The notes under the pieces are model-generated. The model had not been told where the DNA came from and searched no databases. It saw only the letters and a list, made by a program, of their open reading frames with translations. Made by a program: the position numbers and the translations under genes. 34,802 nt of DNA from a virus: positions 1 through 34,802 of the IMG/VR virus record IMGVR_UViG_3300044612_001528, one strand, 5' to 3'. Shown here piece after piece: positions 1-34,802 of this stretch; the stretch's first letter is position 1, and every line of letters starts with the position of its first letter.

Positions 1-138
1 AAACTTGTCACTGTTACCCCCCCCCCCCCCCCCCCCGAATTAGCCGACCCTGACGAAATCGCCAACTGGCTGGCCAATTCCGCCCCGCTGCTGGCTCGAC
101 TCCTTTACTCGCCCAAGGCAGGGAACCCCCCCGAATAA
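1..138 (+). CDS. C-terminal end of a small protein with a poly-proline run (partial)
   Basis: An open frame enters from the window edge and ends at the TAA at 136-138. It reads KLVTVT, then six prolines from the C run, then a compact amphipathic tail that includes DPDEIANWLANSAP. No start codon lies inside, so the 5' end is missing. The last 22 codons at the right edge of the window (from the stop at 34735) end in KVDSVT. If the two edges overlap by 17 nt, the frames join into a protein of roughly 55 residues starting near the GTG at 34759. The position between the CI-like gene and the left promoter matches that of rex genes in lambda. I do not recognise the family. A chance frame is possible. 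Confidence 0.35.
   Translation, partial: KLVTVTPPPPPPELADPDEIANWLANSAPLLARLLYSPKAGNPPE
17..36. repeat. 20-base homopolymeric C tract
   Basis: Twenty consecutive C residues lie close to the window edge and inside the partial ORF above, where they encode prolines. Length changes would shift that frame. It could be a real phase-variable tract, or an assembly or amplification artefact at a contig end; the sequence alone does not decide. Confidence 0.9.
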
Positions 139-202
139 TTCCGTTTGAATTTAGCCCAGGGTTTCCCTGCGCTTGCGTCGGCTCAGCTGCGCTAAAAAAT
201 TT

Positions 203-218
203 TATTGGCGCGCTATTG
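203..218 (+). promoter_or_regulatory. Left operator core (OL-like)
   Basis: The 16-mer TATTGGCGCGCTATTG matches, at 15 of 16 positions, the minus strand of 34191-34206 between the Cro-like and CI-like genes. It consists of two TATTG half-sites 11 bp apart, one helical turn. Its right end overlaps the -35 element of the early left promoter. A further TATTG lies at 228-232. The shared sequence at two early promoters is what a lambda-type repressor operator should look like; binding by the CI- or Cro-like protein is inferred. Confidence 0.7.
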
Positions 219-244
219 CATGTTGAATATTGGCCCGCTATTAT
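216..244 (+). promoter_or_regulatory. Putative early left promoter (PL-like)
   Basis: -35 TTGCAT (216-221), a 17-bp spacer and -10 TATTAT (239-244, five of six consensus bases) precede the first left-operon gene at 294. The predicted start of transcription is near 251. The -35 lies at the same place in the repeated operator as the -35 of the Cro-like gene, so both early promoters have the same geometry. Confidence 0.6.
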
Positions 245-293
245 TCCTCCCACGCCGCCGAACAAACCAACCACGCGGCACATGGAGGACAAA

Positions 294-680
294 ATGCACT
301 ACGGACTCGAAGGCCTAGTCGACGAAAACACCTATTTCCAAGATCTTCCGAAAGCACGTCAGGCGGACAGCGTCCGCGATTTTTACGACGACTCGGACAA
401 TCGTCGAGAGATGTGGGCCGAGCTTGAAAGCCCGACCAAATCGAACATTCAGGCGGTCGCCACGCGCAACCGTTTGGACGCTCTCCTCGAAGTGGCGCTG
501 CGGGCCAGCCTTGCCGGCACCGACAGCGACCGCGATGACGCTTACCGCCGCTTGGGCGACCAGCTGACGGCGTGGGCTTACAACTACGCCGAGCGGCGCC
601 TCGACGCCTACATCGAAGACAACCTCGAAGACCTGATGCTCGACGAGAGCGACCTGCGCGCCAACGCGCTGGGGGTGTGA
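294..680 (+). CDS. Acidic early protein of unknown function, first gene of left operon
   Basis: 128 residues from the ATG at 294, chosen because a GGAGG ribosome site lies 5 nt upstream (284-288); the longer frame from 216 would begin inside the promoter. The protein is predicted helical and acidic (about 28 Asp/Glu, with an acidic cluster YIEDNLEDLMLDESD near the C-terminus). No domain is recognised. As the first gene behind the PL-like promoter it sits where lambda has N, but it lacks the basic arginine-rich motif of N proteins. A DNA-mimic or host-takeover role would fit the acidity but is only a guess. Confidence 0.7.
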   Translation: MHYGLEGLVDENTYFQDLPKARQADSVRDFYDDSDNRREMWAELESPTKSNIQAVATRNRLDALLEVALRASLAGTDSDRDDAYRRLGDQLTAWAYNYAERRLDAYIEDNLEDLMLDESDLRANALGV

Positions 681-681
681 C

Positions 682-885
682 ATGCGCCGCACCCGCCTCA
701 ACACCACCGCGCCCTTCGGGGCGTGTTTGATGGCCAAGCCGCGCAAGCGGCCCATGGCCCGCTATCGGCGCGACGACGCTCCGTTTGCGGCAGTCGTCGA
801 GCTGGCCATAAGCGCCCTTGCTTACGGCGGCCTGATTTCTTTTGGCCTCCTCATGTGGGACCAACGCAACCTTTTTCTCGGCTAA
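682..885 (+). CDS. Small single-pass membrane protein
   Basis: 67 residues starting one base after the preceding stop. A basic N-terminal third (repeated Arg/Lys, residues 1-30) is followed by one hydrophobic segment at about 35-58 (AAVVELAISALAYGGLISFG). This gives a cytoplasmic basic tail and one transmembrane helix. An internal ATG at 730 (MAKPRKRP) would give a 51-residue form. The family is not recognised. Early expression would fit a superinfection-exclusion or host-membrane function, but nothing in the sequence proves it. Confidence 0.55.
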   Translation: MRRTRLNTTAPFGACLMAKPRKRPMARYRRDDAPFAAVVELAISALAYGGLISFGLLMWDQRNLFLG

Positions 886-891
886 CAACGC

Positions 892-908
892 GCAGCCCAC
901 AGGGCTGC
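892..908 (+). other. Perfect hairpin before the ERF gene
   Basis: GCAGCCC and GGGCTGC pair as a 7-bp stem around a 3-nt loop, immediately upstream of the AAGGAGAC ribosome site (910-917). No U-tract follows, so it is not an intrinsic terminator. It may tune translation or mRNA stability. Confidence 0.4.
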
Positions 909-921
909 CAAGGAGACGACC

Positions 922-1515
922 ATGGAACTTTCAAACGCTAACGCCCCGCTCTTCGCCGCCCTCGCCGCCGCACAGGCCGAGGTCGAAAACGCCATCAAAG
1001 GCAACGTGAACCCGCACTTCAAGTCGCGCTATGCCGATTTGGCGGAGGTGCTTAACACCGTCCGCCCGGTGTTCGCTCGCCACGGCCTGAGCATCTTGCA
1101 GTCGACCGCCTTCGACGGCGTCAACGTCAGCGTGACCACCACGCTGGCTCACGCCGAGGGTGGCTGGGTCAGCAGCTGCGCCAGCTGCGTGCCGGCGCGT
1201 GTCGACGCCCAAGGCATTGGCGCGGCCACCACCTACCTGCGCCGCTACGCGCTGGCCGCCATGGCCGGCGTGGCGCAGGAAGACGACGACGGCAACGCGG
1301 CCTCCCACCAGCAGCGGCCCGCCGAGTCCAAGCGCGAAGACGGCCTGCTTCCGGCCACGATTGAAGTGGCCCAGCGGCAGCTCGACCGCGCCTCAACCCT
1401 TGAGGAGCTGGGCAACACCTGGGCGACTCTGCCCGCCCCTATTCGTAAAGCGTTGGGTGCCCACAAGGACAAATGCAAAGCCAAGCTGCAGGAGGCCGCC
1501 CGTGAGGCTGCTTAA
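922..1515 (+). CDS. erf: ERF-family single-strand annealing protein
   Basis: 197 residues, a normal ERF length. The N-terminal two thirds carry the family pattern: LFAALAAAQAEVENAIKG, then HFKSRYADLAEVLNTVRP (about 32-50), a segment on hearing variable ligands (HAEGGWVSS) and the signature GIGAATTYLRRYALAAMAGV (about 97-117) followed by an EDDDGNAA acidic stretch. ERF proteins bind ssDNA and anneal complementary strands, allowing phage recombination or circularisation. The C-terminal part is variable. The AAGGAG site lies 5-6 nt upstream of the ATG. It overlaps the exonuclease gene by 14 nt, making the usual annealase-exonuclease-SSB set. Confidence 0.93.
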   Translation: MELSNANAPLFAALAAAQAEVENAIKGNVNPHFKSRYADLAEVLNTVRPVFARHGLSILQSTAFDGVNVSVTTTLAHAEGGWVSSCASCVPARVDAQGIGAATTYLRRYALAAMAGVAQEDDDGNAASHQQRPAESKREDGLLPATIEVAQRQLDRASTLEELGNTWATLPAPIRKALGAHKDKCKAKLQEAAREAA

Positions 1516-2158
1516 CGTCGAGCAGGGCACCTACGAGTGGAGGCGCGCCCGTCGGGGCGTGCCGACCGCCAGCCGCGCGGCCGACGTGGTCGCGCGCCTG
1601 AAGCCCTTGAAGGGCGAAGAGGTCGGCAGGCCGGCGCAGGTCCGCAAGGACTACGCGCTGCAGCTGGCCTTCGAGCGAGTCACTCGCATGGAGTGGCCCG
1701 TGTACGTCAATCAGGCAATGCAGCGCGGCACCGACCTTGAGCCCTTGGCCCGCGACGAGTACGAGGCGCGCAGCGGGACCATGGTCGAGCAGGTCGGCAT
1801 TGCCCTGCACGACGAGCTCGACGTCGGCGCAAGCCCGGACGGGCTCGTCGGTAACGACGGGTGTGTCGAAATCAAGTGCCCCTACGAAATGGGCCGCGTG
1901 GCCCGCGTGTGGGCCACCGGCGACGTCAGCGACTACGAGGCGCAAGTCCAGTGGCAGCTGTGGGTGCTGGGCCGCAGCTGGTGCGACGTCGTGGTTTACG
2001 ACCCACGTCTTGAGGACGTGGCCATGCACCTGTTCGTGAAGCGCGTCCACGCAGACCCCGAAACCTTCGCGCTGTTCGAGCGCGAGGTGCCCCAATTTTT
2101 GGACGAGGTCGCGGCCCTTGAGGCCCAATTAACCGCAGAAAAGGAGAGACAGTTGTGA
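1502..2158 (+). CDS. YqaJ/lambda-exonuclease-type recombination nuclease
   Basis: 218 residues from a GTG at 1502, set by GGAGG at 1491-1495 and by homology starting at LLNVEQGTYEWRRARRGV. The PD-(D/E)xK nuclease core is visible: GTDLEPLARDEY (76-86), GASPDGLV with Asp113, then VEIKCP with Glu123 and Lys125, and a VQWQLWVLG helix (149-157). The family digests one strand of dsDNA and hands the overhang to the annealing protein encoded just upstream. The gene overlaps ERF by 14 nt and the SSB gene by 4 nt, so translation is probably coupled. Confidence 0.92.
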   Translation: MRLLNVEQGTYEWRRARRGVPTASRAADVVARLKPLKGEEVGRPAQVRKDYALQLAFERVTRMEWPVYVNQAMQRGTDLEPLARDEYEARSGTMVEQVGIALHDELDVGASPDGLVGNDGCVEIKCPYEMGRVARVWATGDVSDYEAQVQWQLWVLGRSWCDVVVYDPRLEDVAMHLFVKRVHADPETFALFEREVPQFLDEVAALEAQLTAEKERQL

Positions 2159-2568
2159 GTGACCTGAACCTAGTGGCCCTGACGGGCCGAATCGGGAAAG
2201 ACCCCGAGGTGCGTTACACCAACGGGGGAACCGCCGTCGCAAATACCCGCATGGCGGTCAGCCGGCGGCGTAAGGGCAAGGATGGCGAGCGCCAGGACGA
2301 CACGACGTGGGTCACGCTTGTCTTCTGGGACAAGCTGGCAGAACTCGTTCAGAGCTACGTCGCCAAAGGCTCTCAGATTGCCGTGCGCGGCGAGCTTCAG
2401 GTGCGCCAATGGGACGACAAGCAGGGCCAGAAGCGCGAGTCCACCGAAGTGCGGGTTCACGACCTGACCCTGCTCGGCGGTCGCGGGACGAGCTCACAGG
2501 CAACCGTTAAAGAAGGCGGCATGGCCCCGGCCATGGACGACTTCCAAGACGACGACATTCCGTTCTGA
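2155..2568 (+). CDS. ssb: Single-stranded DNA-binding protein
   Basis: 137 residues with a full OB-fold SSB domain (NLVALTGRIGKDPEVRYT at the N-terminus, TTWVTLVFWDKLAELVQSYVAKGSQIAVRGEL in the middle) and the typical acidic tip DDDIPF that recruits partner proteins. It starts with GTG in a GTGA overlap with the exonuclease stop; AAGGAG lies at 2141-2146. The linker is shorter than in many host SSBs. It acts in replication and recombination together with the two preceding gene products. Confidence 0.95.
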   Translation: MSDLNLVALTGRIGKDPEVRYTNGGTAVANTRMAVSRRRKGKDGERQDDTTWVTLVFWDKLAELVQSYVAKGSQIAVRGELQVRQWDDKQGQKRESTEVRVHDLTLLGGRGTSSQATVKEGGMAPAMDDFQDDDIPF

Positions 2569-2570
2569 CC

Positions 2571-2786
2571 ATGCGCTGGACAAACGTCACCGAAAGACTG
2601 CCAGACGACGACACTGCGGTGCTCGTCGTCTCGAATGGGGAAGCGTGGGTGGGCTTCCTCGAGGACGGCGAGTGGCGCGACCTCGACGCCATGCCGCTCA
2701 CCAACGTCACGCACTGGGGAGACTTCCCCGAGGCGCCGGCCGGGACGGTGCTGCGCATTGAGGACTCGTCATGCCCGACAGCTTGA
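2571..2786 (+). CDS. DUF551-like small protein
   Basis: 71 residues with the DUF551 pattern: W-x-x-V-x-E-R-L-P-D-D at the start (WTNVTERLPDDDTAVLVV), a central GEWRDL, and VTHWGDFPEAP near the end. DUF551 is common in phage early operons and its function is unknown. The gene follows SSB after 2 nt, so it is expressed with the recombination genes. Confidence 0.75.
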   Translation: MRWTNVTERLPDDDTAVLVVSNGEAWVGFLEDGEWRDLDAMPLTNVTHWGDFPEAPAGTVLRIEDSSCPTA

Positions 2787-2805
2787 AAACTTACAAGGAG
2801 GCTGC

Positions 2806-3087
2806 GTGAGCAAGAAAAGTTTGCACGAATCTCACGCTGATGCGGCGCGGCTGCTTTACCGAACTCGCGCCATTCTCATGCACATGTTTTTAGAAACAAG
2901 TGTTTGTTTTGGGAAAAACAGCAAAGAACACCGACTGGCTGCTTCGGCGCTCGAGAAGGTTGACGGATTGCGATCTGTTTTGGATTCGGCATATCACTTA
3001 GTAACCAGCGAAGAACAGTTCAAGCATGCAGGCCATGTCTACTACAAAGATTGGTCGCCTGCAGCGCTAAGTCAGGTGCGTAAATGA
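2806..3087 (+). CDS. Hypothetical early protein
   Basis: 93 residues from a GTG at 2806, which has a near-perfect AAGGAGG site (2795-2801) at 4 nt spacing; the longer frame from 2635 runs inside the preceding gene and is rejected. The protein is mostly helical and contains ALEKVDGLRSVLDSAYHLVTSEEQF. Base composition is more AT-rich than its neighbours, hinting at separate acquisition. The family is not recognised. It overlaps the next gene by an ATGA. Confidence 0.6.
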   Translation: MSKKSLHESHADAARLLYRTRAILMHMFLETSVCFGKNSKEHRLAASALEKVDGLRSVLDSAYHLVTSEEQFKHAGHVYYKDWSPAALSQVRK

Positions 3088-3629
3088 CCTTGCCGGCCCT
3101 CAACGGCCTGAAGCCTGCCGCCGAGCTGGCCAAGGGTTGCGGCACGCGCCTGCAGTACCTTGCCGGCTGTCACTGCTACTTCTGCAGGACGGCCAACTCG
3201 GCGTATGAGCGCGAGCGCTTAGCCGCCCGGAAGCGTGGGGAATGGAACGGCCTAGTCGACGCCAGCGCCGCGCGTGAGCACCTGCTTAAGCTGCGCAAGC
3301 AGGGTGTTGGGCGTCGGGCGGTGCGGTTAGCGACCGACCTGAACCTGTCGGTGATCATCAAGATTTATCAGGGGACGCGAACCAAGATTCGCGCCAGCAC
3401 TGAGAAGAAAATCCTGGCGGTGACGCCGGCGTCGCGGCTCGATGGAGCGCACGTTTCCGCAAAGAAAACGTGGCGCCGGCTTGACCAGCTGCTGGACGAA
3501 GGCTTTACCAAAGAGCGGCTGGCCCGCGAATTAGGTTTCAAGTCGCCCAAAATTGCTATCGGCAAAAACAAATGCACGGTCGAAATGGCCGGGCGGGTGG
3601 AGAGGTTATGGAACAGCTACATGCGCTGA
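3084..3629 (+). CDS. Phage protein with Cys motif and helix-turn-helix-like repeats
   Basis: 181 residues. The N-terminus has the phage signature AGCHCYFCRTANSAYER (about 27-43) with three closely spaced Cys/His positions, then EWNGLVDASAAREHLLKLR. Two segments look like winged/HTH modules: GVGRRAVRLATDLNLSVIIKI and a second at RLDQLLDEGFTKERLARELGF. Similar two-module proteins occur in early regions of proteobacterial phages and are likely DNA-binding. I infer a regulatory role; no defined name is assigned. It starts in an ATGA overlap. Confidence 0.6.
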   Translation: MTLPALNGLKPAAELAKGCGTRLQYLAGCHCYFCRTANSAYERERLAARKRGEWNGLVDASAAREHLLKLRKQGVGRRAVRLATDLNLSVIIKIYQGTRTKIRASTEKKILAVTPASRLDGAHVSAKKTWRRLDQLLDEGFTKERLARELGFKSPKIAIGKNKCTVEMAGRVERLWNSYMR

Positions 3630-3835
3630 TGCTCCGCTGCCGGCAGGAATACATGGGCGCGGACTACCTGCCCAGCCAAGTGCGCGACGACATAGCCAGC
3701 CTGATGCTGGCCCTGCAGGAGTCGCAAGTGGCCTTGCAGGACTCGCAGGAGCGCGTGAACCGCGCCATCGACGTCGCCGACGCACTGCGCCGCGCGATTG
3801 CCGAGGCCAAGCAACAAATGAATGAGGACTGGTGA
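3608..3835 (+). CDS. Small coiled-coil protein
   Basis: 75 residues from ATG 3608 (GGAGAGG just upstream). From about residue 25 the protein is a heptad-like helix rich in Gln, Asp and Ala (ALQESQVALQDSQERVNRA), so it probably oligomerises. It overlaps the previous gene by 22 nt and its stop overlaps the next start (TGATG). The function is unknown. Confidence 0.55.
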   Translation: MEQLHALMLRCRQEYMGADYLPSQVRDDIASLMLALQESQVALQDSQERVNRAIDVADALRRAIAEAKQQMNEDW

Positions 3836-4062
3836 TGAACAGGGACACATGCGGAACATGCTTTGCGCCCTCTGATCTATGTAAATGCACGGTGCTGGTG
3901 GCGCTGACCGAGGCCCACAAAGAATTGGATGCCGCGCTGGAGTACGAGCGCATCGGTCGCATTTTGGGGACGTATGGCGGGCGGTGGGTTTTTATCCCGG
4001 ACAATAGAGCGGCGGCGCCGCCGGACGGGACGGCGGTGTATGTGCGGAGGCGCCAAGCATGA
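3835..4062 (+). CDS. Small Cys-cluster protein of unknown function
   Basis: 75 residues from ATG 3835; a GTG one codon earlier is also possible. The N-terminus has four cysteines in CGTCFAPSDLCKC, a probable small metal site. The C-terminal half (GGRWVFIPDNRAAAPPDGTAVYVRR) looks like a short beta region. No family is recognised. A GAGG motif sits about 7 nt upstream and the gene is coupled on both sides by stop/start overlaps. Confidence 0.5.
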   Translation: MNRDTCGTCFAPSDLCKCTVLVALTEAHKELDAALEYERIGRILGTYGGRWVFIPDNRAAAPPDGTAVYVRRRQA

Positions 4063-4373
4063 ACGCCCAGCGCGTAGTTCAGGACGCCCACTACATGCTG
4101 AACAAGACCTACGACCGCATAGGCTTGGCTCGGGAATCCCCGTTAGCCCGCTGGGTCATTGAATGGGTTCTGTCGGCAAAACCGGAACACCGGTCAAGCA
4201 AGCGACTGGCCCTATCGTCACCGTTCTACAAGGAGGGGACGCGGCAAATGATCGTGCGACTTGCCCAGGACGGCTGGCTGGTGCGAAAACAGTCAGCCGA
4301 GGACGGGCGGAAAATGGAAGTCTGGCCCAGCAGCAAGCTGTTGGAAATTCTGGAGGGCGCGGCCCATGACTGA
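4059..4373 (+). CDS. Hypothetical protein, possibly winged-helix
   Basis: 104 residues, starting in an ATGA overlap. The pattern RLALSSPFYKEGTRQMIVRLAQDGWLVRKQ followed by EVWPSSKLLEIL resembles a winged-helix fold with a recognition helix and a beta wing, as in small phage regulators. The assignment rests on this look alone. It overlaps the following HTH gene by 8 nt. Confidence 0.5.
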   Translation: MNAQRVVQDAHYMLNKTYDRIGLARESPLARWVIEWVLSAKPEHRSSKRLALSSPFYKEGTRQMIVRLAQDGWLVRKQSAEDGRKMEVWPSSKLLEILEGAAHD

Positions 4374-4734
4374 ATTATTGACCGCACAGGAAGTGGCGGC
4401 GCGCTGGAAGTGCGCCCCCAGAATGGTTCACCGGCTCGTCGACGCTGGCCGACTGACGGCCATTCTGCTGGGCACCGGCGCCCGCAGCCGGCGGTTCGAC
4501 CCGGCGGAAATTGCGCGCTATATCAACGACGCAGGGAGAGAGGCATGCCAATCACGAAACGCGGCACAAAGTGGCGGCTTCGTATCCAAGCGCACGGACG
4601 CCGTGTTAGCGGAACTTTTAGCACCAAAGCGCTCGCCCTCGAAGCGGAGCGAAAAATCCTTGAGGACATCGAGCGCGAACGCGCGGGGCTCCGGCCAAAT
4701 CGTACGCTTGCCGACGCCCTTGCGGAGTACCTGA
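4366..4734 (+). CDS. Excisionase/AlpA-like HTH protein
   Basis: The first 55 residues are a MerR-type winged HTH of the excisionase or DNA-binding-domain class: LTAQEVAARWKCAPRMVHRLVDAGRLTAI, then RRFDPAEIARYI. Proteins of this kind direct integrase to excise or act as regulators. Start ATG 4366 has a GGAGGG site. The frame stays open to 4734, giving 122 residues, of which the last 63 lie over the integrase start in another frame. Only the HTH part looks conserved, so the tail may be unselected. Position directly before integrase supports the Xis role. Confidence 0.65.
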   Translation: MTELLTAQEVAARWKCAPRMVHRLVDAGRLTAILLGTGARSRRFDPAEIARYINDAGREACQSRNAAQSGGFVSKRTDAVLAELLAPKRSPSKRSEKSLRTSSANARGSGQIVRLPTPLRST

Positions 4735-5495
4735 CGACCGAAGCCAAGGGGCTTAAGGCCCAGTCGAGCCTGCTGAGTAAGGCCAGGCTCATTCGCGACC
4801 ACCTGAACCGTCCGATCGACCGCATTGCCGACGCGGCCGCCGACATTATTCGGGCCGGCGAAGGCCTCACGCCTGCCACCATAAACCGCCGGCTGGCGCT
4901 GCTTCGCCGCTTGGGCAACCTCTGCCACCAGTGGGGCTGGTCGGACAGCAAGCTGGGCTCAAGGGTTCGACTGCTGCGCGAACAGCAGGAGCGGCACGTC
5001 TACCTAAGCCTTGAGGACGTCGCGCAGCTGGTCGAGGCGTTGCAAACGGAAGGCGCAAAGGACGCGGTGTGGCTGGCCGCCTGTACCGGCCTGCGCAAGT
5101 CCGAGCTGTTCGCTTTGACGAAGAAGAACTGGCGCGACGGCGCCCTGTGGCTGCCGACCTCGAAGTCGGGCCGGCCACGGCTGGTCCCGGTTCCCGAGGA
5201 CGCGGCCCACATTTGCGAGCGGCTCCCGCTGCGGACGAACGAACACCTTCTACGCCACGACTTCGTGCGCGCCCGCGAGCTCTGCGGCATGCCTCACATT
5301 CGTTTTCACGACCTCCGACACACCTACGCCAGCTGGGCGGTGGCCGCCGGCGTCGACATTCGCGTGCTCAAGGAGCTCATGGGCCACTCGACTATGCAAA
5401 TGACCAGTCGCTACGCGCACCTGCAAGACTCTGCCCTGGTCGCGGCCACCCAGAATATGGTGGCCCACAGGTGGCCCAAGAAAAAAGAGGGTTAA
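4545..5495 (+). CDS. int: Tyrosine recombinase (phage integrase)
   Basis: 316 residues from ATG 4545, set by the purine-rich GGGAGAGAGG site; earlier in-frame ATG 4410 lies inside the HTH gene. An N-terminal arm-binding region (TKWRLRIQAHGRRVSGTF) precedes a SAM-like core-binding domain and the catalytic domain. Catalytic residues are visible: Arg184 (CTGLRKSEL), Lys207 (TSKSGRPR), His255 and Arg258 (FHDLRHTYASW), His281 (LMGHS) and Tyr290 (TSRYAHL). It integrates the phage at the adjacent attP, in a tRNA-Leu gene. The last codons overlap one pair of arm-type sites. Confidence 0.96.
   Translation: MPITKRGTKWRLRIQAHGRRVSGTFSTKALALEAERKILEDIERERAGLRPNRTLADALAEYLTTEAKGLKAQSSLLSKARLIRDHLNRPIDRIADAAADIIRAGEGLTPATINRRLALLRRLGNLCHQWGWSDSKLGSRVRLLREQQERHVYLSLEDVAQLVEALQTEGAKDAVWLAACTGLRKSELFALTKKNWRDGALWLPTSKSGRPRLVPVPEDAAHICERLPLRTNEHLLRHDFVRARELCGMPHIRFHDLRHTYASWAVAAGVDIRVLKELMGHSTMQMTSRYAHLQDSALVAATQNMVAHRWPKKKEG
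5461..5483 (+). promoter_or_regulatory. Arm-type integrase site pair, int side
   Basis: TGGCCCA, four bases, then TGGCCCAAGAAA: two direct repeats with 11-bp offset, lying in the last codons of int. The same arrangement recurs at 5663-5685 on the other side of the tRNA segment. Matching pairs flanking a core are typical of integrase arm sites. Binding is inferred. Confidence 0.6.
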
Positions 5496-5510
5496 CCGCC
5501 GCCGCCCTCT
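5481..5510 (-). terminator. Weak possible terminator facing int
   Basis: A 6-bp stem (AGAGGG 5486-5491 with CCCTCT 5505-5510) has a 13-nt loop and, on the minus strand, is followed by six U. It would stop late transcription from running antisense into int on the circular genome. The stem is short, so confidence is low. Confidence 0.3.
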
Positions 5511-5526
5511 AACTCGTTGTTTTAGT

Positions 5527-5580
5527 TGGTGCCCGGGACCGGAATCGAACCGGTACAACCAAAGGTCGAGGGATTTTAAG
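5527..5580 (-). other. attP: attP core: 3' half of tRNA-Leu(UAA)
   Basis: On the minus strand this reads from the anticodon loop CTTAAAA (anticodon UAA) through the 3' anticodon stem, a variable arm (ACC/GGT), the T arm (stem ACCGG/CCGGT, loop TTCGATT), the 3' acceptor strand and CCA. The 5' half is absent: bases upstream of the loop do not pair with the anticodon stem. Phages that integrate in tRNA genes carry just such a 3' segment, so that integration restores the gene. It lies between int and the late operon end, as an undivided attP. Confidence 0.85.
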
Positions 5581-5662
5581 TTCGATTCAGCCGATGCGCC
5601 CTAATGAAAACAACGACTTATGGTGCATTTAGAGGCCCTTTTTCCTGCTTTTGCCAGTTCGG

Positions 5663-5685
5663 TGGCCCCAAAATGGCCCAAGAAA
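5663..5685 (+). promoter_or_regulatory. Arm-type integrase site pair, late-operon side
   Basis: TGGCCCC, four bases, then TGGCCCAAGAAA, with the same 11-bp offset and orientation as the pair at 5461-5483. This pair is noncoding, so its conservation is not explained by protein sequence. Together they bracket the attP core asymmetrically (44 bp and 83 bp away). Confidence 0.6.
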
Positions 5686-5713
5686 TTTGGCACGATCGTG
5701 CTAATTCCAAGCC

Positions 5714-6559
5714 TTATTCAGCGCCGTATCTATCGAGCATCGATTGTTGATGCGCTGTAAGCGGTCGACCCAGTCTTAAATTTTTCTTGGCGTCTTTTAA
5801 AACTCTTTGTCGCGCTTTTTCTGCGTGAATTTTGTCCTGCTCTTGCCGACGAAGAAAACTTTCGGTGGGCCCTATCTCACGCATTTGTAACGCTCGCGAA
5901 AACATTGCATCAGCGTCATCTGGGCCATAGATATTAGTCACAAATTGATTTTGAAACGGCCCCTTCCCGTGGTTGCTGATTCTTAATTGATCCGTAAAAA
6001 ACCTTTCCGTTTGCGGATCGAACACAGAAACGTATGACGATGGCCCAGCCGCACTTCCGCTATGTTCAGCTTGAGAAACAAATCCCGCCTGTCTGAATCG
6101 CTCAGCTAATTGCTCGGCATGTGATCGGATTTGCTCTCTGATTTCTGAGAGCGGCAATCCAGTAAATTCCCATTCTTTGGCCATTGGCTTCAGCGCTTGC
6201 CCAAGTTTTTCAGTAACACTAGCCGCCGGCACAAACGGCAGCAAGCCTGCCGCGCTCAAAGCGTAATTTCCCGGCGTCCTGCTAGCCGGGTCTGTCGCAT
6301 ACATGGCCGCATCACCCATAAGGCCAGCAGCGTCGCCAATGCCGGGCAGGAAGCTCGCCGCGCCCGTGTAGTCTTGAAATGACGAGGGGGCTTGTCTGGG
6401 CGGTTCGTAAGGCAATATGCCTCCCGGCGCGCCAACCGCCCCAGTCGGCGCCCCATCCGCCATGGCTTGATATTGCGCCGCGCGATTCGTGGCATCCCAA
6501 TCAAACGACGGGGTTGATGGCCGCGACAGCAGCTGTGCCAATTTTTGAGGATAGTCCAT
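5714..6559 (-). CDS. Hypothetical protein next to attP, probable moron
   Basis: 281 residues from ATG 6559, which has AGGAG 7 nt upstream; the GTG at 6583 is less likely. The N-terminal half is Pro/Ala/Gly-rich with a hydrophobic stretch (SFLPGIGDAAGLMGDAAMYA) resembling phage internal or polyvalent proteins. The C-terminal half has SYVSVFDPQTERFFTDQLRISNHGKGP and a basic helical tail with many Lys/Arg. The RISNHG motif recalls domains of large polyvalent phage proteins, but I cannot name a family. Base composition is clearly more AT-rich than the rest of the late operon, and the position at the attP edge is where lysogenic-conversion genes collect. Confidence 0.7.
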   Translation of the reverse strand: MDYPQKLAQLLSRPSTPSFDWDATNRAAQYQAMADGAPTGAVGAPGGILPYEPPRQAPSSFQDYTGAASFLPGIGDAAGLMGDAAMYATDPASRTPGNYALSAAGLLPFVPAASVTEKLGQALKPMAKEWEFTGLPLSEIREQIRSHAEQLAERFRQAGFVSQAEHSGSAAGPSSYVSVFDPQTERFFTDQLRISNHGKGPFQNQFVTNIYGPDDADAMFSRALQMREIGPTESFLRRQEQDKIHAEKARQRVLKDAKKNLRLGRPLTAHQQSMLDRYGAE

Positions 6560-6569
6560 CAAACAGCTC

Positions 6570-6755
6570 CTAGTTTTCAGCACCTCTGACGGTGCGCAGG
6601 TCAGGCGGAATTCCGGCGCAATTCACGCATTCAACCGAGCCGTCGGCGTACAGCCGCCACAGCCCGCTGCCGCAGTCGCAGGCATAAAGCTCGACATATC
6701 CCTCCGGCGGCTCTTTGGCTTTACGTCGCGCATCGAGGTCGACCACGTCATTCAT
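6570..6755 (-). CDS. Small zinc-ribbon-like protein
   Basis: 61 residues with two cysteine pairs, CDCGSG (about 27-32) and CVNC (about 43-46), spaced as a small zinc ribbon with LWRLYADGSVE between them. Similar tiny Cys-rich proteins are common in phages; the function is unknown. ATGA overlap with the metallophosphoesterase gene suggests co-expression and possibly joint action. Confidence 0.65.
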   Translation of the reverse strand: MNDVVDLDARRKAKEPPEGYVELYACDCGSGLWRLYADGSVECVNCAGIPPDLRTVRGAEN

Positions 6756-7891
6756 GCTGCCCTCACTGCGTCCAGAAACGCGATGCCGTCTTCGGGGTGT
6801 TCAAAGTTGTAGTGGCGACTGGTCGCCGGCAGGAACACGGTCATGATCGACGCGCCGTTTTGCTGGGGCATGAACCCCAATCGCTCGGCGTAGTCGTCGA
6901 GGTACTTGTAGCCTCTGGCCCGCACCAGCGAATAGGTGAACCCGCGCTGGCTGCTCTCTTCCTTGTGGATGGCCCAATTGTGGAGGTGACCGCAAACGTA
7001 CAGGTCGGCCTCCTCGCGCATTGAGGCCGCCTTCTGCGGGCCGTGCAGGCTGTTCCACTGCGAGTGTCCGGGGAAGTTGTGCGCTGCCCACAGCTTGAAC
7101 TCGGCACCACCAGGGCAGGCCAGCACGAACTGCGCGCCCCAGTCTTCCATAACGATTTTGCGGCCGCCCATTTCGCGCAGCCATTCGGTGCTGGTCATGC
7201 CGGCCCATGCGTCGTGGTTGCCGAACAGCCACACCAGCCAGCGAATGCCGGAGTTTTTGCAGAACCAGCGGGCCAGCTTGTGCGATGTGGCGACGCTCTG
7301 GTCGCTCTGCGCGTACAGGCTCATGAGGCGCGAGCCGTTGGGCCAGTTATCGAGGGTGTCGCCAATGTTGACCGAGTAAACGCGCGGGTGGCGCGCGAGC
7401 TGCGCGTGCGCTTTCAACAACGGCCAGTTGGTGCCGTTGTTGTCGAGGTGCGGATCGCCCCACCACAGCACTGCGAACGGCTGGTCGTCGGGCATTTCAA
7501 TGCGAAACCATTTCTTGCTGGCCTTGTGCTCGGCCCGCTTCTCGTAGCGCCGGCACATCAGGTCGATGATTTCGGACTCGGCAATGTCGTCGTCGGGAAA
7601 GTCCGGCAGCTTGGGCTCCGGGGTTTCCGCCTGCTCCAGTCGCATGATGCGCTTGCTCGACTCGGCCACCCGCAGCTTCTGGCGGTTGAACTGCAGGTGC
7701 AGCCCGTCGCCATATCTGTGCTGGGCGCTTTGGATGCGATGCTCGATAGCCTTCACGTTCATGCCCAGCGCCCCGGCGGCGTGGCGCACAGCAGAAGGCC
7801 TACCGTTCACGACGTAACCCTTCTTCACTGCTTCGTCGACGGCCTGTACGGCCTTGAAGCATTCTTCTCTGCTCAGTGCTGGCGTTGGCAT
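6752..7891 (-). CDS. Metallophosphoesterase with N-terminal HTH-like region
   Basis: 379 residues from ATG 7891 (GGAGG 5 nt upstream); the longer frame from 7957 lacks support. Calcineurin-like motifs are complete: GDPHLD (Asp146, His148), NIGD (Asp178), GNHD (224-227), His271 in HNFPGHS and GHLH (301-304), giving a two-metal site. The first 60 residues (ECFKAVQAVDEAVKKGY, then AVRHAAGALGMNVKAIEHRI) look like an HTH module as in terminase-like or sigma-like phage proteins. The enzyme may hydrolyse nucleic-acid or nucleotide phosphoesters; the substrate is unknown. It lies downstream of the lysis genes, away from replication, which fits an accessory role. Confidence 0.88.
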   Translation of the reverse strand: MPTPALSREECFKAVQAVDEAVKKGYVVNGRPSAVRHAAGALGMNVKAIEHRIQSAQHRYGDGLHLQFNRQKLRVAESSKRIMRLEQAETPEPKLPDFPDDDIAESEIIDLMCRRYEKRAEHKASKKWFRIEMPDDQPFAVLWWGDPHLDNNGTNWPLLKAHAQLARHPRVYSVNIGDTLDNWPNGSRLMSLYAQSDQSVATSHKLARWFCKNSGIRWLVWLFGNHDAWAGMTSTEWLREMGGRKIVMEDWGAQFVLACPGGAEFKLWAAHNFPGHSQWNSLHGPQKAASMREEADLYVCGHLHNWAIHKEESSQRGFTYSLVRARGYKYLDDYAERLGFMPQQNGASIMTVFLPATSRHYNFEHPEDGIAFLDAVRAA

Positions 7892-7913
7892 TGCAGCCTC
7901 CGTCGTTAGAAAT

Positions 7914-8321
7914 TCACTTCTTGAGCTTCTCGAATGTGCGCAAACCACCGAGGCCAAGCATGCCCAGCAGAATGGGCATCATTTCCGACATGTCGGCTGG
8001 GCCAATGTTGAGCGGGTGGCCGGCTATGTCACATAACAGGCGAGCCACCGGCAGGCCGATGAAGTTCCACGCGAAGGCGGCGCCGCAGACCCAGCCAATG
8101 AACGGGCGCCAACGGGCCTGAAACGGATCGTCGCTGCCGGCGTCCTTAGCCAGAATTTCTGCCTGCTGCCGGCGGGCCTCGAGCTCGGCGTCGATTTGCT
8201 TGAACTCGCCGGCCTGCTGCAGTTCGGCAATGGCCTGCGCAGCGGCGGCCCTCTGTGCGGGGTCGGGCCAGACGCGGTCTATTACCTTTCCGAACAGGCC
8301 TGCGATGAGGTCGCCCATCAT
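7914..8321 (-). CDS. Three-TM holin of the gene-transfer-agent type
   Basis: 135 residues from ATG 8321 (overlapping the preceding stop). An amphipathic/coiled N-terminal part (QRAAAAQAIAELQQAGEFKQIDAELEARRQQAE) is followed by DPFQARWRPFIGWVCGAAFAWNF and two more hydrophobic segments, the pattern of the 'holin of 3TMs' family. Holins open the inner membrane so the endolysin encoded two genes upstream can reach the wall. The short C-terminal Lys-rich end is cytoplasmic. Confidence 0.85.
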   Translation of the reverse strand: MMGDLIAGLFGKVIDRVWPDPAQRAAAAQAIAELQQAGEFKQIDAELEARRQQAEILAKDAGSDDPFQARWRPFIGWVCGAAFAWNFIGLPVARLLCDIAGHPLNIGPADMSEMMPILLGMLGLGGLRTFEKLKK

Positions 8322-8536
8322 TTGATGAAGCCCAGGGCCAGCGCGACCTTGGTAATGATTGCGCCCGCCATGCCGGCGCAGCCGGCGACGGCCATCAGGG
8401 TTTTCCAACCGCCGCGCGCTTCGGCCAGCGTGGTGAGGATCGACCGTACGTCGGTTCTCAGTTCGGCAATCTCGCGCTGCAGGCTGGCAATCTCGGCGTC
8501 ATGACGCCCCACGTCACGGTGCAGCTCGTCGTTCAT
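8318..8536 (-). CDS. XhlA-like coiled-coil/membrane lysis protein
   Basis: 72 residues from ATG 8536 in an ATGA overlap with the endolysin gene. Residues 8-40 form a heptad-rich coiled coil (DAEIASLQREIAELRTDVRSIL) and residues 46-68 one transmembrane segment. This is the shape of haemolysin XhlA-type accessory proteins, which sit beside holin and endolysin. It could act as a second holin or anchor; this is inferred from shape and position. Confidence 0.65.
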   Translation of the reverse strand: MNDELHRDVGRHDAEIASLQREIAELRTDVRSILTTLAEARGGWKTLMAVAGCAGMAGAIITKVALALGFIK

Positions 8537-8880
8537 GCGCGGCCCCCGTGGCGAATGCTGAAGTGATTGCCGTCGGGGCGCTTGAAGTCTCCGCCCCATG
8601 CGCAGTCGTCGCCGAGGGTTTTCCAGTAGTCGCCTAGAGGTTTGTACTTAGCCGAATCGGTCAGGTATTGGCCGAGCTTGAACAGGTTCAGGTCGATGGC
8701 CAGCCGCTCGCAGTGCAGGCTGTTGGCAATGCCGGCGCCGGACGCCGCGTTGGCCTTGGCCTGCTCTGGCGATCGGTACGCGTCACCGAAGGTGAGCTCG
8801 TAGCCGTTGGCATAGGCAAACTCGATCAGCTTGCCGACCAGGCGCACAAAGCGCCGCTGCTTCTCGCCGAGCGTTTCCAT
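8533..8880 (-). CDS. M15-family peptidoglycan endopeptidase (endolysin)
   Basis: 115 residues, typical of small M15 phage endolysins such as L-Ala-D-Glu peptidases. Zinc ligands are visible: His56 (SLHCERLAID), Asp63 and His106 (PDGNHFS); Asp91 in LGDDCAWGGDF is the likely catalytic residue. The domain lacks a signal peptide, so it depends on the holin. Its start overlaps the stop of the tail fibre gene (TAATG). Confidence 0.92.
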   Translation of the reverse strand: METLGEKQRRFVRLVGKLIEFAYANGYELTFGDAYRSPEQAKANAASGAGIANSLHCERLAIDLNLFKLGQYLTDSAKYKPLGDYWKTLGDDCAWGGDFKRPDGNHFSIRHGGRA

Positions 8881-10070
8881 TAGGCGGGCTCCAGCGCGGC
8901 GAGGCGGGCTTCAAGGGCGACGATAGCGGCCTGCTGTTCTTGAATGGCGGCAGCCAGAAAAACGACCAGCTTGCTGTAGTCCACGCCCTGCGGAATTATT
9001 ATCCCGTCTTCGGCGACCGCGTCTTTCACGCCTGTCACCGCTTCGGGCACTACCTCGGCCAGTTCGTGCGCGATGAAGCCTTGGCTGCGTTCGCCGTTGA
9101 TTCGCCAGTTGTAGGTCACCGGCCGCAGCCGGGCAACCGTTTCCAACGCGTTTGCAAAGGGCTGCACGTTGGTTTTCAGGCGGTAGTCGGACGACGTATC
9201 GAACGAGGTGGCGGCAGCCGAAACCGTGATGCCACCGACCTGCACGCCTTTGCCGAAGAACGTGGCGACTCCGCCGAAGGTGGTGGTGCGGTTGAGCTCG
9301 AGCGTGGCAAGGCTGGAGGCTGAAGAACGAATCAAGCCGCTCTGCAGGACTGCCGTGCCGTCTAGCGTTGTGTTGCCGGACGTTAGCGACGTGCTGGTGG
9401 TGCCCCATAGCAAAGTGCCGGCGGAAGAAAACCTGCCGATTTCGCTAATGCTGCTGCTGCCGGGCGTTTTGCAGGTGTAGAACTGCAAGGCGCTTTGCAG
9501 GTTTGGCGCGGTAGTAAAAGCGGCTTCGGCCACACAGCGAATGCTGGCGCTTTGCGAATAGCTGCTGCCGTTGTAGCCGAAGAACTGCCACTCGCCGAGG
9601 ATGTCGCTGGTGGCCAATGCGGTTGGCGAGGCCAGCGTCCCTCTGGAGCGGTTCATCTGCAGCTGCGGCCGTGTTTGGCTGGTGTTGCACGACTTGAGCG
9701 AGTATGTACACGCGAACTGATCTGCCGTCGAGGTCAACGCCGCAGCCCCGGTGGTGGTCATCGTGGCGGCGGCCACGGTGGTGAACGAACCCGCCGCCGG
9801 CGTCGTCGCCCCAATGGCCGGCGGGCTGGCGAAGTTCTGCAGCGTCGCCATGTCGGTGGTGGCGGTGCCCAGGGCCGCGTTGGTGAGTTTGAACCCGCCC
9901 ATGTTGAGGTTCGCAGTAGGAACCGCCTGCCCGTCAATGCACAAACTTTGCGTCAGCGCACTGGCGAGGTCGTTGGTCAGTGTGTTGAATACTGAGGCGC
10001 TGATGGTAGCGCCGCTAACCACCGGCTGGCCGGCGGGCAGGGAATAAGTTCCTAATCCATTGCGTGGCAT
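8880..10070 (-). CDS. Tail fibre with C-terminal S74 intramolecular chaperone
   Basis: 396 residues. The N-terminus (NTLTNDLASALTQSLCIDGQAVPTANLNMGGFKLTN) is typical of phage fibres that attach to the tail. The middle is Thr/Ala/Ser-rich with beta repeats. From about 290 the peptidase S74 domain begins: SDYRLKTNVQPF carries the Ser and, five residues later, the Lys used for self-cleavage; then VTYNWRINGERSQGFIAHELAEVVPEAV and a C-terminal helix for trimerisation. The chaperone part is normally released after trimer folding. It sits between the ejection genes and the lysis cassette. Confidence 0.88.
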   Translation of the reverse strand: MPRNGLGTYSLPAGQPVVSGATISASVFNTLTNDLASALTQSLCIDGQAVPTANLNMGGFKLTNAALGTATTDMATLQNFASPPAIGATTPAAGSFTTVAAATMTTTGAAALTSTADQFACTYSLKSCNTSQTRPQLQMNRSRGTLASPTALATSDILGEWQFFGYNGSSYSQSASIRCVAEAAFTTAPNLQSALQFYTCKTPGSSSISEIGRFSSAGTLLWGTTSTSLTSGNTTLDGTAVLQSGLIRSSASSLATLELNRTTTFGGVATFFGKGVQVGGITVSAAATSFDTSSDYRLKTNVQPFANALETVARLRPVTYNWRINGERSQGFIAHELAEVVPEAVTGVKDAVAEDGIIIPQGVDYSKLVVFLAAAIQEQQAAIVALEARLAALEPA

Positions 10071-10090
10071 GGCGATGATTCCTGTGCTAC

Positions 10091-10119
10091 AAAAACAAAA
10101 AAGCCCGCAGGATGCGGGC
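10091..10119 (-). terminator. Intrinsic terminator upstream of tail fibre gene
   Basis: On the minus strand a perfect 7-bp stem (GCCCGCA/TGCGGGC, loop of 3) is followed by TTTTTTGTTTTT. It lies after the ejection protein gene ending at 10250 and before the fibre gene. It closely resembles the hairpins at 23442-23495. Confidence 0.8.
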
Positions 10120-10129
10120 GGGAGACGTT

Positions 10130-10276
10130 ATGAAAAGCTGGCAGTGGGCTTTGCTGTTGAAGCCGTTCCTGATGTTTGCGTACATGTACGCCGTGGCCTG
10201 TCTCGGCCGCCTGATCCTTCACTTTGTGCCCGAAGGCAAGGTCAAACGGCTACTGTCCCGCCGCTTGCGCACCTGA
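10130..10276 (+). CDS. Tiny membrane protein on the opposite strand
   Basis: 48 residues. The ATG has GGGAG 6 nt upstream. A hydrophobic helix fills residues 5-32 (WALLLKPFLMFAYMYAVACL), followed by HFVPEGKVKR and an Arg-rich end. From memory, small phage proteins with a TM helix followed by FxPxGxxKRxL exist in proteobacterial phages, which favours a real gene; I cannot verify it here. It reads against the late operon, in the gap after the terminator, and its last 27 nt overlap the end of the ejection gene in antisense. Expression from its own promoter would be needed; I see no convincing one. Confidence 0.55.
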   Translation: MKSWQWALLLKPFLMFAYMYAVACLGRLILHFVPEGKVKRLLSRRLRT

Positions 10277-12067
10277 TGCGATAGACCCCGTGGTAAGCGC
10301 TCGCTGGTAAAGGTTTTGGATCAGCGCCTGCCGCTGGCTTGGTGTTACGCCTTGCAGCACTTGCGCGGCGTCTTGGGGATTTAGCAAGGCTTGCGCAAGA
10401 CGTCTTTGCACTGCTGCTTCAAGCGGTTGTGCCACCAGCGACAAGGGGCGCGCCAGAGTTTGCGCAAAAGCGCTAGACACAAATCCGTCGCCCAGCCCAA
10501 GCGGCCCGGAGATGGACTGCAGAACGTTTCGGCCTGCCAAATTCTGCGCAGTGTCGCTGCCTCTCGCCGCTGACAGGTCGCCCGTGGCCGCGCGCCGCGT
10601 CAAGTAATCACGCACGGCGTTTATGGTGTCCATTTGGGCCGGCTCCATAATGTTGTCCATGGTCGCCGCAGGAAAGCCGGTAGCGTCGGCCGCCGTGGCG
10701 TCGGCATTGCGTAATGCTCTGGCGAACGCTTCTCCTCGAGCTCGGGCCAGCGTCACGTCTCCGGCGTCGGCCAATGCTGGGGTCAGCGTTTCATACAAGC
10801 TTTGGCCGATATCCATTTGTCCAATAGGCCGGCTGCCGGCTGCATAGGCTTGCCGCCCTTGCGCGTATTCCGGAATCCTCGTCTCGATCCAGTTCAGCAA
10901 GTCGTCGCGAGCGCTACGCACCGCGTTAGCATTTGCCCCCACAATGCCGCGCTGCGGACCAGACGACAGCGACGCATCAAGCGCCATTTTGACTTGGTGA
11001 AGCGTGTCCCCGCTGATGTTGCCAAACTGCTCAGGGATGTCTCTAAAACCATTCAGGCCGTCAAGCACGCGCCTCGCAGGCGTGTAGAAATTGGTCGCGA
11101 TAGGCATGCCTGAGTTGGCTGCGTTTTCTTGCGCTTGCTGGAAAGCTGCCCGCACTTCTGGGCGCTGCATTAGGCGCACCAGCTCAGGGTCAGCAGCAAC
11201 GTTGGTTGCTCTGGCGGTTTGATATGCCGCGCCAGAGGCGGCGTCGCGAGCGGCAACTGCGGCGTTTCGCTGCGCTTGATCACCCGCAATTTGTCCAATA
11301 GCGTCGCGCGACGCCAACACGTTCTGCACGTCGCGGGCTTTAAGTTGCCCGCCAATTTGCGGATCGGCGGCACCAGCTGCTTTCTCAAGCATGGCCAGTC
11401 CCGGATCTTGAGTGGCTTCGGCCAAGGTATACCGAACGCCAGGAACAACCTCGGTGGCTGTTCTGGTAATTGCGTTAGGGTCTGTCGCAAATCGGCGGAG
11501 GGTGTCAGCTACAATTCTTTGGCGACCACTTTCGTAAAAGGGGGCCGCCAAACTTCCTACAACGCGCGGCAACATGTTACCCACTACCTGCCCTGCGCCG
11601 CCCAACACGCCGCCGGCGATGATATTGCCGGCCGTGCTCTCGTCGCTGGCTGTCGGCTGTAAGCCGCCTTGCAGCGCACCTAACGCCATTGAGCCGGCCA
11701 CGGTGTTGGCGCCCGGCACCAGCAGCAGCGGCGCGGTTTGCCCCAAGATGCCGGTGAGATTGCCAGCAAAGCCTGCGCCCGTTTTTAGCAGCGGCGCGTC
11801 AATGCGTTTGGCGTCGTCAATGCGCGATTGGAGTTCTTTGCCGCCGTCGAATATCTGCGCGACGCCGCGCGCTGTGTCGACCATCGACTTACCAAGACCG
11901 GCCCGAAACTTGTCGAGCCCGCTCATGCCTTCGGTGGGGTCTCCGGCCGGGAAGAAGTCCTCATAGCGGGCAAGGCCGGCGTTCACTGCCTTGCGCATGA
12001 TTTCCGTTTTGGAGACGCCGTCGGGGACGTCTGACAGCACGGTGCCGTTCGGAAGCTCAATGTTCAT
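10250..12067 (-). CDS. Internal virion/ejection protein (distal)
   Basis: 605 residues from ATG 12067 in a TAATG overlap; the frame opening at 12082 is not used. The N-terminus IELPNGTVLSDVPDGVSKTEIMRKAV is the short domain found at the start of many podovirus internal proteins. A hydrophobic Gly/Ala block around 100-165 (LLLVPGANTVAGSMALGALQGG) may cross the cell membrane during DNA entry. The rest is helical and Ala/Gln-rich. No lysozyme domain is seen. Position as third large protein after the neck genes supports an ejection role. Confidence 0.7.
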   Translation of the reverse strand: MNIELPNGTVLSDVPDGVSKTEIMRKAVNAGLARYEDFFPAGDPTEGMSGLDKFRAGLGKSMVDTARGVAQIFDGGKELQSRIDDAKRIDAPLLKTGAGFAGNLTGILGQTAPLLLVPGANTVAGSMALGALQGGLQPTASDESTAGNIIAGGVLGGAGQVVGNMLPRVVGSLAAPFYESGRQRIVADTLRRFATDPNAITRTATEVVPGVRYTLAEATQDPGLAMLEKAAGAADPQIGGQLKARDVQNVLASRDAIGQIAGDQAQRNAAVAARDAASGAAYQTARATNVAADPELVRLMQRPEVRAAFQQAQENAANSGMPIATNFYTPARRVLDGLNGFRDIPEQFGNISGDTLHQVKMALDASLSSGPQRGIVGANANAVRSARDDLLNWIETRIPEYAQGRQAYAAGSRPIGQMDIGQSLYETLTPALADAGDVTLARARGEAFARALRNADATAADATGFPAATMDNIMEPAQMDTINAVRDYLTRRAATGDLSAARGSDTAQNLAGRNVLQSISGPLGLGDGFVSSAFAQTLARPLSLVAQPLEAAVQRRLAQALLNPQDAAQVLQGVTPSQRQALIQNLYQRALTTGSIASGAQAAGQ

Positions 12068-13644
12068 TAGAGTTCGTTCCACTTACGGATTTTTTGGTCT
12101 CCGCCGGCGTTTTCCGTTTTGGGAGACGTCGGTCCCGCCTGCTTTTTCACAGCCTCGACCGCAAGCGCGCGGGCTTTTGCTTTTTGCTCCACAACTTCTG
12201 GGCCGTCTCCGGGCTGCGGGAAATAAGTGCGAATTTCGGCGGCCAATTCCTCTTCACCAATCACGGCGCCAGATTCGTTTCTGAGCTTCGCCCTTGCCCA
12301 GTTTTCTTTGGCCTGTTCATATTTTTGTTGCTCAGGAGTTTGGGCAGCTCGCTGCAATGAATCGCCCACTTTTGGCACGGAGCTCGCAATTTTGGTCACA
12401 TATGTTGGAACACCACTTGGCGTTGCGCTGACAACCGCTTCGGCGGCTTCCATCAGAGAAGCAAACCCAGCCGCCTTGGCCTGAGTCTCGTTTGGCGGTT
12501 TCGTCGGCGTGGAAAGCTGCGTCACGGTCGGCTGACTGCCCGGCGTGCGCACGTTAGGGAAGTTAGGCTGCAAGTCGGGGCGCGCAGCGGGTGACGCAGG
12601 CGGCGCGGAGTTTTGCGGAGCAGCTGCGGGAGGCGGTGTCGGCGCGCCGGGAAGCGGCGGGGGGTTTATCAAGCTGAACCCGCCTTCCAAACTGCCCGCG
12701 ATTTTAGGCTCATTTAACACACGAATGGCAAGCTGAAGCTGCATGTTTTCCTCAGGGCTCAACGTCTCGCCTCGCTGTTGCTTCAGCGTCAACCGCATGT
12801 AAGTGTTGTTGACTTGGGCCTCCATGCTCGTACCGGCAAACCCGCCGTTTCCGCCAGCGGCGAGGGCGGCTGTGTTTGCAGTCATGTTCTGCCCGCGTTG
12901 CTGGTCTGCACTGCCAATGTCTTGGCCTCTACGTGCTGTTTCCGCGCTCATGTTTTGCCCGCGAACAGTGACGCCGGCGCTCAGCTGCCCGTCTGGCGAG
13001 ACGCCTTTGGGCAGGCTTGTAACCAAAGTCTGAGCGCCGTTTACAGGGTCGACCGCGTACACGTTCACCGCGTTGCCGGCGTCAACTTTCACAATTTCCT
13101 TGTTGGGCTCGACGCCCATCAAGCGCTCGACGACCTTCGGTGGAGGCGTAAGCCCCAAGGCGTTGTACAGCATGATTGACTGGAGCGACGGCCCAAAGCC
13201 GCCGGCCGTAGCCCCCGGTGCCACCGTCTGGCGCGAGTCAAAGCTGGGCGCAGTCACCGACCCGTCGACAATAGGCGCGCTGGTGGCAGTGCCGGGCTGC
13301 ATTGGGGCGGTCGCGCTGCCGGACTGGCTGGCGGGGGCGTACGACACGCCACCCAGTCGCTCGGCCAACTGCTGCGCGACAGCGGCCTGCTTGCCGTCGA
13401 TCTTGCGCTGCATGTAGCCGGCCATGAGCGCCTGGCCTAATTGTGAAAAACGACCTGCGCTTGAGTTCGGAATGGCCCAACCGCTGACGACCTGCGTCTG
13501 GTTGTTGTTCTCCAACGACTGCTGGCGCAACAGGTCGGCAATGGCTTGCTGTCGCTGAATTTCGCGCTGCTGCTGGGCGACTTCCGGCGCGAGGTAGTCG
13601 ATGCCGGAAAACCCGGCCGCGCCGCCTGTGAATGGGTTTGCCAT
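12067..13644 (-). CDS. Internal virion/ejection protein (middle)
   Basis: 525 residues from ATG 13644 (MANPFTGG). It begins with a Gln-rich helix (QQQREIQRQQAIADLLRQQ), continues with low-complexity Ala/Pro/Gln regions including a PPPLPGAPTPPP segment near 340, and ends with a charged helical part. RRGQ repeats (RGQNMSAETARRGQDIGSADQQRGQNM) occur near 235-260. Such composition and position are usual for podovirus DNA-ejection proteins. No enzyme domain is seen. Confidence 0.65.
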   Translation of the reverse strand: MANPFTGGAAGFSGIDYLAPEVAQQQREIQRQQAIADLLRQQSLENNNQTQVVSGWAIPNSSAGRFSQLGQALMAGYMQRKIDGKQAAVAQQLAERLGGVSYAPASQSGSATAPMQPGTATSAPIVDGSVTAPSFDSRQTVAPGATAGGFGPSLQSIMLYNALGLTPPPKVVERLMGVEPNKEIVKVDAGNAVNVYAVDPVNGAQTLVTSLPKGVSPDGQLSAGVTVRGQNMSAETARRGQDIGSADQQRGQNMTANTAALAAGGNGGFAGTSMEAQVNNTYMRLTLKQQRGETLSPEENMQLQLAIRVLNEPKIAGSLEGGFSLINPPPLPGAPTPPPAAAPQNSAPPASPAARPDLQPNFPNVRTPGSQPTVTQLSTPTKPPNETQAKAAGFASLMEAAEAVVSATPSGVPTYVTKIASSVPKVGDSLQRAAQTPEQQKYEQAKENWARAKLRNESGAVIGEEELAAEIRTYFPQPGDGPEVVEQKAKARALAVEAVKKQAGPTSPKTENAGGDQKIRKWNEL

Positions 13645-13645
13645 G

Positions 13646-14683
13646 TCAGATCCTCGCGTAGTCAACCATGAGGTAACCGTCGGGCCGCGTCATCACAGCG
13701 TCCGGCATGACCTCGAGGACGTCCTGCGCCATGACGCCCACGCGCGGCGACTCGTTTTCGTTGTCCCAGAGGTAGCGGAACAGGTAAAGCGGCAAGCCGG
13801 AATCGGTTTTGCCAATTTCCTGCACGTCCTTTTTGAGGCGGCGGTCGGAGAATCTGCCCGCAGCGTAGCCGCCAGCCGCGCCGGCCGCAGCGCTTTTGCC
13901 AATGTCGAGCGCCGCACCACCAATAGGGCCGAACCAGCCGCCGTCCGCGTTGTACTGCGCCACCTGCGAGTTGTAGAGGTTCTGCGCATAGTCGGAACCC
14001 GCCTTGGTCGCGCCCAGAATGTCGGGGCCGGCGGTGTATTGCTGCTGGGGCACCGGCGCAAAGTTGGGCGCAGTAGGCGACGACTGTTGGCGCGCAGCGC
14101 CCAGCAGGTTCATGTAGTGATCCTGCATCTTCTGGCCGGCCTCGAGCCCGTACAGGCCGGCTTGGCGGTACAGGTCGTTTTCCTGCTGGCCCTGAGTTCT
14201 CATGGCGTTGTTGTACGCCTCGCTGCCTTGCATGATCCCCTGGTTGGCCAGCTGCGCCAGCAGCGCCTGCCGGTCCTGGTTGATCTGCGGCTGGTAGCGA
14301 GCCATCAGCGCGTCTTGGCCAACCTTGCCGGCGTCACGGGTGAGGCTGCCGCCAAACCGTTTGAGGTAAGTGCCGAGCTGCCCGGCAATTTGGCTCGAGA
14401 TTTGGTTCTGGCGGTTTAACAGGCCCTGCTGCGCGCTGCTGTAATTGAGGTTCTGAACCCAGTTGCCGTTCTTGTCCTTGGTGTAGGTGATGCTGCCGAA
14501 CGGCGTGTTCTGGGTGATCCGGTTGTTTTGGAGCGCCTCTAAGGAGTTGGTGCGGTTACCGGCAGCGGTTTCCTTGGCGGCGGCCAGAAAGTCCGGCGCA
14601 GGCGGCGCTTCCGGGCTGTCTTTCGCCCACATGCCAAGGCGACGGCCGCGTCGCGTGATCAGGCCTAACAATTCACTGCGCAT
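13646..14683 (-). CDS. Virion protein with C-terminal S74-like chaperone domain
   Basis: 345 residues; start ATG 14683 has GGAG 7 nt upstream and overlaps the GNAT gene by 11 nt. The N-terminal 250 residues are Gln/Ala-rich and helical, like internal virion proteins (NRQNQISSQIAGQLGTYLKRFGG). The last about 70 residues are S74-like: FSDRRLKKDVQEIG with the Ser and Lys five apart, then YLFRYLWDNENESPRVGVMAQDVLEVMPDAV. S74 domains normally sit on trimeric fibres, so its presence on an ejection-type protein is unusual, although similar fusions occur in podoviruses. Confidence 0.75.
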   Translation of the reverse strand: MRSELLGLITRRGRRLGMWAKDSPEAPPAPDFLAAAKETAAGNRTNSLEALQNNRITQNTPFGSITYTKDKNGNWVQNLNYSSAQQGLLNRQNQISSQIAGQLGTYLKRFGGSLTRDAGKVGQDALMARYQPQINQDRQALLAQLANQGIMQGSEAYNNAMRTQGQQENDLYRQAGLYGLEAGQKMQDHYMNLLGAARQQSSPTAPNFAPVPQQQYTAGPDILGATKAGSDYAQNLYNSQVAQYNADGGWFGPIGGAALDIGKSAAAGAAGGYAAGRFSDRRLKKDVQEIGKTDSGLPLYLFRYLWDNENESPRVGVMAQDVLEVMPDAVMTRPDGYLMVDYARI

Positions 14684-15086
14684 GGTTTTTCTCCAGCCAT
14701 CTGCAATCGTGTTTCCACATGACGTACACCAGCAAATCGCCAGTCGGGTGCGCGCCAGTGAGTTTTGTTTCTAACGTGAAGCCGAGGTGCTCATCGAACC
14801 GACGGGCTGCGGCGTTGCCTTCCCCCACCAGCCCGGTGATCCGTTGCACCCCAAGCTGCCGGAACGGGTAGTCGAAAATTGCCCACAGAAAGTCGCGGGT
14901 CAGCCAATGGCGGCCATTGCTGGCAATGTGGGCGTTGATGTTCACGCCGTTGAACTCGTTATAGGCGACGCCCGCCACCAGCTCGCCATTCCGCGCCCAG
15001 CCAATGCCGGTGGCGGCGCCAAAGTTCCCGAACTCGTTAGTGCGCGTCGCGACCCAATCAACAACGTCAGGGCCGACGACCAGCAC
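14673..15086 (-). CDS. GNAT-fold acetyltransferase-like protein
   Basis: 137 residues from a GTG in a TAGTG overlap. The acetyl-CoA-binding pattern is present: GVQRITGLVGEGNAAARRFDEHLGFTLE, with preceding beta strands (ELVAGVAYNEFNGVNINAHIAS). Such proteins are regularly found inside podovirus structural operons. They may modify a virion or host protein; the substrate is unknown. It is translationally coupled to the neck protein gene. Confidence 0.75.
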   Translation of the reverse strand: MLVVGPDVVDWVATRTNEFGNFGAATGIGWARNGELVAGVAYNEFNGVNINAHIASNGRHWLTRDFLWAIFDYPFRQLGVQRITGLVGEGNAAARRFDEHLGFTLETKLTGAHPTGDLLVYVMWKHDCRWLEKNHAQ

Positions 15087-16864
15087 TAAATGACGCCCCC
15101 GGCCTCGACGACGTAGTCGGTCGAGATCCAGCTGAGCGGGCTGACGCTAATGGTGCCGACCATGTGCGCTGCGAAGGCGTACCCCATGGCGAACGCGGTT
15201 TGCCAGTCGCGCTTGATGGCGGGGTCGCCGGTCCAGACGCCTGCGTCCCACGTCGCCGTGTCCCACACGGAAGCCGTGTTTTGCGTGAAGCTCGGGATGC
15301 CAGTGGGCGTGCTGGTTTCGAAATCGGCGTTCACGCCCAGCAGCACGTTGGGCCTGCCGTCGGCCATCAGCAGTGGGCGCAGCATTTTCACCTGCTTCAA
15401 CTGCGAGGGGTTGCCGGCGTAGTTGAAGGACTGCAAGCCTTCAAAACTGATCGGCTGGCCGTTGTCCTGGTTGCCGGTCCACGCCAGCGCGACGCTGGTG
15501 CCGGTCGCGAAATAAATCGCGCCTTGATGTCGTTCCCAGCACGTCGCGTTCCAGTTTTTGAACTGGCTCCATGCGCCTGAAATGGTGTTCATGACCAGCT
15601 GGTAGCTGACCGTGTTACTGGTCGGCACGTTCACCAGCAACAAGTTTTCTTCGGGGTACAGCAGGATCTGCCAGCCCGAATTGGCGCCATAGAGCGTGGT
15701 GTAGTCCGACATGGTTTGCTGAATGTTGTCGGTCAACATCATGCGGTCGGTGACGGCCGAGGAGATAAGCGCTTTGGTCAGCGGGGCCACGCCTTCCTTG
15801 GTGATGCACAGCACGTCGCCGCCGTATTTCTGGAAGCAGTTGCGGCCAACGGGCTCGCTGAGCTGGTAGAGGCCCACCAGCGACCATGTAGCGGGCAATG
15901 CCGGGTCGGTGCCCCGGTAGATGGCCACCTGCCCCTCGGAGGTAATCCACGCCGCGTAATCGTCCAGACCATAGCCGCCGTCCACGGTCCATGTTTCCAT
16001 CGCCATCAGGTAGCCGCCGCGCGTAAACAGCGACTCAAAATTGAGCGCCTGCGCTGCGCCGCCGATGCTGTTCACCGGCAGGTAGTACGCGGTGAGACTG
16101 CTGTTGGCGATAAAAAACAGCCTGCCCTTATGCGCGTTCACATGCGTGAAGGTGCTGGGCAAGACGCCGGTGATGGAAGCGTTAATGTTGGGCGTCACCA
16201 CTGGGGCGCCGGTTGCCGGGCTCGCGCTGGGCACGCTAAGGGCGGTGTAGGTGAACGTGTTGGCGCCGGTTCGCACAATGACAAACGAGCCGTTGTAGGC
16301 GGTCTCCGTGGCGCCTGTGATGGTGACCGACATGCCGGTCTGCAGGTTGTGCGCGCCGCTCATGGTGACGGTGCAGGCGGTGCCAACGCTGGTGATCGAG
16401 GTGACCGTTACGGTGAACGCGGCGCTGAAGATATTGCCCCAGCTGGTGCCGTTCCAAACGACAGGCAGGTCGGCCCCGTTCACCGCCACCAGAAAATGGC
16501 CGCCCGGCGTGCCGAAGACCACTTTGCGGAACGAGCCGTTCGACAGGTGCGTGAGTGACGGCGCCGGTGCCGCGCCCGCAGTGCTGACGTCGTAAATGTT
16601 CGCGCCCGTCGCGGCGAACAGGCGCGCCCCGCCGCTGGCCGGCGAGTAACTCATCAGCGTGCGCGCGGTGGTGGCGAGGCTGGTGACGTGGTTCGAGTAG
16701 CCTGGCCGCACGCGCACCGCGTACGGCAGGCAGAAGAAGTTGTCGAGGATCACCGCCTCGTTTGGTTTCTGCTGCGCCAAAGCGTCGCGGGTGTTCCAGC
16801 CGCCGGTGGGCGCGGGCACCGAGACCGTGCGCGAGATTTGCCGGCGTTGGGCCGCTTGGCGCAT
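15086..16864 (-). CDS. Neck/tail structural protein (gp10-like)
   Basis: 592 residues from ATG 16864 in a TGATG overlap; the frame to 17035 upstream runs over the preceding gene. N-terminal VPAPTGGWNTRDALAQQKPNEAVILDNFFCLPYAVRVRPGY is the mark of this family of podovirus neck or packaged-DNA stabilisation proteins. The remainder is beta-rich, as in propeller-like tail-hub proteins. Residues about 185-265 form an inserted beta-sandwich-like stretch (SGAHNLQTGMSVTITGATETAYNGSF). It probably joins the gateway protein encoded just upstream. Confidence 0.75.
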   Translation of the reverse strand: MRQAAQRRQISRTVSVPAPTGGWNTRDALAQQKPNEAVILDNFFCLPYAVRVRPGYSNHVTSLATTARTLMSYSPASGGARLFAATGANIYDVSTAGAAPAPSLTHLSNGSFRKVVFGTPGGHFLVAVNGADLPVVWNGTSWGNIFSAAFTVTVTSITSVGTACTVTMSGAHNLQTGMSVTITGATETAYNGSFVIVRTGANTFTYTALSVPSASPATGAPVVTPNINASITGVLPSTFTHVNAHKGRLFFIANSSLTAYYLPVNSIGGAAQALNFESLFTRGGYLMAMETWTVDGGYGLDDYAAWITSEGQVAIYRGTDPALPATWSLVGLYQLSEPVGRNCFQKYGGDVLCITKEGVAPLTKALISSAVTDRMMLTDNIQQTMSDYTTLYGANSGWQILLYPEENLLLVNVPTSNTVSYQLVMNTISGAWSQFKNWNATCWERHQGAIYFATGTSVALAWTGNQDNGQPISFEGLQSFNYAGNPSQLKQVKMLRPLLMADGRPNVLLGVNADFETSTPTGIPSFTQNTASVWDTATWDAGVWTGDPAIKRDWQTAFAMGYAFAAHMVGTISVSPLSWISTDYVVEAGGVI

Positions 16865-17604
16865 CAGTTCCAGCTTCCAGCCGGCACGATGACCACCGGC
16901 GGCACGTCGTACTTGGCGCCCGTCATGGTCAGCGTGGGCTTGGCCCCGTCGCGGTTCATGACGTCGAGCAGGCGGGCTTCGTACTTGCGGAAGTCCTCGG
17001 CGTACTGCAGGCCCTTCGCCGCTTTCCAGCGCCACACCGTGCCGAGAATGACGAGCTGCTCGTCGAGCACCGTGGTGTCGAGGTCAGACGTCCACGTCGA
17101 AGATCCCACGCCAAGGTTGGTGGTGATCCAAGCGTTTGAAATGTACTCGAAAGCGCACGTCTGCCCGGCCGTTGGCACAGGGTAAAAATTGATCGCGCCA
17201 GAGATAATGCGGAACCGGTTGAACGGCCCGTTGATCTGCATGGCCTGTGCCTGTTGCCAGTCCTGCTGGGAATCCGGGCCATACACCGGCCGGCGAAGCG
17301 AGCGGTTCCAGATGGTGTTGTTGACGATCCATTCAAACCCGGTGGTGATGGCCGCCAGCGTGGTTTGCAGTTGGGTGGCCACCGTGGTGAACGTGGCTTC
17401 CTGCTGCAGGGCCTGCCACGAGTAGCGCGACAGCTGCTCGCGGCCTTCCTCAAGGCTGAGCTCGAGCAGCTGGATCACCTGCGGATCTGTGCTGGTGACC
17501 ACCGCGTTCGGCGCCAGAATGCCAATGCGCCGGCACACCGACTGAATGAGTTGCAGCAGCGTGAGGCTGCCGCTGGCACTAAGCGCGGGGACTACGATTG
17601 TCAC
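16864..17604 (-). CDS. Head-to-tail gateway protein (gp4-like)
   Basis: 246 residues from a GTG at 17604 with AAGGTGA about 8 nt upstream. LLQLIQSVCRRIGILAPNAV, EGREQLSRYSWQALQQEATF and a WRWKAAKGLQYAEDFRKYEARL helix match the P22 gp4/T7 gp11-like tail-accessory fold in podoviruses. It would plug onto the portal and carry the neck protein encoded next. Confidence 0.75.
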   Translation of the reverse strand: MTIVVPALSASGSLTLLQLIQSVCRRIGILAPNAVVTSTDPQVIQLLELSLEEGREQLSRYSWQALQQEATFTTVATQLQTTLAAITTGFEWIVNNTIWNRSLRRPVYGPDSQQDWQQAQAMQINGPFNRFRIISGAINFYPVPTAGQTCAFEYISNAWITTNLGVGSSTWTSDLDTTVLDEQLVILGTVWRWKAAKGLQYAEDFRKYEARLLDVMNRDGAKPTLTMTGAKYDVPPVVIVPAGSWN

Positions 17605-17607
17605 TGT

Positions 17608-17895
17608 TTAGATCACCTTGAATTGCGCAATGACCACTACTGCCACCACGGGCAGCGTCAGGTTCCAAAACCACGAATGAAAGTTCCACACGCGAGGATC
17701 TGCCCAACCCCACCAGGGCAGGTTGGCGCGGCGTCCTTTGCCGTAGTGTTCAATCCACTTGTATTCGGCCTGGGCGTGTTCGCGGCCGATAAACACGCCA
17801 GCGCCCAACGCAGCGCCCGCCCACCAGTTGCCGGTGGCAAAGCCCACAATAGCTTGCACGGCGACGGCGACTAGAAAATGCTCAAGCTCGTACAT
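17608..17895 (-). CDS. Conserved small phage membrane protein
   Basis: 95 residues with two hydrophobic segments at both ends: VAVAVQAIVGFATGNWWAGAALGAGVFIG (about 9-37) and LTLPVVAVVVIAQF (about 78-92). The central EHAQAEYKWIEHYGKGRR and PWWGWADPRVWN are conserved-looking. The type is familiar from podovirus structural operons, function unknown. The ATG at 17895 overlaps the stop of the frame-shifted tailspike end (TGATG), which supports that reading. Confidence 0.75.
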   Translation of the reverse strand: MYELEHFLVAVAVQAIVGFATGNWWAGAALGAGVFIGREHAQAEYKWIEHYGKGRRANLPWWGWADPRVWNFHSWFWNLTLPVVAVVVIAQFKVI

Positions 17896-18002
17896 CAGTC
17901 GACCTTCTGCACCATGAAGTTGGCTTCGTTGTTGGCGTGGCCAAAAACACCGTTAGCGTTGCTGTGCGCCACGATTAAGATTTTGCCGTCAACATGCCAT
18001 TG
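17895..18002 (-). other. Probable true C-terminus of tailspike in the -1 frame
   Basis: In the frame one base off the tailspike frame, the sequence reads WHVDGKILIVAHSNANGVFG, then HANNEANFMVQKVD and a TGA that overlaps the next gene's start. It looks like a normal beta-structured end, and stop/start coupling is the rule in this operon. One missing base near 18000 would fuse it to the tailspike (about 680 residues). A sequencing indel, a real mutation or a programmed shift are possible. Confidence 0.65.
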
Positions 18003-19936
18003 AAACGGCATTGAACGCGCACGTCTGTCATTGCAACTGCCGCAAACGCTTGCACAGCAAGATTGCCTGAATTGGTGACAATTGCCGTTGTGAGTGACCC
18101 CGGCTCGTAAGAAGCTTTTGCTGTGCTGGTCAATGCGGCGCCAGTCCATGTCACTTCATTGGACCGCTGGCTCACATCATTCACGTTGCCAGTTCTGGCC
18201 CCATTCACCACAGCGATTCCATACGCTCTGTCGTTTGCGCCTGCGGTGCCTAACGCTAAATATGTGCTGGAGCCTGCGCCGGGGTTAAATAGCGCCCATT
18301 CAAAGCTCGGATTGATTAGCATGAACGGGGGCAATGAACTGCCGGCGTTATAATTTGCTGTACAAGTAATAAACTTGTGTTCGACAAGCGTCGTGCCGGG
18401 GCCGCCACCATTCAAAACGCCAGTCGTGCAATTTGACGTGGTGTTGCCCTGATACGAAATACCGCCGCCAGTTGTTTGGATGCCGGTTACGCAATTACCT
18501 ATGAGGTTGTCCGACACAACAATTGCTTCGCTTCGATACGAACCCGAGTTCATCCCGATGTCGAAGTTGCGAATGATGTTGTTCGATACTTCAATATTTT
18601 TAGGGTTTCCATTTGCATCGTCAGTAATGACGATGCCCCACGAATTTGAGCCAGACGCCGTTCCTAAATAGCTGATGTTGTTGTTTGCTATGGTGACGTA
18701 CTGCGGAACATACCCAGTGCCGCTGATGTTGTTGTATAGCAAGGCGATCCCGTAGACCGTTGTGCCGGACGAAAGGACAAGGTTATTGCTCGACACAACA
18801 ACGTATTGTGCGTTTTCCTCAATGTGGATTGCGCCAGCTGAAGACATGCCGAACGATCCAAATATCACGTTGTTCGACACAGTCCCGCGCTGCGCGGAGG
18901 AAATGGCCACAGCAATGTTAAATCCGCCGGTTGCCGTCTTGCTGTCGTGGAATGCGCAGTTGACTACAGAGAAATCTGTCATTTCACCTAAGGGCGAATT
19001 AAGGCTGACGTTCTCCGCATAAATAAAACCGAAATCGCATCCGCTGACGGTTATCCTGCGGTTAATTGCGGTGCTGGCATTGGTCTTCAAAAACGGATAA
19101 ACGAGGTTGTAGAAACCGCACGCCGCAACTTGCAAATCATTTTGCGTGCCGCTAGACGCAAAGCCAATTCCATGCACTGTGCTGTTTCTCGTTCCTGCGG
19201 TGTCGGTCACTCCGCCGTTGATGTTGCAGTTGATAATCCTAAGACCGGATTGCGCAAACTGAAACACCACGACCTGCTGGGTGGCGACCTCAACCACTTG
19301 GATTGTCATGTCTCGGATGGTGACGTTGCCTTGGCAACCGAACAGCTGGCTGAACGTAATGGCAGTGCCCGATGCAGTGAAACTTAACGTGGTTTGATTG
19401 ATTCCGTCGCCTTGAATGACCGAATTTGCTGGCAACGTGAAACATGTCGTTGCGCTGTTGTTAATTTGATATGAGCCAGTTGGAAATAAAATTCTTCCGC
19501 CTGTCGCAATAGCTGCTAACGCGGCGGTGATGGCCGATTTGTTATCTGTCACCCCATCCCCAACCGCGCCGAAGTCGGTGACGCTCACCGTCTCCTGCAG
19601 CTTCCCTTGAACAGTGCGAGACACGGCGCCCGTGCCTGCAGGGAGGTAATACAAATCCTGCCCTTGCGCCGGGTCCTCGAGCAGCACGTCCGTGATCGTC
19701 GTGGTCGTGTAGCCGGTCTTGCTGCAAACAATGTCGTAGCGGCCGTCGGCCGCATAAAATTGCAGGCGGCCGGTGTCAGAGCTGATGGTGGGGTTCGTCA
19801 GCGCAGTCACGCCGTTATCCGAATACAGCGACGCGAGGGTCGTGGTGCCGGTGAGGTACACCGCGCAGCTGGCGCTGGCCAGCGGCGCGAGTGAGCCGCC
19901 AACAACGGTGGCAATGTCGTTGACGTACTTCTGCAT
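17975..19936 (-). CDS. Tailspike with right-handed beta-helix
   Basis: 653 residues as written. N-terminal about 100 residues form a head-binding-like domain (CAVYLTGTTTLASLYSDNG and DGRYDIVCSKTGYTTT). VTDFGAVGDGVTDNKSAI (about 119-136) is the standard opening of pectate-lyase-like beta-helices, followed by many parallel-beta repeats with NN/SN motifs (VSNNVIFGSF, IANNNISYLG, VSNNIIRNF). It probably binds or degrades a surface polysaccharide. GC is lower than in flanking genes, consistent with host-range exchange. The C-terminus seems cut by a frameshift near 18000 (see the next frame). Start ATG overlaps the preceding stop (TAATG). Confidence 0.88.
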   Translation of the reverse strand: MQKYVNDIATVVGGSLAPLASASCAVYLTGTTTLASLYSDNGVTALTNPTISSDTGRLQFYAADGRYDIVCSKTGYTTTTITDVLLEDPAQGQDLYYLPAGTGAVSRTVQGKLQETVSVTDFGAVGDGVTDNKSAITAALAAIATGGRILFPTGSYQINNSATTCFTLPANSVIQGDGINQTTLSFTASGTAITFSQLFGCQGNVTIRDMTIQVVEVATQQVVVFQFAQSGLRIINCNINGGVTDTAGTRNSTVHGIGFASSGTQNDLQVAACGFYNLVYPFLKTNASTAINRRITVSGCDFGFIYAENVSLNSPLGEMTDFSVVNCAFHDSKTATGGFNIAVAISSAQRGTVSNNVIFGSFGMSSAGAIHIEENAQYVVVSSNNLVLSSGTTVYGIALLYNNISGTGYVPQYVTIANNNISYLGTASGSNSWGIVITDDANGNPKNIEVSNNIIRNFDIGMNSGSYRSEAIVVSDNLIGNCVTGIQTTGGGISYQGNTTSNCTTGVLNGGGPGTTLVEHKFITCTANYNAGSSLPPFMLINPSFEWALFNPGAGSSTYLALGTAGANDRAYGIAVVNGARTGNVNDVSQRSNEVTWTGAALTSTAKASYEPGSLTTAIVTNSGNLAVQAFAAVAMTDVRVQCRFNGMLTAKS

Positions 19937-20535
19937 TACGCGGCCTCGTCAATGGTGCGGCGGTGCCGCTTGGGTTTGTCGTCTTCCAGCGCGTCGAGGC
20001 GCGCGGCTAAGCGCTCCACCTGGTCGCGCAGTTGGCGGTTCTCTTCTTTTGCCAGCGCGAGCTCACGCACGACGGGCTCAAGGTCTTTCTTCGCCTGCAG
20101 CTCGGCTTTGGCCATGTCGCGCAGCACGCGGCCGTCGAGGCCAATTTCGCCGAGCGTGGTGTCCGGGCAGGCGGCCAAGTCCTCAAGGGTCGGGAACTTC
20201 GCGGCCAGCTGTTCGCGGCGGCTTTTCAGAATGCGTTCCCACGTCATGAGCGGCGTGCCTTCGCGCGGCAGCTCGCGGCCAGCGCGGTATTCGCTCAGCG
20301 CGTTTTTGAACTGCGCCACCCAGCTGTGGTCGTAACGGCCCTCGCGGGCTTCGCGGCCTTTGCGCTCGACGAAGTCGTCGGCGAAAAACTCCATGGGGTC
20401 GCCACGGTGGCCATGCGGGGTGATGCGAATGAAGGTGACCAGTTTCGGCACTTCATAGCCGGCTGCGGTCGACTGCTCGGCGTCGACGCCGTGTTCGCGC
20501 TGAACGAAATCAAAAAACGGAATGCGGTTGTCCAT
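19936..20535 (-). CDS. Structural-operon protein with C-terminal coiled coil
   Basis: 199 residues from ATG 20535 with AAGGAG 4 nt upstream. The first half (DNRIPFFDFVQREHG, EVPKLVTFIRITPHGHRGDPMEFFADDF) is compact; about 105-150 has LEDLAACPDTTLGEIGL and DGRVLRDMAKAEL; the last third is coiled coil (EENRQLRDQVERLAARLDALE) with a basic tail. Its place between capsid and tailspike genes matches a conserved podovirus gene. Function unknown. Confidence 0.65.
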   Translation of the reverse strand: MDNRIPFFDFVQREHGVDAEQSTAAGYEVPKLVTFIRITPHGHRGDPMEFFADDFVERKGREAREGRYDHSWVAQFKNALSEYRAGRELPREGTPLMTWERILKSRREQLAAKFPTLEDLAACPDTTLGEIGLDGRVLRDMAKAELQAKKDLEPVVRELALAKEENRQLRDQVERLAARLDALEDDKPKRHRRTIDEAA

Positions 20536-20583
20536 ACGTCTCCTTAAGCGGTTGCGCTTTGTTCTGAGCGCTGTCGAGCGCCC

Positions 20584-20611
20584 AAAAAAAAGCGCCCTCC
20601 GAAGAGGGCGC
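20584..20611 (-). terminator. Strong intrinsic terminator after the cement gene
   Basis: Minus-strand stem of 8 bp (GCGCCCTC/GAGGGCGC) closed by a UUCG tetraloop and followed by eight U. It separates capsid/cement genes from the tail module and would lower downstream expression relative to capsid. Confidence 0.88.
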
Positions 20612-20634
20612 CCCAAGGCCAACAGGCCGAATGC

Positions 20635-21375
20635 TTAGGTGATAGCACCCTGCGCAAACGGACGGTTGAACGTGACGTTGTTGAAGTGGTTCGTGCCGTC
20701 GTTGAACGTCTCCGTGGCAGTCACGGAGCCGGTGGCGGACGAGTTGCTGGCCAACGTCACCGTCCGGTTGTCCGGATCAATGGCGGTGATCAGCGAGGTC
20801 GTGATGCCGGTGCCAGACACCGAGCCACCAACAAACCAACCGTCGGTGTTGGACACCCGCAGAACGGGCGAGCCGTTCTGGGTAACGGTGTTGGCCTTGG
20901 CCACGGTGGTGGACGACGGCCGGGTTGAACGGCAGTTCACCAGCTGCTTGCCAGCGGAGTTCGCGCCAGCCTGACCGGCGGCCACAATGCCGATGGCGGT
21001 GTCAGCCGCAACCGAGGCAGACGACCACGCGACGTAAGAGCCGGAGATCACGATCCACAGGAAGTAAGTGCCGGTGGCGTTGCCGCTGGGGATGGCGTTG
21101 AGGTTGAACCCAACAGACTTGCCCAGGTTGGCCGTGTTGGCCACCAGCGTGGCGGTGTAGGAACTCGCGACGTCGTAAGCCATCACGGCGCCGGTACGCA
21201 GCGGCGTGCCGTTGGTGAAGCTGAACTGGACGTACATGAGTTCCTGGCCGCCCCAGTAGGGGTCGGCCACGGAAATCACAGTGCCCAGCGCGTGGCGCTG
21301 AACGGTGTCGGGGGTGTTCCAGTTGCCAATGGCTTGAGAGCCAACGAACGGAACAATGCTTGCGGAAGTCGTCAT
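20635..21375 (-). CDS. Putative capsid cement/decoration protein
   Basis: 246 residues, Ser/Thr/Ala/Val-rich and all-beta in appearance, with no enzyme motif. AAGGAGA lies 6 nt upstream of the ATG. It directly follows the major capsid gene and precedes a strong terminator, the place of the cement protein in BPP-1-like podoviruses. Segments: QELMYVQFSFTNGTPLRTGAVMAYD and VLRVSNTDGWFVGGSVSGTGI. The name is inferred from position and composition. Confidence 0.65.
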   Translation of the reverse strand: MTTSASIVPFVGSQAIGNWNTPDTVQRHALGTVISVADPYWGGQELMYVQFSFTNGTPLRTGAVMAYDVASSYTATLVANTANLGKSVGFNLNAIPSGNATGTYFLWIVISGSYVAWSSASVAADTAIGIVAAGQAGANSAGKQLVNCRSTRPSSTTVAKANTVTQNGSPVLRVSNTDGWFVGGSVSGTGITTSLITAIDPDNRTVTLASNSSATGSVTATETFNDGTNHFNNVTFNRPFAQGAIT

Positions 21376-21387
21376 GTCAGATCTCCT

Positions 21388-22383
21388 TTAGGCCTTGATC
21401 ACGCCCTGCAGCGAACGATTCGACAGGGCAAGGTTGCCTTGGAAAATGATCGTGCGGACAAGCGCGTCCTGATTGATGGAGTCAACCTCCGGGAGCATGG
21501 TCATGTTGGCGTCCTGATGAACGACCAGATCCATGTACTCGGTGTTGAGGAAGTAGGCGTGGGCCGCCGGGATACCGCCTGACGAATCGAAGAACACGTC
21601 AGCCGACTTGTACTTCATGGAGATCATGCCGCCCTTGCCGTTCTCGTCGCTGGTGTAGCGCTTGAGGCTGGTCTGGCTCTGCTCGTAGAAGGTGAAGTAA
21701 TCGTCGGACATGACGATCAGATCCGGCATATCCGAACCACGGGTGAGGCGAATCCACAGCGGCAGCATCAGCGACTCAATCGTCGAGGCCGACGGGGTGA
21801 TCGCGGAGCCGCCCTGCAGCGGGGCGGCAGCGGACTGAACCACGTTCTGCCAGAACGAATAGGTGCTGGAGTTGATACCGCCCACCGTGCCGGTGCCGGC
21901 GTCCGCCACCAGCGCCTGCAGACCGTTGATCTGGTTGGCGGCGGTGCCGTCGCTGTACAGGTCGACGCTGAGACCGTTGGCCAGCGAGTTCTGGGCGTTT
22001 TTCACCTTGGCCTTGATGAAGTTCACGATGCGGTTTTCGCCGCTGTTCGTGCGCATTTCGAGACCGCTGATGGCGATATTCACCGCCACCTGACGCCACG
22101 GGTATTCCGCAGCGGAGAGCACGTCGACCGCGTTGATCGCCAGCACGTCGAAACCCGAATAACGGGTGTAGGTGCTGTTGGCCGCGTACTCGAGCGGCAT
22201 GGCAATGCTGAGACCGCCGTCCTCGAGGCGAACCTTGCCGCCTTCGGACAGGCGCCGAAACAGCGCGTTGTGTTTGGTGACGTTATCCGCCACGTCTTTG
22301 CGGTGCGCACGATAGGTCGTGGCCACCAGTTCCGAGAAAACGCCGAAATTACCGGCGCTATAGCCTTGCCCTGGAGACGGCAT
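21388..22383 (-). CDS. Major capsid protein
   Basis: 331 residues, usual for an HK97-fold capsid subunit without a long delta domain. AGGAG lies 9 nt upstream of the ATG. Features include the N-terminal GQGYSAGNFGVFSELVATTYRAHRKDV, LEDGGLSIAMPLEYAANSTYTRYSGFD, an A-domain-like IESLMLPLWIRLTRGSDMPDLIVMSDDYFTFYEQ and MISMKYKSADVFFDSSGG. Position after scaffold and before the cement-like gene supports it. Confidence 0.88.
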   Translation of the reverse strand: MPSPGQGYSAGNFGVFSELVATTYRAHRKDVADNVTKHNALFRRLSEGGKVRLEDGGLSIAMPLEYAANSTYTRYSGFDVLAINAVDVLSAAEYPWRQVAVNIAISGLEMRTNSGENRIVNFIKAKVKNAQNSLANGLSVDLYSDGTAANQINGLQALVADAGTGTVGGINSSTYSFWQNVVQSAAAPLQGGSAITPSASTIESLMLPLWIRLTRGSDMPDLIVMSDDYFTFYEQSQTSLKRYTSDENGKGGMISMKYKSADVFFDSSGGIPAAHAYFLNTEYMDLVVHQDANMTMLPEVDSINQDALVRTIIFQGNLALSNRSLQGVIKA

Positions 22384-22405
22384 GGTTGGTTACTCCTAAA
22401 TTGGG

Positions 22406-23425
22406 TTAAGCGCCAGTCACTCTGCGGAGCGTGGCGCGGATCGTTTCTTCCATGGACTGCCCTGCCGGGACGTCCGTCGGGAGGGCCGGGCGGCTGCGCA
22501 CATTGACGCTCGCGGCCTGCCTCGCGACTTGCGCCTTCTTCGCCGCTTCCTCGCGTGCTGCGCGGGCTTCCTGTTGGGAAACGGTGGCGCGAGTCGTGGG
22601 GTTGGCGTAGACGGCCTGCGCATAGGCGTCGTGCAGGTCTTTGGCAAGGCCGGCTTGTAGAAGCGCGGCCATGTGCTCTCGGACTTGCTCGAAATGCCCA
22701 TGGTTTGGATCAGCGGCGAACGCAGCGATCTCGCTGTTGAGCGAGTACTGCTCTGCCTGCTGGCCCTGAAGCTGTTGCTGCTGCAGGTAGCTCGAAAGCT
22801 GTTGCACCTGCTGCTGGAGCTGCGCGACCTGCGGGTCGACAGCCTGCGGTTCGTAACTGCCGACCTGACCGAGGTCGACGTTGTAGTAACGGGCCATTTG
22901 CTGGATCTTGGCCAGTTTTTCTTGCGGCTGGCCGTAGCGCAGCAGGTGGTCGGTCGCCATTAACTGGGTGACGGCACCCACGGGGTCAAGGCCCGTCGAG
23001 CGCAGCGTCGCCTCGAACGGCTGAATGGCGCGCCCAAAGTCCTGCTGGAACTGCGCCGCCTGCCGGTACTGCTCAATGCCCTTGTGGAAGTCCGCCTCGC
23101 GGCGCTCGACCTCGGCCTGCACTTCCGGCGGCAGCGTGCCCCATTTCTCGGCCACCTCTTTGCGCCATGTGTTGGGCGCGGGCCGCGTTTCCGCAGCCTC
23201 TGGGGCCGCCTCCGGGGCTTTGGCGAACTTGCCCTGCGCATCACGCGGCGCCACCTCTGGCGCGGCCTCCGGGGCGTCCGGGACGTCCTCGCCAATGTCC
23301 CCTGCCGGTTCCAGACCGCGCTCGCGCAGGCTTTGCAGGGTTTCGCGAATGGTGTCGTCGATCGACTTCGGGGCTTCGGCCTCGACCTCTTCGACGTCGG
23401 CGGTTGCGCCTTCGTTTTCGAGCAT
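22406..23425 (-). CDS. Scaffolding protein
   Basis: 339 residues; ATG 23425 with GGAG 5 nt upstream. Acidic Glu/Ala/Pro-rich N-terminus, NTWRKEVAEKWGTLPPEVQAEVERREADFHKGIEQYR (about 86-122), and a long Gln-rich coiled coil (QLQQQVQQLSSYLQQQQLQGQQ) are the typical layout of podovirus scaffolds. It would guide capsid assembly and then leave. The gene follows two terminators and precedes the capsid gene. Confidence 0.85.
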   Translation of the reverse strand: MLENEGATADVEEVEAEAPKSIDDTIRETLQSLRERGLEPAGDIGEDVPDAPEAAPEVAPRDAQGKFAKAPEAAPEAAETRPAPNTWRKEVAEKWGTLPPEVQAEVERREADFHKGIEQYRQAAQFQQDFGRAIQPFEATLRSTGLDPVGAVTQLMATDHLLRYGQPQEKLAKIQQMARYYNVDLGQVGSYEPQAVDPQVAQLQQQVQQLSSYLQQQQLQGQQAEQYSLNSEIAAFAADPNHGHFEQVREHMAALLQAGLAKDLHDAYAQAVYANPTTRATVSQQEARAAREEAAKKAQVARQAASVNVRSRPALPTDVPAGQSMEETIRATLRRVTGA

Positions 23426-23441
23426 GCGGACTCCAGAAATG

Positions 23442-23462
23442 AAAAAACCCGCACAGGGCGGG
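23442..23462 (-). terminator. Second of two tandem terminators
   Basis: Minus-strand stem CCCGC/GCGGG with a 5-nt loop followed by six U. It lies 17 bp from the scaffold start, so read-through or processing here sets scaffold and capsid expression. Confidence 0.6.
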
Positions 23463-23470
23463 CTAGAAAC

Positions 23471-23495
23471 AAAAAAGCCCGCACGAGGCGGGCTT
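23471..23495 (-). terminator. First of two tandem terminators
   Basis: Minus-strand stem AAGCCCGC/GCGGGCTT (8 bp with the A/U pairs) and loop of 5, followed by a U-rich run (TTTTTTGTTTC). It is nearly the same hairpin as at 10091-10119. Confidence 0.78.
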
Positions 23496-23514
23496 GGTGT
23501 AGGGCGTTTTGAGC

Positions 23515-23733
23515 TTAGGCCAGCGCGGCCTGAATGACTGCCCAGGCCTGCGCTGGCGTGTTCGACTGGGCCACCTGCACCCAGCGGCTGCGGCCGGCGT
23601 AGGGGGCAATGACGCCCACCGCATAGACGTCGGTCAGGGTGGTGCCCACCGGGATGAAGCTGTCAAAAACAACGGTCCGGGCAGTGCCGTTCGGATCGGC
23701 CTGCGCGATCAACTGCGCTTCGGTGAAAGCCAT
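23515..23733 (-). CDS. Small structural-operon protein
   Basis: 72 residues from ATG 23733, with GAGG 5 nt upstream; the longer frame to 23994 lies over the next gene. Short beta-like protein (TARTVVFDSFIPVGTTLTDVYAVGVIAPYAGRSRWVQVA). Function unknown. It is the last gene before the tandem terminators. Confidence 0.6.
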   Translation of the reverse strand: MAFTEAQLIAQADPNGTARTVVFDSFIPVGTTLTDVYAVGVIAPYAGRSRWVQVAQSNTPAQAWAVIQAALA

Positions 23734-23740
23734 GCGTTCC

Positions 23741-24079
23741 TCACAATGCGCGCAGTGCGGCGCGCTTTTTCTCAGGGGAAAGGTTTGCCCACACCGCCTG
23801 CGCGGTGCGCTCGATTGCCCGATCGCGGGCCTGCTCGTCGTTGCGCCGAATGCGGGATGCTTCTTTCTGCTCCGCCTCGCGCCCCTCGTAGGGGCGGCAA
23901 CCGCTGCGGCGCAGGTCTTCCCGGCGGCCGGCGCGGCCATGCACCACGCGTCCGTCGATGGGGCTTTCGTAATCGGGCAGGTCGCCCACCACATACGGCG
24001 CCGCCGGACGGCTTGCGCGGTAGTCTTGCGCCAGAATCAGTTCGCCGGTCTCCGGGTGCTGGATGTATCGCGTTCTCAT
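23741..24079 (-). CDS. Conserved phage hypothetical protein
   Basis: 112 residues, ATGA overlap with its upstream neighbour. The middle part PIDGRVVHGRAGRREDLRRSGCRPYEGREAEQKEA is a pattern I know from phage structural operons, followed by a basic helix (ARDRAIERTAQAVWANLSPEKKRAAL). No function is known; DNA or capsid binding is possible from the charge. Confidence 0.65.
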   Translation of the reverse strand: MRTRYIQHPETGELILAQDYRASRPAAPYVVGDLPDYESPIDGRVVHGRAGRREDLRRSGCRPYEGREAEQKEASRIRRNDEQARDRAIERTAQAVWANLSPEKKRAALRAL

Positions 24080-24462
24080 AGCAGCAGCAGAATCTCCTCG
24101 TCGTCTTGTTCAAGCCATTGGTCCCAGCGGCGCGCTTGCAGCGCCTCGAGCTGTGCGGCCACGGCCTGCAGCTGCGCGACATAGGCCGACCAGTCTGGCT
24201 GCGGGGCCGGGACCGCAAGGTTTTCGACCAAGTCCGGTGCGGCGGCCTTCAGTTCTACCAGTTCGCGCGTGATGCGCTTGCGCACGGCCTTCGCCTTGCG
24301 CGTCGTCCATATCTCGACGCGCGGCACATCGTCGCCGCCGATTTTGCTGGGTACTTCGGGCGCCGGCCCCAGGCCGACCTGCGCCAGCAGAGTGTCGTCG
24401 CCCTCAACAAGCGCAGCAGTGACAGCCCATACGGGCGTCTGCTGGCTTAGCAGCAGTGACAT
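24076..24462 (-). CDS. Hypothetical structural-operon protein
   Basis: 128 residues, Ala/Leu-rich, mainly helical, with a basic central segment (TTRKAKAVRKRITRELVELK) and an acidic, Leu-rich C-terminus (EQDDEEILLLL). No recognised domain. It is placed 3 nt after the preceding structural gene and overlaps the next by ATGA. Confidence 0.6.
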   Translation of the reverse strand: MSLLLSQQTPVWAVTAALVEGDDTLLAQVGLGPAPEVPSKIGGDDVPRVEIWTTRKAKAVRKRITRELVELKAAAPDLVENLAVPAPQPDWSAYVAQLQAVAAQLEALQARRWDQWLEQDDEEILLLL

Positions 24463-24465
24463 GGT

Positions 24466-25101
24466 TTAGTACGCGGCGGTTTCCGCGAATTCCACGGACA
24501 CTTGCAGGCGAATGACGCCTGCGGCGCCCATCGCGATACCGTTCGTGATCACAAAACCCTCGTTCTGGGCCAGCACCAGCGGATAGTCGCCCGAGTCATA
24601 ACCAAGAAGGTCTTCGGTTGGCATGCTAGTGCCAACGGCGGTGCTCGAGCCGCCCGCGATACCCATACCCGCCGTTTCCAGCGTTCGAGTGCCGGCCGTC
24701 AGCGCGCCGGTGCTGGAAATGCGAATGTCAGGGGCCGACGTAATGTTGGTGAATGAATTGCGGTGCTTGTTCTGGCCGGCGGTGAACAACGCTGTGCCGC
24801 CCGAGTCACTGGCCGTGAAAGAGTTGGCGCGTAGCAGCTGATAGGCCAAGCCTTGGGCCGTTGTGAACGCCGTGGTCGTGACAAACCCAACCGACAGCCG
24901 GCGCACCAGTATTAAATTGCTGCCGGTATTTCGAAACGAAAACACAGGGCCGTTGGCCGCCACACCCGTCAGCGCGCCAGACGCGCCGCCGACCGTGTAG
25001 TAGCCAATGACTTCCACTGGCCGCAGCGATACGCGCGCCGCACGAAACGTGGCGTCAACTTCCTGAGTCGTTCCGCCGTTGCCCTGAATTTGAATTGCCA
25101 T
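24466..25101 (-). CDS. Beta-rich putative virion protein
   Basis: 211 residues, Thr/Gly/Ala/Ser-rich: IGYYTVGGASGALTGVAANGPVFSFRNTG and LAQNEGFVITNGIAMGAAGVIRLQVSVEFAE. The pattern recalls surface-exposed phage proteins; no enzyme motif. It starts directly after the preceding stop (TAA then ATG). A decoration or fibre role is inferred. Confidence 0.6.
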   Translation of the reverse strand: MAIQIQGNGGTTQEVDATFRAARVSLRPVEVIGYYTVGGASGALTGVAANGPVFSFRNTGSNLILVRRLSVGFVTTTAFTTAQGLAYQLLRANSFTASDSGGTALFTAGQNKHRNSFTNITSAPDIRISSTGALTAGTRTLETAGMGIAGGSSTAVGTSMPTEDLLGYDSGDYPLVLAQNEGFVITNGIAMGAAGVIRLQVSVEFAETAAY

Positions 25102-25431
25102 TTAGTTCCACACCCATGCGATTGTCCAAGAGCCGTAGGCTCGAGGGCTGTCGTTGTTGCCGCGCCGCGAATCGGTTGGGGCTTTTGCGTCGGTTTGCGG
25201 TTTGACCGACGCGTAAATCGTGAAGCCCGTGCCCGCCACAATGTTGCCCGCCATCACCTGCGGGCCGTCGACCCAGTGTTCGTCGACGCTGTGGTCTGCC
25301 GTGGCGGTCGGAAATACCCAGGCCTCGACCAAACTGGTCGACAGAATGCTGTTCTGCCCAGTCACCGTCACGCTGGTGTCGGTGGCGCCCGGAAACGTGC
25401 CGAAGTTAACGGTTGTCGTGCCCTGCGCCAC
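25102..25431 (-). CDS. Small beta-rich putative virion protein
   Basis: 109 residues from GTG 25431, one base after the preceding stop. NFGTFPGATDTSVTVTG, then SLVEAWVFPTATADHSVDEHWVDGP and VAGTGFTIYAS form a compact beta pattern common in phage operons. Function unknown, probably structural. Confidence 0.6.
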   Translation of the reverse strand: MAQGTTTVNFGTFPGATDTSVTVTGQNSILSTSLVEAWVFPTATADHSVDEHWVDGPQVMAGNIVAGTGFTIYASVKPQTDAKAPTDSRRGNNDSPRAYGSWTIAWVWN

Positions 25432-25432
25432 G

Positions 25433-25837
25433 TCAGGCCCCGAACGCCGTCACCAATAAGCTGGTGAAGTTGCAGGCTTGCGTGGCGTTGATGCTAATGC
25501 TTGTCACGATCATGTCCGCGCCGGACGTGCCCACCGTGCCCTGCACGACTGCATTTGTGCTGGTGTCGGCAGACGGATAAATGCGGAAGTAACCCGCCGT
25601 CCCCGTGCCGGACGCCGTCACGCTGGCGACTGCTGCCGCTGTCAACACGCCGCCCACGGCCGAACCAAAGCCGCCCGCATTGCCCACAAAGGTCACCAGC
25701 AGCGTGCCGGTGTCCGGCGTTGCGCAATTGGCGGGAATGCTGCCAGTCCAAATCTTGATCTTGCAGCTCGCACCAATGTCGGTGGCAAGCTGCGTCATGG
25801 AGTTGGTGCGGTGAGTGGTGCTGTACTGAATGGCCAT
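25433..25837 (-). CDS. Beta-rich putative virion protein
   Basis: 134 residues; ATG 25837 overlaps the portal stop (TAATG). AsCys-containing KIKIWTGSIPANCATPDTGTLLVTFVG is a recurring phage motif, then an Ala/Thr/Gly-rich beta region (GTAGYFRIYPSADTST). Probably a structural or decoration protein. Confidence 0.62.
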   Translation of the reverse strand: MAIQYSTTHRTNSMTQLATDIGASCKIKIWTGSIPANCATPDTGTLLVTFVGNAGGFGSAVGGVLTAAAVASVTASGTGTAGYFRIYPSADTSTNAVVQGTVGTSGADMIVTSISINATQACNFTSLLVTAFGA

Positions 25838-28230
25838 TACTCAACCCCGACCGCGCGCCCATCCATTCCGCGCACGATGCGCTTGGGACGATTCACGCCT
25901 TCAACCAGCCTGCTCATGCCTTCAATCATCGCCGCGACGCTGGCGGCGTTCTGCTCCGCCTGTAGCGCCATCTGCTGGCCCAGCGCACCGACAACCTCGG
26001 CATTCGCAGCCTTCACGGCGTCGCCCACCATCGAGCCCAGATAGCTGGTCGTCGGACGCATGGGCTCCGTCGTCCCATCGCCGCGCGAGCCCGCGCCAAT
26101 CTCGGCTATCACGATCCGCGTCGACGCCTCGAGCTCCGTTTTCCATCGCTCAAACTCCATCTTCTGTTGCGTGACCATGGCATCCAATTCGGCCTTGCGC
26201 TGGTCAACCTCGGCCTGCAGCTGCTGCTTTTGCATCTCGCGAGCGGCCTGCATCTGGTTTTCCTGCGCGGACTGCTCGGCCTGCGCCTGCTGTTTGCCGC
26301 GCTCGGCCTCGACCTGCAGCTGCGCCTTCATCTGCTCGAGCTGTGCGGTGGCCTGCAGTTCGGCGGCGTGCTGCTGGGCCTGCATCTGCAGTTTCTGCGC
26401 TTCGGTGTTGTCCTGGCTGGGCGGCGGCGGCGCCTGCATTTTGGTCAGGGCGTCCTCAACGGCCGAGCCCATTCGCGCCCGGCGCACAGCGGCCAGCACC
26501 AGTTCCCGTACTGCCTCGATCGGCATCACGCCGGCCTGCACAATCGGCGCGAGGCCCTGCATGAGCTGCGTCACGCCCTGCATAAGCTGGGCAATGCCGG
26601 TCACGTCCTCGTCTTGCGACGCCGACAGCGTGGAGTCGGTTTCAATGTCGATGTGGTAAGTGCGCGCGGCGTCATTGCGCATCGTGTCGATGCAGGCTTC
26701 CCACGTCACCACCTGCGGCGGCTGCGGGGGCGGCGGCGGCTGTTGGCCCTGCTGCGCGGCCTGCATGGCAGCCTGCTGCCACTGCTGGAGTTGCTGCTGC
26801 AGCTCGGCCCTCACCTCCGCGTCGTGCGGCATGTTGACCAGCGTCATTTTCTCCAGCGTCTCGGGCTGGAACTTTTCGCTGATGATCTCAGCCTTGATTC
26901 GCACAATGTCGCGAATGTAGCGCTGGACCTCGCGCTGCAGGCGCTGCAGGCGCTGCGTGCCCCACTGCGTCTTGATCTTCTGCGCGCCGAAAGTCTCGGC
27001 CGGATCGCTCGAGGCCCGCATGATGTCGGCGATCCCGGTGATCTCGTAAATCACCTGCTTCGTCGCCTCGCGCTGCGCGTACAGCTCTTTCAGCACCATG
27101 GCTGCCGTTTCCATGGGCAGCATCCAGATGGCCTTCTCCAGCCCGCCACGCTCGAGCAGCGCAGTGACGTTGGCCGCCGGCACCAGCTCGTTGTCGCCGG
27201 CCTTCATGAGCTCGCCGAGCTCGGTCAGCGTGGCGTCGTAAATACCGCGAACCCTCAAGGCCTCGACAATGCCGTTGATCCGGCGCGAAATCTTGTTGAG
27301 CTCTTTCGCCTGCTGCTCGTACTGGCTGAACAGGGCCGCTGGGACCAACGTGTCGTGCTGCTCAATGGCGTACAGCGGGCGCGGGCACGGGAAGAAGCCC
27401 TGCAGCTTTAGCGGATCTGCCTGCGTCTTAACAGGCTTCGGGTAGCCGCTGGCAATCCACACGACTTGCTGTTCGTCCTTGTCCCAGATCTCCCAGACCT
27501 CGGCGGTTTTGAACAGCATTTCCATGTCGGCTTGCGCCTTCACGTCTTCGTCGGCCACGGAGTCAAGCGGGACCGCGTTGCCGATCTCGTTGCCGAACTT
27601 TTCGATCAGATCTTCGCGGTTCAGGTGGTGCCGAAACGCCACCCAGCACACGTCGTCCCAGCAGCGGGCGGCGCTCAGGCGGAAGTCATCCCATTGCACG
27701 CGCTCGACGACGACCTGCTCCCAGTCGATCTCCTCGTAGGCGCCCTCCTGGGCCTCATGCGTCGGCTCTTCGTTCTCCTCGAGGTGCGTGTCTTCGGTCA
27801 CGCCCACCTGCCGGAGGCTGGGAACGTATCTCACGCGAGACACCGCGCGGCCGGGCAGCAGCATGGCCAGCACGTCGCCCTTCAGCACAGAGTCGAAATC
27901 GTAGGCGTCTTGGCAGAATTCCAGCGCGCGTGTCAGGACGTCGCTGACCGCCTTGCCCAACGGGTCTTCGTCGTTGTAACGACGGCGAACCTTCGGCTGC
28001 GGCAGGCTGTTGTAGCAGGCCTGGCGCAGGGTTTCGGTGTTCGTCCACAGAATGTTGAAGCTCGACGCCATCGGGTTGTCCGGCGTGTACAGCTTGCAAA
28101 TGTCGCGCGCCTTTTTGCGCCATAACTCCTCGCGCTTGGAAGCCAGCTTGAGCTCGAGCTTCCAGCGGCGCGCCACCGCCTGCGGCGAGGTGCCGAGGTC
28201 GGTGACTTTCTCGAGGCTGGCGGCGTCCAT
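25837..28230 (-). CDS. Portal protein
   Basis: 797 residues, the long podovirus type. The clip/wing region is seen in FNILWTNTETLRQACYNSLPQPKVRRRY, followed by VLTRALEFCQDAYDFDSVLKGDVLAMLLPGRAVSRVRY and DWEQVVVERVQWDDFRLSAARCWDDVCWVAFR. A stem-like part is at AIEQHDTLVPAALFSQYEQQAKELNKISRRINGI. From about 600 on the protein is a very Gln-rich coiled coil (barrel helix and extension). It forms the dodecameric DNA channel and terminase dock. Confidence 0.9.
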   Translation of the reverse strand: MDAASLEKVTDLGTSPQAVARRWKLELKLASKREELWRKKARDICKLYTPDNPMASSFNILWTNTETLRQACYNSLPQPKVRRRYNDEDPLGKAVSDVLTRALEFCQDAYDFDSVLKGDVLAMLLPGRAVSRVRYVPSLRQVGVTEDTHLEENEEPTHEAQEGAYEEIDWEQVVVERVQWDDFRLSAARCWDDVCWVAFRHHLNREDLIEKFGNEIGNAVPLDSVADEDVKAQADMEMLFKTAEVWEIWDKDEQQVVWIASGYPKPVKTQADPLKLQGFFPCPRPLYAIEQHDTLVPAALFSQYEQQAKELNKISRRINGIVEALRVRGIYDATLTELGELMKAGDNELVPAANVTALLERGGLEKAIWMLPMETAAMVLKELYAQREATKQVIYEITGIADIMRASSDPAETFGAQKIKTQWGTQRLQRLQREVQRYIRDIVRIKAEIISEKFQPETLEKMTLVNMPHDAEVRAELQQQLQQWQQAAMQAAQQGQQPPPPPQPPQVVTWEACIDTMRNDAARTYHIDIETDSTLSASQDEDVTGIAQLMQGVTQLMQGLAPIVQAGVMPIEAVRELVLAAVRRARMGSAVEDALTKMQAPPPPSQDNTEAQKLQMQAQQHAAELQATAQLEQMKAQLQVEAERGKQQAQAEQSAQENQMQAAREMQKQQLQAEVDQRKAELDAMVTQQKMEFERWKTELEASTRIVIAEIGAGSRGDGTTEPMRPTTSYLGSMVGDAVKAANAEVVGALGQQMALQAEQNAASVAAMIEGMSRLVEGVNRPKRIVRGMDGRAVGVE

Positions 28231-29036
28231 TAGGCGGGCAGTATCTGAACCGAAAACGTTTCAAGCACCGCGTTGTCGCTGGCGGCGGTGTTCAGCCGTA
28301 ACGCAAACGTCAGCAACTGACTGGCAGTGGTATCTACCGCAGTGTAAGCAGTGGAAATTGCGCCTCCAAAAAATGGCAGGGCATTTTGAGAACTAACAAC
28401 AGCCTGCGACGTTTGGCGGGCTTGGTTAGTAATAAAACCGCCGCCGCTAAACGCATCCTGCGACGCAAAACCAGAAATTGTGCCAAGCCCAGAACTTCCA
28501 AACGAAACCTGAGAGGCTTTGCCGTTTGCAGTGTTTGCAAACCGGACTTGGTGCATGTAGGAAACTTGACCGTTTGGCCCCATAGCCCCGCCCGGAACGG
28601 CAATAGCTGCCAGAGTGATAAAGGCATTGATCGTTTGCGTATACGCAGCGCCCGATCCGGTGACCGCCGTCAGTGTGGTTGGCACGGTCGGCGTGAAAGC
28701 CGCAGTCACACCGCCCGCGCCACCCTGCTTTCCAGCGTACACGGTGGCTGTTGTTGTGCTGCCTAGTACGCAATAGTACAGACCGCCCGTGGCGTCGCCG
28801 GACACCGCGCCCGCCGGGAAAAAGCACCAGCAGCGCGTATTGGTTGTGCCGAGGCCAGTCGGCAAGGCTGTGTCGAAGGTCACCGTGCCGTTAGCCTGAA
28901 TGCCTGCCGCGCTAGACGACGGGATCACAACCGGCAGCCCGCTTTGCGCCAGCAGGTACTGCTGCACCGGCTGCCCGCTGCGGCTGAACCAACGGCCGTT
29001 CGAATATATGTCCTGCGGATCTGTTCCGGCCGGCAT
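28230..29036 (-). CDS. Beta-rich virion protein between terminase and portal
   Basis: 268 residues, starting next to the terminase stop. The N-terminus (DPQDIYSNGRWFSRSGQPVQQYLLAQSG) is distinct; the rest is Gly/Ala/Thr/Ser-rich beta (TVTFDTALPTGLGTTNTRCWCFFPAGAVSGDATGGLYYCV). Part of the gene is more AT-rich than its neighbours. Probably a head decoration or fibre; the family is not named. Confidence 0.62.
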   Translation of the reverse strand: MPAGTDPQDIYSNGRWFSRSGQPVQQYLLAQSGLPVVIPSSSAAGIQANGTVTFDTALPTGLGTTNTRCWCFFPAGAVSGDATGGLYYCVLGSTTTATVYAGKQGGAGGVTAAFTPTVPTTLTAVTGSGAAYTQTINAFITLAAIAVPGGAMGPNGQVSYMHQVRFANTANGKASQVSFGSSGLGTISGFASQDAFSGGGFITNQARQTSQAVVSSQNALPFFGGAISTAYTAVDTTASQLLTFALRLNTAASDNAVLETFSVQILPA

Positions 29037-30350
29037 TTAGGCGTCCTCAAGTCGTCGGCGCGTTTGGCGTCGAATCATTTCGTTGATCGTCAGGTCTTGT
29101 TTGAACCGTGGCGCAGCTGGTGCGCGCGGTTTCATTTCTTCGCGCCACACCAAGCACGCGTAGCGAAACGCGTCCGCGTAGTGGCTCGTCCAGTCGTGGC
29201 GCGGTCGGTCGCGAAAGCATTTCTTGTCTTCGTCGAACTCGCGCTGGTACTGCTTCAAGGCGTCCAAGCCTTCACGGCAGCGCTCGTCGAAATACGCGTC
29301 GGCCAGCGTCAGTCGCGCGGCCTGAATGCCGTCGACGAGTCCCAATTCGGGAACAATTCGCGGCTTCCAGCCCAAGGCTCGAAACTGCTCTTCAATGCTA
29401 CGGCCTGTTTGCAGCGACTTCGCCCTGGCGTCGTGCGGCAGCCACAGCCACTCGCCGTATTTCCACCGCTTGGCCTGCAGGACGTCGTTGTAATGCGCAA
29501 TCGACATGCCGTTCGACGAGTAGCAGTCAACGAGGCGCAGCTCGTCGCGCACTTGGAACCACCAAATGGCCGTGTCGTCTGAGTACCCAAGGTCGAACAC
29601 CGCGTGAACCGGCAATGCGGGGTCGTACAGGTCGCGCTTCATGCGGCCCGACTGCTCGAGCTCGTACAGCTCCTTGCCGAATATGGCGCCCGGCAATGCC
29701 GCGTCGAAGTCGCACTCCATTTCTTGGCGCCAAGCGTCGTCGGTCAGCTCAGCGCGCAAGGCCTCGAGCTCGGCAGCGGGCAGCAGGCCGGACTCGCTGG
29801 CCTTTATCGTGGCGACGTACCAGTCGTCGCTGGCCTGCGCGTCGCGGTAGGTTTCCCAGAATGAGTTCCGGCCCTTCGGTGTGCCAATCACAATGGCCCA
29901 GCCGCTTTTGTCGGCCAGCGCCGGGCGAATGACGTAGCCCCACACGCTGGGCTTCCAGTCGCCGTATTCGTCGGCCACCAGTCCGTCGAAGCCAAGGCCG
30001 CGCAATGCGTCTGCATTGTCTGCGCCGAAAAGCTGAATGCGGGCGCCGTTCGCGAAGTCCACGCGCAGCTCGGCCTCGTTCACCTTCAAGTTCGGCAGCG
30101 GGCGGCTGAAGGTCTTGAGGTAATCCCACGCAACGGCCTTAGCCTGGCGAAAGAACGGCGCGACGTACGCGAACCGCGCGCCCGGCTTGGCGGTGACCGC
30201 GCACTTGATCAGTTCGTTAATGCAGGCGACCGTTTTGCCTGCGCGCCGGTGCGCCACCACCACGGCCCACCGCTGCCTGCGGTTGTGTAGGCCGAGAAAC
30301 GCGCGGCGTGGGCTGTAGGGGATCGTTACGACTCGCTGGGCGGCAGCCAT
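29037..30350 (-). CDS. terL: Large terminase subunit
   Basis: 437 residues. ATPase: Walker A AHRRAGKT (33-40), Walker B GLVADEY with Asp127-Glu128, coupling motif GTPKG (156-160). Nuclease: FDLGYSDDT (Asp253) and a C-terminal acidic site in SHYADAFRY. It packages DNA into the prohead and cuts it. It overlaps the small subunit gene by 25 nt. Confidence 0.95.
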   Translation of the reverse strand: MAAAQRVVTIPYSPRRAFLGLHNRRQRWAVVVAHRRAGKTVACINELIKCAVTAKPGARFAYVAPFFRQAKAVAWDYLKTFSRPLPNLKVNEAELRVDFANGARIQLFGADNADALRGLGFDGLVADEYGDWKPSVWGYVIRPALADKSGWAIVIGTPKGRNSFWETYRDAQASDDWYVATIKASESGLLPAAELEALRAELTDDAWRQEMECDFDAALPGAIFGKELYELEQSGRMKRDLYDPALPVHAVFDLGYSDDTAIWWFQVRDELRLVDCYSSNGMSIAHYNDVLQAKRWKYGEWLWLPHDARAKSLQTGRSIEEQFRALGWKPRIVPELGLVDGIQAARLTLADAYFDERCREGLDALKQYQREFDEDKKCFRDRPRHDWTSHYADAFRYACLVWREEMKPRAPAAPRFKQDLTINEMIRRQTRRRLEDA

Positions 30351-30583
30351 GTCACAGCCAGCGGCCCGCCGCTGTCGCCGGTGACCTGCAGCGGGAGCAC
30401 TTTCCCAACGAGTGTCATGAAGGCGGCCGGGTTTTCATCGGCCTGACGGGCCAAATAGTCGGCGCCGCCCTTTTGTGCGAGGGCCTCGAGGATCATGTCC
30501 CGCACGGCCTGCGTGCTTTTGTTGGGCGTGCCTTTTTGCCGCCCGCCGCGCCGCTCTCCGGGCGCGCTACCTTTTCCTGCCAT
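30326..30583 (-). CDS. terS: Small terminase subunit-like protein
   Basis: 85 residues. The motif GGRQKGTPNKSTQAVRDMILEAL, then NPAAFMTLVGKVLPLQVTGD, is common in short phage proteins encoded just before TerL. It has an N-terminal basic part for DNA binding and lacks the oligomer region of larger TerS proteins. The role follows from position and pattern. Confidence 0.8.
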   Translation of the reverse strand: MAGKGSAPGERRGGRQKGTPNKSTQAVRDMILEALAQKGGADYLARQADENPAAFMTLVGKVLPLQVTGDSGGPLAVTWLPPSES

Positions 30584-30640
30584 TGCTGATCATTGCTTGT
30601 TCTGCAATGCCTCCATGCCGGGGTTGCCCAGCCCAGAAAC

Positions 30641-30670
30641 AAAAAAGGCCTGTCTTTTCTGACAAGCCTT
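30641..30670 (-). terminator. Terminator downstream of the Q-like gene (tR'-like)
   Basis: Minus-strand stem of 10 bp (AAGGCTTGTC with GACAGGCCTT, one G-U) and 6-nt loop, followed by TTTTTTGTTTC. It stands between the putative late promoter and terS. In lambda such a terminator is read through only with Q. Confidence 0.8.
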
Positions 30671-30701
30671 GTGCTTGGGGCATAGCTTCGCCCCGACGCC
30701 G

Positions 30702-30729
30702 AATTTATTCAGGTCGAGAAATTTTGCAA
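30702..30729 (-). promoter_or_regulatory. Putative late promoter
   Basis: Minus strand TTGCAA (30724-30729), a 16-bp spacer, and TAAATT (30702-30707), overlapping the end of the Q-like gene and about 30 bp before the terminator. The layout copies lambda pR'. The match to consensus is moderate. Confidence 0.4.
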
Positions 30730-31091
30730 GCGCTTTCTGCAAGCCATTCGGCGGCTTCGTCGAGCAGCGCATAGAAGCGCTGGCGACTAAGCCCGAAACG
30801 CCGCGCGCTCACCACCGGCGCCTCGCGGGCAATGTAGAAGGCCAGAACGCAACGCCGGTTCGATAGCGGCAATCGGCGCACGAAGGACTCGACCAAGTCG
30901 GCGTCGTCTTCGTCCACTGCGGGGCGGGACTCGTCTGGTTCGATCCCTTCCCATGTGTCTCCAGCGTCAGCCCGGTACATTCGCGCGAAGGCACAGGCCT
31001 TGGGGTAGCCGGTCTTGCTGCTGTGGGCCAGCGACCAGTTGGCCCAGTTTTCAAAGCGCTCCTGCCCGCGCTCTATTTTTGCATTGGACAT
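30705..31091 (-). CDS. Q-like late antiterminator
   Basis: 128 residues from ATG 31091 (the longer frame to 31154 is over the next ORF). Features of Q/sigma-4-like phage regulators: NWANWSLAHSSKTGYPKACAFARMYR, an acidic PDESRPAVDEDDADLVE, LPLSNRRCVLAFYIA and an HTH with ARRFGLSRQRFYALLDEA. Q proteins load on RNA polymerase paused at the late promoter and allow passage of terminators. The adjoining promoter-terminator-terS arrangement supports the call. Confidence 0.72.
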   Translation of the reverse strand: MSNAKIERGQERFENWANWSLAHSSKTGYPKACAFARMYRADAGDTWEGIEPDESRPAVDEDDADLVESFVRRLPLSNRRCVLAFYIAREAPVVSARRFGLSRQRFYALLDEAAEWLAESACKISRPE

Positions 31092-31249
31092 GCGGCCGCC
31101 TTGTCCAACGCATACCGGGCCTCGATCAAATGCTCGCGCGCTTTGTTGAGCCATGCCCGCTTTCTCTCCGAGTTTTTAATATCGACCGACTTTTCCGCGA
31201 CGTCCATCGAGACCTCCAGCAGCATGCCCTGCCAGTCAAGCTCATCCAT
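31073..31249 (-). CDS. Small helical protein
   Basis: 58 residues (MDELDWQGMLLEVSMDVAEK, then a basic helix WLNKAREHLIEARYALDKAA). Its ATG has GGAGG 6 nt upstream, overlaps the upstream gene by 8 nt and the Q-like gene by 19 nt, all typical for this operon. Function unknown. Confidence 0.6.
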   Translation of the reverse strand: MDELDWQGMLLEVSMDVAEKSVDIKNSERKRAWLNKAREHLIEARYALDKAAACPMQK

Positions 31250-31472
31250 TTGCCGCCTCCAGACGCTTTTGCTGTTGGTGAGTCAAACAGGCCGACATGG
31301 CCTGCGCTGGTGTGTCGTGCATGCTCAGGTTCTGCGGCGCGCTCATGAGGCCGGGACCCCAGTGCGCAATGGCCGCAGCCCATTTGTTACCCCGGCGCCA
31401 GACTTGGTAACGGCTGCGCGGCTTGTCGATTGCTTCCAGCCATTTGGCGCCGTGCTTTTCCCAGCGAATCAT
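31242..31472 (-). CDS. Hypothetical small protein, nin-like region
   Basis: 76 residues with an aromatic/beta start (MIRWEKHGAKWLEAIDKPRSRYQVWRRGNKWAAAI) and a helical C-terminus. It lies in ATGA overlap with the DUF3310-like gene. No family recognised. Confidence 0.6.
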   Translation of the reverse strand: MIRWEKHGAKWLEAIDKPRSRYQVWRRGNKWAAAIAHWGPGLMSAPQNLSMHDTPAQAMSACLTHQQQKRLEAANG

Positions 31473-31678
31473 TTCGACACCTCAAACCCAATCAGCAGCG
31501 CGAGGTAGTGCTGGGCTTTCCGCAGGTCTTCAATGCCGCCCTTGTCGCGCCAGCGTGTGACGTACTTCACGACGTTGCCCTCAAAGAACCCGAGGTCGTT
31601 GCGGTAGATGTATTCCGCCGGCTGGATGGCCAGCTTCTTGTAGTGGTCACCGCCCACCTGTTCGTTCAGCGCGCTCAT
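31469..31678 (-). CDS. DUF3310-family protein
   Basis: 69 residues with the DUF3310 pattern: GGDHYKKLAIQPAEYIYRNDLGFFEGNVVKYVTRW and LRKAQHYLALLI. The family is widespread in phages, annotated now and then as nucleotide-kinase-like, without proven function. ATGA overlaps on both sides. Confidence 0.85.
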   Translation of the reverse strand: MSALNEQVGGDHYKKLAIQPAEYIYRNDLGFFEGNVVKYVTRWRDKGGIEDLRKAQHYLALLIGFEVSK

Positions 31679-32067
31679 GCGTCGCCCAGGGCTTGGCGCC
31701 AGCCGGTGTCGAGCGCCGTGATTTGCACCTCGAGCTGGCCGCCGGCCACGCGCTCAGCGCGGTAAATGCTCAGGCTTTCGATCAAATTGTCGTTCTCAAT
31801 CACGCCGGAGGCCTCGAGGCAGTCCAATACGCTCTTCAGGAGGTTGTCTAAATCGCGCTTGCGTCGATCGGGAGGAAACGCCGCAATGCGAATCTCAAGC
31901 GGAACTGCCAAGGCTTTGCGTGCGCGAGCCTGTGCCACTACCGCGTCCACCGCCTTGCGGTAGGCCCTGCCCGCTTCGCTTAGTAACGTCCGGCCGGCCA
32001 GCGGGCCTCTCGAGACGTGCCGGTAGTAGGTGTTAGCCGACGGCGGCCATGGCAGGGTTAACCGCAT
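31675..32067 (-). CDS. rusA: RusA-type Holliday junction resolvase
   Basis: 130 residues from ATG 32067; the longer frame lies over the next gene. It starts with LTLPWPPSANTYYRH and has the acidic active site KRDLDNLLKSVLD (Asp72, Asp74, Lys78) and Asp93 in ENDNLIES, matching Asp70, Asp72, Lys76 and Asp91 of E. coli RusA. It cuts four-way junctions from replication and recombination before packaging. Confidence 0.93.
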   Translation of the reverse strand: MRLTLPWPPSANTYYRHVSRGPLAGRTLLSEAGRAYRKAVDAVVAQARARKALAVPLEIRIAAFPPDRRKRDLDNLLKSVLDCLEASGVIENDNLIESLSIYRAERVAGGQLEVQITALDTGWRQALGDA

Positions 32068-32351
32068 TTCAGCACCCCGGCGTCGAACAGGCGTTTTTGC
32101 GTTTTGAAAATGGCGACCATGAACCGCACGGCACGCTCCTCGTTGTTGCCGCCCGAATAGCCGTCGAGGTCGGTGTGGCAGCGGTGGCACAGGTGCGCAG
32201 CGCAGAAGTCCCACGCTTTCTGCCCCATGCCTTTGCCAAGGGCGCTGCTGTACAGCCCGGAGTAGTGAGCCGCCACCACGGTGCCGTCGTCGTTACCGCA
32301 CAGGGCGCACGACTGGCCCCGAGCCGCGTCAAGCAACTTTCGCGACTGCAT
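32058..32351 (-). CDS. Zinc-binding, HNH/YbcO-like nin-region protein
   Basis: 97 residues from ATG 32351. Metal-site pattern CALCGNDDG, AAHYSG and HLCHRCHTDLDGY, with C-x2-C, histidines and a second C-x2-C, as in small phage nuclease-like proteins (DUF1364/YbcO type). A TTG at 32372 would extend it by 7. A role in recombination is inferred from the RusA and NinB neighbours. Confidence 0.68.
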   Translation of the reverse strand: MQSRKLLDAARGQSCALCGNDDGTVVAAHYSGLYSSALGKGMGQKAWDFCAAHLCHRCHTDLDGYSGGNNEERAVRFMVAIFKTQKRLFDAGVLKCG

Positions 32352-32658
32352 GTTCTGCGTCCCAGCATTCAACGAACTCGATCAGCTCGGCCATTTCCTT
32401 TTTTCCCATCCGGCTGCTGCGCCGGTAAATCACGTCAAAGCCTTGCCCGTCGAGGGCCGGCATGAACCTGGCGGGTGCGCCGCTGGCCCGCACGAACGCC
32501 GCAATAAACAGTCGCTTCCAGTCCTCGAGGGCGAGCCGCTGGCCGGCCCACACATGGCGGCGGGCAATGTCGGCCAGCAGCGCATGCAGCTTGGCGTTTT
32601 GCGAGTTGTTGCGGGCCTCGAGGACGGCACCACAGTCGGGGCAGCATTCAACCTTCAC
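32329..32658 (-). CDS. ninB: NinB-family recombination protein
   Basis: 109 residues from GTG 32658 (GGGAG 7 nt upstream). KLHALLADIARRHVWAGQRLALEDWKRLFIAAFV and PALDGQGFDVIYRRSSRMGKKEMAELIEFVE are the NinB (Orf) core, a ssDNA/SSB-binding mediator. The N-terminus has an extra Cys pair (ECCPDCGAVLEA) that looks like a small zinc knuckle, not usual in lambda NinB. Confidence 0.85.
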   Translation of the reverse strand: MKVECCPDCGAVLEARNNSQNAKLHALLADIARRHVWAGQRLALEDWKRLFIAAFVRASGAPARFMPALDGQGFDVIYRRSSRMGKKEMAELIEFVECWDAEHAVAKVA

Positions 32659-32824
32659 CGCACAGCTCCCGTTTTTTCGCCATGGCTGCCGCCGCGCTCG
32701 CGAACCCACCGTGGGCCGACCGGCCGTGTTTCGTTTTTCGCCAGAGCAAGTAAATAAACCTGCCAGTCCAGCGCTCGCCGTCTTGATACTCGAACCTCTC
32801 GATTTCCCACGGCCCAGCGGTCAT
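32648..32824 (-). CDS. Small hypothetical protein
   Basis: 58 residues from ATG 32824 in ATGA overlap with the P-like gene; the longer frame to 33019 is rejected. It has WEIERFEYQDGERWTGRFIYLLWRK, a likely beta meander, and an Ala-rich end. Function unknown. Confidence 0.6.
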   Translation of the reverse strand: MTAGPWEIERFEYQDGERWTGRFIYLLWRKTKHGRSAHGGFASAAAAMAKKRELCGEG

Positions 32825-33234
32825 GAGCCATGGCTTTGTCCTCTCCCAACCATCAGAAACAGTTTCTGCAGTTCGCGGCGCGCTGTTTCCTGCGAGCTCT
32901 TCGGCGCCGGCAGCTGTGGCAGCGCGCGGTACATGCCCTCGTTTTCGCGCTTGCGGGGTTTGGCCATTGCCATGAACTCGGGAAGGCTCGGGGGCCATGC
33001 GTGTCCGTTCGCCAAGCATCCGCGTATCCCTTCGCGCAGCTCGTCAGCCGACAAGCCGGAAATTGCCTTCGACCACAACGCCGTCGGCTTGTCGCCCTGC
33101 TGGCTTGTCCACTTGTGGCCATACATCTCCGCCATCCGGGTCCAGAACGCCAATACCGTTCTCCCACTCTCGACAGGCGGCCTTGACTCGGTCGACGGCC
33201 GATAGGCGGCCACTGCTTCTGCTGCTGTCTTCAC
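32821..33234 (-). CDS. Lambda P-like replication protein (helicase loader)
   Basis: 137 residues from GTG 33234 (GGAGG 4 nt upstream). FWTRMAEMYGHKWTSQQGD, LWSKAISGLSADELREGIRGCL and AWPPSLPEFMAMAKP are hallmarks of lambda P-type proteins that bring DnaB to the origin. The N-terminal 63 codons overlap the O-like gene in another frame (190 bp). The conserved part lies inside the overlap, so the gene is real. Confidence 0.85.
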   Translation of the reverse strand: MKTAAEAVAAYRPSTESRPPVESGRTVLAFWTRMAEMYGHKWTSQQGDKPTALWSKAISGLSADELREGIRGCLANGHAWPPSLPEFMAMAKPRKRENEGMYRALPQLPAPKSSQETARRELQKLFLMVGRGQSHGS

Positions 33235-33823
33235 TCGCCCTCCTCACCCAGTTTCGCCATGTGGCCGGCCAGCTGGCCTTCCGGCCCTTTTGCCCAGGGG
33301 CCGCCAGCCAGTAGTCCCGGAACTTTTCAAACTCGCGTGCCCTTCGAGGGCCAAGCACCTGCCCTGCCCATTCCCAGTCGTCTCGGGGAGGCTCCCACTG
33401 AGCGGGTAAGCGCGAAGCGCGCACCTCTCCCTCTTTGGTTCCTTGATGGTTCAATGACGGATCGGGTGCAGATTCTGCGGGGCTGCCCCGCAGATTCTGC
33501 GGGGGTGGGGTGCAGATTCTGCGGGGCTGGGGCGCAGATTCTGCGGGGGTCTCCACCGCCTCAATCGCGGCCTGTTCGACCTGAATTCGGTACACCGTCG
33601 ACCGCCCGCGACCGTCCTGGCGAGTCACCGCGCCGGCCTGTTCCAAGGCTTTCAAGTGGCCTTGCACCGCGCGCTCGCTGAACCCGGTGCGTTCGCAAAG
33701 CGTGGCCACCGCCGGCCAGCACAGGCCGTCGTCGTTCGCGAAATCGGCAAGCGCCATGAGTACGAACTTCGGGCCGGGCGGCAGCTGCAGGGACCAGCAG
33801 GCAGAGGAGATGGAAACGCTCAT
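33044..33823 (-). CDS. Lambda O-like replication initiator
   Basis: 259 residues; ATG 33823 with GAGG just upstream. Residues 10-82 form a winged HTH of the HTH_36 class (PGPKFVLMALADFANDDGLCWP, ERTGFSERAVQGHLKALEQAGAV). The central 25-30 residues are encoded by the iterons. FEKFRDYWLAAPGQKGRKASWPATWRNWVRRA follows, a known replication-protein end; the last 60 residues lie over the P-like gene. It should bind the iterons and recruit the P-like protein. Confidence 0.88.
   Translation of the reverse strand: MSVSISSACWSLQLPPGPKFVLMALADFANDDGLCWPAVATLCERTGFSERAVQGHLKALEQAGAVTRQDGRGRSTVYRIQVEQAAIEAVETPAESAPQPRRICTPPPQNLRGSPAESAPDPSLNHQGTKEGEVRASRLPAQWEPPRDDWEWAGQVLGPRRAREFEKFRDYWLAAPGQKGRKASWPATWRNWVRRASEDSSRSSGRLSAVDRVKAACREWENGIGVLDPDGGDVWPQVDKPAGRQADGVVVEGNFRLVG
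33468..33555 (-). repeat. ori: Four 22-bp iterons: probable replication origin
   Basis: GCAGATTCTGCGGGG occurs exactly at 33468, 33490, 33512 and 33534, so the period is 22 bp with 15 identical bases per unit. The first 11 bases are an imperfect palindrome (GCAGA-T-TCTGC). Because 22 is not a multiple of 3, the units are read in three different frames (PAESAP, PRRIC, PQNLR), so the DNA and not the peptide is conserved. This copies the four iterons in lambda O. Confidence 0.85.
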
Positions 33824-33867
33824 GCAACCTCATTTCGTAGCGTCACTGCGATTCCCTCGAACTATTC

Positions 33868-33912
33868 AAAAAAAACCCCGCGCGGTAACGGGAGTGGAAA
33901 CCCGCGCGGGGT
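33868..33912 (-). terminator. Terminator between Cro-like and O-like genes (tR1-like)
   Basis: Perfect 11-bp stem (ACCCCGCGCGG 33875-33885 with 33902-33912), 16-nt loop, followed on the minus strand by eight U. It would stop most transcripts from the Cro promoter before replication genes unless antitermination occurs. The 134-nt gap (33824-33957) holds this hairpin and no cII-like gene. Confidence 0.8.
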
Positions 33913-33957
33913 GCCCGAGGGCCAAAAGCGGCGAACAGAGGGAGGTATGTGCGCCGG

Positions 33958-34158
33958 TCATGCAAAAACGTCTGGCCGCAGGTCGGCGGCCTTCACGGCG
34001 CCGTCGGTGGCGCGCTCGATTTGCCGCGCGGTCTCCGCAGAGATCCGCGCCCGGCCGATCAGCCAGTTGCTGACCGACCCTTGAGTCGTCCCCACCAACT
34101 CGGCGAACGCCTGCTGCGTGAGGTTGTTGGTTTTCATGAAGGCGTGAAGTGTTTCCAT
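33958..34158 (-). CDS. Cro-like HTH repressor
   Basis: 66 residues from ATG 34158; a GTG at 34173 is less likely because the promoter extends to 34165. LTQQAFAELVGTTQGSVSNWLIGRARI is a clear HTH of the Cro/CI class. It is divergent from the CI-like gene and first in the right operon. There is no ribosome site, but the predicted transcript begins at the A of the ATG. Confidence 0.85.
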   Translation of the reverse strand: METLHAFMKTNNLTQQAFAELVGTTQGSVSNWLIGRARISAETARQIERATDGAVKAADLRPDVFA

Positions 34159-34164
34159 ATCGAA

Positions 34165-34193
34165 AATATGCACGCGTCATTGATTGTAGTCAA
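34165..34193 (-). promoter_or_regulatory. Putative promoter of the Cro-like gene
   Basis: Minus-strand -35 TTGACT (34188-34193), a 17-bp spacer, -10 CATATT (34165-34170). The predicted start is position 34158, the first base of the ATG. The -35 lies in the repeated operator, as in the left promoter. Confidence 0.55.
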
Positions 34194-34206
34194 TAGCGCG
34201 TCAATA
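34173..34206. promoter_or_regulatory. Right operator region (OR-like)
   Basis: 34191-34206 (minus strand TATTGACGCGCTATTG) matches the left operator at 203-218 in 15 of 16 bases. 34173-34200 is an imperfect 28-bp palindrome with arms ending in CGCG (9 of 11 pairs). CGCGTCA occurs twice, 24 bp apart. The region separates two divergent repressor genes. Confidence 0.68.
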
Positions 34207-34249
34207 TTTTAGCTAGACGACATTATGCCCGCGCTAATAGACTCATTGA

Positions 34250-34669
34250 ATGTCCGATCGCACTCGAAATTTCACGGCCGAAGACGCTGCCGCGCATCAG
34301 CGCCTGCGTGCGCTATGGGACGCCAAAGCTAAAACGCTGCGCCTGACGCAGGACAAAGTCGCCAGACAGTTTGGCGTAACGCAGGGAACGATCAGCCATT
34401 ACCTGACCGGCCGCGCAGCCCTGGGCCGCGTTGCCACTATGAAATTCGCGCAACTGCTGAAAGTGCCGCCCGAAGACATCCGCAACGACTTCGCGTTCAC
34501 GCGGCAGCTGTCGGACGAAGTGCCGGCGGACGTTGTCGAGATGGCGTGGAAAATGGCCAGCTTGCCCGAGCTCGTGCGCAAAGACTTAGGCCGCACTATT
34601 GAACTGCTGCTCAAGGCCTCGAACTACGAAGCGTTTCTCGAAAAGTCGGAAAAAGCCAAGAACTTGTAG
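34250..34669 (+). CDS. CI-like HTH repressor lacking a protease domain
   Basis: 139 residues. LTQDKVARQFGVTQGTISHYLTGRAAL is the HTH (about 33-60), followed by FAQLLKVPPEDI. The C-terminal half is a helical segment (ADVVEMAWKMASLPELVRKDLGRTIELLLKA), presumably for dimerisation; no LexA/S24 fold or Ser-Lys pair is seen. It has no clear ribosome site. CATTAT at 34221-34226 is a weak -10 candidate. It occupies the cI place. Confidence 0.78.
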   Translation: MSDRTRNFTAEDAAAHQRLRALWDAKAKTLRLTQDKVARQFGVTQGTISHYLTGRAALGRVATMKFAQLLKVPPEDIRNDFAFTRQLSDEVPADVVEMAWKMASLPELVRKDLGRTIELLLKASNYEAFLEKSEKAKNL

Positions 34670-34802
34670 GCCAAATCCTACACACATTTCGTCTGCATCT
34701 GACTGGATTCTGCGCCGCGTTTTTAGGCAAGATTTAAAAAAAAGACGGGATTTGTGCTGTGTTGCCGCCAAAGCTATTGACGCCCAAAGTTGACAGTGTT
34801 AC
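34670..34802 (+). other. Intergenic right edge with terminal near-repeat
   Basis: AT-rich stretch after the CI-like gene. No full gene is seen; a frame open from 34738 runs off the end as PPKLLTPKVDSVT and may be the start of the partial ORF at 1-138. The last 17 bases (34786-34802) match bases 1-17 at 14 positions. Confidence 0.45.

Follow-up and report, generated by a model that had tools for sequence, protein, structure and literature searches.

Palindromic iterons inside an O-like initiator gene as the probable replication origin of a phage

What function does a DNA sequence serve when it is repeated four times inside a gene and is read there in three reading frames? Iterons placed inside the gene for the initiator are the textbook logic of phage lambda. 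Most temperate phages known only from sequence have, to our knowledge, origins that are unmapped. In the virus record considered here (IMG/VR record IMGVR_UViG_3300044612_001528; "the window" is the whole stretch of DNA analysed, and its 34,802 bases are the entire record) an array of this kind sits in an O-like initiator gene. The comparisons described below argue, with a probability that we put at a little under nine in ten, that the segment is the phage's theta-replication origin, lambda-like and embedded in the initiator gene.

The O-like gene and its neighbours

The genes and signals around the array are the following.

33044..33823, minus strand: O-like replication initiator gene, 259 aa (Pfam HTH_36, PHROG, AlphaFold model)
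33671..33673, minus strand: codon of the recognition-helix Arg51 (SERAVQ), the most conserved residue in motif-bearing relatives
32821..33234, minus strand: P-like helicase-loader gene (PHROG 109 P-like helicase loader, E=1e-8)
33958..34173, minus strand: Cro/YdaS-like regulator, upstream of the O gene and in the same direction (Pfam/PHROG)
34165..34193, minus strand: weak sigma-70-like match (no evidence by itself), upstream of the Cro-like gene and pointing towards the putative origin

A Pfam scan of the O-like protein finds HTH_36 at the N-terminus (E=3e-13, 49.7 bits against a curated cut-off of 25), PHROG matches are to replication initiation protein and O-like families (PHROGs 1032 and 391), and a sequence search of the PDB returned only weak, generic matches to winged helix-turn-helix (wHTH) proteins. 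The protein is laid out as a winged HTH (residues 1-90), a linker encoded by the iterons (about 91-145) and a helical C-terminal part. In the AlphaFold model the wHTH has pLDDT values above 90, the repeat-encoded residues, about 91-145, are predicted to be disordered, and R51 stands at the start of the recognition helix (50-62).

Downstream of O and in the same direction lie genes for the P-like loader, for a NinB-like protein and for a resolvase like RusA. A repressor-like regulator is also found upstream of O, on the opposite strand, and the whole is a lambdoid-style early operon. The P-like gene overlaps the end of O out of frame by about 190 bp (33044-33234, minus strand), an overlap that is kept in six relatives with about 3 variable sites in the 190 bp, as is expected of a double-coded stretch. 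A tyrosine integrase gene at 4410-5495 (plus strand) suggests that the phage is temperate. Among named phages there was no near nucleotide match to a 9-kb stretch that contains the terminase, portal and replication genes.

The iteron array

33534..33544, unstranded: iteron 1 (first in gene sense), palindrome GCAGA-W-TCTGC, sequence match
33512..33522, unstranded: iteron 2, sequence match
33490..33500, unstranded: iteron 3, sequence match
33468..33478, unstranded: iteron 4, adjoining the second array, sequence match

The first-pass annotation, made from this DNA alone, had reported a 15-base sequence repeated perfectly four times at 22-bp spacing, with a shift of reading frame between repeats, and both observations hold. 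The 15-mer GCAGATTCTGCGGGG is present in four perfect copies that start at 33468, 33490, 33512 and 33534 (steps 22/22/22; 33468-33548); in the minus-strand gene 33823-33044 the copies are read in frames 0, 1, 2 and 0, and they encode AESAP, RICT, QNLR and AESAP, three different peptides. The palindrome in each unit, which had been described as imperfect, is in fact a perfect 5-1-5 palindrome formed by the inner 11 bases, GCAGA-W-TCTGC (GCAGA-T-TCTGC in the window). The interval that had been flagged, 33468-33555, does contain the iterons but stops short of the likely functional unit, missing a second array at 33433-33462. Throughout the 34.8-kb record exact GCAGAWTCTGC occurs only as the four array copies and a reversed control pattern has zero matches; Rfam has zero matches in the array region.

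Constraint on the DNA

The earlier claim that selection acts on the DNA is supported by recoding, by the invariance of the array in close relatives and by spacings set by helix geometry instead of codons (see below). With the encoded peptide kept unchanged and codons drawn according to the usage of the phage itself, four copies of any 11-mer arose in 0 of 200,000 synonymous recodings and three copies in 3 of 200,000; multiplying the probabilities of the four sites under the same peptide and codon usage gives 7e-9. The window was also aligned with six close relatives whose protein is 95-97% identical. The O gene has 71 differing alignment columns among these seven phages (indels and the stop codon counted), and variable sites number 0 of 77 in the array, spacers included, versus 67 of 667 elsewhere (about 10%; Fisher p=0.001), 3 of the 67 being stop-codon columns outside the fetched stretches. 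Synonymous sites within the array are also invariant, and the invariant run, of about 105 bp, extends into the second array. The array is a clear case of a DNA function that prevails, within a gene, over the constraint of coding for protein. The repeat-encoded peptide, being a linker that is predicted to be disordered, would tolerate reading in any frame.

The palindrome in distant phages

A scan of IMG/VR on DNA only, for two GCAGAWTCTGC cores with a gap of 0-30 bases, yielded 105 stretches, of which 86 were examined. The paired cores lie 3-65 aa after an O-like wHTH domain in 70 of the 86 loci; some of the remaining 16 look like initiator genes cut off at contig ends, fragments on which Pfam is silent. 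With relatives found by protein and in phage databases added, the set grew to 149 domain-bearing loci, which form 88 clusters at 80% identity. Two or more cores, each with at most one mismatch, are present in 62 of the 88 clusters, a conservation of iteron sequence that is partly by construction and inflated since most motif-positive relatives were collected by motif search (the 80%-identity clusters are also phylogenetically non-independent). The 62 motif-positive clusters contain 201 exact cores in 55 kb of O genes versus 1 in 521 kb of flanking DNA, and core copy number ranges from 2 to 9 across relatives. Exact cores occur in named phages such as Vibrio phage vB_VpM-pA2SJ1 and Aeromonas phages 4_4512 and vB_AsaM-56, one-mismatch cores are found in Pseudomonas phages TC7, MD8 and phi2, and core matches extend to Phycisphaerales (loci L111 and L129) and actinobacterial contigs (L119 and L137). 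The first-pass annotation had proposed comparing relatives at the DNA level for a peptide that is kept while the repeats are lost; what is kept is the DNA repeat, and it is the peptide that varies, along with copy number, spacing and frame.

Adjacent cores are spaced by 16-18, 21-24, 33-34, 36-39, 44-45 or 49-51 bp, with few spacings in between. A period of 5.55 bp fits the spacings best (R=0.58, n=160; cluster bootstrap 0.47-0.67; jitter-null maximum 0.32), against R=0.08 for the codon period; the sites therefore keep to half helical turns and do not follow codons. Half-turn spacing would fit symmetric dimers that sit on one face of the helix or the other. The same steps (17, 22, 23, 33-34 and 39) recur in genes that have other iterons, and these genes were not selected by motif, although their detection required one spacing of 15-25.

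Iterons and the recognition helix

Median pairwise identity of the wHTH among the 62 motif-positive clusters is 30%. The R51 column is Arg in 60 of the 62, which makes it the most conserved wHTH column, and it is the sole invariant column of a 25-member alignment. Several of the 26 clusters that lack the core have, in the corresponding position, a palindrome of another sequence: GACACAGTGTC, GCCACAGTGGC, GGAACAGTTCC (Burkholderia phage Bcep176) and GTCACGGTGAC. Codon-shuffled controls for these alternative palindromes were repeat-free in 114 of 130 trials.

Genes with other helices have other palindromes in the same 17/17/22/23/22 spacing layout. The clearest pair is locus L012, with helix SMGERTVQQH and GCAGA, and L267, with helix SMGERTVQRH and GCCAA; the L267 layout (13/30/47/69/92/114) is exactly that of the GCAGA genes L005 and L140. 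The pair looks like co-evolution of helix and site, a correlation that falls short of proof. Arg or Lys as the fourth residue after R51 accompanies non-GCAGA iterons in 5/17 cases versus 1/57 (p=0.002, a post hoc value that ignores relatedness). The conservation of the recognition-helix Arg, together with the different iterons in genes with different helices, lends indirect support to binding of the array by the encoded O-like protein.

A second array in an AT-richer tract

33455..33462, minus strand: box 1 of the second array, ATCCGTCA, 5 bp past iteron 4
33444..33451, minus strand: box 2, AACCATCA
33433..33440, minus strand: box 3, AACCAAAG, degenerate, deduced from the step of 11 bp
33429..33473, minus strand: AT-richer tract, candidate unwinding element, with an A-rich coding strand

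Directly downstream of the iterons in gene sense, the window has three boxes (ATCCGTCA/AACCATCA/AACCAAAG) at 11-bp steps from 33462 to 33433. The tract around them is modest, its 30-bp windows being 50-53% AT versus 35% AT in the O gene. Across the family, the coding strand is A-rich over the 60 bp that follow the last iteron, and this stretch exceeds the gene mean by about 10 points of AT in 81-84% of clusters; upstream of the iterons the same clusters have no AT excess. Boxes of the form AACCRTCA at 11-12-bp steps are found in 25 of 61 clusters versus 0 of 61 for a control region, and they occur in all three frames; autocorrelation after the iterons gives a weak 11-12-bp signal, and a box-specific test was needed. 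The first box usually starts 5-6 bp past the last palindrome. Larger gaps, of 28-29 and 51 bp, could be explained by further degenerate palindromes lying between the two.

A DNA-only scan for three AACCRTCA-like boxes gave 117 readable loci. Of these, 75 are in O-like genes, 102-295 bp after the wHTH and in sense orientation without exception (75/75), and 72 of the 75 have other iterons, or none recognised; the 42 loci without a wHTH include many simple-sequence repeats and some truncated or divergent initiators. Since the box array stands beside other iterons, it is independent of any one iteron sequence, and its presence beside different iterons suggests that its reader is common to these phages. 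The array is a natural candidate for the strand that would be captured on opening.

An origin and its alternatives

To what is observed here (the repeats, selection on the DNA, the association with a wHTH gene, the half-turn geometry, and the second array with its position) we would add, by inference, dimer binding, wrapping, unwinding of the box array and helicase loading. In lambda, O dimers on phased sites form a nucleoprotein complex that opens the AT-rich tract, which offers an analogy of mechanism (PMC7466680, PMC5043065). The O-like protein would use its N-terminal winged HTH to bind the four 11-bp palindromes, probably with one dimer on each, and Arg51, where the recognition helix begins, would make a key base contact; the first-pass annotation's reading of the segment, as very likely the origin and the binding site of the winged-HTH initiator that the same DNA encodes, is supported in this way. 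Four dimers two helical turns apart would wrap the DNA into an O-some that, by analogy with lambda, would put strain on the AT-richer array of boxes directly downstream, at 11-bp steps, and open it. The initiator itself, or a partner, would then hold the exposed strand, and the host DnaB helicase would be brought in by the P-like loader together with the C-terminal part of O. Two features of the window count against the origin reading: the AT-rich tract is modest (50-53% AT) and the box array is degenerate. The same conservation, position and geometry could belong to a binding array that serves some purpose besides origin firing, an unusual thing to find in an initiator gene.

If the array were an operator for autoregulation, O bound within its own gene would block O/P transcription and set dosage, and the origin would be elsewhere. 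Palindromes of this kind are bound by dimeric wHTH proteins, and a bound array would impede RNA polymerase arriving from upstream; exact copies are nonetheless found neither near promoters nor elsewhere in the loci (1 in 521 kb), and the sites always come after the wHTH coding region and before an AT-richer repeat array, the layout of lambda ori (PMC7466680). We give it a small probability. Still smaller is the chance that the repeats are kept for their peptide, as a proline-rich, repetitive linker whose spread is due to slippage or duplication. The encoded segment is indeed modelled as a disordered linker, and tandem DNA duplication, the simplest growth route for such arrays, is the likely way in which iteron copies arise; as the main cause of the repeats, however, the peptide is refuted by the frame and spacing data, for the same DNA yields three different peptides and the spacing period is 5.55 bp, not 3 bp, and the recoding test (0/200,000) and the invariant synonymous sites of close relatives also stand against it.

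The array might instead bind a host protein, or serve packaging, recombination or partition, and merely be located in the O gene. The same 11-mer is found in phages of very different hosts, as would be the case for the site of a conserved factor, but the site varies with the recognition helix (SMGERTVQQH/GCAGA versus SMGERTVQRH/GCCAA, in the same layout) and sites are not scattered through genomes; we hold such a role to be highly improbable.

If the segment is an origin, it may further belong to a large unnamed class built of two interchangeable modules, the pair of wHTH and palindromic iteron and the shared 11-12-bp AACCRTCA array. Under this proposal, which is tentative and to which we give somewhat less than an even chance, specificity would shift by recognition-helix substitutions while the half-turn layout stays fixed, and the array would be a single-strand capture site for a common factor. 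Palindrome, layout and box array are readable from DNA alone and would locate candidate origins in many phages, and they would predict which phages have replication specificity in common or compete for it. The natural series of paired protein and DNA changes would bear on how an initiator recognition helix picks its site.

Relation to known origins

Lambda ori has repeated inverted-repeat iterons in the O gene, followed by an AT-rich region (PMC7466680), and gene P comes next. The window has the corresponding features, namely in-gene sites after the DNA-binding domain, an adjacent (modest) AT-rich region and a P-type loader downstream, so that the lambda logic with a different sequence that had been claimed for it is what the comparison finds. 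Lambda iterons are 18-19-bp imperfect inverted repeats with arms of the CCCTC/GAGGG type, whereas those of the window are 11-bp perfect palindromes; the AT-rich tract of lambda contains no AACCRTCA boxes; the window protein matches HTH_36 and has no lambda-O Pfam match; and spacings of 1.5, 2, 3 and 3.5 turns are used across the window's phage family. The locus would thus work like lambda ori while standing outside the lambda family by iteron sequence, box array and Pfam domain.

Origins of RepA_N plasmids (pSK41, pTZ2162) combine a wHTH N-domain with semi-palindromic in-gene "Rep boxes" that encode a linker (PMC5703833, PMC7145576), the ori-encoded central domain of pSK41 Rep being that linker (PMC5703833). 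The wHTH N-domain and linker-encoding iterons in the rep gene are shared with the window, and the Pfam family is different; membership of the window protein in RepA_N was rejected, there being no PF06970 match in the Pfam scan. The fold of its wHTH is compatible with the RepA_N N-domains 4pql and 4pt7, at a score tied with many wHTHs. A RepA_N gene of Trichococcus ilyis (L125:2262-2421) has five GCAGAWTCTGC-like cores, extended to TAGCAGAATCTGCTA, within the rep gene. No such array was found in five other RepA_N plasmid genes and the pUSA03 gene, so the Trichococcus case may be convergence; pUSA03 was also considered as an HTH_36 hybrid and rejected, as its first rep gene is RepA_N-like and without the motif. 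In a Staphylococcus epidermidis RepA_N gene (L240:1273-1330) three ACTTCCNGAAGT palindromes at 23-bp spacing lie mid-gene, the expected place of Rep boxes.

Chimeric Rep proteins of the pPR9 type join an HTH_36 "phage replication" N-domain to a C-domain of RepA_N type, and the pPR9 HTH_36 N-domain with its adjacent DNA is a working replicon compatible with pSK41 (PMC5703833). The HTH_36 N-domain is common to pPR9 and the window, although pPR9 is a plasmid of a Gram-positive host; by analogy it may be taken as the nearest experimental support for a self-contained specificity module. Iteron plasmids of the Rep_3 type have repeats of about 22 bp, helical phasing and adjacent AT-rich repeats (PMC5703833, PMC5043065), all of which are shared with the window, but their iterons bind monomers and are usually outside the rep gene (e.g. 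upstream in pSK639), and their initiator family is unrelated to the window protein by Pfam scan.

In the open-access literature, judged by title and abstract, neither the 11-mer nor its complement appears in a phage-origin context. The literature found on in-gene phage iterons, likewise open-access and with older phage papers thinly covered, concerns lambda, Stx-phage and plasmid work and not this array. The widespread 11-bp palindromic iteron, the half-turn rule, the helix/iteron variants and the shared AACCRTCA array are thus undescribed in the searchable literature.

Other palindrome pairs

Several paired-core matches in genome contigs were set aside as unrelated inverted repeats or other repeat genes. 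In L131:2988-3060, L116:1878-1950 and L124:5094-5166 the palindrome pairs have other settings, one being a long inverted repeat and the other two each lying within one of two similar genes, and they are probably unrelated hairpins. Seven contigs of the uncultured Clostridiales MAG RUG680 (L117, L122, L126, L133, L135, L145 and L146) have a GCAGAATCTGC/GCAGATTCTGC pair near the contig end; the pairs are near-identical in the two contigs read, and perhaps represent a dispersed repeat at which assembly breaks.
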